In this document: in pieces, positions 1 to 37,502 of the stretch
Layout of the letters: each line of letters opens with the position of its first letter
How positions within the stretch are numbered: the stretch's first letter is position 1
NCBI GenBank assembly: GCA_947174235.1
Contig: CAMWID010000032.1
Coordinates: 1 to 37,502 of the forward strand
Source of the DNA: an uncultured Porphyromonadaceae bacterium
GTDB taxonomy: Bacteria > Bacteroidota > Bacteroidia > Bacteroidales > Muribaculaceae
Length of the DNA: 37,502 nucleotides
Direction: 5' to 3'
The notes under the pieces: model-generated
Seen by the model: the letters and a program-made list of their open reading frames with translations, nothing else
Databases searched by the model: none
Told to the model about the DNA's origin: nothing
Translations under genes and position numbers: made by a program

Positions 1-356
1 TCAACTCGAAAATATGACGAAATCTTGAAAAAGAAAAAAGTTTAAACAACTTCAATATTTTTGATCATCAGGAGCGGAATTTATTATGAATTGTACAGAC
101 AAAATTAAGTAATCTGTCCTTTTTCTCTGATAAACTGATCAATAAATCAATATTATTAATAAATATTAACAATGTTGATTGCTATAAATTTTCAGATCTG
201 TTGTAATTTTGGACTTCACTTGCAAAGCTTTGATTTTTTAATCGCTGTGAAATTTCGCCACAACCTACAAGCATGTAATGCAAATAGTATGGCGTAAATA
301 TAAAGCTGAATTTTTTACACTGAATACTTGTTCAAAATTTTATAAAACCAACAGAC
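1..356. other. AT-rich upstream region without a recognisable gene
   Basis: No convincing coding sequence was found in this stretch on either strand. It is strongly AT-rich and lies directly upstream of the exported-protein cassette that begins at 357. The only pattern worth noting is a Bacteroidota-type -7 motif at 204-211, listed separately. A weak ACAGA/TCTGT inverted repeat near 99-118 precedes a short T run (119-125) and could be the tail of a terminator for a gene left of the window. Its stem is too short to assert. Confidence 0.5.
179..211 (+). promoter_or_regulatory. Candidate promoter of the exported caspase cassette
   Basis: TAATTTTG at 204-211 matches the Bacteroidota -7 consensus TAnnTTTG. 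A TTG at 179-181 lies 22 nt upstream, one base longer than the usual 19-21 nt spacing. If real, the 5' leader of the first gene would be about 140 nt. Several other TTTG words occur downstream (for example near 228-232), so this assignment is tentative. Confidence 0.3.
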
Positions 357-998
357 ATGAAAAAGATTATTACCTCGCTCATGATGCTCATGATGCTTTT
401 GCCTGCCTATGCGGATGATGTGCAGAAATCTCTTGACAAAGCTCTTCAGAAGGCTCAGAAGAAAGAGATGAAGCAAAAAATGAAAGACTATAAGAAGGAC
501 GGCTATGAAGTCATGGGGAGCCGTACGATGGAAGTGGCTCTTCTCAAACACTACAGCAAGCTTAACGAGCTTGGAGATGACGGCGCCGTGTTTGAAGGGT
601 ATTCCTCCGGTACAAAATCCAAAAATTCAGCGGAACAGATGGCGATCAACAACGCCACTATCAAATACGCGCAGAAAGCCGGCAGCACTGTAAAGGGTAG
701 AGTGGTGACCGACATCTTTGCTGACGGCACCGGGGATGATTCCGAATTTGAGAAATTCTATGCCGCTTACGAGCGCCTTGTGGAGCAGAAAGTTAAAAAT
801 GTGCTTGTGCCCAGCTATTCTGTCATCAGAAAAAATGCCGACGGCACATATGAGCTGCAGGCGTTTTTCATAGTGGATGAAAACAAGGCACGCGCTGCCC
901 GTAAGGCTGCTCTTGAGAATGCTCTGACTGAAAGCCAGCTCGCACAAAAATATGCCGATTCAGTGAGAGACTTTATAAATGACCGTGTGGAAGACTGA
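357..998 (+). CDS. Exported LPP20/FlgT_N-like hypothetical protein
   Basis: The 213-residue product begins with a clear signal peptide (MKKI..., hydrophobic core with repeated Met/Leu, probable cleavage after PAYA). A Lys/Gln-rich helical stretch follows (residues about 22-48). The central region (about 75-175) contains a pattern of an Ala/Asn-rich helix, VKGRVVTDIF, and later a YELQAFFIVDE strand. This resembles LPP20/FlgT N-terminal type SHS2-like folds, where an exported protein carries a helix followed by strands. The C-terminus is charged and helical. It is the first gene of a same-strand group with a propeller/OmpA protein, a caspase-like protein, a DUF4384 protein and a transglutaminase-like protein. 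No catalytic residues are evident. The family assignment is by appearance only; the export prediction is solid, the function unknown. Confidence 0.6.
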   Translation: MKKIITSLMMLMMLLPAYADDVQKSLDKALQKAQKKEMKQKMKDYKKDGYEVMGSRTMEVALLKHYSKLNELGDDGAVFEGYSSGTKSKNSAEQMAINNATIKYAQKAGSTVKGRVVTDIFADGTGDDSEFEKFYAAYERLVEQKVKNVLVPSYSVIRKNADGTYELQAFFIVDENKARAARKAALENALTESQLAQKYADSVRDFINDRVED

Positions 999-1071
999 TG
1001 CATAGTCATACCGAGATACGGGGTAATCACCCCTGTTGATCTCTGAATAGTTTAATCAATATTGCTTTAAA

Positions 1072-3165
1072 ATGAAAATCAAGACTATCGCATCGTCAAT
1101 ATTTTGTGTGTCGATGGTTGTCGCAGTGCCCTGTGCATATGCGCAGGAAACTGTCGCACAGCCGACACCCAAGGTGGATTATGTCTTCAAAATGAAGACT
1201 ACCCCGATCAAACTGTCGCCATACAACACAATAGTATATTCCCGTACTCCACAGGAAGTTCTCACAATGAGAGGTGACCAGTTGTATGTGACAAAAAAGA
1301 ATATACTGACATTCAATGTCAATCCGTCCGGGGTCAGCTTCGGACTGGTGGAGCAGGATAAAAAAGGGAAAAGAGAGGCGAATTTCTATTCTACGTCTGC
1401 TCAGAATGAGAAAATCGGCACTTTTGATTCCAAGAAATATGGTCAGCCTGCGGCGATTGTATATACTCCTGACGCCCGTAAGGTAATGGTGGCTACAGAT
1501 CAGGGGCTGTTCATATTCGAGCCAAGGAAAATGACGCTCCTTGACAGGATGGATCTTCCCTTCGTGCCTACAGCCATGTCGATAAGTGACAATGCATATT
1601 ATCTCACCATATCAGGAGGAGACCGTGTGGCGGTATATAATCTCGAACAGAAGACGGTGCGTCGCGACTGGACTTATGGCGTAGAAGTCACCGACATGAC
1701 TTTCTCAAAGGGGAGCGGAGAGTTTGCCGTACTGACAGAAGACGGAATGTTGAGTGTCTACGACACGCGGACGTTCAATATCAAGAATACAATAGATGAT
1801 CTCGGGAGCGGAATCGCCTGTGCGTTCAACAACGACGGGAAATATATAGTCGTTGCTACTGCCCCTGATTCACTTGAGATTATCAATCTTGTGCGTCCGT
1901 CAGACCGTAACACCCTTCCGGTGGAAGGTGGTGGAGTGAGCGACATCGAGTTTATAAAAGATACTGAAGGCAACTCCATACTTGTCTATACCGGAGATAT
2001 GATGCTTCACGCACGCCGCATGCAGGATCTTGAACCCCATTTCGCCAAGCTGATTTCCGATGAGGTAGACCAGATGATGGCTGACTGGGAAAAGATGATG
2101 CCGGGAGAGAGCATGGATGACTACAGGCTTCGTGTCAATGAGGAGACCCGCGCGCGCCAGCGTCGTCTTTTCGAGGATGAGATCTCCACTCAGCTTGCCG
2201 GCGACCTTCTTGCCGGAGCCACCATGAGCCTCGGTAACTATGACCGTACAAACCAGGTGCTGGCTATAGATTTCTCTACTATGCCGACAATCTATCTTCC
2301 TGTCCCTGAGTCTGACGTGACATCTTTCCATGACGCTGACGATCTTATTCTGTCGGAGGTGCAGTATGGGGTGCTTCCTGACGATACATTCGAGATCGTG
2401 TATGCCAAAGTATTCAACAAGAACGACGGCAAGACATATGAGTATAACAATCATGACCGTGTGGCGATGGATTTCATGGGGGGTGATTCAAACGTCGTTT
2501 CCCTTGAGATACTTCAGCAGCAGCAGATGGAGGAACTGAAACTTCAGGAACTGCGCGAGAAGGTGGTGGAAGAGGCACGCAACACGAGTGTGATCTCCAA
2601 CCACACGAACATCGCGGTCGACTCGAAAGTGGTGCCCGATTATGACGCCAACGGAGAAAAGATACTCAACTATGAGGTGAATTTCACATATCAGGTTGAT
2701 CCGGAATTCTCTGCGGCAGAAGACTTTCCTCCAGGCAAATATCTGGTGGATGAGTCGGGAGCGGCAAGTTCCATGCTCAAGATAGTAAAAGAGGCGTTTG
2801 AAGGAGACTTTGCCCAATATATCAAAGACGGCAAGAAGCTTAAAGTCACAATATCCGGTACGGCGGATGCCACCCCTATCATACGCACGATCGCATATGA
2901 CGGTTCATATGGAGATTTTGAAGACGAACCCATCTATGAGAACGGAGATTTGACAGCCATAACAGTGACGAAGGCAGGAGGTGTGAAAGAAAACAGACAG
3001 CTTGCATTCCTGCGTGCGCAAGGGGTGAAGAACTATCTTCAGAACAATGTCAATAATCTTGACAAGATGGATGCCGATTACGTATTCCGTGTTGACGTGT
3101 CCGAAGGTAAGGGAAGCGAATTCCGCAGGATCACCGCCAACTTCACTTTCATAGACGTATTCTGA
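1072..3165 (+). CDS. Exported beta-propeller (WD40-like) protein with OmpA-like C-terminus
   Basis: This 697-residue protein has a signal peptide ending near CAYA-QE (residue 24). Residues about 50-320 show repeated four-stranded units with WD40/YVTN character (for example VYTPDARKVMVATDQGLFIFE and AFNNDGKYIVVATAPDSLEI), so a beta-propeller is likely. Residues about 338-465 form a module that also occurs in the caspase protein encoded next: a Trp, then a DDYRLRV-type helix, then LxxxxYD, a strand, a VPVP/VNVPL element and a D/NGKxYxY strand. A Gln/Glu-rich helix lies at 483-505. The C-terminal region (about 530-697) ends with features of OmpA-like peptidoglycan-associated domains: a VTISGTADATP strand, then NRQLAFLRAQGVKNYL, then FRVDVSEGKGSEFRR. 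The spacing to the previous gene is 73 nt. A role as a periplasmic, wall-anchored sensor or scaffold is inference. Confidence 0.7.
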   Translation: MKIKTIASSIFCVSMVVAVPCAYAQETVAQPTPKVDYVFKMKTTPIKLSPYNTIVYSRTPQEVLTMRGDQLYVTKKNILTFNVNPSGVSFGLVEQDKKGKREANFYSTSAQNEKIGTFDSKKYGQPAAIVYTPDARKVMVATDQGLFIFEPRKMTLLDRMDLPFVPTAMSISDNAYYLTISGGDRVAVYNLEQKTVRRDWTYGVEVTDMTFSKGSGEFAVLTEDGMLSVYDTRTFNIKNTIDDLGSGIACAFNNDGKYIVVATAPDSLEIINLVRPSDRNTLPVEGGGVSDIEFIKDTEGNSILVYTGDMMLHARRMQDLEPHFAKLISDEVDQMMADWEKMMPGESMDDYRLRVNEETRARQRRLFEDEISTQLAGDLLAGATMSLGNYDRTNQVLAIDFSTMPTIYLPVPESDVTSFHDADDLILSEVQYGVLPDDTFEIVYAKVFNKNDGKTYEYNNHDRVAMDFMGGDSNVVSLEILQQQQMEELKLQELREKVVEEARNTSVISNHTNIAVDSKVVPDYDANGEKILNYEVNFTYQVDPEFSAAEDFPPGKYLVDESGAASSMLKIVKEAFEGDFAQYIKDGKKLKVTISGTADATPIIRTIAYDGSYGDFEDEPIYENGDLTAITVTKAGGVKENRQLAFLRAQGVKNYLQNNVNNLDKMDADYVFRVDVSEGKGSEFRRITANFTFIDVF

Positions 3166-3266
3166 ACGAGCAGAAAGAAGTTGTAGAAATAATCCCGGAA
3201 AAGATTATAAGCTTCAACTTCCATGATTCATTTTCCAGTAAGCCGGAAATATGAATATTCCAATAG

Positions 3267-3293
3267 CTCCCCCGCATGGACGGGGGAGTTTTT
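3267..3293 (+). terminator. Rho-independent terminator-like hairpin before the caspase start
   Basis: CTCCCCCG at 3267-3274 pairs perfectly with CGGGGGAG at 3281-3288 around the 6-nt loop CATGGA. Five T residues follow (3289-3293). This is the standard form of an intrinsic terminator on the + strand. It lies after the propeller/OmpA gene and only 13 nt before the preferred ATG (3307) of the caspase gene. It would fall inside the coding region if the ATG at 3223 were used. It may end the first transcript or attenuate expression of the three downstream genes. Confidence 0.75.
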
Positions 3294-3306
3294 AACCATA
3301 ATTTCT

Positions 3307-5898
3307 ATGATTGACAATAAATATTTCAATAAATTATTTCGTGTGAGGGTGTCGCGTCTCGCGTATCCCGCCCTTGCATTCTCAATACTTGTAGGGGGAG
3401 GCACGTTGACCGCCTTCCCGGTAGATCCGGAGGATCCCGCAGAGATGGTCTCTGCTTCCGGTCCTTCAGCGGAAAACGCGGCGGAACTTTACAGGAAGGT
3501 GAAAGACCTTCAGTTCGAGGGGGCTGACGACGCTTCTTTCTATCCCGCTGTGCTTGCCGCTTTTTCGGAAGCGTTTTCCGTCATCACCGGAGAAGGACAT
3601 GAAGAAGCCGAACTTGATCAGTGTAAGGGTATTTTGCTTGATCTCAACAATACACTTGCAAGGGGAGCGGTGTATTATTCGGTCAACAGCAATTCCTCAG
3701 AGATGACAAAGTTTGCCAAAGCATATGTGGACACTCAGTTGCTTCCGCAGATGGCAGGCGTGGAGTTCAGACGTGACGCCGAGCTTTATCCCGCCATGGT
3801 CTACTGCGCCGCTTCAGGGAGCTATAACGCGGGGGATATCGACAACGCGATAAAATACTTTGAAGAGTATCTTGCCACGGGTGAAAAGAAACAGCGTGAG
3901 CAGGTAAGCCTCTTCTATGGACAGGCACTGCTTAATAAGAAACTATATAACAAAGGTGTGGATGCCATAGTTAAGGCATCTGATGAATATCCGTCGAATT
4001 TCAAGTTGCTGACAATCGCCATGCAGCTTTGTATAGACGGCAACCGCCGCGACCTGCTCGCCCCTCTTGTGGAGCGTGGTCTTGAAGTGAAGCCGGATGA
4101 TGAACGGCTTCTGAATCTTCAGGCTTCGGTATATGAGGACCAGCACAACTATCGCGGGGCTCTCGATATCTATATGAAACTTGAAGAGCTGCATCCCAAC
4201 AGCCTCAGCGTCAATGAATGTGTGGCAAGGTGCTACTATAATCTCGGAACAGGATATTACAACCGGTCTATCTCTGAACTCGACGAGAAAGAAGCTGCGA
4301 AACAGCGTCGGCAGAGCAATGCATATTTTTCAAGTGCGGCAGAGAAATACGAGGAGCTTTCCGCCAATGATCCAAACAATCCCAAATATCTGAAAGCGAT
4401 GGCGACTTCTTACGCCTGTCTCGGCAACAAGTCGAAGGTGGAGAGCATCAACGTTCGCCTTTCCGCCCTCGGACAGCCTACGATGGCTATGAACACAATG
4501 CCTGTGATCATAGGCAACGGTTCGCAGGGATCCAATGCCTCTTCACCGAGAAATATTCCTTCTTATCAGGAATATGCCATGGCGTATGTGCGCGACCAGC
4601 TTAAAGACTGGATGAAACGCGGTGAATTTGAAAAGACTGAAGACTATGAGAAGAGGGTTTCAAAAGAGAATGTCAGAAAAGAACAGGAACGCCTGAGCGA
4701 TATCATAGCCGACAAGTATCTCAAGACTTATGCGAACCAGCTTGCAATTTCGGAACTCAAACTGCAACCATATGATGTGGATCATGAGACCTATGCCGTA
4801 AATTCTGAATTTGGTACGGTGGTGGTGAATGTCCCTCTGAAAAACAGGGAAGCGGAGATTTTTAAAAACAGCTGGGACGAAGTTAAAATCCGCAATCCGA
4901 AGTTTTTTATAAAGCATGACAATATCGCCATAGAGTCGATCTCTTTCATAACACCCGACGGAAAGGAATACGCATACAGGGCTTCAGACCGGAATCAATA
5001 TGAGGGCGACAAAGTGGTCCAGGTGGATATCGCAGATTTCTTCGACAAGCCCGCAGTGTCGTCTCATGATAAAAATGCCGGAAAGACGGGCACCACTTAC
5101 GTGGCTACAGTCAAGAGCGATGTTGATAAGAATATTCCGAAAACATCAGCTGTCAATGAACGCACGCTTGCCCTTGTCATAGCCAATGAGAATTATAGCA
5201 AAGTCGTCAATGTGACAGCCGCCAGCCATGACGGCGAGGTGTTCGCCCAATATTGTAAAGAAACTCTCGGAATCCCCGAAAACCAGGTGCTTGTATATAA
5301 AGACGCCACTTTCGGAGAGACACTTTCCGCAATCAACAAACTGCGTAATTCAGTGAAAGCTCTGGGTGAAGGTGTGGACGTGATTGTGTATTATGCCGGT
5401 CACGGAGTGCCGGACGAAAGCACCAACGATGCATATATGATGCCTGTGGATGCCGATCCTATGGTGATGGCAACCGCATATCCGCTCAAGCAATTCTATA
5501 AGGAACTGAACGGTCTTGGGGCGGACAATATCATGGTCTTTATGGACGCATGTTTCAGCGGAGCCAACAGAGGTGACGGCATGCTTGCCGAAGCCCGTGG
5601 CGTAGTGCTTGTGCCGAAACATGCCGCCCCGGAGGGTAACATGTTTGTATTGAGTGCCGCCGACGGCAAGGAGACGGCGCTCCCGTATAAGGAGAAGAAC
5701 CACGGACTTTTCACCTATTACCTGTTGAAAAAACTTCAGGATTCCAAAGGGCATGCCACCCTTCAGGAACTAAGTGATTATGTCACCACGGAAGTCCGCA
5801 AGACGTCGAGTCTGACCCTCAACAAACCACAGAATCCGAAGATGACGGTGTCAGGAACGATTTCCGGGATGCTGTCGCAGAAAAAACTTCATCCTTAA
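3307..5898 (+). CDS. Exported TPR protein with C-terminal caspase-like (peptidase C14) domain
   Basis: The C-terminal ~240 residues form a caspase/metacaspase-type fold: LALVIANENY first strand, catalytic His in VYYAGHG and catalytic Cys in MDACFSG. These are His727 and Cys777 counted from the alternative ATG at 3223, or His699 and Cys749 from 3307. The middle (about 190-410) is helical and TPR-like (SYNAGDIDNAIKYFEEYL and similar). Residues about 463-592 are the module shared with the preceding propeller protein. I chose ATG 3307 because it gives a normal signal peptide (basic n-region, then YPALAFSILVGGG). The upstream ATG at 3223 would add 28 residues encoded across a terminator hairpin. 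The family cleaves after Arg/Lys or Asp depending on subgroup; the specificity here is unknown. The stop is 9 nt before the DUF4384 gene, so the two are probably co-transcribed. Confidence 0.88.
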   Translation: MIDNKYFNKLFRVRVSRLAYPALAFSILVGGGTLTAFPVDPEDPAEMVSASGPSAENAAELYRKVKDLQFEGADDASFYPAVLAAFSEAFSVITGEGHEEAELDQCKGILLDLNNTLARGAVYYSVNSNSSEMTKFAKAYVDTQLLPQMAGVEFRRDAELYPAMVYCAASGSYNAGDIDNAIKYFEEYLATGEKKQREQVSLFYGQALLNKKLYNKGVDAIVKASDEYPSNFKLLTIAMQLCIDGNRRDLLAPLVERGLEVKPDDERLLNLQASVYEDQHNYRGALDIYMKLEELHPNSLSVNECVARCYYNLGTGYYNRSISELDEKEAAKQRRQSNAYFSSAAEKYEELSANDPNNPKYLKAMATSYACLGNKSKVESINVRLSALGQPTMAMNTMPVIIGNGSQGSNASSPRNIPSYQEYAMAYVRDQLKDWMKRGEFEKTEDYEKRVSKENVRKEQERLSDIIADKYLKTYANQLAISELKLQPYDVDHETYAVNSEFGTVVVNVPLKNREAEIFKNSWDEVKIRNPKFFIKHDNIAIESISFITPDGKEYAYRASDRNQYEGDKVVQVDIADFFDKPAVSSHDKNAGKTGTTYVATVKSDVDKNIPKTSAVNERTLALVIANENYSKVVNVTAASHDGEVFAQYCKETLGIPENQVLVYKDATFGETLSAINKLRNSVKALGEGVDVIVYYAGHGVPDESTNDAYMMPVDADPMVMATAYPLKQFYKELNGLGADNIMVFMDACFSGANRGDGMLAEARGVVLVPKHAAPEGNMFVLSAADGKETALPYKEKNHGLFTYYLLKKLQDSKGHATLQELSDYVTTEVRKTSSLTLNKPQNPKMTVSGTISGMLSQKKLHP

Positions 5899-5907
5899 GA
5901 TTATCTT

Positions 5908-6792
5908 ATGATACGGTTTGACAGAATAGTGACAGTCGCGGCAGCCATTTTTATGGCTGTCACGGCTGTCGCCGCCCCTCCGATAAAGTCGGTTAAGGGT
6001 GAATATACATATTATGGCGACAAATCCACTTCTCCCGCAGAATGTAAACGCCTTGCCCTGGAGGGTGCGCGTCTGGACGCTCTTTCAAAAGAATTTGGCA
6101 CGATTGTCACACAAGACGTGATGCAGGCTGATCGTATAGACTCCAAAGGGGAAAGCAATAAATTCCTTTCGCTTTCGTCTACCGAGGTAAAAGGGGAATG
6201 GATAGCTGACGACGGCGAGCCTGTATATGACATATCCCTTGACAATGAAGACAACTTTGTGGTGCGTTGTGTCGTGAAAGGGAAAGCCCGCGAGATCTCA
6301 AACGAGGCGACTGAATTTGATGCCAGGGTACTTAGAAACGGTACGAAGCCGGGAAATGCCGCTACCGAGTTTTATGACGGAGATGACCTTTACTTGTATT
6401 TCACCGCTCCGGTGGACGGTTTCGTATCCGTATATCTTTCTCTCGAAGATGGGAATGTCTATCAGATGCTCCCTTATCTCGGAGATGTGAAAGGGGAGGC
6501 AAAGGTGAAAAAGGGGTATGATTACGTCTTTTTTGATCCTTCGAAGGCGGAGGGATCTTTCGGTACGCCCGACCAGTTCAGGATAGCGACAGACGGGGTG
6601 ATTGAGTTCAACAAGATTTATGTGGTATTCTCGCCATCTTATTTTGCCAAACCGGTGATGAGATCACAAAACGGAGTGGAGGCGCTGCCGTCGGTCACGG
6701 AAAGTGATTTCTCCAAGTGGCTTGTGAAAACTCGCCGCAACGATCCGAAACTTGGCGTAAAGCAGATGAATTTGAAGATTTATCCCAAATAA
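5908..6792 (+). CDS. Exported DUF4384 protein with FlgT_N/LPP20-like N-terminal domain
   Basis: The 294-residue product has a signal peptide (cleavage near AVAA-PP, residue 23). Residues about 27-130 resemble an LPP20/FlgT_N-type domain: VKGEYTYYG, a Cys/Ala-rich helix ARLDALSKEFGTIV, then VKGEWIADDGEPVYDI and FVVRCVVKGKAREI. Residues about 155-245 match the DUF4384 pattern: GDDLYLYFTAPVDGFVSVYL, then GNVYQMLPY, and a final KIYVVFSP. Proteins with DUF4384 are often encoded beside, or fused to, caspase-like peptidases in Bacteroidota, which fits this position. It sits 9 nt after the caspase gene and 9 nt before the transglutaminase-like gene, so an operon is very likely. It may be a partner or substrate-binding component of the peptidase. 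No enzymatic residues are seen. Confidence 0.78.
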   Translation: MIRFDRIVTVAAAIFMAVTAVAAPPIKSVKGEYTYYGDKSTSPAECKRLALEGARLDALSKEFGTIVTQDVMQADRIDSKGESNKFLSLSSTEVKGEWIADDGEPVYDISLDNEDNFVVRCVVKGKAREISNEATEFDARVLRNGTKPGNAATEFYDGDDLYLYFTAPVDGFVSVYLSLEDGNVYQMLPYLGDVKGEAKVKKGYDYVFFDPSKAEGSFGTPDQFRIATDGVIEFNKIYVVFSPSYFAKPVMRSQNGVEALPSVTESDFSKWLVKTRRNDPKLGVKQMNLKIYPK

Positions 6793-6801
6793 AACAGGAG
6801 T

Positions 6802-8454
6802 ATGATGGATATAAAGAAATTTATATTGATGGGAGCCTTAGCCGGAGGAATGTCGGTACAGGCGCAAGCGCCACAGAGCTTTCAGGAGTTCAGGCAGGGT
6901 ATACTAAATGATTTCCAGGAATTCCGCAGGACTGTGCTTGATCATTATGCAGATTTTCTGAACGGCACCTGGCATGAATATGAACCTTTGGCTCCATTGG
7001 AAAAACCTAAGGCTCCGAAGCCTATGACGGTGCCCGACGTCTCTGTCTCAAAACCGGCAACCGAGCCTGTGAACTTGCCGAAACCTGTTCTCGCTGAACT
7101 TCCGGAATCAAAAGTTGTGCCGGAATCGCCTGAAGAGGTAGAAGATTCAGGCAACAGACCGACCACACCGTTTGACGCACCCAAGACTGTGACTCCGCCG
7201 GAGGCGAAGGATATCGTCCCGCCTACCATAAAAGTAAGACCTGATCTCGGAGGGGCTCCGCTCCTTGCGGCTCTTCCTGACATCCCTCGTCCTGTGGTGC
7301 CGGAAGAAGAGTCTGCGGAAGAGACCCCGGCAGAGGTTCCTGTGCCTGAAGAATCAAGGGCGGGGAAGGAGCCTGTCATATTTTATGGAATGGAGATACT
7401 TGTCCCGCAGGTTAATTTCAAGATAATGCAGTCAATGGGAAGCGTGGCTGATTTCGCCCGCAACTGGAAACTTCTTGACGAACAGGAAGTGGCTGAGTCC
7501 GCATTGGATGCTCTCCGACCCAAGATGGAACAGTTGGGGCTCAATGACTACCTTTCGTATGAATTTCTGTGTGCATATATGGATTCCAAATTCCCGGAAG
7601 CCGCATCAGCACCTAAAATGTCGGCAGTGCATTATCTCCTTTCCCATATGGGATATAACGCACGTATCGCACTGTCTACAAAAACCGGAGATCCGATATT
7701 GCTTATGCCTGCTGTGCAGACCCTCTACGGGAAAGTATACATGACTCTCGGGGGAGAAAGATATTATGTCATGACCGCTCCCGGAGTGAATGTGGCGGGT
7801 TCGCCTATAGCCACGTGCGATCTTCCTAAAATCGCCACGAAAGGGAAGAAATTCGATCTCCGCATAAAAGGATTGAACCTGCCGGTGAAAGAACATAAGT
7901 TTAATGTCAATTATGGTAAACTTTCTCTTTCAGGCAGTGTCAATGAAAACATGATGCCGATAGTCTACCGCTATCCGCAGATGGATACCGCAGACTTCGC
8001 CGAAAGTGAACTTGACTGTGGGCTTAGAAAAAAACTTGTGGCGCAGATAAGGGAACAGCTCGGAGGTATGGACCGGCTTGCCGCCACTAATGAGTTGCTG
8101 CAGTTTGTACAGTCGGGATTTGCCTATGCCACAGATGACTCGTTTCATGGATTCGAGAAACCTTATTTTCTTGAGGAGAACTTTTATTATCCGAAAAATG
8201 ATTGCGAGGACAGGGCGATATTCTATACCTACATGCTTTGGAACGCATTGGGAATAGAGAATCATCTTCTCTTTTATCCCGGTCATGAGAGTGCTTCGGT
8301 AGCGTTGCCGGATAATGTCAGCGGTACTTCTTATGAGCATGACGGGAAGAAATTTTATATCTCGGATCCTACCTATGTGGGTTCCGTGACAGGACAATGT
8401 ATGCCCCAGTTTGTGACGACGGTTCCCAAGATTGATCTTGCTATGCCGAAGTAA
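6802..8454 (+). CDS. Exported transglutaminase/LapG-like cysteine protease with Pro-rich linker
   Basis: The protein has 550 residues with a signal peptide (MDIKKFILMGALAGGMSVQAQA). A long Pro/Glu/Lys-rich, low-complexity segment spans residues about 60-190 and probably acts as an extended spacer. A mixed alpha/beta region covers 195-400. The C-terminal catalytic part shows a transglutaminase-type triad: Cys468 in NDCEDRA, His495 in YPGHESASVAL and Asp522 in YISDPTYVG. The DCED-R-A signature is like that of bacterial transglutaminase-like cysteine proteinases such as LapG. The order Cys-His-Asp and the spacing fit a working enzyme. The gene follows DUF4384 by 9 nt and ends the cassette before a terminator-like hairpin. 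A second peptidase alongside the caspase suggests a proteolytic cascade or envelope remodelling (inference). The neighbouring ATG at 6805 is an equally possible start. Confidence 0.72.
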   Translation: MMDIKKFILMGALAGGMSVQAQAPQSFQEFRQGILNDFQEFRRTVLDHYADFLNGTWHEYEPLAPLEKPKAPKPMTVPDVSVSKPATEPVNLPKPVLAELPESKVVPESPEEVEDSGNRPTTPFDAPKTVTPPEAKDIVPPTIKVRPDLGGAPLLAALPDIPRPVVPEEESAEETPAEVPVPEESRAGKEPVIFYGMEILVPQVNFKIMQSMGSVADFARNWKLLDEQEVAESALDALRPKMEQLGLNDYLSYEFLCAYMDSKFPEAASAPKMSAVHYLLSHMGYNARIALSTKTGDPILLMPAVQTLYGKVYMTLGGERYYVMTAPGVNVAGSPIATCDLPKIATKGKKFDLRIKGLNLPVKEHKFNVNYGKLSLSGSVNENMMPIVYRYPQMDTADFAESELDCGLRKKLVAQIREQLGGMDRLAATNELLQFVQSGFAYATDDSFHGFEKPYFLEENFYYPKNDCEDRAIFYTYMLWNALGIENHLLFYPGHESASVALPDNVSGTSYEHDGKKFYISDPTYVGSVTGQCMPQFVTTVPKIDLAMPK

Positions 8455-8512
8455 AGCATGGTAAGGACAACGGGGTTTTGTTAAGGGTTAGGGGTAACAG
8501 TCCCTAAATGCG

Positions 8513-8551
8513 AAGGAAAGGATGGGATCTAAAATTCTGTCCTTTCTTTTT
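8513..8551 (+). terminator. Terminator-like hairpin after the exported caspase cassette
   Basis: GAAAGGA at 8516-8522 pairs with TCCTTTC at 8540-8546. Pairing extends outward through a G-T wobble and A-T pairs, and the right arm runs into five T residues (8547-8551). A second hairpin, TTAGGGG with TCCCTAA (8488-8507), lies just upstream. Together they probably separate the cassette from the GH18 gene. Confidence 0.6.
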
Positions 8552-8652
8552 GCACATATCCGGATGTATATGCGTTATTAAGAGTAACTGCCTATGAATG
8601 GCATGTGATCCGAATGAAAAGGAAATCATATAAAATTATAACATATATAGTG

Positions 8653-9642
8653 ATGAAATACTTGAAAATATTATTGGCGATAATTGCTTTTTCCGTATGC
8701 GGGACAGTCAATGCGAAAAGGATCGTGGCATATGTCACCTCATGGAGTGATGTCATGCCGGATCCCAAGTCAATGACCAATATAAATTATGCGTTCGGTC
8801 ATGTCGCTGATTCTTTTGACGGGGTACGTATAGATAATGAAAGCCGTCTTCGTGACATTGTAGCTCTGAAAAAGAAAAACAAGAAGCTTGAGGTGCAACT
8901 TTCTATAGGAGGATGGGGAAGCGGGAATTTCAGCGAGATGGCGGCTGATCCGGTTAAAAGGGCTGCATTTGCCAAGGATTGCAAAAGAGTCGTGGACGAA
9001 TACGGACTTGACGGCATTGATATAGACTGGGAATATCCGGGAAGCGGTCTTGCAGGTATCTCAAGTTCTCCTGAAGACAAGGACAATTACCAGTTGCTGA
9101 TGCAGGATATCCGTAAGGCGATAGGGGATGGGAAGCTCCTTACGCTCGCTTCTCCGGCTACCGTCGGTTTTTATGAATTCGGTCCTCTGATGCCATATGT
9201 GGATTTTGTGAATATCATGGCTTATGACCTTAACCGTCCTCCTTATCACCATTCCGCCCTGTTCCGGTCGGAATTAAGCGGAGAGATGACCGCCGATGAA
9301 GGTGTGCGTGCCCATATGGAGGCGGGTGTCCCGTCTGAAAAGATTGTTCTTGGCGTGCCGTTTTATGGCCATGGAAAGAAAGGGGAGTATCCCGATTTTA
9401 TAAACTACCGCGACATCAAACCGGGAGAAGGTCTGAAAGAAAAGTATGATGAAGTCGCATGTATGCCCTATATGGTCAACGATGCAGGGGAGATGGTCAT
9501 ATGTTATGACAATCCGGAATCGTTGAAAAGAAAATGTCGTTATGTCAACGATTCCGGATTGGGAGGGATCATGTACTGGGATTATGCGGGAGACACAGAC
9601 AACGGAGATCTCCGGAAAACAATCAGTAAATATCTCAAATAA
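8653..9642 (+). CDS. Exported glycoside hydrolase family 18 (chitinase-like) enzyme
   Basis: The sequence contains the GH18 catalytic motif DGIDIDWE (DxxDxDxE; the final Glu is the catalytic acid), the SIGGWG strand and the NIMAYDL strand, and the terminal GIMYWDYAGD motif. GH18 enzymes are TIM barrels that cleave GlcNAc-beta-1,4 bonds in chitin-like glycans, or in N-glycan cores for the endo-beta-N-acetylglucosaminidase branch. The catalytic domain is compact, with no carbohydrate-binding module. I chose ATG 8653 because it gives a standard signal peptide (MKYLKILLAIIAF..., cleavage near VNA-KR). Upstream in-frame alternatives are GTG 8605 and ATG 8614, which would give an over-long n-region. 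The protein starts almost directly at the barrel after cleavage and carries no lipobox. It is isolated by terminator hairpins and converges on the EamA gene, so it seems to be a single-gene unit. Whether the substrate is chitin, peptidoglycan-related glycans or host N-glycans cannot be told. Confidence 0.9.
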   Translation: MKYLKILLAIIAFSVCGTVNAKRIVAYVTSWSDVMPDPKSMTNINYAFGHVADSFDGVRIDNESRLRDIVALKKKNKKLEVQLSIGGWGSGNFSEMAADPVKRAAFAKDCKRVVDEYGLDGIDIDWEYPGSGLAGISSSPEDKDNYQLLMQDIRKAIGDGKLLTLASPATVGFYEFGPLMPYVDFVNIMAYDLNRPPYHHSALFRSELSGEMTADEGVRAHMEAGVPSEKIVLGVPFYGHGKKGEYPDFINYRDIKPGEGLKEKYDEVACMPYMVNDAGEMVICYDNPESLKRKCRYVNDSGLGGIMYWDYAGDTDNGDLRKTISKYLK

Positions 9643-9693
9643 TCAAACAAAAGCGTTGGACAGTCTTTCCGGTTCTATACTTCGGTGCCAGAA

Positions 9694-10614
9694 TCATTGG
9701 GCGTTGCCCGTTTCCTCAGCCATCATCTGCGCACGGCTTTTGCTTCTGGTGACGAGAAACACGCCGGTAAATACAAGTATTATGGCTATCCCGTTTGCCA
9801 TTGTAAACTTTCCTATGCCAGCCCATACCGCTACGAAAGAAGCCACGATGGGCTGCACATAGTTGTACATAGCCGTCACGGTGGGACGAAGTTTTTTCTG
9901 CCCTAAAGGCAAAAGCAGGTAACTGAGAAATGTCGGTCCGGCTATAAATGCCACGACTCCCCATATAACCGTGGAAGGAGCCTCTTGCCAATTCATATTT
10001 ATCCATTCTCCATAAGTGAAAGGTATGACGCAGATGCTCGCATAAGTGAACATCCATTTCATCAATGTGACAGGTGAATATTTCCCGATGAGTTTTTTGT
10101 AGAAAACAAGATAGCAGGAGAAACTCAGCTGAGCGCAAATCACAAGAAGATCGCCGGCGGAAGCGCCACCCGCCTCTCCGGCTGAGCTTCCTACAATAAG
10201 GATCAGCGCTCCTATGGCTCCGAGGAAGACACCGCTGACCTTGAGCTTTGTGACCGGCTCATGCAGCACAATGGCGGCGAGCACCATTGTCAATATAGGG
10301 AGTGAAGTGGTGATGATAGACGCGTTGACCGGAGAAGTCAGGCTCAGTCCCCATATGAAACAGCATTGGTTTATTACTATTCCAAAAAGAGATGCGAAAA
10401 ACATGTTGAGAAGGTCCTTATGCTCGACTTTTTCGTTTGTTGTAAATAATGAGATCAGCCAGAACAGTATGGCGGCGCCTATCATCCTGCAGTCTGTGAG
10501 AAGAAGAGGGGTCATTCCTCCAGCCAATATCACCTTGCCGAGAGGGGCGCTTACTCCCCATAGAAATTCTGCGCCGATCATTGCGCCGTGACCTTTTATC
10601 TTATCTATGTTCAT
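9694..10614 (-). CDS. DMT-superfamily EamA-type exporter
   Basis: The 306-residue product is nearly all hydrophobic, with about ten membrane segments in two EamA repeats (roughly residues 8-140 and 150-290). Typical features are GAEFLWGVSAPLGK at the start, the conserved end-of-repeat LxEPVTxxxxxGxxLGxxGAL-type motif (LHEPVTKLKVSGVFLGAIGALILI), and a second-repeat helix with Tyr/Pro-rich NYVQPIVASFVAVW. Members export metabolites or amino acids, or other small solutes; the substrate is not predictable. It starts 39 nt after the trkH stop, so it may be the last gene of the trkA-trkH transcript. Its stop is 51 nt from the GH18 stop in a convergent arrangement, with no strong hairpin between them. 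Confidence 0.88.
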   Translation of the reverse strand: MNIDKIKGHGAMIGAEFLWGVSAPLGKVILAGGMTPLLLTDCRMIGAAILFWLISLFTTNEKVEHKDLLNMFFASLFGIVINQCCFIWGLSLTSPVNASIITTSLPILTMVLAAIVLHEPVTKLKVSGVFLGAIGALILIVGSSAGEAGGASAGDLLVICAQLSFSCYLVFYKKLIGKYSPVTLMKWMFTYASICVIPFTYGEWINMNWQEAPSTVIWGVVAFIAGPTFLSYLLLPLGQKKLRPTVTAMYNYVQPIVASFVAVWAGIGKFTMANGIAIILVFTGVFLVTRSKSRAQMMAEETGNAQ

Positions 10615-10653
10615 AATTTAAAGATTGTTAGTTAGCTGTAAAAATCATGTGGC

Positions 10654-12120
10654 TTATCTTTTCCAGAAAGAGGGGAGGAGGAGCACGAGGAAAGTGAATA
10701 GCTCAAGCCTGCCGATAAGCATCACTGCCATCAGAAGCCATTTGACGGCATAGGGAAGGCATGCAAATGATCCTCCCGCTCCTGTGACTCCGTATCCGAG
10801 TCCGTTGCAGCCTATGCATGAACACACCATGAAAAGGGAGTCTGTCATGGAGTATCCATATAAAGTTATCACCGCTGTCGAGAAAACAATGATGAGGACG
10901 TAGAGAGTGATGAACGCCGAGATCCTTGTCACCTGTCCGTTGTTAAGCGCGCTTCCGTTTAGCTGGACCACATAAGTGCGTTTCGGGAAGACTGTTTTCT
11001 TTATCTCGTTCTGGAAATTTTCTTTCATAGCGATCATCCTGTCAACTTTTATTCCACCCGAGGTCGATCCGGCACATGCCCCGCATATCATCAGGAATAT
11101 TGTGAGGAAGAGAGAGAACGGCCCCCAGGATTCTGTCCCGTCAATAGAAAATCCTGTAGATGTTACAGCGGAGATGATATGGAATATAGGGTAAAGGAAC
11201 AGGGTGTCCCAGCCTGTTTCCGCACCACGGATTAGGGTAGACAACAACAGAAGGATATAGGCGCACACCACAATAGCTGCGAACCATCGGAATATCGAAT
11301 TCTGAAGCAACGAGCGTATTCCCTGTCGCCGGATGTTGTAAAGGGCTATGAAATTAAGTCCCGCCACAAACATGACTACGGTGAGTACGGAAAGTATATA
11401 GTCGGAATGCCAGAACCCCACACCTTCGTTGCGTGTGGAGAACCCTCCTGTGGCGATCGCCGCGAATGTCTGGCATATGCTGTCGAAAAGATTCATAGGA
11501 CCCGCCCAGAGGAGCAGTGTCGACAGCAGGGTTATCAGAACGTATATACCCCAGATTGATATGGCTGTCTGACGTATTCTCGGATGCAGTTTGTCGTGGG
11601 TGATACCTGTGGCTTCGGCATTGAACATCGATATGCCGGACGCCTTGTTGAGTTCGGGGAGCACGGCAAGCATAAAAAGAATAATACCGAGTCCGCCTAT
11701 CCATTGAGTGAACGCCCTCCAGAAAAGGATTCCGTGCGACATCTCCTCCACATCAGTGATGACACTTGCTCCGGTGGTGGTGAATCCGGAAATGACTTCA
11801 AACATGGCGTCCGTAAATCCGATATGATCGTGACACAGCATGAAAGGTATCATGCCGAAGAAAGAAAATATTATCCATATTACCGAAGTGATAATAAAAC
11901 CTTCTCGGCTCCTTATCACAGCCGATCCATTATGTCGGGTCGCGATTTCCGCCACACTCCCTGTGACAGCGGCAAGTACGGCGGTGGCAAGGAATACATA
12001 CCAGTCATCTTCAAGATATATGATGCTCACAAGCATCGGTATAAGAAGCAGAAGTGCCTCTATGAGGAGCAACCGTCCGATCACCCTTACAATCGCATAG
12101 GGATTTAAAGAAGCTATCAT
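10654..12120 (-). CDS. trkH: TrkH-family potassium uptake channel subunit
   Basis: The 488-residue membrane protein has the four selectivity-filter loops expected of TrkH/KtrB: TTTGAS, ATGGFS, TSTGFS and GCNGLGYG, each after a pore helix and each with the conserved glycine. The N-terminus has a pair of extra helices as in TrkH. TrkH forms a dimeric K+-permeable channel in the inner membrane gated by the cytosolic TrkA ring. Its gene follows trkA by 12 nt on the same strand, the normal arrangement in Bacteroidota, so the pair is almost certainly one transcript. Length matches the family (about 480-490). Confidence 0.94.
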   Translation of the reverse strand: MIASLNPYAIVRVIGRLLLIEALLLLIPMLVSIIYLEDDWYVFLATAVLAAVTGSVAEIATRHNGSAVIRSREGFIITSVIWIIFSFFGMIPFMLCHDHIGFTDAMFEVISGFTTTGASVITDVEEMSHGILFWRAFTQWIGGLGIILFMLAVLPELNKASGISMFNAEATGITHDKLHPRIRQTAISIWGIYVLITLLSTLLLWAGPMNLFDSICQTFAAIATGGFSTRNEGVGFWHSDYILSVLTVVMFVAGLNFIALYNIRRQGIRSLLQNSIFRWFAAIVVCAYILLLLSTLIRGAETGWDTLFLYPIFHIISAVTSTGFSIDGTESWGPFSLFLTIFLMICGACAGSTSGGIKVDRMIAMKENFQNEIKKTVFPKRTYVVQLNGSALNNGQVTRISAFITLYVLIIVFSTAVITLYGYSMTDSLFMVCSCIGCNGLGYGVTGAGGSFACLPYAVKWLLMAVMLIGRLELFTFLVLLLPSFWKR

Positions 12121-12132
12121 GATAATGGTGCG

Positions 12133-13467
12133 TTATCTGAAGAATCGGCTTAATTTAGGAAGACTTCCCGGCATGTAGAATACCACGACATGATCTCCCG
12201 GCATAATTCTGGTGCGTCCTTCGGCAAGGATCCCGGTACGGTCTCTGATTATTCCACCGACGGTGATATCGCGTGGCAACGACAGTTCCGCGACAGGGGC
12301 GGATACTATCTTTGAATCTGCGGTGGCGATTATTTCCGTTATTTCCGCAGTTCCGAGAGATATGCATTGGGCAGTAGCCATGTTGCAGTCAAGGAGCACA
12401 CTTAGTATCTTTCCGGAATTTAGAAGTTTTTTATTGATTATCTTGTCTATAGCCAGATTTTCTGCTTCAGGCATATATTGCAGTTCCTCAATTCTCGCAA
12501 CAGTCTTGCCGACACGGTGTTCTCTCGCCACCATACATGATACAATATTTTTCTCTGAGCTTCCAGTGAGGGCAAGAAACATATCGCATTGGTCGATCCC
12601 TTCCTCTTCAAGAGTGATTATATCGTTCACTCTTGAGTTTACAGTCACGACATCAGGAAAACGGGAGGCGATGACTCCACACCGGTCTTTGTCGGGATCG
12701 ATCACTGTCACATCATATTGTCCGGAGATGAGTTCAAGCAGATTCTCGGTTACACGCCCTGCTCCTGAAATCATAATTTTTTTGGTGCGTCTGACCTTTT
12801 TGCCGCAGAGCTCAGGCAGGATATCGCAATTGCCGGGCAGTACTGAGAAGTAGATCGTGTCGCCTTCGAGGAGTTTGTCATCTCCTCTCGGAATTATAAC
12901 CGAAGTGCCACGCCTGATTGCGGAAACGTGGAAAAGTCTTGGATTGTTTGGGACTTCGTTAAGTGATTTTCCGCATAATGCGCCGTCGGGCTGCATTTTC
13001 ACACCAGCGATGATCAGGGCTCCCTGATGAAGTTCGATCCAGTCGCTGACCCAGTTGTGCCTGATGAAATGCAGGATCTCGACGGCAGCGAGTTTTTCCG
13101 GATAGATAGTCATGTCTATCCCCATTCTCAGGAAAAGGCTACGGTTTGAATCGGAGTCAAAATCAGGGTTGTCAATGCGCGCCACGCATTTTAACGCTCC
13201 GCAGTCTTTGGCGAGCTGGCATGAGATAAGGTTTACAGTTTCGTCGGGAGTCACCGCCACAAACATGTCTGCCCCGTCTGCACCGCATTGAAGCAGATTT
13301 GATCTTGACATAGGACTCCCTTCAAAAGTAATGAAGTTTCCGGAAGCATCAAGTTCAGCAAGATGTTCCCGGTCTGTTCCCATAAGTACCACGTCTTGTC
13401 CTTCGACAGAAAGGGTACGAGCCATATGTGTGCCTGTCTCCCCGTCGCCGGCTACAATTATTTTCAT
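12133..13467 (-). CDS. trkA: TrkA potassium transport regulatory subunit
   Basis: The 444-residue protein has two RCK units, each with a Rossmann NAD-binding half and a TrkA_C half. The first begins MKIIVAGDGETGTHMA and the second begins near residue 231 with MISGAGRVTENLLEL. The first nucleotide loop reads GDGETG where GAGEVG is more usual, but the glycines are kept. TrkA binds NAD(H)/ATP and controls K+ flow through TrkH. It is the first gene of the trkA-trkH-EamA group. A promoter matching the Bacteroidota consensus lies at 13601-13631 (minus), leaving a leader of about 128 nt that contains a long inverted repeat. Confidence 0.94.
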   Translation of the reverse strand: MKIIVAGDGETGTHMARTLSVEGQDVVLMGTDREHLAELDASGNFITFEGSPMSRSNLLQCGADGADMFVAVTPDETVNLISCQLAKDCGALKCVARIDNPDFDSDSNRSLFLRMGIDMTIYPEKLAAVEILHFIRHNWVSDWIELHQGALIIAGVKMQPDGALCGKSLNEVPNNPRLFHVSAIRRGTSVIIPRGDDKLLEGDTIYFSVLPGNCDILPELCGKKVRRTKKIMISGAGRVTENLLELISGQYDVTVIDPDKDRCGVIASRFPDVVTVNSRVNDIITLEEEGIDQCDMFLALTGSSEKNIVSCMVAREHRVGKTVARIEELQYMPEAENLAIDKIINKKLLNSGKILSVLLDCNMATAQCISLGTAEITEIIATADSKIVSAPVAELSLPRDITVGGIIRDRTGILAEGRTRIMPGDHVVVFYMPGSLPKLSRFFR

Positions 13468-13501
13468 ATTTTGCCACCTTGTTTTGTCAGCTACTTGAAT
13501 T

Positions 13502-13558
13502 GAAGCAGTTTAAACGTAAATCCGGTCAAAATTCATGAAAAACAGTTTAAACCACTTC
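13502..13558. repeat. Inverted repeat with two GTTTAAAC cores in the trkA leader
   Basis: On the + strand GAAGCAGTTTAAAC (13502-13515) and GTTTAAACCACTTC (13545-13558) are 14-base arms in opposite orientation, differing at two positions. In the minus-strand RNA the two mismatches become G-U wobbles, so the arms can form a continuous 14-bp stem with a 29-nt loop. Each arm also contains the self-complementary octamer GTTTAAAC. It lies between the predicted trkA promoter and the trkA start. Confidence 0.65.
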
Positions 13559-13600
13559 TTTAATAACAAACATGTATATAAAAGAGTCATAATACGGTGA

Positions 13601-13631
13601 CAAAATTAGTAAAATTACCATCATCCGTCAA
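13601..13631 (-). promoter_or_regulatory. Promoter of the trkA-trkH operon
   Basis: Read on the minus strand, TTG at 13631-13629 is followed after exactly 20 nt by TAATTTTG at 13608-13601. Both match the Bacteroidota -33/-7 consensus. Transcription would start near 13595, leaving a leader of about 128 nt before the trkA ATG. Confidence 0.65.
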
Positions 13632-13810
13632 TAGCGGTCCGTCAGTATCCGCATTTTGCGCAGGTGGCAATAAAGATAAGAGATACGTATTCAGATCATA
13701 CTGTAGTTTGCCATTATAGAGATGTATTTTACATGGAGCGATAAACTTTTGTCAGATATTATGTCTTAATAAAGTAAGGATGGATAAAAACTGAGTTATA
13801 AAAAACAGGT

Positions 13811-14836
13811 ATGAAGAATTTAAACAAACTATCATTGGGATCACTCCTGTCGTTGGCGATATTGGGCGTGACACCTTCGTTCGCATCATGTTCAGGAGGA
13901 TCAGCAAAGGCATCTGATTCCGACAGTGTCAGGCTTGAAGAGGAGAACTCACCCCGTAAGGGCGGGAAGCCCGGTGGACCGCAGTTAGGTAGCCCGGGAG
14001 GAGGTCCGGTAATAGACAAGTCGGGGGATGAGGTTCTTCAGGCAATGATCAAGGAGGAAGTCCCGGAATTTAAGCAGCTTGAGTATACCGATTCGGTAAC
14101 GGGGAAGACAATGAAGTATAATCTCTTTACACCCAAAAATATAGATTCTTCAAAGCAGTATCCGCTTGTGTTGTTTATGGCGGATGCCAGCACGCCTGGT
14201 ACGGATGTCACCCGTCCGTTGACACAAGGTTATGGAGCTTTGGTATGGGCCACCGCAGACTGGCAGGCTAAACATCCGTGCTATGTTCTCGTGCCGCAAT
14301 ATTCCGGCGTAGCGGTGAATGATGCGTATGAACATACGGATGAGGTCGACATGGTGCTCCGTCTGGTGAAAAAATTGGGGGATGACAAAAGTGTTGACAA
14401 AAACCGTCTTTACACTACCGGTCAGTCAATGGGAGGTATGATCTCCATGTATTATAACGCCACTTATCCGGATGTCTTCGCCGCTTCAATATTCGTGGAT
14501 TGCCATTGGGACAGCGCAACGTTCGATGAGCTTGTGAAACATAAGTTTGTCTTCATAACAGCAGGGAAGGCAGGTACTTTCGACGCATTGGAAAAGGCTG
14601 CGGATTCGGCGGGAGTGAAATACGAATATGCTGAATGGAGCGCCAAATTGCCACAGCAGGAACAGGATGCCCTTGCAACCGCCTTGCTTGCCAAGGGAGC
14701 CCCGATCAATATAATAAATTTCGAGTCAAAGACAGTATTGCCTGATGACGGTAAAGGGAGCGAGCATATGTATTCGTTTGATTATGCATACCGACTTACT
14801 CCTGTCAGAGAATGGATGTTCAACCAAACCAAGTAA
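13811..14836 (+). CDS. Exported alpha/beta hydrolase, esterase/PHB-depolymerase-like
   Basis: The 341-residue product shows the nucleophile elbow GQSMGG (Ser206) and a late His (His319 in SEHMYSFDYAY). The acid is probably supplied near FITAGKAGTFD. The fold begins near LVLFMADAST and resembles prolyl-oligopeptidase or PHB-depolymerase-type esterases. The N-terminus is a signal sequence ending FASC (Cys27), so it may be a lipoprotein, although Phe at -3 of the lipobox is not ideal. A Gly/Pro/Lys-rich linker (about 45-70) precedes the catalytic domain. It stands alone on the + strand and converges on the esterase of the siderophore locus. It may hydrolyse an ester in that pathway, but that is only proximity. 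A perfect terminator hairpin follows. No good promoter was found just upstream. Confidence 0.75.
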   Translation: MKNLNKLSLGSLLSLAILGVTPSFASCSGGSAKASDSDSVRLEEENSPRKGGKPGGPQLGSPGGGPVIDKSGDEVLQAMIKEEVPEFKQLEYTDSVTGKTMKYNLFTPKNIDSSKQYPLVLFMADASTPGTDVTRPLTQGYGALVWATADWQAKHPCYVLVPQYSGVAVNDAYEHTDEVDMVLRLVKKLGDDKSVDKNRLYTTGQSMGGMISMYYNATYPDVFAASIFVDCHWDSATFDELVKHKFVFITAGKAGTFDALEKAADSAGVKYEYAEWSAKLPQQEQDALATALLAKGAPINIINFESKTVLPDDGKGSEHMYSFDYAYRLTPVREWMFNQTK

Positions 14837-14895
14837 TATTTAATTTCAGCAGGTTCAATAGATAATAAAGATTGGTGTTTATGTGCCTGATTTCA

Positions 14896-14923
14896 GGGGG
14901 ATTGCTCAAGCAATCCCCCTTTT
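14896..14923 (+). terminator. Intrinsic terminator between convergent hydrolase genes
   Basis: GGGGGATTGC (14896-14905) pairs perfectly with GCAATCCCCC (14910-14919) around the loop TCAA and is followed by TTTT (14920-14923). The T tract is on the + strand, so it serves mainly the hydrolase gene ending at 14836, but the stem could also slow minus-strand transcripts of the esterase that ends at 14933. Confidence 0.85.
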
Positions 14924-14932
14924 GTATTTGTT

Positions 14933-16273
14933 CTAAATCAGTTCGCCATTCGTATTGAAAGTTAATTTTTTTGCATTGGAAAAGGTGACTTCATATCCCA
15001 CTCTTGGAATCTTTTCGATTCTTGTCACACTATTGAGAGAAATATGGTTTTTGTCGAGATATTTTTGAATTCCTGCATGAATCATTGACGAAGGTATCGT
15101 GCCAAAGTCGCCTCTCTCGACATCAATCCATTTCAAGTGTTCGTTTAATTTCACGCGAGTCCCGTTTTTTAAAGTCAGAGAATAATGGTCTCCTCTTGGA
15201 TCATCAATAGTTTGCCATACAAGGATTCTTTCCCCTGGAAAGATCTCTTTTGCAAAATCTATAAGCCCGGAAGGCATATCGGCAGTATTTGTGGAAGCGA
15301 ACGCTTTGTCCCAGAACGATGTGTCGTAAGTATTTACATTGCTCTCGAAGATTTCTTCAGGATTATGGTTGGCTCCGGGGACTATCGTGTAGGAATGCGC
15401 GATACCGAGAGAATCAAGCATATTGTGGAATCTGTCGGTAATATGGTTTCCGTTTTCATTGTAAAGTCTGTCGGCGTCTCCTACTGTGAGACGTATATTC
15501 ATTTTTGAACCGATGATTTCCCTGTTGTTTTGGCATGCGAATGTGGCGGGGTGCCATGCATTGAAATATATTTTGCTCAAAGGACTTGAGGTATCGCCGA
15601 ATGTACATTGAAGCGCTCTTTCAAGAGGCTCTTCATCCCAATTGACAACAGCACCTGCCACGCTGCTGGCAGCTCCGAATTTATCAGGATGTTTGAAAGC
15701 CAGCATAAGCGCTCCTCGTCCCCCCATTGAGAACCCTTCGATGCCGCGCCCTTCTTTTGATGGAACAGTCCGGAAGTGCGAATCGACATATGGTATCAGA
15801 TCTTTTATCAGTACATCTTCTATGGGACCGGATGTGACTTTCGGATCCTTTACATTTGCATTTATATACCATCCGATAGGCAATGCCTGCGGAGAAACAA
15901 TTATGACAGGCTGCATTTTTCCTGATCTGATCGCCGGATCCACACGGTCTACAAGCCATCTGACCTCGCGCTGGTTCCCTGTGCCACCGTGCAGATAGTA
16001 TATTACCGGAAATGATCTCAGGGAATCGGTGGAGTAGGAAGGGGGAAGATACACAAGACAACTTGCCTCAGTCGAATCTCCGCGTTGAGGAGAGGGGTAG
16101 GATACAAAGATACATCCGTCGGGAACCGCCTTGACAGGATCGATCCAGTCTGTCATTCCCGTGCGCATGCTCAACGAGTCGGCGCGTGACGGTTCGGATG
16201 CTGACATTTCCGCTGCTGAGAATAGTGAGATAAATACAGCGAATGAATAAATAAAATTGGAATTAATTCTCAT
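14933..16273 (-). CDS. Exported esterase (Fes/esterase-D type) fused to a C-terminal PepSY-like domain
   Basis: The 446-residue protein has a signal peptide and a putative-esterase fold (about residues 50-330). Visible are YYLHGGTG (oxyanion region), nucleophile Ser182 in GFSMGG, candidate acid Asp266/268 in GDADRLY, and His303 in GANHNPEE. Esterases of this type include feruloyl esterases and enterobactin esterases such as Fes/IroE. The last ~110 residues (338-446) align well by eye with the PepSY-like/BLIP-like protein encoded at 26608-27069. Shared points are an ALxFxxxxFPGE-like start, a YSLTLKNGTRV strand pair, W-x-V, IPSSMIxxxIxKY, and GYEVTFSNAKKLTF. The gene follows xusC by 89 nt containing a 24-bp hairpin. 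Action on a siderophore backbone after uptake is a reasonable inference; a carbohydrate ester is the alternative. Confidence 0.82.
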   Translation of the reverse strand: MRINSNFIYSFAVFISLFSAAEMSASEPSRADSLSMRTGMTDWIDPVKAVPDGCIFVSYPSPQRGDSTEASCLVYLPPSYSTDSLRSFPVIYYLHGGTGNQREVRWLVDRVDPAIRSGKMQPVIIVSPQALPIGWYINANVKDPKVTSGPIEDVLIKDLIPYVDSHFRTVPSKEGRGIEGFSMGGRGALMLAFKHPDKFGAASSVAGAVVNWDEEPLERALQCTFGDTSSPLSKIYFNAWHPATFACQNNREIIGSKMNIRLTVGDADRLYNENGNHITDRFHNMLDSLGIAHSYTIVPGANHNPEEIFESNVNTYDTSFWDKAFASTNTADMPSGLIDFAKEIFPGERILVWQTIDDPRGDHYSLTLKNGTRVKLNEHLKWIDVERGDFGTIPSSMIHAGIQKYLDKNHISLNSVTRIEKIPRVGYEVTFSNAKKLTFNTNGELI

Positions 16274-16305
16274 AATGGTACTTGTTTATGTAAAATCAGA
16301 TTGTG

Positions 16306-16357
16306 CCGCAAGACAGAAGACAGCCGGCGTTCTCGCCGGCTGTCTTCTGTCTTGCGG
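16306..16357 (-). terminator. 24-bp perfect hairpin between xusC and the esterase gene
   Basis: Bases 16306-16329 pair without mismatch with 16334-16357 around a 4-nt loop (TTCT on +, AGAA on -). The core is GACAGCCGGCG with its complement. On the minus strand the stem is followed by CACAATCTGATTTTAC, which is not a clean U tract. It could be a terminator, a partial terminator, or an mRNA-stabilising/processing structure that sets xusABC above the esterase. Confidence 0.7.
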
Positions 16358-16362
16358 ATTGT

Positions 16363-17592
16363 TTATCGGTTAACTGTATGCGGAGTCTTTTTCTTACCGA
16401 GATGTTTGATCCAGATATAGTATCCGGTCAAAGGAAGGCTCGCACCCAACAGTGCTCCAAGCAACCATAGGATTCTTGTGATGAGACCTCCGAGAGTTCC
16501 GGTATGGATTGAATATATCCACCCGCGAAGCTTATCTGCCTCATTTGAATCTGCATATGTGGAGGAAGGAGTAATTTCTCCGGAGCGACGGTTGAACTCG
16601 TATCTGTCAGAGGCGCGGCTGTTGCCGTTATTACCGAGTGTAACTGTTGCAGTTTCCTGACCGACAGTGATCTGGGGTGCGTCGGGGTACTTGGTGTTTA
16701 ATTCGTCGTAAACCTGTTGCCAGCGTCCGAATTCGGATCTGTGTCCACCACGCATACCGCGACCTTCGCCGCGACCTTCGCCGCGACCTTCGCCACGACC
16801 TTCGCCGTGACCTTCGCCGCGACCTTCACTTCTGTCAGCCGCATTCTGAGGCAAAGCGTTATTATCTGATGAAGCCGGTTTTGCCTGACCAAAATTTCTG
16901 GGAGTGTGTTCAACGCCACATACAGCATAGAATGCAGTACGGTACCAATTGAATGACCATGTAAGACCTGTCAGTGCCATGGCGAGTACAAACACCAGAG
17001 CATACATGCCACCCGCGACATGTAGTCCTCTCCAGAACCCTTTCCATCCGTTGGCAAAAGATATGGAAAGACTGCGGCGGAGATTCTTCCTTGCGCGTGG
17101 CCACCAGATAATGACACCGGTTATCAATGCTATAACGAATATCAGAGTGGAGATACCAACCAGTGTCTTGCCGACTTTCACGCCTTCGCCATGAGGATTG
17201 GCGCTGTCAAGGAGCCAACGGTGCATCTTGAACATTGTAGAGAAAAATCCAAGACGTTCATATTTGCCGGTGACATTTCCTGAATACTGATCTACAAATA
17301 TAGAGGAACGACGTGGTTTGGAAAGGTTTACCTGATATGTACGATTTTTGTCGGCAAAAACTGTCACACCCGTTATGGCGACGCTGTCAGGAAGAGAAGA
17401 TTTGACAGTCTCCATTAATTTATCCATCGGAAGCGGCTGATCTTTTGCTTCGCTGACATAATATACATCGCTTCTTATGGCACGTGTGATTTCCTGCTCG
17501 AATATCAGCATGGCTCCCGAGAAGCATATCAGGGTAATGAAAATGCCGAAAGGAACCGAAAGCCAGAGATGAAGTTTCCTCCAGAGTTTCAT
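16363..17592 (-). CDS. xusC: PepSY-associated inner-membrane protein, XusC-like
   Basis: The 409-residue protein has the PepSY_TM architecture: a first membrane helix (about 10-33), a periplasmic PepSY domain (50-115), two central helices (140-165 and 190-215), a second periplasmic segment and a last helix (370-395). His8, His124, His191 and His363 sit at or near membrane ends, as in this family, where heme binding and ferric reductase activity are proposed. In Bacteroides thetaiotaomicron the third gene of xusABC encodes such a protein. The start lies 7 nt after the xusB stop. The second periplasmic segment contains an unusual Arg-Gly-Glu-Gly repeat (residues about 257-279), encoded by 12-bp tandem units. 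Reduction or release of siderophore iron is inferred from the family. Confidence 0.87.
   Translation of the reverse strand: MKLWRKLHLWLSVPFGIFITLICFSGAMLIFEQEITRAIRSDVYYVSEAKDQPLPMDKLMETVKSSLPDSVAITGVTVFADKNRTYQVNLSKPRRSSIFVDQYSGNVTGKYERLGFFSTMFKMHRWLLDSANPHGEGVKVGKTLVGISTLIFVIALITGVIIWWPRARKNLRRSLSISFANGWKGFWRGLHVAGGMYALVFVLAMALTGLTWSFNWYRTAFYAVCGVEHTPRNFGQAKPASSDNNALPQNAADRSEGRGEGHGEGRGEGRGEGRGEGRGMRGGHRSEFGRWQQVYDELNTKYPDAPQITVGQETATVTLGNNGNSRASDRYEFNRRSGEITPSSTYADSNEADKLRGWIYSIHTGTLGGLITRILWLLGALLGASLPLTGYYIWIKHLGKKKTPHTVNR
16762..16821. repeat. Five tandem 12-bp units encoding RGEG/HGEG in xusC
   Basis: The + strand reads ACCTTCGCCGCG five times in succession with single-base changes in two copies. 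A partial unit flanks each side. The encoded minus-strand peptide is RGEG repeated, with one HGEG. The repeat length keeps the frame, so copy number can change without loss of function. Confidence 0.88.
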
Positions 17593-17599
17593 GTTTCAA

Positions 17600-18997
17600 T
17601 TATTTTTGAGGGGTGAGATATCCGAATCCGGTGACAGATGTAGCGTCGATCGTGATTCCCTGCTGAGCGACAGCGGTAGCCGGATTTATGCCGTAAACGA
17701 CAGGTTTCCCGTCAGTCTGGGTAACCGCTACATAAACCTTGCCGTCTTTTACGAACACGTCTTTGGCGATAGTGGAAAGGTTTGCGGGAAGACCTGATAC
17801 GTCCTTAAGGGTTTTGGCTGATGCGTCAAAGATGGCAAGCTGCATTGCTGTCCCTGAGAATCCGGATCCGTAAGGTTCGTTATACATCTGCAGAATGAAA
17901 TAGTTGCCTCCTGCGGGCCAGCAGCGCATGAAGCCTCTTCCTGCAAGCTGCTCGAGGTTGCAGTAGTAATCGTCGAAATCAGTGGTTCCGGCGGGAATAC
18001 GGCATACGCCGGCATCGAGTCTTGTCTGCTGTGCGGTTTCAGTCTGAGTCTTGGCATAGCTTGGAGAGAATACATAGATATCGCCGTTTTCAGCCGCCCA
18101 TACAGTCTGGTAATATTGTGAGCGGAAACGTCCCGCAGGATAGCTGATCTTGTCGGTATGGGCGATTACAGGATTCTGGAATTGAGCGTTGGGATATATC
18201 GCCACCCAGCAGTCGTCGGGATATTGGGTACCGCTGATGGTTCCTGCCTGGTATGATCCGGCACCGCTTCCACCGTCTTCTACCTTTACAAGATGTTCGT
18301 TCCCCGGACGGACCCATTTCCCGTCGCCGTCAGCATAACCATATTGGCTGAGACCCATCGGAATGACACCGCAATAAAGATGAGTGCCCGACTGTTCAGC
18401 ACCGGAAAGAGTGACATATTCACCGTTGCCGAGATAGTTTTCCATAGAATAAAGACCTGCTGATGTGTCGTTGGATTTAGCGGTCTCGTTCTCGACATCA
18501 AGGTATGTCACCAACAGTGTCTGCGGGTAGAATCCGTGTGAGTCTGCTCCGGTGGTTCCTGCCCCTGTAGACATTGCAAGGATGTACTGGTCATACATTC
18601 CATAAGATGAGAACCGGCTGATCTTATATTCGATATCACGGGCTTTCATCTCTCCGCTTTCGTCAAGAATGTAGCTGCGTGTGGTTCCGGCGTTACCCTG
18701 GTTGTAGGTGAGCGCATAAAGGAAATTCCTGTAGAAGATCCATTGTGTGGCGCCATCGTTGGTAAGTCCGTTGTTCTCTGTCGAGACGTTTCCTTCGTCG
18801 ATCGAAGGGGCTGTCACCAGCACGTTGGCAGTACCGTTCTGCCCGGCTACCTGCGTGGCGAAAACATATTTCCCGTCAGTGGTGACTGTCCCCGGTTCAT
18901 CGGGTTCGTTGCTGTCATTGTTGTCAGAACATGAGATCAAAGACAGGGAGGGGGCGGACATTGCCGCCATGAGTCCCCATATGTACAATTTTTTCAT
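17600..18997 (-). CDS. xusB: DUF4374 surface lipoprotein, XusB-like siderophore-binding protein
   Basis: The 465-residue product has a lipoprotein signal with lipobox LISC (Cys23), followed by an acidic/Asn-rich stretch SDNNDSNEPDEP, the type of signal associated with surface export in Bacteroidota. The rest is a probable beta-propeller with many short strands (for example KYVFATQVAG, WIFYRNFLYALTY, GDIYVFSPSY, KVYVAVTQTDGKP), matching the DUF4374 family. In B. thetaiotaomicron XusB is the DUF4374 lipoprotein of xusABC and binds ferric enterobactin-type siderophores at the surface and on vesicles. The gene lies 20 nt after xusA and 7 nt before xusC. Gene order A-B-C is exactly that of the described system. 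The specific siderophore here is not known. Confidence 0.88.
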   Translation of the reverse strand: MKKLYIWGLMAAMSAPSLSLISCSDNNDSNEPDEPGTVTTDGKYVFATQVAGQNGTANVLVTAPSIDEGNVSTENNGLTNDGATQWIFYRNFLYALTYNQGNAGTTRSYILDESGEMKARDIEYKISRFSSYGMYDQYILAMSTGAGTTGADSHGFYPQTLLVTYLDVENETAKSNDTSAGLYSMENYLGNGEYVTLSGAEQSGTHLYCGVIPMGLSQYGYADGDGKWVRPGNEHLVKVEDGGSGAGSYQAGTISGTQYPDDCWVAIYPNAQFQNPVIAHTDKISYPAGRFRSQYYQTVWAAENGDIYVFSPSYAKTQTETAQQTRLDAGVCRIPAGTTDFDDYYCNLEQLAGRGFMRCWPAGGNYFILQMYNEPYGSGFSGTAMQLAIFDASAKTLKDVSGLPANLSTIAKDVFVKDGKVYVAVTQTDGKPVVYGINPATAVAQQGITIDATSVTGFGYLTPQK

Positions 18998-19017
18998 ATT
19001 ATAAGTGTTGTTTTAAT

Positions 19018-21396
19018 TTAGTTTCCGAAATATATTCTGATTTTTCCGTAAAATGCCCTTCCGGGTTTTTGGAGGGAGAAGTTGTCGTAAAGACGGGCGT
19101 CGGTAAAATTCCGGCATTCGAATGACAGGTTGTATCTGCCGTTCTTTATACTGTAAGACAGTGTCAGGTTGTGTGCGAACTGGTCAGGCACCACATAGTC
19201 GTCTTTATTCGCGCCGATGTTGGCTGAATAATAAGTGAAGCTGTGGGTGTACTGGTTGTCGTATGTCAAAGTCAGGACATTGCCCTTTCTTCCGAGATTG
19301 TGCCAGTAGAAATTTACATCCGAATCCGCGAACCGGTATGGCATGTTTGGAATCCGTTGGCGGTAAGTCAGGCTCGCCGCAGTAGTCCCCTGCGTGTTGC
19401 GCATATTGTCACGCACATTCATCTGAGTGAAATTTCCTCCTACGCTAAGCCATTTCGAGAAGCTGTATCTCGCCGATATTGAATAGCCCTTTGTGTCGAC
19501 CTTACCGAAGTTGACATATGTGGCGGCTGAAAGTCCGCCGCTGAGGGCGAGAATATTCCTTTGGATATAATCTCTTGTGTCACGATAGACAAATCCTCCT
19601 TCTATGTAAATGTTGTTGAGACCGAATGTGGCGTTATAGCTGAGATTCAGGTTTACGTTATGGCTCGATTCCGGTTTCAGACCTATATCACCCATCTCAA
19701 GGTCTTCGTCGCCGAACATCTCCTCAATTGTCGGGAGTCTTACCGCCTTTTCGTAAGATGCCTTCAACTGGAAACCCAACGGTAAGAAATATGTGGCTGC
19801 CGCGCCATACCCGAGAGTGTTGACGTTTCTTGAGGTCAGGGTGTATGCATCCTGAGCCGAGGATGTCGCTATCGGTCCGGATACATATTGGTAATAATAC
19901 TTGCCGAACAGGGAGAGATTAAACCTTGAATCGGGAATGAATCTCCAGGAAGCTCCGAGAATATTCTTTGTGGTCACCTTGCTATATTCATCGTGGCTCG
20001 GAGGGTCAGTCAGCAGATTTTCGTTTGAACGGTTGAAAGTGTTGAAGACGTCGTTGATGATAAAGGTATTTTTCTCGCCGAGACGATAGTCTGCGGTAAA
20101 AGAGCCGGTCCAGTTATGATTGTTTGATCTTGAGTTCTGATAAGACTGCTCCCCCAAAGTATTGTTGGGCACAGTCTCTCCTCTCCAGTTGTATTTTCTG
20201 GAAGCCGTGTCTACATTAATGGTAATATCGTTGTTGTAATTCACATTTGCAGCCACATTGAGACCGCGCACTATCAGGTTGCGTTTGCTGTATTCCACGG
20301 AAGGAATGATTGAATGACCGTGGCGGTGTTTCTGTCCGTAGACAATTTCCTGACGCACACCGGTCTGGATTTCCTTGTACATGTGGGAATAGTTGAGCCC
20401 GATCATGAAACGGTCTGCCCAAGACTTGTCGACGAATCCGACTTTCGCGATGACCGCCTCATTGTGGTAAGTATCGTTGAAGCGCTGCACATGTTCCTTC
20501 TTTTTCCTATTGATGGCTCCTGTCTCGAAATCTTCTACAGGAGTATCCACCCAGTAATTGTTGTCGGAATAATTCTGGAACGCGTTGATCTCATATTTGA
20601 AACCGTTGGCGAATGTCTGTCCGAAGTTGACATATGATTTATGTGTATTGAAAGAACCATATGAATAAGATGCGTCAACAAACCACTTTCTCTTGCGCTT
20701 GGATGTGACGATGTTTATGACTCCGCCTATTGCGTCCGCTCCGAATCCCACGGGCACAACGCCACGGTATACCTCAATCCGGTCAGCGAAATTGACAGGG
20801 ATATTGTTTAGTCCGAATGAACTTCCGACCCCTTCCTGAGGTATTCCGTCAATGAAAACCTTCACATGTTTACCGCTGAAGCCGTCCATTGTCACAGCCA
20901 TGTCGGAACCGACCCCTCCGCTTTCACGAATTTTCATTCCCGGAGCCTTTTCCAGCGCCTCGCTCAAGGTTTTGGTTGTATTGACCAATTCCTGCGTATT
21001 TACAGCAGTTGCGTTGAAAGGGGAGTTTTTTACTTTACTGAGCTGGTTGCCTACCACAATGACTTCCGCCAGTTGGGCTGCCGGCTTAAGTTTGACTGTA
21101 AGGCGCGTACGTTCCTGCGGTTTGACAGTGACGTTTATTTCCGCTTTGTCATATCCTACGGAAGAAATAACCAGAGTATATTTTCCGGCAGGAGCGTTCA
21201 GGTGGTACAGACCTTTGTCATCGGTGGAGCAAGAATATTTCGTGCCCTTCAGGTACACAGTCGCGTAATCCACAATTTCTCCGTCTTGCGACAGAACCTT
21301 TCCGGAAATCATCCCGGTCAGGTCTTTTGACCATCCGCACACTGTGCATGACAGAAGGATTGCCAGAAGCAACATTATCTTTCTACAGATCGACAT
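19018..21396 (-). CDS. xusA: TonB-dependent siderophore receptor, XusA-like
   Basis: From the preferred ATG at 21396 the protein is 792 residues. It has a signal peptide (ICRKIMLLLAILLSCTVCGWS), a carboxypeptidase-regulatory-like domain (about 28-110, GKVLSQDGEIVDYATVYLKG), a plug domain (about 120-235, with VFIDGIPQEGVGSSFG and RIEVYRGVVPVGFGADAIGGVINIVT), then a 22-strand type barrel ending in a C-terminal FECRNFTDARLYDNFSLQKPG and RIYFGN. It imports ferric siderophores using TonB energy. The in-frame GTG at 21447 lies upstream of the predicted -7 box, so it would not be transcribed; this decides the start. It is the first gene of the xusABC group, and a 22-bp palindrome overlaps its -33 region. 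Confidence 0.92.
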   Translation of the reverse strand: MSICRKIMLLLAILLSCTVCGWSKDLTGMISGKVLSQDGEIVDYATVYLKGTKYSCSTDDKGLYHLNAPAGKYTLVISSVGYDKAEINVTVKPQERTRLTVKLKPAAQLAEVIVVGNQLSKVKNSPFNATAVNTQELVNTTKTLSEALEKAPGMKIRESGGVGSDMAVTMDGFSGKHVKVFIDGIPQEGVGSSFGLNNIPVNFADRIEVYRGVVPVGFGADAIGGVINIVTSKRKRKWFVDASYSYGSFNTHKSYVNFGQTFANGFKYEINAFQNYSDNNYWVDTPVEDFETGAINRKKKEHVQRFNDTYHNEAVIAKVGFVDKSWADRFMIGLNYSHMYKEIQTGVRQEIVYGQKHRHGHSIIPSVEYSKRNLIVRGLNVAANVNYNNDITINVDTASRKYNWRGETVPNNTLGEQSYQNSRSNNHNWTGSFTADYRLGEKNTFIINDVFNTFNRSNENLLTDPPSHDEYSKVTTKNILGASWRFIPDSRFNLSLFGKYYYQYVSGPIATSSAQDAYTLTSRNVNTLGYGAAATYFLPLGFQLKASYEKAVRLPTIEEMFGDEDLEMGDIGLKPESSHNVNLNLSYNATFGLNNIYIEGGFVYRDTRDYIQRNILALSGGLSAATYVNFGKVDTKGYSISARYSFSKWLSVGGNFTQMNVRDNMRNTQGTTAASLTYRQRIPNMPYRFADSDVNFYWHNLGRKGNVLTLTYDNQYTHSFTYYSANIGANKDDYVVPDQFAHNLTLSYSIKNGRYNLSFECRNFTDARLYDNFSLQKPGRAFYGKIRIYFGN

Positions 21397-21427
21397 TTTG
21401 AGTGTTGTTATGCTGATTTTTCGGCTG

Positions 21428-21458
21428 CAAAGTTCGGTAGTTTCCACTCCTTTTGAAA
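21428..21458 (-). promoter_or_regulatory. Promoter of xusABC
   Basis: On the minus strand GAACTTTG (21435-21428) keeps five of the six fixed bases of TAnnTTTG. TTTC at 21458-21455, one base from TTTG, lies 19 nt upstream. The start of transcription would be near 21422, some 25 nt before the ATG at 21396. The -33 element overlaps the right half of the palindrome at 21456-21477, as a repressor site would. Confidence 0.5.
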
Positions 21459-21477
21459 TACCTAAGGTTAGGTATTT
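21456..21477. promoter_or_regulatory. 22-bp palindromic operator candidate upstream of xusA
   Basis: AAATACCTAA (21456-21465), GG, then TTAGGTATTT (21468-21477) is a perfect inverted repeat with a 2-base centre. The CCTAA/TTAGG half-sites recall metalloregulators of the DtxR/IdeR/MntR group, though those have other spacing and orientation. It sits over the -33 box of the siderophore receptor gene, where metal-dependent repression is expected. No second copy was noticed in the window. Confidence 0.65.
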
Positions 21478-21580
21478 TGATATATGTGTCTGTATATGAT
21501 AATGTTAATTTAAGCAAAAAATGAATTAATTGGCGAAGTGCAATAAATCAAGGGCAAATGAAAGGGGAGGGTTGCTCTTA

Positions 21581-24500
21581 TCATCTGTTGTGACTTATGA
21601 TTTTGCGTCGTTTAGGCTGGATTTTTTCATGTAAATATTGAAATACCACGAACAATACCGGCACAATGAAGAGTAGGGCGAGTGTGCCGAACAAAAGCCC
21701 ACCCACAGTGCCGACCCCGACCGAGATGTTGCCGTTTGCCCCGACGCCGGTCGCAAACATAAGAGGGAGCATGCCGAATACCATCGTGGCTGATGTCATA
21801 ATTATCGGACGGAACCTGGCTTTTGCCGCAGAACTAGCGGATGCCGTCAGGCTCATACCCTCCTTGCGTCTTGCCGTGGCATATTCGGTGAGCAGGATAG
21901 CGGTCTTTGCAAGAAGTCCGATGAGCATGATGAGTCCTATCTGCATGTAAATATTGTTTTCCAGCCCCCACCATCGGGCGAAAAGGAAACAGCCGACAAG
22001 TCCGAACGGAATGGCGGCGATTACCGCGAACGGGACAGTCAGGCTTTCGTAGAGAGCGCAGAGTATAAGATAAATGAAAGCCAGACAGATACTGAATACC
22101 AATATGGTAGTATTTCCGGAAGATGATTCTTCTCTCGACATTCCGCCGAATTCATATCCATAACCTGCCGGGAGATATTTGGATGCGACATCTTTTATGG
22201 CGGCTATCGCCTCGCCTGAACTGTAGCCGTCGCCTTGTTCTCCGAATACCGATATGGAAGGGAACAGATTGAACCGTGAAAGGCTTTCTGATCCATACAC
22301 TCGTGTGAGGGTCAGAAAATTATCGATCGGGAGCATTTCTCCTGAAGAGGACCTGACAAATATCTTCTTTAAAGACTCAGTATCGAGGCGCGCATCTGCA
22401 GATGCCTGCACCATTACACGGTATAGTTTTGTAAAGCGGTTAAGGTTGGACGAATAGCTGCCTCCCACATAACCTGACAAGGTAGACAGCACATCGGAGG
22501 GCGAAACATTTTTCTGGAGGCATTTCACTGCATCCACCTCAACCATGTATTGAGGATATTTTGTGTCGAATGTAGTATATGCTCTTGAGATCTCGGGACG
22601 GGAGTTGAGGGAATCAATGAATGTGCGTGTGGTTTGCAGCATTTCGTCAGTCGACACTCCGGAGCGGTCCTGCACATATAGCTCGAAGCCGCTTCCGGTG
22701 CCATATCCCGAAATCATCGGAGACTGTGATGCCCGTATCTGTGCGTCGGATATGCCGGATGTACGTTTGTAAATCTCTTTGATCACAGCGTTTATATCAT
22801 GTCCGTCTCCGTCGCGCTCATCCCAGTCTTTCAGCCTTATATTGAAAGATCCCGCCGATGCCGATTGGTCGTGTCTTGCATTTTTTCCCGATACGCGCGA
22901 ATAGATGCTGATTTCCGGGATATCTTTGATGGCGTCTTCTATCTGATCCATAATGGCGTCGGTCTCGGCAAGGTTGGACCCTGGGGCGACCTGAACGTTG
23001 AGGCTTATTGTGCCCATGTCTTCCTGAGGCACGAGTCCGGTCTTTGTATTTGATATGAGCCACCATAATCCGCATACAGCCATGGCGAAGAGCATAAGTA
23101 CTACCCATCGGTTCTTGAAAAGAAACATGATTCCATTTCGATATTGTCCCGTCACAGTATGCAGCGATCTGTCAAATGCGAAATGGAAACGCTGAATAAA
23201 GGATGATTTTTCCTTGCTGTCTTTACCAGGTCTCATTAAAATTGCGCTCAATGCCGGGCATAGAGTCATGGCGTTGACAAGAGATATTCCGACCGCGACC
23301 GCCATTGTCAGACCGAACTGCTTATAAAATGTCCCCGATGTTCCTCCCATGAAACAGACGGGAATAAAGACCGCCATGAATACCACGGTGGTGGTTATAA
23401 GGGCGGCGCTAAGTCCGCCCATTGCGCCGACAGTGGCATTATAAGGGTCTCTTTCACCGACATCGAATTTTGCCTGCACAGCTTCCACGACCACTACAGA
23501 GTCGTCGACGACTGTGCCTATGACAAGGACGATGGCAAATAGGGTGAGCATGTTGAGTGTGAACCCGACGGCATAGATAAAGGCGAATGTGCCTATGAGG
23601 GAAACGATTATAGACACTGCAGGAATCAGTGTAGCCCTTATGTCATGGAGGAAGACGTATACCACGAGCACGACAAGTATCAGAGCTATGACAAGGGTCT
23701 CGATCACTTTGTAAATAGAGGCGTCAAGGAAGTCTTTTGTGCTTGATATGTCGGTCAGGACCATCCCTTTGGGAAGGTTGGTCCTTATCTCGTCAAGCGT
23801 CTTGTCTATTTCGATGATTACATCGTTGGCGTTTGATCCGGCTGTCTGGGCAATCATGGCGTTCGCGCCGGGATGACCGCTCGTCTCGCTGATCATCGCA
23901 TAGTTTACAGCTCCAAGTTCGATTGTGGCGATATCTTTAAGTCTGAGCACGTTTCCTTCAGGTAAAGCCTTTACAACCAGATTCTCGTAATCTTCGGCAT
24001 TTTCGTATCGTCCACGATATTTAAGTACATATTGGAATGTGTTTTCAGATTCTGATCCAAGAGTTCCGGTAGGAGATTCAATGTTCTGCTCGGCAAGCAC
24101 CTTGTCAATATCAGCGGGGACAAGTCCGTATTGCGACATTTTCACCGGGTCGAGCCATATACGCATCGCATATTCGGCACTGAAGATATTCACTTCTCCG
24201 ACACCGGCGATGCGGGATATCTGCGGCTCGATGTTTATTTTCATGTAGTTGGTAAGGAATTTAGCATCGAAAGAGTCGTCAGGGCTGTATAAAGTGATAG
24301 ATTTCAAGGTGCTGTTCTGTCGTTTCCTGACGGTGACGCCACTTTTGGTTACTTCCGCAGGCAAGAGTCCTTGTGCGGACGCGACACGGTTCTGGACATT
24401 GACCACAGCCATGTCTGCGTCCGCTCCCTGGTTGAAGTATATTGTTATAGTGGCGGTTCCGGTGTTTGTTGCGGTAGATGTCATATACATCATGTCTTCC

Positions 24501-24718
24501 ACTCCGTTGAGTGATTCTTCAAGAGGCACTATGACACTTTTCAGCACAGTTTCCGCGTTTGCGCCAGTATATGTGGCTGAGACCCTGACTGTAGGTGGGG
24601 CTATGTTTGGAAACTGTTCGATTGGGAGCTGCAGGAGTCCCAGAATTCCTAAAATAACAATCAATACAGATATTACGCCGGCGAGTATCGGGCGATCAAT
24701 GAATGTCTTTACGGTCAT
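21581..24718 (-). CDS. RND efflux pump permease, HAE1/AcrB type
   Basis: The 1045-residue length and sequence match the hydrophobe/amphiphile efflux RND family. The first helix and the periplasmic start are typical (MTVKTFIDRPILAGVI..., LPIEQFPNIAPPTVRVSATYTGANAETV). The proton-relay aspartates are present in helix 4 (VVDDSVVVVEAV), and the conserved Lys of helix 10 is in IGLLAKTAILLTEYA. It should form an inner-membrane trimer that exports drugs, bile acids or similar amphiphiles with an adaptor and an outer-membrane channel. No adaptor or TolC gene lies beside it: xusA follows on the same strand and a LytS kinase diverges upstream. The complete TolC/HlyD pair at 28781-31131 belongs to another pump. 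The C-terminal tail (RRKIISHNR) is short and basic. Confidence 0.93.
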   Translation of the reverse strand: MTVKTFIDRPILAGVISVLIVILGILGLLQLPIEQFPNIAPPTVRVSATYTGANAETVLKSVIVPLEESLNGVEDMMYMTSTATNTGTATITIYFNQGADADMAVVNVQNRVASAQGLLPAEVTKSGVTVRKRQNSTLKSITLYSPDDSFDAKFLTNYMKINIEPQISRIAGVGEVNIFSAEYAMRIWLDPVKMSQYGLVPADIDKVLAEQNIESPTGTLGSESENTFQYVLKYRGRYENAEDYENLVVKALPEGNVLRLKDIATIELGAVNYAMISETSGHPGANAMIAQTAGSNANDVIIEIDKTLDEIRTNLPKGMVLTDISSTKDFLDASIYKVIETLVIALILVVLVVYVFLHDIRATLIPAVSIIVSLIGTFAFIYAVGFTLNMLTLFAIVLVIGTVVDDSVVVVEAVQAKFDVGERDPYNATVGAMGGLSAALITTTVVFMAVFIPVCFMGGTSGTFYKQFGLTMAVAVGISLVNAMTLCPALSAILMRPGKDSKEKSSFIQRFHFAFDRSLHTVTGQYRNGIMFLFKNRWVVLMLFAMAVCGLWWLISNTKTGLVPQEDMGTISLNVQVAPGSNLAETDAIMDQIEDAIKDIPEISIYSRVSGKNARHDQSASAGSFNIRLKDWDERDGDGHDINAVIKEIYKRTSGISDAQIRASQSPMISGYGTGSGFELYVQDRSGVSTDEMLQTTRTFIDSLNSRPEISRAYTTFDTKYPQYMVEVDAVKCLQKNVSPSDVLSTLSGYVGGSYSSNLNRFTKLYRVMVQASADARLDTESLKKIFVRSSSGEMLPIDNFLTLTRVYGSESLSRFNLFPSISVFGEQGDGYSSGEAIAAIKDVASKYLPAGYGYEFGGMSREESSSGNTTILVFSICLAFIYLILCALYESLTVPFAVIAAIPFGLVGCFLFARWWGLENNIYMQIGLIMLIGLLAKTAILLTEYATARRKEGMSLTASASSAAKARFRPIIMTSATMVFGMLPLMFATGVGANGNISVGVGTVGGLLFGTLALLFIVPVLFVVFQYLHEKIQPKRRKIISHNR

Positions 24719-24826
24719 GTCGTTTTAATTTTTTGACAAAATAAATGATTAAACCATAAAGATTTTTTGTGGTCATAACACTAAATGACAAACAACATAG
24801 TAATGATGGCTAAAAGGTGGCAATAG

Positions 24827-24859
24827 TTTACAACATTAATTATAAAATGTCTATCTTTG
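24827..24859 (+). promoter_or_regulatory. Promoter of the LytS/LytR/PepSY-like operon
   Basis: TATCTTTG at 24852-24859 is a perfect TAnnTTTG box. TTTA at 24827-24830, one base from TTTG, lies 21 nt upstream. Transcription would begin about 15 nt before the ATG at 24882, leaving a very short leader. Confidence 0.65.
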
Positions 24860-24881
24860 CAAATGAAATACATTTGTCTGA

Positions 24882-25895
24882 ATGAAGCGTCTTCCGTTGT
24901 ATATCGACCTGACTTTCTGCATCATCGTTCTTCCAATAATGATGATGATTTTCCCTGTAGAGAGGTGGTATCATTATTTTCCGGGATATGTGGTGACTGT
25001 GGGGGTGTGGCTGTATTCACTATATATGCTTAACCGGTTTGTGACCGTCCCTTTTCTGTTTAAAGGGAGGTTTTTCATGTGGATAGGCGTATTGTTGATA
25101 TTGGTTCCTGTATTTGTGACTTATTGCATCTCTTGCGTTATGCTTTATCCACCCAAGCCAAGTGTCTATGACGAGGGAATATTCAGGGTGTTTCCCAATA
25201 TCCAGCAATATCAACAGGCAGTATGGTCGTTGTTTATGATAGTCGAGACATTCAGTTTCGGGGTTGGGCTTTTGACTCAGGTAAATGAGCAATGGGTTCG
25301 CCGCAAGCGGGTTGAAGAAGAGCAAAGGAAAGCGGAGATCGCACTTTTCAAGGCTCAGATAAGACCACATTTTATGTTTAATACCCTCAATTCGGTCTAC
25401 GGACTGTTCTTAACCGGCAATGAAAAGGCGCTTGAATCTCTTGAACGCTTTATTTCAATGATACGTTATGTCCATACGACCGCTGTGCGGGATTTCGTGG
25501 CGTTGAAAGAGGAAGTGGATTATATAAGGCAGTATGTGTCGATCCAGTCTTTGAGACTTAATGAAATGACTGAGGTGAATTTCGTCACGGATGTTGAGGA
25601 TGGCGAGCTTATGGTTCCTCCGATGCTCCTTATCACATTTGTAGAGAATTGTTTTAAGCATGGGGTTTCACCTGTGGAGAAGGGATATATAAATGTGTCA
25701 ATAAGTGAGAATTCTGCCAAAATGACCTTGACGACTGAAAACAGGGTTTGCAAGGTCATTAACCATGGAGAGCATATGGGGATTGCGAATTGCAGGCGGC
25801 GTCTTGAACTACAGTATCCCGGACGTCATAAACTGGAAATATTCAATAATGGAGAAATTTATAAAGTTAAACTTTGCATATATTTGTCAGCATGA
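24882..25895 (+). CDS. LytS/YehU-type sensor histidine kinase
   Basis: The 337-residue protein has four N-terminal membrane helices (about 8-25, 33-50, 63-88, 110-132), a short charged coiled stretch (VRRKRVEEEQRKAEIALFKAQ), and a HisKA_7TM/LytS-type kinase core. The phospho-acceptor is His163 in IRPHFMFNTLNS, and the ATP-binding N box is VENCFKHGV. The G box region GIANCRRRLELQYPG is present. There is no obvious large extracellular sensing domain, so it may sense through its membrane part or a partner. Its stop overlaps the ATG of the response regulator (ATGA at 25892-25895). It is transcribed divergently from the RND pump, which it may control (inference). Confidence 0.92.
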   Translation: MKRLPLYIDLTFCIIVLPIMMMIFPVERWYHYFPGYVVTVGVWLYSLYMLNRFVTVPFLFKGRFFMWIGVLLILVPVFVTYCISCVMLYPPKPSVYDEGIFRVFPNIQQYQQAVWSLFMIVETFSFGVGLLTQVNEQWVRRKRVEEEQRKAEIALFKAQIRPHFMFNTLNSVYGLFLTGNEKALESLERFISMIRYVHTTAVRDFVALKEEVDYIRQYVSIQSLRLNEMTEVNFVTDVEDGELMVPPMLLITFVENCFKHGVSPVEKGYINVSISENSAKMTLTTENRVCKVINHGEHMGIANCRRRLELQYPGRHKLEIFNNGEIYKVKLCIYLSA

Positions 25896-26611
25896 TTAAA
25901 TGTGTAGCGATAGATGACGAACCGATAGCACTGAGTATAATTCAGGAATATTGCAGAAAATTTGGCAGCATAGATCTGCAATGTTTCACTTCTCCCATAG
26001 ACGGGATGAAATGCATAGACAGGACATGTCCGGATATTGTATTCATGGATATAGAAATGGGTTCTCATAACGGGCTTGAGCTTGCAAGGACGCTTTGTCC
26101 GGGCACATGCCTGATATTCACCACAGCATATTCTCAGTATGCTTTGGAAGGTTTCGAGGTAAACGCCATAGATTTCCTTCATAAGCCGATTTTTTATCAG
26201 CGTTTTGAGAAGGCAATGGAAAAGGCGCTGATATGGATCGACAAGCGCAGCCTTCAGGGGGTAAGGCGAGACACTATCACCCTTAAGGTGGAGCATAAAA
26301 ATGTTGTAATAGATGTTGATGACATTCTGTTTATAGAAGCTATGGACAACTATGTCAAGGTGTTTAGAAAAGATCAGCCGATGGTTTTGTCTCAGATAAC
26401 GATGAAAGAGATGGATGAGAAACTTCCGGATGACAGATTCTTTAGGGTTCACCGATCGTTTATTGTTTCGCTTAATTCTATTGAAAAGTTTTCCAACCGG
26501 AAAATTTTTGTAAAAAACAGTATCCGTCCTATTCCGGTAGGAAGGAAGTATATAGACTCATTTAAAAATATATATAATATTTTAAAACTTAATATATCCG
26601 AATCAAGATGA
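25892..26611 (+). CDS. LytTR-family response regulator
   Basis: From ATG 25892 the product is 239 residues. The receiver domain (1-120) has the acidic pair VAIDDEP, the phospho-acceptor Asp53 in FMDIEM and the conserved Lys in FLHKPI. The DNA-binding LytTR domain (about 135-235) has ILFIEAMDNYVKVF and FFRVHRSFIVSL followed by the NxxxI-type ending IPVGRKYIDSFK. LytTR proteins bind direct repeats upstream of envelope or transport genes. ATG 25892 overlaps the kinase stop by 4 nt. An upstream TTG at 25874 is less likely. The stop overlaps the next gene by ATGA. Confidence 0.93.
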   Translation: MIKCVAIDDEPIALSIIQEYCRKFGSIDLQCFTSPIDGMKCIDRTCPDIVFMDIEMGSHNGLELARTLCPGTCLIFTTAYSQYALEGFEVNAIDFLHKPIFYQRFEKAMEKALIWIDKRSLQGVRRDTITLKVEHKNVVIDVDDILFIEAMDNYVKVFRKDQPMVLSQITMKEMDEKLPDDRFFRVHRSFIVSLNSIEKFSNRKIFVKNSIRPIPVGRKYIDSFKNIYNILKLNISESR

Positions 26612-27069
26612 AAAGATTTATGACAATGGCGCTTCTTGTGGTTATGGCGTCGGTTTCGGCATTTGTCTATGCCGGGACACCTATAAAAGCTACAGAGCTT
26701 CCTAAGGCTGCCCAGACTTTCCTGACTAAATATTTCTCGGGAGATGAAGTGCGTAAGGCAGAAAAAGATCAAGGCAGACGTGGTCTGGAGTATGAGGTTG
26801 ACCTTGCCAGTGGTGCCGAGGTGGACTTTATGGAAAATGGAGACTGGAAAGAGGTGAAGGCAGCCCGAGGGAAATCTGTACCGGCTGGGATAGTGCCTTC
26901 GGCTATATCAAAATATGTGTCTTCCAATTTCAGCGGACAGAGCATAGTTGAGATATCCCGCAAACGAGGTGGATATGAGGTGGAGCTGTCAAACGGTACA
27001 GAACTTAAACTGACGGAAGATGCCAAGCCGATGCAGGCTCGCAACGGAGGCGGACGTCGTGCCAGATAA
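26608..27069 (+). CDS. Exported PepSY-like (BLIP-like, DUF2874 type) protein
   Basis: The 153-residue product has a signal peptide (MKRFMTMALLVVMASVSAFVYAG). The mature part has two copies of a short alpha-beta unit: PKAAQTFLTKYFSGDEVRKAEKD...YEVDLASGAEVDF and VPSAISKYVSSNFSGQSIVEISRKRGGYEVELSNGTELKL. This is the PepSY-like/beta-lactamase-inhibitor-like arrangement common in Bacteroidota periplasm. The tail is Gly/Arg-rich (ARNGGGRRAR). It overlaps the response-regulator stop by 4 nt, so it is the third gene of the two-component operon. It may act as a periplasmic sensor accessory, or be a regulated output. The same domain is fused to the esterase at 14933-16273. Confidence 0.85.
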   Translation: MKRFMTMALLVVMASVSAFVYAGTPIKATELPKAAQTFLTKYFSGDEVRKAEKDQGRRGLEYEVDLASGAEVDFMENGDWKEVKAARGKSVPAGIVPSAISKYVSSNFSGQSIVEISRKRGGYEVELSNGTELKLTEDAKPMQARNGGGRRAR

Positions 27070-27098
27070 GTAGTTTTTACGACGGAGATCAGTAGATG

Positions 27099-27154
27099 CC
27101 TGCATATGCAAAAGAGAGAGTCTTTTCGGGGGCTCTCTCTTTTGCATATGCAGG
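27099..27154. terminator. 22-bp perfect hairpin between convergent genes
   Basis: Bases 27099-27120 pair without mismatch with 27133-27154 around a 12-nt loop (TCTTTTCGGGGG). The arms carry GCATATGCAAAAGAGAGAG. It lies midway between the stops of the PepSY-like gene (27069, +) and the MFS gene (27169, -). It probably acts as a bidirectional terminator, although neither side has a long T tract after the stem. Confidence 0.75.
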
Positions 27155-27168
27155 GATCTTGCCGGCGG

Positions 27169-28779
27169 TCAGATTGCCTTTCCGGCACGGATCTCAGACC
27201 TCACGGTGCCGCGCAATATCCTGCGTATCGTTTTCCACTTCGGGAAAATAGCCCATGGTCTTACGGAGCTGTAGCTTAAGAGTATGACAGTAATTGAAAT
27301 CAGGGCTATGATAAGCAGCCATCCATATATCTCTTTCATAGATACCACAAGTGCCTGCATGGCAGTGATTCCAAATAGCTCTCCGGTAGACATATGTGAC
27401 GTCGCGGCAGACATGTCAGTTATAGCCGAACTCAGGAACGCCGCATTTTTCGCCATTGTGACTTTCAAAAACTCTCCGATCACGGCAGGTCCGAATGCCG
27501 CTCCCATCACGGCTCCTGTAAATCCGTTTATCGTCAGGGCCTGGGGAAAAACCTGAAACGGCAGTCCGCTTTGGACTATAGATGTCAGGAATACGATAGA
27601 TATTATCACGGACGCCGCCCCCCGGAAGAACAAAGGAACGAAAAGCATTTCTTTTTCAATGCCGTAGTCGATAAGAAAGTAGAAATACGCCAGATATAAT
27701 GCTGCCAATATAAAGCCGATCGCAGTCATTGTCTTGTATCTCCATTTGCGTATCGCGAATGTCAGATAGGTGAAGACGCATCCGGCAATGATACCGGCGA
27801 AGACATACCAGTTGAGATCGATTAGATTGGTCTCGTCAAATCCCAATATGTTGGCGGCATACGAGTGTTCAAACACATGCTCTGTGGCGAGCAAAGTGAA
27901 AAACACGAGGTATACAGCTGTGGCGCGTATCACGTTTCTGTTTTTCATCGCCATGAATGATATATATGGATGGTGGAGAAACGACGCTCTCCATAGATTG
28001 ATGAAAAGGCAGAGCAGACCCAATATCGTCGCTCCCTGGATTTCAGATGCTTCCCACCAGTCATAGAAATTTCCGTATATGCAAATGAAAGTGAAACACA
28101 ACATGAACCCTGCCCACAGGATGGATCCTATCCAGTCGATGCCGAGCAGAGGTATAAACATAGGGGCGCGGACGGGTCTTACGAGAATCATCACCATTAG
28201 CATCATGAGCGCCAGCAGACCGATCATGATCCAGTGCATGTATTCCCATTGAGAGAAGAAAGCTGTGTAGACCGTGGCTATGCCGCTCAGCTGTATCGCG
28301 CTGTCTACCACTATATAGACATAGCAGAAGAATATCGACATATCGCGTACCGGTGTGAGCCATAGCTGGATGGTGGAGTTGCAGGCAAAAGTGGCTTGCA
28401 TCCTGAACCATCCGGCTATGAAACATGTGGCGACAAGCACCGGTACGGAATCTGTGTTGGCGCAGATTATGTTGGCGGCGATAAGCACAAGACCGCACAC
28501 GAGGAGCTGTGTGCGGTTGGAAAACCTGAATTTGATGCGGAACATGACCGCAAAATTTATAGCGAGTCCGATAATCGACGCGTAACCTGCCATAAGTATA
28601 TCTTCCTGCATCAGTGCAGTGGATCCGACCATATCGGAAACCGCTGCAAGATATACACCTCCGGAGAATTGAATGATCAGCACGAAGAAAATGAACAGCC
28701 AGGGTTTGAGGCGTCGTGGTACGAAATCGGGAACGTCAGGGATATTGAAAGGTCCCTGTGGAGCATGCCAGTCAGCCAT
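27169..28779 (-). CDS. MFS drug/proton antiporter, EmrB/DHA2 type
   Basis: The 536-residue protein has about 14 predicted membrane segments, the number expected for DHA2-type MFS exporters. It is encoded after a HlyD-type adaptor and a TolC-type channel, which is the EmrA-EmrB-TolC arrangement. The start (MADWHAPQGPFNIPDVPDF) is hydrophilic and there is a long C-terminal basic tail (KWKTIRRILRGTVRSEIRAGKAI). The gene begins 1 nt after the adaptor stop. Substrates of such systems are hydrophobic drugs, bile salts or fatty acids; nothing narrows it here. It ends the operon, facing the long hairpin at 27099-27154. Confidence 0.88.
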   Translation of the reverse strand: MADWHAPQGPFNIPDVPDFVPRRLKPWLFIFFVLIIQFSGGVYLAAVSDMVGSTALMQEDILMAGYASIIGLAINFAVMFRIKFRFSNRTQLLVCGLVLIAANIICANTDSVPVLVATCFIAGWFRMQATFACNSTIQLWLTPVRDMSIFFCYVYIVVDSAIQLSGIATVYTAFFSQWEYMHWIMIGLLALMMLMVMILVRPVRAPMFIPLLGIDWIGSILWAGFMLCFTFICIYGNFYDWWEASEIQGATILGLLCLFINLWRASFLHHPYISFMAMKNRNVIRATAVYLVFFTLLATEHVFEHSYAANILGFDETNLIDLNWYVFAGIIAGCVFTYLTFAIRKWRYKTMTAIGFILAALYLAYFYFLIDYGIEKEMLFVPLFFRGAASVIISIVFLTSIVQSGLPFQVFPQALTINGFTGAVMGAAFGPAVIGEFLKVTMAKNAAFLSSAITDMSAATSHMSTGELFGITAMQALVVSMKEIYGWLLIIALISITVILLSYSSVRPWAIFPKWKTIRRILRGTVRSEIRAGKAI

Positions 28780-28780
28780 A

Positions 28781-29815
28781 TCAGTATTTCACTTCACACT
28801 CCACGTTCATCCCCGCGCGGAGACGGAGCATGTCGTCGGGATTGTTGTCTTTAGAAAATTCTATCCTTACCGGGATGCGCTGTCTCACTTTTACAAAATT
28901 TCCGGCGGAATTGTCTTGCGGAAGTATGGAAAGAGAGGCGCCAGTGGCTTTTGATATGGCTGTCACTTCGCCGTTGAACGTGATATCCGGTATGGCGTCT
29001 ACCTTTATTTCCACTTTGCTTCCCGGCTCTATGTGTCGGAGTTGGGTTTCCTTATAATTGGCTGTCACCCAGATCTCGGATGAATCTACAATATCAAGAA
29101 GTGTCTGTCCGGGTTGTACGAGCTGCCCTACCTGGATCTCTTTCCTTGATGTGTAACCGTCGCACGGGGCTGTAATTACGCAGTATGAAAGGTTAAGTTC
29201 CGCAGTTTCAAGAAGGGCTTTTGTAAGTTCGATACCGGCATCATTCTGGGCGATCCTTTGTTTTGTCTCCGATACGACGGATGACGTTGCGGAACGTTGG
29301 CGCGCCAGCATTTCGTATCTTGCCTTCTTTGCCTCATAGTCGGTTTTTGCGGCATCGAACTGCTGGCGTGTGACGGCATCCTGTTCCATAAGCTTTTTGT
29401 ATCTTTCGAAATCAGTCGCAGCCATGTCCATCACAACTTTCGCCTCAGCGATAGAAGCTTCGGAAACGGCTACATTCGCGGCTGCAACCCCTACGCTCCT
29501 GTCGGCAACATCTTTCCCTGCAAGCGCGTTGCGGTAGTCGGCGGCAGCCTGCGCCACTCTCAGCCTCATGTCGGCGTCATCGATTATCACGAGGGTGTCG
29601 CCTTTCTTCACCGGTTCATATTCCTTGAACCGAATCTCCTTGATATATCCCTGGACGCGTGAATTCACAGGCACTATCTGCCGGCATATCTGGGCATTGT
29701 CGGTGAATTCCACATTGCCGAGATGTACAAATTTACTGCCGATCCAGACAGCGGCAGCGATGACAACAGCTATGGTCACGATATAGGAGAGTATTTTTTT
29801 AGTACGATGGTTCAT
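28781..29815 (-). CDS. HlyD/EmrA-family membrane fusion protein
   Basis: The 344-residue protein has an N-terminal membrane anchor (KKILSYIVTIAVVIAAAVWIG), followed by the barrel-sandwich half ICRQIVPVNSRVQGYIKEIRFKEYEPVKKGDTLVIIDD. A long alpha-helical hairpin covers about 75-195 with Ala/Glu/Lys-rich coiled sequence. The returning lipoyl half is LSYCVITAPCDGYTSRKEIQVGQLVQPGQTLLDIVD and the beta-barrel domain is WVTANYKETQLRHIEPGSKVEIKVDAIP. These are the classic EmrA/HlyD elements. It bridges the MFS permease and the TolC channel. Its ATG overlaps the TolC stop by 4 nt (ATGA at 29812-29815). Confidence 0.93.
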   Translation of the reverse strand: MNHRTKKILSYIVTIAVVIAAAVWIGSKFVHLGNVEFTDNAQICRQIVPVNSRVQGYIKEIRFKEYEPVKKGDTLVIIDDADMRLRVAQAAADYRNALAGKDVADRSVGVAAANVAVSEASIAEAKVVMDMAATDFERYKKLMEQDAVTRQQFDAAKTDYEAKKARYEMLARQRSATSSVVSETKQRIAQNDAGIELTKALLETAELNLSYCVITAPCDGYTSRKEIQVGQLVQPGQTLLDIVDSSEIWVTANYKETQLRHIEPGSKVEIKVDAIPDITFNGEVTAISKATGASLSILPQDNSAGNFVKVRQRIPVRIEFSKDNNPDDMLRLRAGMNVECEVKY

Positions 29816-31131
29816 ATTTTTCCGGAAGTGAATAAAAGTTTGTAATAATAGTATATGATGTTTATCCTGGCGTTGACAAGCTGTTGCTCCGCTTCAAGTT
29901 TGGAGTTGGCAGCATCCAGCATGTCGGTGATCAGCGCCATGTCTGCGGAATAGCGTGTAGCTGTCGTGCGATAGTTGCGCTCGGCGAGTTCTACACTTTT
30001 GCCTTGAGTCTTGAGTTCTTCATACGCTTCCATATAACGCACATAATCAGCCCTGATGCCAAGATTAATGTTCTCTTTGGCTGCTTCAAGCGCATCAATG
30101 GCATGACGGGTGGCGGCTTTGCTTTTTGACAAAGCCTTGTTGTTTTTGTAAAGGGACGCGATATTGTAACTCAGTCCGACACCCACATACCAGTAGCTCA
30201 GATTCCTGTCAAGAGGAGGTATCTCCACGAGAATCGGTCCGTCGATTGTCCATGCCGCCTGCAATCCGATTTTGGGAAGCCGTTCGCTTTTTACAAGATC
30301 TTCGGCTTTGCGGCTGATGTCTACGCCGGAGCGGGCGATACTGATCACCGGAGAATTTTCCGCCGCTTCACTCTGCCACCACTCTTCATGTGAAACCGGA
30401 AGCGACCGGCGAAGTATCATCGTGTCGGGAACTATCACTGTTCCCGCCGGTAATCCGGCTGTCACGACAAGATTGTGGTTGAGGATGTCAAGCGTATTGT
30501 TTATCTTGACTAATTGAAGATCAAGATTGGCGACCAACAGTTCATAACGTGTTATGTCGTTCTGCAGGGCGGTTCCCTGTGCATATCTTGCCCTCATCTC
30601 GTCAAGCACTTTCCTTGCCTGCCCGATATTGTTTTCCACGACATTTCGCAAGTTGCTATACTTGTATATGTCGAGGTAGAAACCTGTGAGCTGGAAACGG
30701 ATATTGTCGCGTTGCAGCTCTGTGGCATAGCGGGAGGCTGTGGATTTAAGTTCTGCAAGCCGGATGCTGTTTGTCACTGCCCCTCCGGTATAAAGGGGCT
30801 GGGTCACGTTGATTCCGAGACCGTTGCCTAAATGCGGAATCGGTGCCTTCTGATAGTCGGAAAAATCTCGTTTGGTTATGAATCCGTCGCCAATATAGCT
30901 TAGCGAAAGTTTCGCTTCAATCTCCGGAAGGCGTGCATTCTTTGCAACGCTGATCTCCTGTCGGGCTTCGTCTTCGGCAGAGAATGAAGGGCGGAGCTGC
31001 ACGCTGTTTGATTCTGCGATTTCAAACAGTTCCTCTATCGACAGTACTTTGTTTTCCTGTGCATGGATATGCCCCCCGCCGCTCAGCAAGGCGGCAGTGA
31101 GCAGCCCCGTGAGCAATCGGTGATTGTTCAT
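29812..31131 (-). CDS. TolC-family outer-membrane efflux channel
   Basis: The 439-residue protein has a signal peptide (cleavage near GGHIHAQE). It carries the internal duplication of TolC proteins: two long coiled-coil halves, about 35-215 and 245-430, with repeated motifs such as SVQLRPSFSAEDEARQEISVAKNARLPEI and KSERLPKIGLQAAW. As a trimer it forms the outer-membrane duct of the exporter encoded downstream. It is the first gene of the three-gene operon. A promoter with both consensus boxes lies at 31396-31428, giving a leader near 259 nt. Confidence 0.93.
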   Translation of the reverse strand: MNNHRLLTGLLTAALLSGGGHIHAQENKVLSIEELFEIAESNSVQLRPSFSAEDEARQEISVAKNARLPEIEAKLSLSYIGDGFITKRDFSDYQKAPIPHLGNGLGINVTQPLYTGGAVTNSIRLAELKSTASRYATELQRDNIRFQLTGFYLDIYKYSNLRNVVENNIGQARKVLDEMRARYAQGTALQNDITRYELLVANLDLQLVKINNTLDILNHNLVVTAGLPAGTVIVPDTMILRRSLPVSHEEWWQSEAAENSPVISIARSGVDISRKAEDLVKSERLPKIGLQAAWTIDGPILVEIPPLDRNLSYWYVGVGLSYNIASLYKNNKALSKSKAATRHAIDALEAAKENINLGIRADYVRYMEAYEELKTQGKSVELAERNYRTTATRYSADMALITDMLDAANSKLEAEQQLVNARINIIYYYYKLLFTSGKI

Positions 31132-31390
31132 AAGGTATTATGGAATTAAAATGTAATTATGGAATGTTGTCAGGTCTTGTCGTCGGGCAACCGGCAGTCT
31201 CTCATATGTAGTACGTATGTGTCGAGACGGCTGATAATATCAGAATTTGCCGGAAATTGCCGTGATACCGTCAAAAATCGTGGCGGTACTTTTCCAATTT
31301 TCAAGAACTCCCCAGTTGAAAACTTTACGGACTGCTAAGGATGTAATATAGGAAATGTGTGTCATTTATGGCGCGGCTCTTTGTGAATCG
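31132..31390 (-). other. Long untranslated leader of the TolC-HlyD-MFS operon
   Basis: This stretch has no supported gene. It is downstream of the promoter at 31396-31428 and so is predicted to be a 5' leader. It contains an inverted repeat CTGATAATATCAG (13 bases, near 31228-31240) and an imperfect one, CATATGTA/TACGTATG (near 31203-31219), which could be repressor sites or RNA stems. A GCCG word recurs nearby (GCCGGAAATTGCCG). I do not recognise a known riboswitch. Confidence 0.5.
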
Positions 31391-31395
31391 CGGTG

Positions 31396-31428
31396 CAAAT
31401 TTACAAATTTTTTTTGTTTTGTTGCAAA
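31396..31428 (-). promoter_or_regulatory. Promoter of the TolC-HlyD-MFS operon
   Basis: On the minus strand TTTG at 31428-31425 is followed after 21 nt of A-rich sequence by TAAATTTG at 31403-31396. Both boxes match the Bacteroidota consensus exactly. This is one of the cleanest promoter matches in the window. Confidence 0.75.
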
Positions 31429-31450
31429 TTCAGCGTGTATGACTTTTATA

Positions 31451-31664
31451 CCCCGTTCCCAGATATTCATTATAGAAAGCTCTTAGAAACTGTTTAAATT
31501 TATTTTATCTTGTCATTGAGGTCTTTGCCGGCATCTTTATGATATTTATTCAGTCATTATGGAACCCCATGACTCCTTTATAAATATCAAAAATCTGCCT
31601 GACAAATCCTCTCAATTCCTTCGACAAATAAATTTAAACAGTTTCTTAACGCTGGGGAACGGGG
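31451..31664. repeat. Older inverted repeat split by the MITE-like element
   Basis: CCCCGTTCCCAG (31451-31462) and CTGGGGAACGGGG (31652-31664) are inverted copies with one extra base in the right arm. If the element between 31483 and 31645 is removed, they lie about 26 bases apart and form a terminator-like stem followed by TTTGAG. Confidence 0.6.
31486..31645. mobile_element. MITE-like element with 20-bp terminal inverted repeats
   Basis: GAAACTGTTTAAATTTATTT at 31486-31505 is repeated in exact inverse at 31626-31645. The element of about 160 bp is flanked on both sides by TTA (31483-31485 and 31646-31648), which looks like a 3-bp target duplication. The interior is itself an imperfect palindrome (for example GATATTTAT with ATAAATATC, and GTCAT with ATGAC). 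There is no coding capacity. The termini and a TNA-type duplication suggest mobilisation by an IS5/IS1031-type transposase, but this is a resemblance only. Confidence 0.65.
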
Positions 31665-31737
31665 TTTGAGATTGTTATAGCCTTTGTGGAGAAATTAATA
31701 TAGATTTTAGCGGATACGCTCTTATTTGGATAAAATG

Positions 31738-31768
31738 TTGTATATCGTTTGAAAAGGTGTTAAATTTG
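31738..31768 (+). promoter_or_regulatory. Promoter of the alpha/beta hydrolase gene
   Basis: TTG at 31738-31740, 20 nt, then TAAATTTG at 31761-31768 matches the Bacteroidota consensus. Transcription would begin near 31774, about 35 nt before the ATG at 31809. Confidence 0.65.
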
Positions 31769-31808
31769 CATAGCATTATTATAATGTTTTGACCAGCAAT
31801 ATGTATTT

Positions 31809-33170
31809 ATGAAAAATTTTATCAGATTATACGGATTAGTGGCTGTTATGGCTGTCTTGTTTTGTGTCGATGCGCTTGCGTTAGACGGTGCCTGGCGTGG
31901 TGAACTTGCCATAGGGGAAATGAAAATACCTTTGGTGTTCAACTTTGCTGAAAATGGGGCAGGGGAGACATCATGTAGTATAGATTCCCCCTCGCAGGGT
32001 GCTAAAGAAATACCAGTGAGGGTCGTGTTATGTACGTCTGATTCAATATCTCTTGAATGCAATTCCATAGGTGTCAAATTTAATGGGAATATATCTGATG
32101 ACACAATTGTGGGGAAATTCGTGCAGCGCGGATTCACTTTCCCAATGACATTAAAACCGGATACCCCTTTACAAGAACGTCGGCCTCAGACTCCGCAGCC
32201 TCCATATCCATACATTGTAAAAGACACCGTCTTTATGGCTCCGGATGGAGTCGAACTCTGTGGAACTTTGTCAATACCGTTGCCGGAGAAAAACGGAACT
32301 GTCCCGGCTGTCGTGATGGTTACGGGAAGCGGTCCGCAAAACCGTGACGAAGAGTTGTATGAACATAAGCCATTTGCTGTCATTGCCGACTATCTTGCCA
32401 GGAATGGTGTGGCATCGTTGAGATATGATGACCGAGGTACCGGCAAATCGAAGGGTGATTTTTTGAAAGGTACTACTTACACGTTTAAAGATGATGCGAA
32501 AAGCGGCATAGAGTTTATGCGCACCATTCCGGGGATAGGGAAGACCGGAGTGATAGGGCATTCCGAAGGTGGTACAATAGCTTTTATGTTGGGTGCAGAG
32601 AATGTTCCTGATTTTATTGTATCGTTAGCGGGAATGGCTGTGACCGGAAAAGACGCGCTTATGGCACAGAACGCCCGTTATCTTGATAAATCCGGAATCA
32701 CAGGTAAAGATAAGGAAAACTGTCTTGCCCTTATAAGCTCTCTTTTTGATGAGATGGCGGCGCAAGGAAAAGCCGGAGTATCCACGCCGATAGATTCTGA
32801 TTCAATTGCCAAAGTACAGGGTATAGAGGTGCCACAAGAAATTCTCTCAACTTTGAAATCCACTCAAAAGATTCGTACTTCCTGGTTTGACATATTGCTT
32901 GGAATTAATCCGGCAGAGGACATTGCCTGCATTAAGTGTCCTGTGCTCGCCATTAATGGAGACAAAGACACTCAGGTGGAGGCAGCAACGAATCTTGCAG
33001 TAATAAAAGAAAATTGTCCGAGTGCAGAAATCAGAATGATGCCGTCGTTAAACCACATGATGCAACATGCGCAGACGGGGGATATGACGGAATACAATGA
33101 AATTCGTGAAACCATATCTCCTGAAGTGTTGGAAATAATCCTTGAGTTTATCAAGAATCAAAGTAAATAA
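31809..33170 (+). CDS. Exported alpha/beta hydrolase (S33/serine aminopeptidase-like)
   Basis: The 453-residue protein has a signal peptide (cleavage near ALALDG). A small beta-rich N-terminal domain follows (about 25-120, WRGELAIGEMKIPLVFNF...), as seen in Bacteroidota alpha/beta hydrolases of the DUF3887/S33 type. The hydrolase domain starts near VELCGTLSIPLP and PAVVMVTGSGPQNRDEE (oxyanion region). The nucleophile is Ser252 in GHSEGG. The acid is Asp385 or Asp387 in NGDKDTQV, and the base is His416 in SLNHMMQHA. The triad seems complete. Substrate unknown: peptides or esters. It has its own promoter and is flanked by a MITE-like element and a decayed gene, so the locus has seen DNA insertion. 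Confidence 0.88.
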   Translation: MKNFIRLYGLVAVMAVLFCVDALALDGAWRGELAIGEMKIPLVFNFAENGAGETSCSIDSPSQGAKEIPVRVVLCTSDSISLECNSIGVKFNGNISDDTIVGKFVQRGFTFPMTLKPDTPLQERRPQTPQPPYPYIVKDTVFMAPDGVELCGTLSIPLPEKNGTVPAVVMVTGSGPQNRDEELYEHKPFAVIADYLARNGVASLRYDDRGTGKSKGDFLKGTTYTFKDDAKSGIEFMRTIPGIGKTGVIGHSEGGTIAFMLGAENVPDFIVSLAGMAVTGKDALMAQNARYLDKSGITGKDKENCLALISSLFDEMAAQGKAGVSTPIDSDSIAKVQGIEVPQEILSTLKSTQKIRTSWFDILLGINPAEDIACIKCPVLAINGDKDTQVEAATNLAVIKENCPSAEIRMMPSLNHMMQHAQTGDMTEYNEIRETISPEVLEIILEFIKNQSK

Positions 33171-33219
33171 TAGAATCGGTACTTCTATTACATCTATACC
33201 ACTTGCTCCATCATCGCAA

Positions 33220-33475
33220 GACGAAGAAACAATACTTTACCAACCGGGTTCAACAGTAAAGCTTGAGGTCCTTCTGGAGAATTATACTGTGTGGTTGACA
33301 CAACAGCAGATGACAGAAATGTTCCAGACTTCAAAACAGAATATTAGCCTAACCTTCATGTTGACAATATCTTTAAGGTGAACTCGATAGCAAATCAGTT
33401 GTCAAGGATTCCTTGACAACTGATTTTGATTGTAAGAAATATAAGGCCAAATATTATAACCTTGATGTGGTTCCG
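33220..33475 (+). pseudogene. Decayed rhuM-like gene fragment
   Basis: Three short peptides in three frames resemble consecutive parts of the RhuM virulence-protein family. Frame 1 (about 33223-33351) reads ILYQPGSTVKLEVLLENYTV... then WLTQQQMTEMFQTSKQNISL. Frame 2 (33357-33395) reads HVDNIFKVNSIAN. Frame 3 (33398-33475) reads VVKDSLTTDFDCKKYKAKYY then NLDVV. At least two frameshifts separate them, and the rest of the protein (about 200 residues or more) is absent. RhuM genes are often found near restriction or mobile loci. The fragment lies between the hydrolase stop and the convergent receptor stop. It has no conserved start. Confidence 0.8.
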
Positions 33476-33522
33476 GCTTCGACTCGGAGAAACAGGCGTT
33501 CAAAAACACAATCTTCCACTTT

Positions 33523-36066
33523 CTATTGCAAAATACCGGAGGAAGCAGAACCGGATGCCTGTGGTTCGTTGTCTCGTTTAACCTTCTTTCCGAATCCGAA
33601 TGTGTATGTGGCGGTTATTTTTACTGTCGCATGATAGTTTCCGTTTATTAGGGTTTCATCCGTACTGTAGACTTCACTATTCATCACGCGGTTGGAACTC
33701 AACCAATTCCAGCGCCCTATATTACGTATCATCGCTGATATCTTCCAATCTGATTTTGACCATCCTATGTTGAGATAATAATTATTTTTATCACGATGCC
33801 AAATACCGTTCATCATACCATCCCATGTTCCTACTGTTGAAACATACGTGAGACCGAAATTCCAGTTCTTTAGATAGTAGAACATCTGAAGTGTATAATA
33901 AATATGAAAATGGTCTACATTATACGGTCTGCCATTGTGATTAAAAAGCTGGCTAAGATTTCCTGTCAACACCAATGATCTGTCTAACAACCGGGCAGTT
34001 CCTTTGATTCCGTACATACCCTGAGCATATGATCCCATAGGCTGTTTTATGGTGCGGATCACTCCATTGCCATCCGCTTCATAATCGTAAGCATATCTGT
34101 CTTTTACAATCCACCCCCACGCATATGCGCTTATATTGTAATTGTTGTTTGGAATCCATGTATAAGAAAAATCAAAGTCATAACTTTTTGCCGGGAAAAG
34201 ATTAGGATTTCCTGTATATTTTAGAAAAGGAGATGCTGTTATTATCTGGTCACTTTTAAAGTTTGGAGAAGGCAACCATGATTCATATTGAAATATCGCT
34301 GAAAGTGATTGCTTCCGGTTTGGAGTAAATTGAATTGACACGTCAAAAGACGGAGCGTTTCTACAATCCACTATTGAACCGAATTGTAATCTATCCCAAT
34401 CCCAGCCAAAGCCAACGTGACCGCGAAGATTTCTGACAGATAATTCATAATTCACACCAAAGCCCACACGTGAAGATTTAGCACGGTCTAATGCAGTCGC
34501 TGATCCGGAATATGATGTTCGGTTGTATTGATATGAACCTTTTACGAGACCCAACAGATTGCCAAATTTACCGAAATCATGTTTGAATTTCAGATTGCCT
34601 GACATGTTATTTGTGTTGTCGGTTGCTGAATTAAGTATCGTGGCATAGCCTTGTTCCTGATAACTGCTATTTTGATCAGTATGGGAAAAGTTATATTTCG
34701 GAGAAAAGGTTATTGAGTTATTTTTCGGCAACATGAAGAAATAATAACCGTCGTAAGATATAAACTTTGAATAAATACTCGATGTTGATATGTAATCTGT
34801 ACTCGGATATATATCGGATGAATATCTTACAATACCATTCTGAACAGAATTGGGTTTTCTGTCAAGATTGCTGTTTATAAGAGTAGATGCCTGCACCTTG
34901 TCAGAATTATAAGTATTCCTGAATATCAGGTAATAATTATAGCGGTTGTAGTTTGACGATGTCGTTTCTGTCTCCCTTTTAAATTCATTTATCAATCCGT
35001 CTTGCCCGGGCAAACGAAAAGTTTCTGTCATATTCTGTCCTGTATGGTCGCAGCCATTGTTGTATGCAGATCCCATAAGGTCGTATGTCATACGCTTATA
35101 CTGCATTCTGACGTTACCAATTGCCTGTTCGGTATGTCCATTCAGAAAGGCTCCGGTACCATACAATTTAGCGTACCCACCATATTCATACTGTTGCATT
35201 ATAAAATTGACAACGTATGGATTTCCTTGTAAACGAGGGTCTGACGGGTATTCAAGGTATTCAACTCGTTTCACATCACTCACACGCATAGATAATAAAT
35301 CTTTTTCAGAGGCAGGTAAATAATCGATGAATACCGCTACAGGTTTACCCCCATTTGTAACAATTGAATTTCCGGAGATAAATCCCAATTGTGGTATAGC
35401 CATGTGATTCAGTAAGTCTGCTCCTGATTGAGAGGCGTTTTTCTGATTTACTGAGGGCATGTATACTGACTTGTCTGAATACATTTTAGCATTATCGGCT
35501 TCCACTGTCACGGCTCCTAATGAAACCGCCTGTTCCTTCATTACAATCGTACCCATAGAGAATGACTCAAACCTTTTGATTGTAGTTTTGTAGCCGAGGC
35601 ATGACAATTTGCCTATCACTCCTTGTCTATCACAAGGTATTGAGAAGCGACCGGTATCATCTGTTATGCCGTATGTGATGACAGTCGAATCTTTTGGGGC
35701 GAGCAGCATGACCGTCGCCGCAACCACCGGTTCATTGTCGGTACCGACAGCACGACCTGTATAACAGAATTTTCCGTGTTGCAACGCCTCGATATAGTAA
35801 TTATGTTCTTTTTTAATGACCGATATTGGATTGAGTCCGATTGTCCGGCGCAAGGCATCGTAGGCGTCATCTGTATGTATTCTCGCGGATGTCCTATAGT
35901 TGTCGAGTTCCTTATAAATGAAGGAGATATTGACATCTGGATGGTCTTTGCTGATTCTTACAATTGCTTCAGATATGGGAGTATTGTTGAATGAATACGT
36001 GTATTTATAAGCACTTGCTGAAACATAAGTCATTACAGCCAATATTATTGTCAGGATAGTTCTCAT
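33523..36066 (-). CDS. Outer-membrane TonB-dependent receptor with STN domain
   Basis: The 847-residue product has a signal peptide (cleavage near SASAYK). Then come an STN domain (about 22-95, TYSFNNTPISEAIVRISKDHPDV), a carboxypeptidase-regulatory-like domain (about 98-185, YTGRAVGTDNEPVVAATVMLLAPKD), a plug-like region (about 215-320, NGGKPVAVFIDYLPASEKDLL and RVEYLEYPSDPRLQGNPYVVNFIM), and a long beta-barrel to the C-terminus. The barrel resembles the 'outer membrane beta-barrel' receptor branch rather than SusC. STN domains touch anti-sigma factors, and this gene follows an ECF sigma/anti-sigma pair by 3 nt, which fits receptor-triggered signalling. No SusD-like partner is present. The ligand is unknown. 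The Ser/Gly-rich C-terminal tail after GFGKKVKRDNEPQ is unusual for a barrel end and may be a non-barrel extension. Confidence 0.88.
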   Translation of the reverse strand: MRTILTIILAVMTYVSASAYKYTYSFNNTPISEAIVRISKDHPDVNISFIYKELDNYRTSARIHTDDAYDALRRTIGLNPISVIKKEHNYYIEALQHGKFCYTGRAVGTDNEPVVAATVMLLAPKDSTVITYGITDDTGRFSIPCDRQGVIGKLSCLGYKTTIKRFESFSMGTIVMKEQAVSLGAVTVEADNAKMYSDKSVYMPSVNQKNASQSGADLLNHMAIPQLGFISGNSIVTNGGKPVAVFIDYLPASEKDLLSMRVSDVKRVEYLEYPSDPRLQGNPYVVNFIMQQYEYGGYAKLYGTGAFLNGHTEQAIGNVRMQYKRMTYDLMGSAYNNGCDHTGQNMTETFRLPGQDGLINEFKRETETTSSNYNRYNYYLIFRNTYNSDKVQASTLINSNLDRKPNSVQNGIVRYSSDIYPSTDYISTSSIYSKFISYDGYYFFMLPKNNSITFSPKYNFSHTDQNSSYQEQGYATILNSATDNTNNMSGNLKFKHDFGKFGNLLGLVKGSYQYNRTSYSGSATALDRAKSSRVGFGVNYELSVRNLRGHVGFGWDWDRLQFGSIVDCRNAPSFDVSIQFTPNRKQSLSAIFQYESWLPSPNFKSDQIITASPFLKYTGNPNLFPAKSYDFDFSYTWIPNNNYNISAYAWGWIVKDRYAYDYEADGNGVIRTIKQPMGSYAQGMYGIKGTARLLDRSLVLTGNLSQLFNHNGRPYNVDHFHIYYTLQMFYYLKNWNFGLTYVSTVGTWDGMMNGIWHRDKNNYYLNIGWSKSDWKISAMIRNIGRWNWLSSNRVMNSEVYSTDETLINGNYHATVKITATYTFGFGKKVKRDNEPQASGSASSGILQ

Positions 36067-36069
36067 TTT

Positions 36070-36708
36070 TTAGTCAATGATTAGGATCTTGCCGTTTTGT
36101 TTGATATTGATTTGCTCGAATGTGTTGAGTTGTTCCACAACTTCGGTGAGCGGTAAGGAAGGATCAAACTTGTAATATAGGTGCAACAGAGCCGCTTCCT
36201 TGTTGTTAAACTTTACCTCTACTCCGTATGAGTCAGCTACCTCTTTCATTATCTTTTCAAGAGGTTCGTCTTCAAACATTATCGGTGTCAGGTTAACCAT
36301 TACAGTGTCATTTTTAGTTGTTATCGTGTCGGTTGAAACGGCAACAACAGACGGAGCAACAACCACGTTTTCTGCAACCGGTTCCGGTTTATGGTCGATT
36401 ACTGCTACAGTGACGGCTATCCCGGCAGCAACTGCCACGATTGACGTGCCGACAATAGCAGCGATTGATGCGGCACGATTGCCAACCCAAAACAATGAAC
36501 GGCGGGGGCGGACTGCATGTTTCTCCGAGAAGTCTTCCCATTCGGCATCAACATCTATCTCTTTGCCAGCTTCTATAGCAGAATCGGCTTTACAGAGCAG
36601 ATTGTAAATCTCTCTGGTTTCCTGATCCGACATTATTTCTGCCAACTGTTCGGATGTATATTTTTCGGGATGCTCGACAATATCAAGCACAAGTTCGTAT
36701 TTATCCAT
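36070..36708 (-). CDS. Short anti-sigma factor with C-terminal DUF4974-like domain
   Basis: The 212-residue protein has a cytosolic N-terminal part (1-75), a single membrane helix (about 80-108, ASIAAIVGTSIVAVAAGIAVTVAVI), a short Val/Thr-rich linker, and a C-terminal ~68 residues (MFEDEPLEKIMKEVADSYGVEVKF... LPLTEVVEQLNTFEQINI) that look like the DUF4974/STN-type domain found at the end of Bacteroidota FecR proteins. The central FecR domain (about 100 residues) is missing; usual lengths are 300-400. It overlaps the sigma factor by 8 nt and is followed by the STN receptor after 3 nt. It should hold the sigma factor until the receptor binds its ligand (inference from FecI/FecR). Confidence 0.8.
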   Translation of the reverse strand: MDKYELVLDIVEHPEKYTSEQLAEIMSDQETREIYNLLCKADSAIEAGKEIDVDAEWEDFSEKHAVRPRRSLFWVGNRAASIAAIVGTSIVAVAAGIAVTVAVIDHKPEPVAENVVVAPSVVAVSTDTITTKNDTVMVNLTPIMFEDEPLEKIMKEVADSYGVEVKFNNKEAALLHLYYKFDPSLPLTEVVEQLNTFEQINIKQNGKILIID

Positions 36709-37189
36709 TTTCGTTGAGTTTTTTGCGGATGATTGTCAGTGCATGACTCAGATGACGGTAAACGGCTGTCTCACTTATACCCATTGAGGCTGCAATGCGG
36801 GCGAACGGCAATCCCTTAGAGAACCGTAATTCCATGATGCGTCTTGCCTGCGGAGATATTTCAGACTTGATTAGATTGTATATTCGCGCAATGGTTTCCT
36901 CGTCGGGCCAATCTTCGCTTTCGTATTCCTCATTTTCGAGGAAATATCGGTTGACAATCCTTTGGTGAATCTCGCAGTCACGGATATTGTTCAGGCAACG
37001 GTTCCTGACGGCTTTTATAAGATAGCCTCCTGTAACAGTTATCTCAAGGGGTAAGTCGAGAAGCGATGCAAACACATCATGGACGATGTCGCGCGCAAGA
37101 TCATCGTCGTGCAGAAGTGCCACCGCCAACCGGTACATCTGCGCATAATGAGCTTTGAAAAGCTGCTCTATATCGTTTCTGTTCGTCAT
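36701..37189 (-). CDS. ECF-type RNA polymerase sigma factor
   Basis: The 162-residue protein has sigma region 2 (about 8-75, LFKAHYAQMYRLAVALLHDDDLARDIVHDVFASLLD and RNRCLNNIRDCEI) and region 4 (about 105-158, KSEISPQARRIMELRFSKGLPFARIAASMGISETAVYRHLSHALTIIRKKL) with its helix-turn-helix. This is the Bacteroidota FecI-like group that drives a downstream receptor gene. It is the first gene of the three-gene - strand operon. A TAACTTTG box lies at 37267-37274 with no clear -33 element. The -33 absence could mean autoregulation by the sigma factor itself. Confidence 0.92.
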   Translation of the reverse strand: MTNRNDIEQLFKAHYAQMYRLAVALLHDDDLARDIVHDVFASLLDLPLEITVTGGYLIKAVRNRCLNNIRDCEIHQRIVNRYFLENEEYESEDWPDEETIARIYNLIKSEISPQARRIMELRFSKGLPFARIAASMGISETAVYRHLSHALTIIRKKLNENG

Positions 37190-37266
37190 ACACTATAAAG
37201 ACACACAACATCCGCAAAACTCAACCCTAAATGAAAAAATTTTTTTAAAAAAATCCTATCCACTTG

Positions 37267-37274
37267 CAAAGTTA
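37267..37274 (-). promoter_or_regulatory. Candidate -7 box upstream of the ECF sigma gene
   Basis: On the minus strand TAACTTTG at 37274-37267 matches TAnnTTTG. No TTTG is found at the expected distance upstream, so only half of the promoter is seen. Transcription would begin about 70 nt before the ATG at 37189; the leader includes a long A/T tract (about 37235-37252). Confidence 0.4.
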
Positions 37275-37392
37275 CTGAAAGATAACTAAATTATTATTTC
37301 CCAAGCCTCGATTTTGGTTTGGTTCGGGCTTTATATATGCCCGACTAAACCTATATATGGGAATGGCTGGGCAAAAGAAATTTGTTGTTGAT

Positions 37393-37502
37393 TTATGCGT
37401 TCACAAACAAGTCATCGGCTGTGATTTGCGAATGGATGCTGTTCATCGAATATGAGTTCTTCACAAGTCCGGAACTTGTTATCATTGTCAGGGCGATTCC
37501 TT
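37393..37502 (-). CDS. 3' end of a gene, probably an AAA-family ATPase (truncated by the window)
   Basis: The minus strand is open from the window edge to a TAA at 37395-37393. The last ~36 codons read GIALTMITSSGLVKNSYSMN then SIHSQITADDLFVNA. The pattern hydrophobic strand, then xxGLxKNxYSxxxxSxxTxDDLF, is the typical C-terminus of Bacteroidota AAA-family ATPases of the 'ATP-binding protein' group with a DUF234-type or DUF4143-type tail. The identification rests only on that end motif. A possible hairpin (GGTTT...CGGGC with GCCCG...AAACC, about 37317-37352) lies downstream of it on the minus strand. Confidence 0.6.
   Translation of the reverse strand, partial: GIALTMITSSGLVKNSYSMNSIHSQITADDLFVNA

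What the first reader, a model, noticed from the sequence alone, without database searches (positions are those of the whole stretch)
357..8454. Five-gene cassette of exported proteins with two different cysteine peptidases
Seen: five same-strand genes, all with signal peptides. They encode an LPP20-like protein, a propeller/OmpA-like protein, a TPR-caspase, a DUF4384 protein and a transglutaminase/LapG-like enzyme with complete Cys-His-Asp residues. The last three are spaced 9 nt apart. Known: caspase-like and DUF4384 domains co-occur in Bacteroidota; LapG-type proteases release surface adhesins. Inference: the set may form an envelope-located proteolytic or stress system, with the propeller/OmpA protein anchored to the wall and the caspase as the activator. 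The presence of two unrelated cysteine peptidases in an exported operon is unusual and I know of no described system with this layout.
Basis: partly seen in the sequence, partly recalled or inferred. Interest (0 to 1): 0.8.

Follow-up and report, generated by a model that had tools for sequence, protein, structure and literature searches.

The report
Exported caspase plus LapG-like protease operon
Five neighbouring genes, found side by side in a series of related bacteria, encode proteins predicted to be exported, two of them with the conserved active sites of unrelated proteases, and likely form a cell-envelope machine in which one protease would help control the other.

Summary
The five genes at 357-8454 are real, with signal-like hydrophobic N-termini (g3 from a later start, ~3307). 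All five lie together in 13 of 13 genomes of the window's family with a close g5 copy, window included. In a second, named collection 19 of 29 close copies with enough flank have all five; 10 lack the caspase.

Both active sites are conserved: caspase His-Cys 24 of 24; Cys-His-Asp of g5 in 106 of 106 readable rows of 107. g5 is LapG-like by fold, profile and its Asp-Cys-Glu calcium-site motif, but Pfam's LapG family does not recognise it.

Beyond the finding: in 92 loci with adequate flanks the g5 family sits near LPP20-type genes in 76 and near caspases in 41, against 1 of 20 control stretches each. DUF4384 goes with the caspase (37 of 41 against 8 of 51). A CHASE2 membrane-sensor gene and a partner precede the set in 10 of 12 related loci but not in the window's genome.

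A caspase-to-protease cascade remains inference; one sequence test of it gave no support.

The parts
357..998 (+). g1, 213 aa exported-looking LPP20-like protein
   Evidence: ORF; hhalign 97.3% to family H7, of which 2 of 8 scanned members pass the LPP20 cut-off; no LPP20 hit among the 25 of 28 families shown for 25 g1 relatives
1072..3165 (+). g2, 697 aa WD40-type propeller, shared domain, OmpA-like C-terminus
   Evidence: Pfam matches below cut-off; D599 and R648 invariant in 30 of 30
2035..2460 (+). g2 residues 322-463, domain shared with g3
   Evidence: blastp 3e-5 and family hhalign 97.9%, E 4.7e-13
2800..3048 (+). OmpA-like wall-binding domain of g2 (residues 577-659)
   Evidence: Pfam OmpA 18.4 bits, under cut-off; conserved Asp/Arg
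3223..5898 (+). g3, TPR-caspase; likely true start 3307 (Met29)
   Evidence: PF00656 72 bits; Met29 invariant in 62 rows; model pLDDT 83
4558..4992 (+). g3 residues 446-590, copy of the domain shared with g2
5149..5895 (+). caspase domain of g3, H727 and C777
5908..6792 (+). g4, 294 aa DUF4384-type protein
   Evidence: DUF4384 23.5 bits, under cut-off 27; relative in L127 at 27.6, over cut-off
6802..8454 (+). g5, 550 aa LapG-like enzyme: N-terminal helix, Pro-rich linker, middle region, C-terminal transglutaminase-fold domain
8200..8208 (+). Asp-Cys-Glu motif of g5 (D467-C468-E469), nucleophile and predicted calcium site
   Evidence: DCE in 104 and DCD in 2 of 106 readable rows of 107; the matching D-C-E of DvhG was mutated in PMC13090378 (passages)

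Best explanation
The five genes are a conserved cassette that likely builds a two-protease machine in the cell envelope, in which a wall-anchored propeller and a TPR-caspase would regulate a LapG-like, calcium-dependent protease that would act on outer-membrane LPP20-type proteins. Shown here: the genes often travel together, both active sites are conserved, g2 and g3 share a domain, g5 is LapG-like, its family mostly sits near LPP20-type genes, and DUF4384 goes with the caspase. Inferred: export (from N-termini and domain types); wall anchoring (from the OmpA-like end of g2); docking of g3 beside g2 through the shared domain; cleavage after Arg or Lys by the caspase (orthocaspase rule); calcium use by g5. 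Least certain: the order of action. My reading is that an envelope signal, passed through CHASE2 and its partner in relatives that have them, frees the caspase; the caspase clips the DUF4384 protein g4 or g5 itself; and g5 then trims or releases an LPP20-type outer-membrane structure that includes g1.
Against: 10 of 29 close named g5 copies lack g2, g3 and g4 matches, among them L075 at 63% identity with 10 kb upstream held. 51 of 92 family loci lack a same-strand caspase within 8 kb, and four cultured Bacteroides records hold only LPP20-DUF4384-TG there (L109, L120, L127, L141). Basic-residue content of the g5 linker does not differ between loci with and without caspase (p 0.66; Arg count p 0.013, uncorrected over five tests). 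The window's genome has no CHASE2 match. Distribution is patchy: 13 of 99 family genomes have the close set, and the propeller is in 7 of 295 genomes sampled across the order, the window's own among them. The loci are not phylogenetically independent, and the family models were built from the same loci. No activity, binding or cleavage was measured.
Confidence: 0.35

Rival explanations
1. No cascade: g5 is a maturation protease that processes LPP20/DUF4384-type outer-membrane assemblies by itself, and the caspase with its propeller is a separate envelope quality-control unit that shares the operon.
For: The g5 family sits near LPP20-type genes in 76 of 92 loci, and still in 37 of the 51 without caspase; three-gene LPP20-DUF4384-TG sets in Bacteroides; 10 of 29 close g5 copies without the caspase; linker test null.
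Against: DUF4384 goes with the caspase (37 of 41 against 8 of 51), and the order propeller-caspase-DUF4384 is kept ahead of g5, which suggests coupling.
Confidence: 0.33
2. g5 is a cross-linking or amidase enzyme of the transglutaminase fold rather than a protease, joining LPP20-type proteins to each other or to the wall.
Against: The LapG-type Asp-Cys-Glu calcium motif and the LapG profile alignment in register.
Confidence: 0.12
3. A self-destruct or anti-phage module in which the caspase kills the cell.
For: PADLOC's generic caspase model matches g3 at 2e-8.
Against: None of the other four proteins, nor CHASE2 and F4 of L038, match PADLOC at E up to 0.01; the set looks exported, unlike cytoplasmic caspase defence systems (recalled).
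Confidence: 0.07
4. Chance neighbours under shared envelope regulation with no joint function.
For: About half of the g5-family loci lack the caspase.
Against: Linkage about 27 to 71 times expectation for the pairs counted, and the five genes kept at 32-78% identity.
Confidence: 0.04

Closest known systems
LapG / DvhG periplasmic proteases (peptidase C93, PF06035)
   Same: Transglutaminase fold, Cys-His-Asp triad, Asp-Cys-Glu at the nucleophile (mutated as the calcium site in DvhG, PMC13090378, passages), predicted periplasmic place, profile alignment in register
   Different: No PF06035 match; a long extra N-terminal region with Pro-rich linker; LPP20/DUF4384/caspase neighbours, while a Vibrio LapG fetched for comparison sits between a type I secretion HlyD gene and an EAL-domain gene
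Orthocaspases / prokaryotic metacaspases (C14)
   Same: PF00656 domain, His-Cys dyad, TPR; WD40 and TPR are among the commonest partner domains (PMC3501461, passages); CHASE2 and DUF4384 are reported as partner domains in cyanobacteria (PMC7475262, passages)
   Different: Here the same domain kinds lie in separate exported-looking proteins of one gene run beside a second, unrelated protease
HvyA, transglutaminase homologue that limits capsule in Caulobacter
   Same: Transglutaminase homologue acting in surface control (PMC4241560, start of abstract in the search listing)
   Different: No sequence comparison made here; no caspase partner known to me (recalled)
LPP20 / DUF4384-type envelope proteins
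   Same: Repeated pairing with g5-family genes, also in two records titled Gammaproteobacteria where the LPP20 hit passes the cut-off (L116, L139)
   Different: Described members that I recall belong to flagellar or Helicobacter outer-membrane settings; flagellar genes were not looked for here

Membership tests
LapG / peptidase C93 | Cys-His-Asp triad | tested here: met
   106 of 106 readable rows of 107
LapG / peptidase C93 | Acidic residues flanking the Cys (calcium site) | tested here: met
   DCE 104, DCD 2 of 106; site from PMC13090378 passages
LapG / peptidase C93 | Transglutaminase-like fold | tested here: met
LapG / peptidase C93 | Match to PF06035 | tested here: not met
   No Pfam match for g5 at E up to 0.1
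LapG / peptidase C93 | LapD-type receptor and type I secreted adhesin in the locus | not tested
   No targeted search was made
LapG / peptidase C93 | Calcium-dependent cleavage at an [T/A/P]AAG site | not testable with these tools
   Needs assay
Orthocaspase (C14) | Caspase p20 domain with His-Cys dyad | tested here: met
   PF00656 72 bits; dyad 24 of 24
Orthocaspase (C14) | Cleavage after Arg or Lys | not testable with these tools
   Family rule from PMC6426788, abstract passage
OmpA C-terminal domain | PF00691 over cut-off | tested here: not met
   18.4 against 27.2 bits
OmpA C-terminal domain | Conserved Asp and Arg of the wall-binding site (motif recalled) | tested here: met
   D599 and R648 in 30 of 30
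LPP20 (PF02169) | Direct profile match of g1 | tested here: not met
   No LPP20 match for g1 at E up to 0.1 nor among the 25 of 28 families shown for 25 relatives
LPP20 (PF02169) | Profile-profile link to true LPP20 proteins | tested here: inconclusive
   97.3% to family H7; 2 of 8 scanned H7 members pass the cut-off
DUF4384 | PF14326 over cut-off in g4 | tested here: not met
   23.5 against 27 bits; relative in L127 27.6, over
FecR (for gene F4 of relatives) | PF04773 match | tested here: not met
   0 of 16 members; hhalign 8.3% to a true FecR protein

The most novel reading that the evidence does not exclude
An extracytoplasmic caspase cascade in bacteria: a wall-anchored WD40/TPR-caspase complex, switched by a CHASE2 membrane sensor in relatives, activates by cleavage a new, widespread branch of LapG-like proteases that remodel LPP20-type outer-membrane machines across Bacteroidales and beyond.
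Probability: 0.15. Interest if true: 0.9.

Novelty: new variant of a known kind. Interest (0 to 1): 0.6.

Why it matters
Eight paper searches of an open-licence library found no description of this cassette or of the LapG-like branch. If the two proteases are coupled, it would be an envelope counterpart of caspase signalling, testable in a cultured gut commensal.

Tried and rejected
Linker test: if the caspase activated g5 by clipping its Pro-rich linker, g5 relatives from caspase loci should be richer in Arg/Lys there. They are not (107 of 115 unique loci, proteins outside 380-700 aa left out).

LapG label by Pfam alone fails for g5, so a LapG alignment of nine sequences was built from one genome reached through L116 and eight plasmid records for profile comparison. 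A first comparison with a single LapG sequence gave only 49%. A viral-contig scan with it found no relative.

F4 as FecR: left as unproven.

Solved-structure sequence searches: with a g5 alignment only two acyltransferase hits at E 0.18 and 0.94; g1 none, g1 alignment one hit at 0.68, g4 alignment none; caspase domain only designed propellers, which I take as spurious repeat matches.

Foldseek alone gave no PDB match for g5 at E up to 0.001; the fold claim rests on VIA-align and the profile. The VIA list for g3 covers the caspase domain only, so the fold of the shared domain is untested. The g3 model has pTM 0.47, so domain placement is not trusted.

NCBIfam gave no model for g5 or for the three relatives scanned. 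Promoter (18 against 13.8 in shuffles) and terminator (9 against 9.7) scans were near chance, so operon limits rest on spacing.

Defence reading: only the generic caspase model matched.

Full report
WHAT IS THERE. The window is the whole of contig C32 (37502 bases) of a 3.44 Mb, 138-contig genome. Of the relatives of its proteins that carry a name, most are titled Muribaculaceae, so I take the family to be Muribaculaceae. Five same-strand ORFs lie at 357-998, 1072-3165, 3223-5898, 5908-6792 and 6802-8454, with 9-nt gaps between the last three. The contig starts 356 bases before g1, so nothing further upstream can be read. g3 probably starts at Met29 (3307), invariant in its alignment. Hydropathy gives a hydrophobic N-terminal stretch in all five, for g3 from Met29; export is inferred from that. 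No cysteine sits in the first 35 residues of g1, g3, g4 or g5, and the two in g2 (positions 12 and 21) do not look like a lipobox to me.

CONSERVATION OF THE SET. Close g5 copies (E below 1e-90) occur in 13 of 99 family genomes, window included, and all 13 carry all five genes together (in G012 the g5 gene is split over two contig ends). Order g1-g2-g3-g4-g5 occurs in the window, L033 and L074; the other all-five loci have g2-g3-g4-g1-g5. Two distant loci, L051 and L132, also begin with an LPP20-type gene but carry extra genes. In the named genome collection, 29 g5 copies of at least 200 bits have 8 kb or more upstream: 19 have all five (four of these have the contig lengths of genomes already counted), five of them titled Bacteroides, Alistipes or Rikenellaceae; 10 lack g2, g3 and g4 matches, seven of these keeping g1. 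The most notable miss is L075, 63% identical in g5. So the set is common but not obligatory. Over 99 genomes, matches within 12 kb: propeller-caspase 22 of 24 (0.57 expected), g5 family-caspase 28 of 54 (0.99), CHASE2-g5 family 13 of 20 (0.23). Across the order the propeller is rare: 7 of 295 genomes, the window's own among them.

UPSTREAM GENES IN RELATIVES. In 10 of the 12 other family loci the set is preceded by a CHASE2 gene (77.6 bits in L038) and a gene called F4 here (the queries come from L038 itself). The five loci titled Bacteroides, Alistipes or Rikenellaceae have neither. F4 looks exported but is not shown to be FecR. In L148, titled Prevotellaceae, an F4-like domain is fused to the front of a g5 relative, beside CHASE2 (53.2 bits) and, further on, a caspase (62.5 bits). 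The window's genome has no CHASE2 match, so the sensor is not a fixed part.

THE WIDER FAMILY. Of 115 unique loci, 92 have at least 5 kb upstream and 2 kb downstream. In these an LPP20-type gene (g1 family or H7) lies on the same strand within 8 kb in 76, a caspase in 41, a propeller in 30; with the looser set that adds H8, H10 and DUF4384 it is 77. Without a caspase the LPP20-type gene is still there in 37 of 51. In 20 stretches of 19.9 kb from the same genomes away from g5 relatives, 1 had an LPP20-type hit and 1 a caspase hit. DUF4384 is in 37 of 41 caspase loci and 8 of 51 others. I read this as two modules: the LapG-like enzyme with LPP20-type proteins in general, and caspase with DUF4384, often with the propeller, as an add-on. 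L129, titled Deltaproteobacteria, holds a g5 relative, a DUF4384 protein (70 bits) and a caspase (57.1 bits) within 6.2 kb. Limits: loci are related to each other, the 80 named loci were those closest to the query, and the family models were built from the same loci.

HOW IT MAY WORK. The domains point to the periplasm: a wall-bound propeller (g2), a TPR-caspase that may dock beside it (g3), a DUF4384 protein tied to the caspase (g4), an LPP20-like protein (g1) and a LapG-like protease on a long Pro-rich arm (g5). I propose that the caspase, cutting after basic residues as orthocaspases do (PMC6426788, abstract passage), gates g5, and that g5 trims or frees an LPP20-type outer-membrane structure. 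The gating step is the weak point: about half of the family loci have no caspase, and the linker test was null. The main rival, that g5 is a stand-alone maturation protease, is nearly as likely.

KNOWN OR NEW. Caspases with WD40, TPR, CHASE2 or DUF4384 in one chain are known from surveys (PMC3501461 and PMC7475262, passages); a gene run that spreads them over exported-looking proteins beside a LapG-like protease was not found in eight paper searches of an open-licence library. I call it a new variant: known domain kinds, a new combination, and a new LapG-like branch.

Noticed in passing
L127:8411-11515 (Bacteroides fragilis Q1F2); also L109, L120, L141: A compact LPP20-DUF4384-TG three-gene set without caspase in cultured Bacteroides, upstream of what looks by eye like phosphotransacetylase and acetate kinase genes; a handy test system.
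   Followed up: partly
L075:10001-11620: A g5 copy 63% identical to the window's in a Bacteroides-titled MAG, with none of the other four genes in 10 kb upstream: a lone LapG-like gene or a rearranged locus.
   Followed up: no
L148:6512-15518: Prevotellaceae-titled record with two g5 relatives, CHASE2, an F4-TG fusion and a leucine-rich-repeat caspase, a different layout of the same parts.
   Followed up: partly
L046, L047, L048, L053: g5 relatives at the end of gene runs with a DUF6175 protein (191 bits in L047) and proteins that look CsgG-like by eye, another non-caspase layout.
   Followed up: no
window 8605-9642: A GH18 glycosidase gene (224.8 bits) follows the cassette after 150 nt; no match to it in the 28 related loci, so it is probably not part of the set.
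   Followed up: partly
G000:C26:35840-36562: A second caspase-domain gene in the same genome (55 bits); the only g5-family match of that genome is on C32.
   Followed up: no
G011:C12:56821-57519: A CHASE2 match with one in-frame TGA on another contig than that genome's cassette, whose propeller frame is also broken in two (L043): perhaps a decaying copy.
   Followed up: no
window 10654-13467: By eye a TrkH/TrkA-type potassium uptake pair on the minus strand; not run.
   Followed up: no
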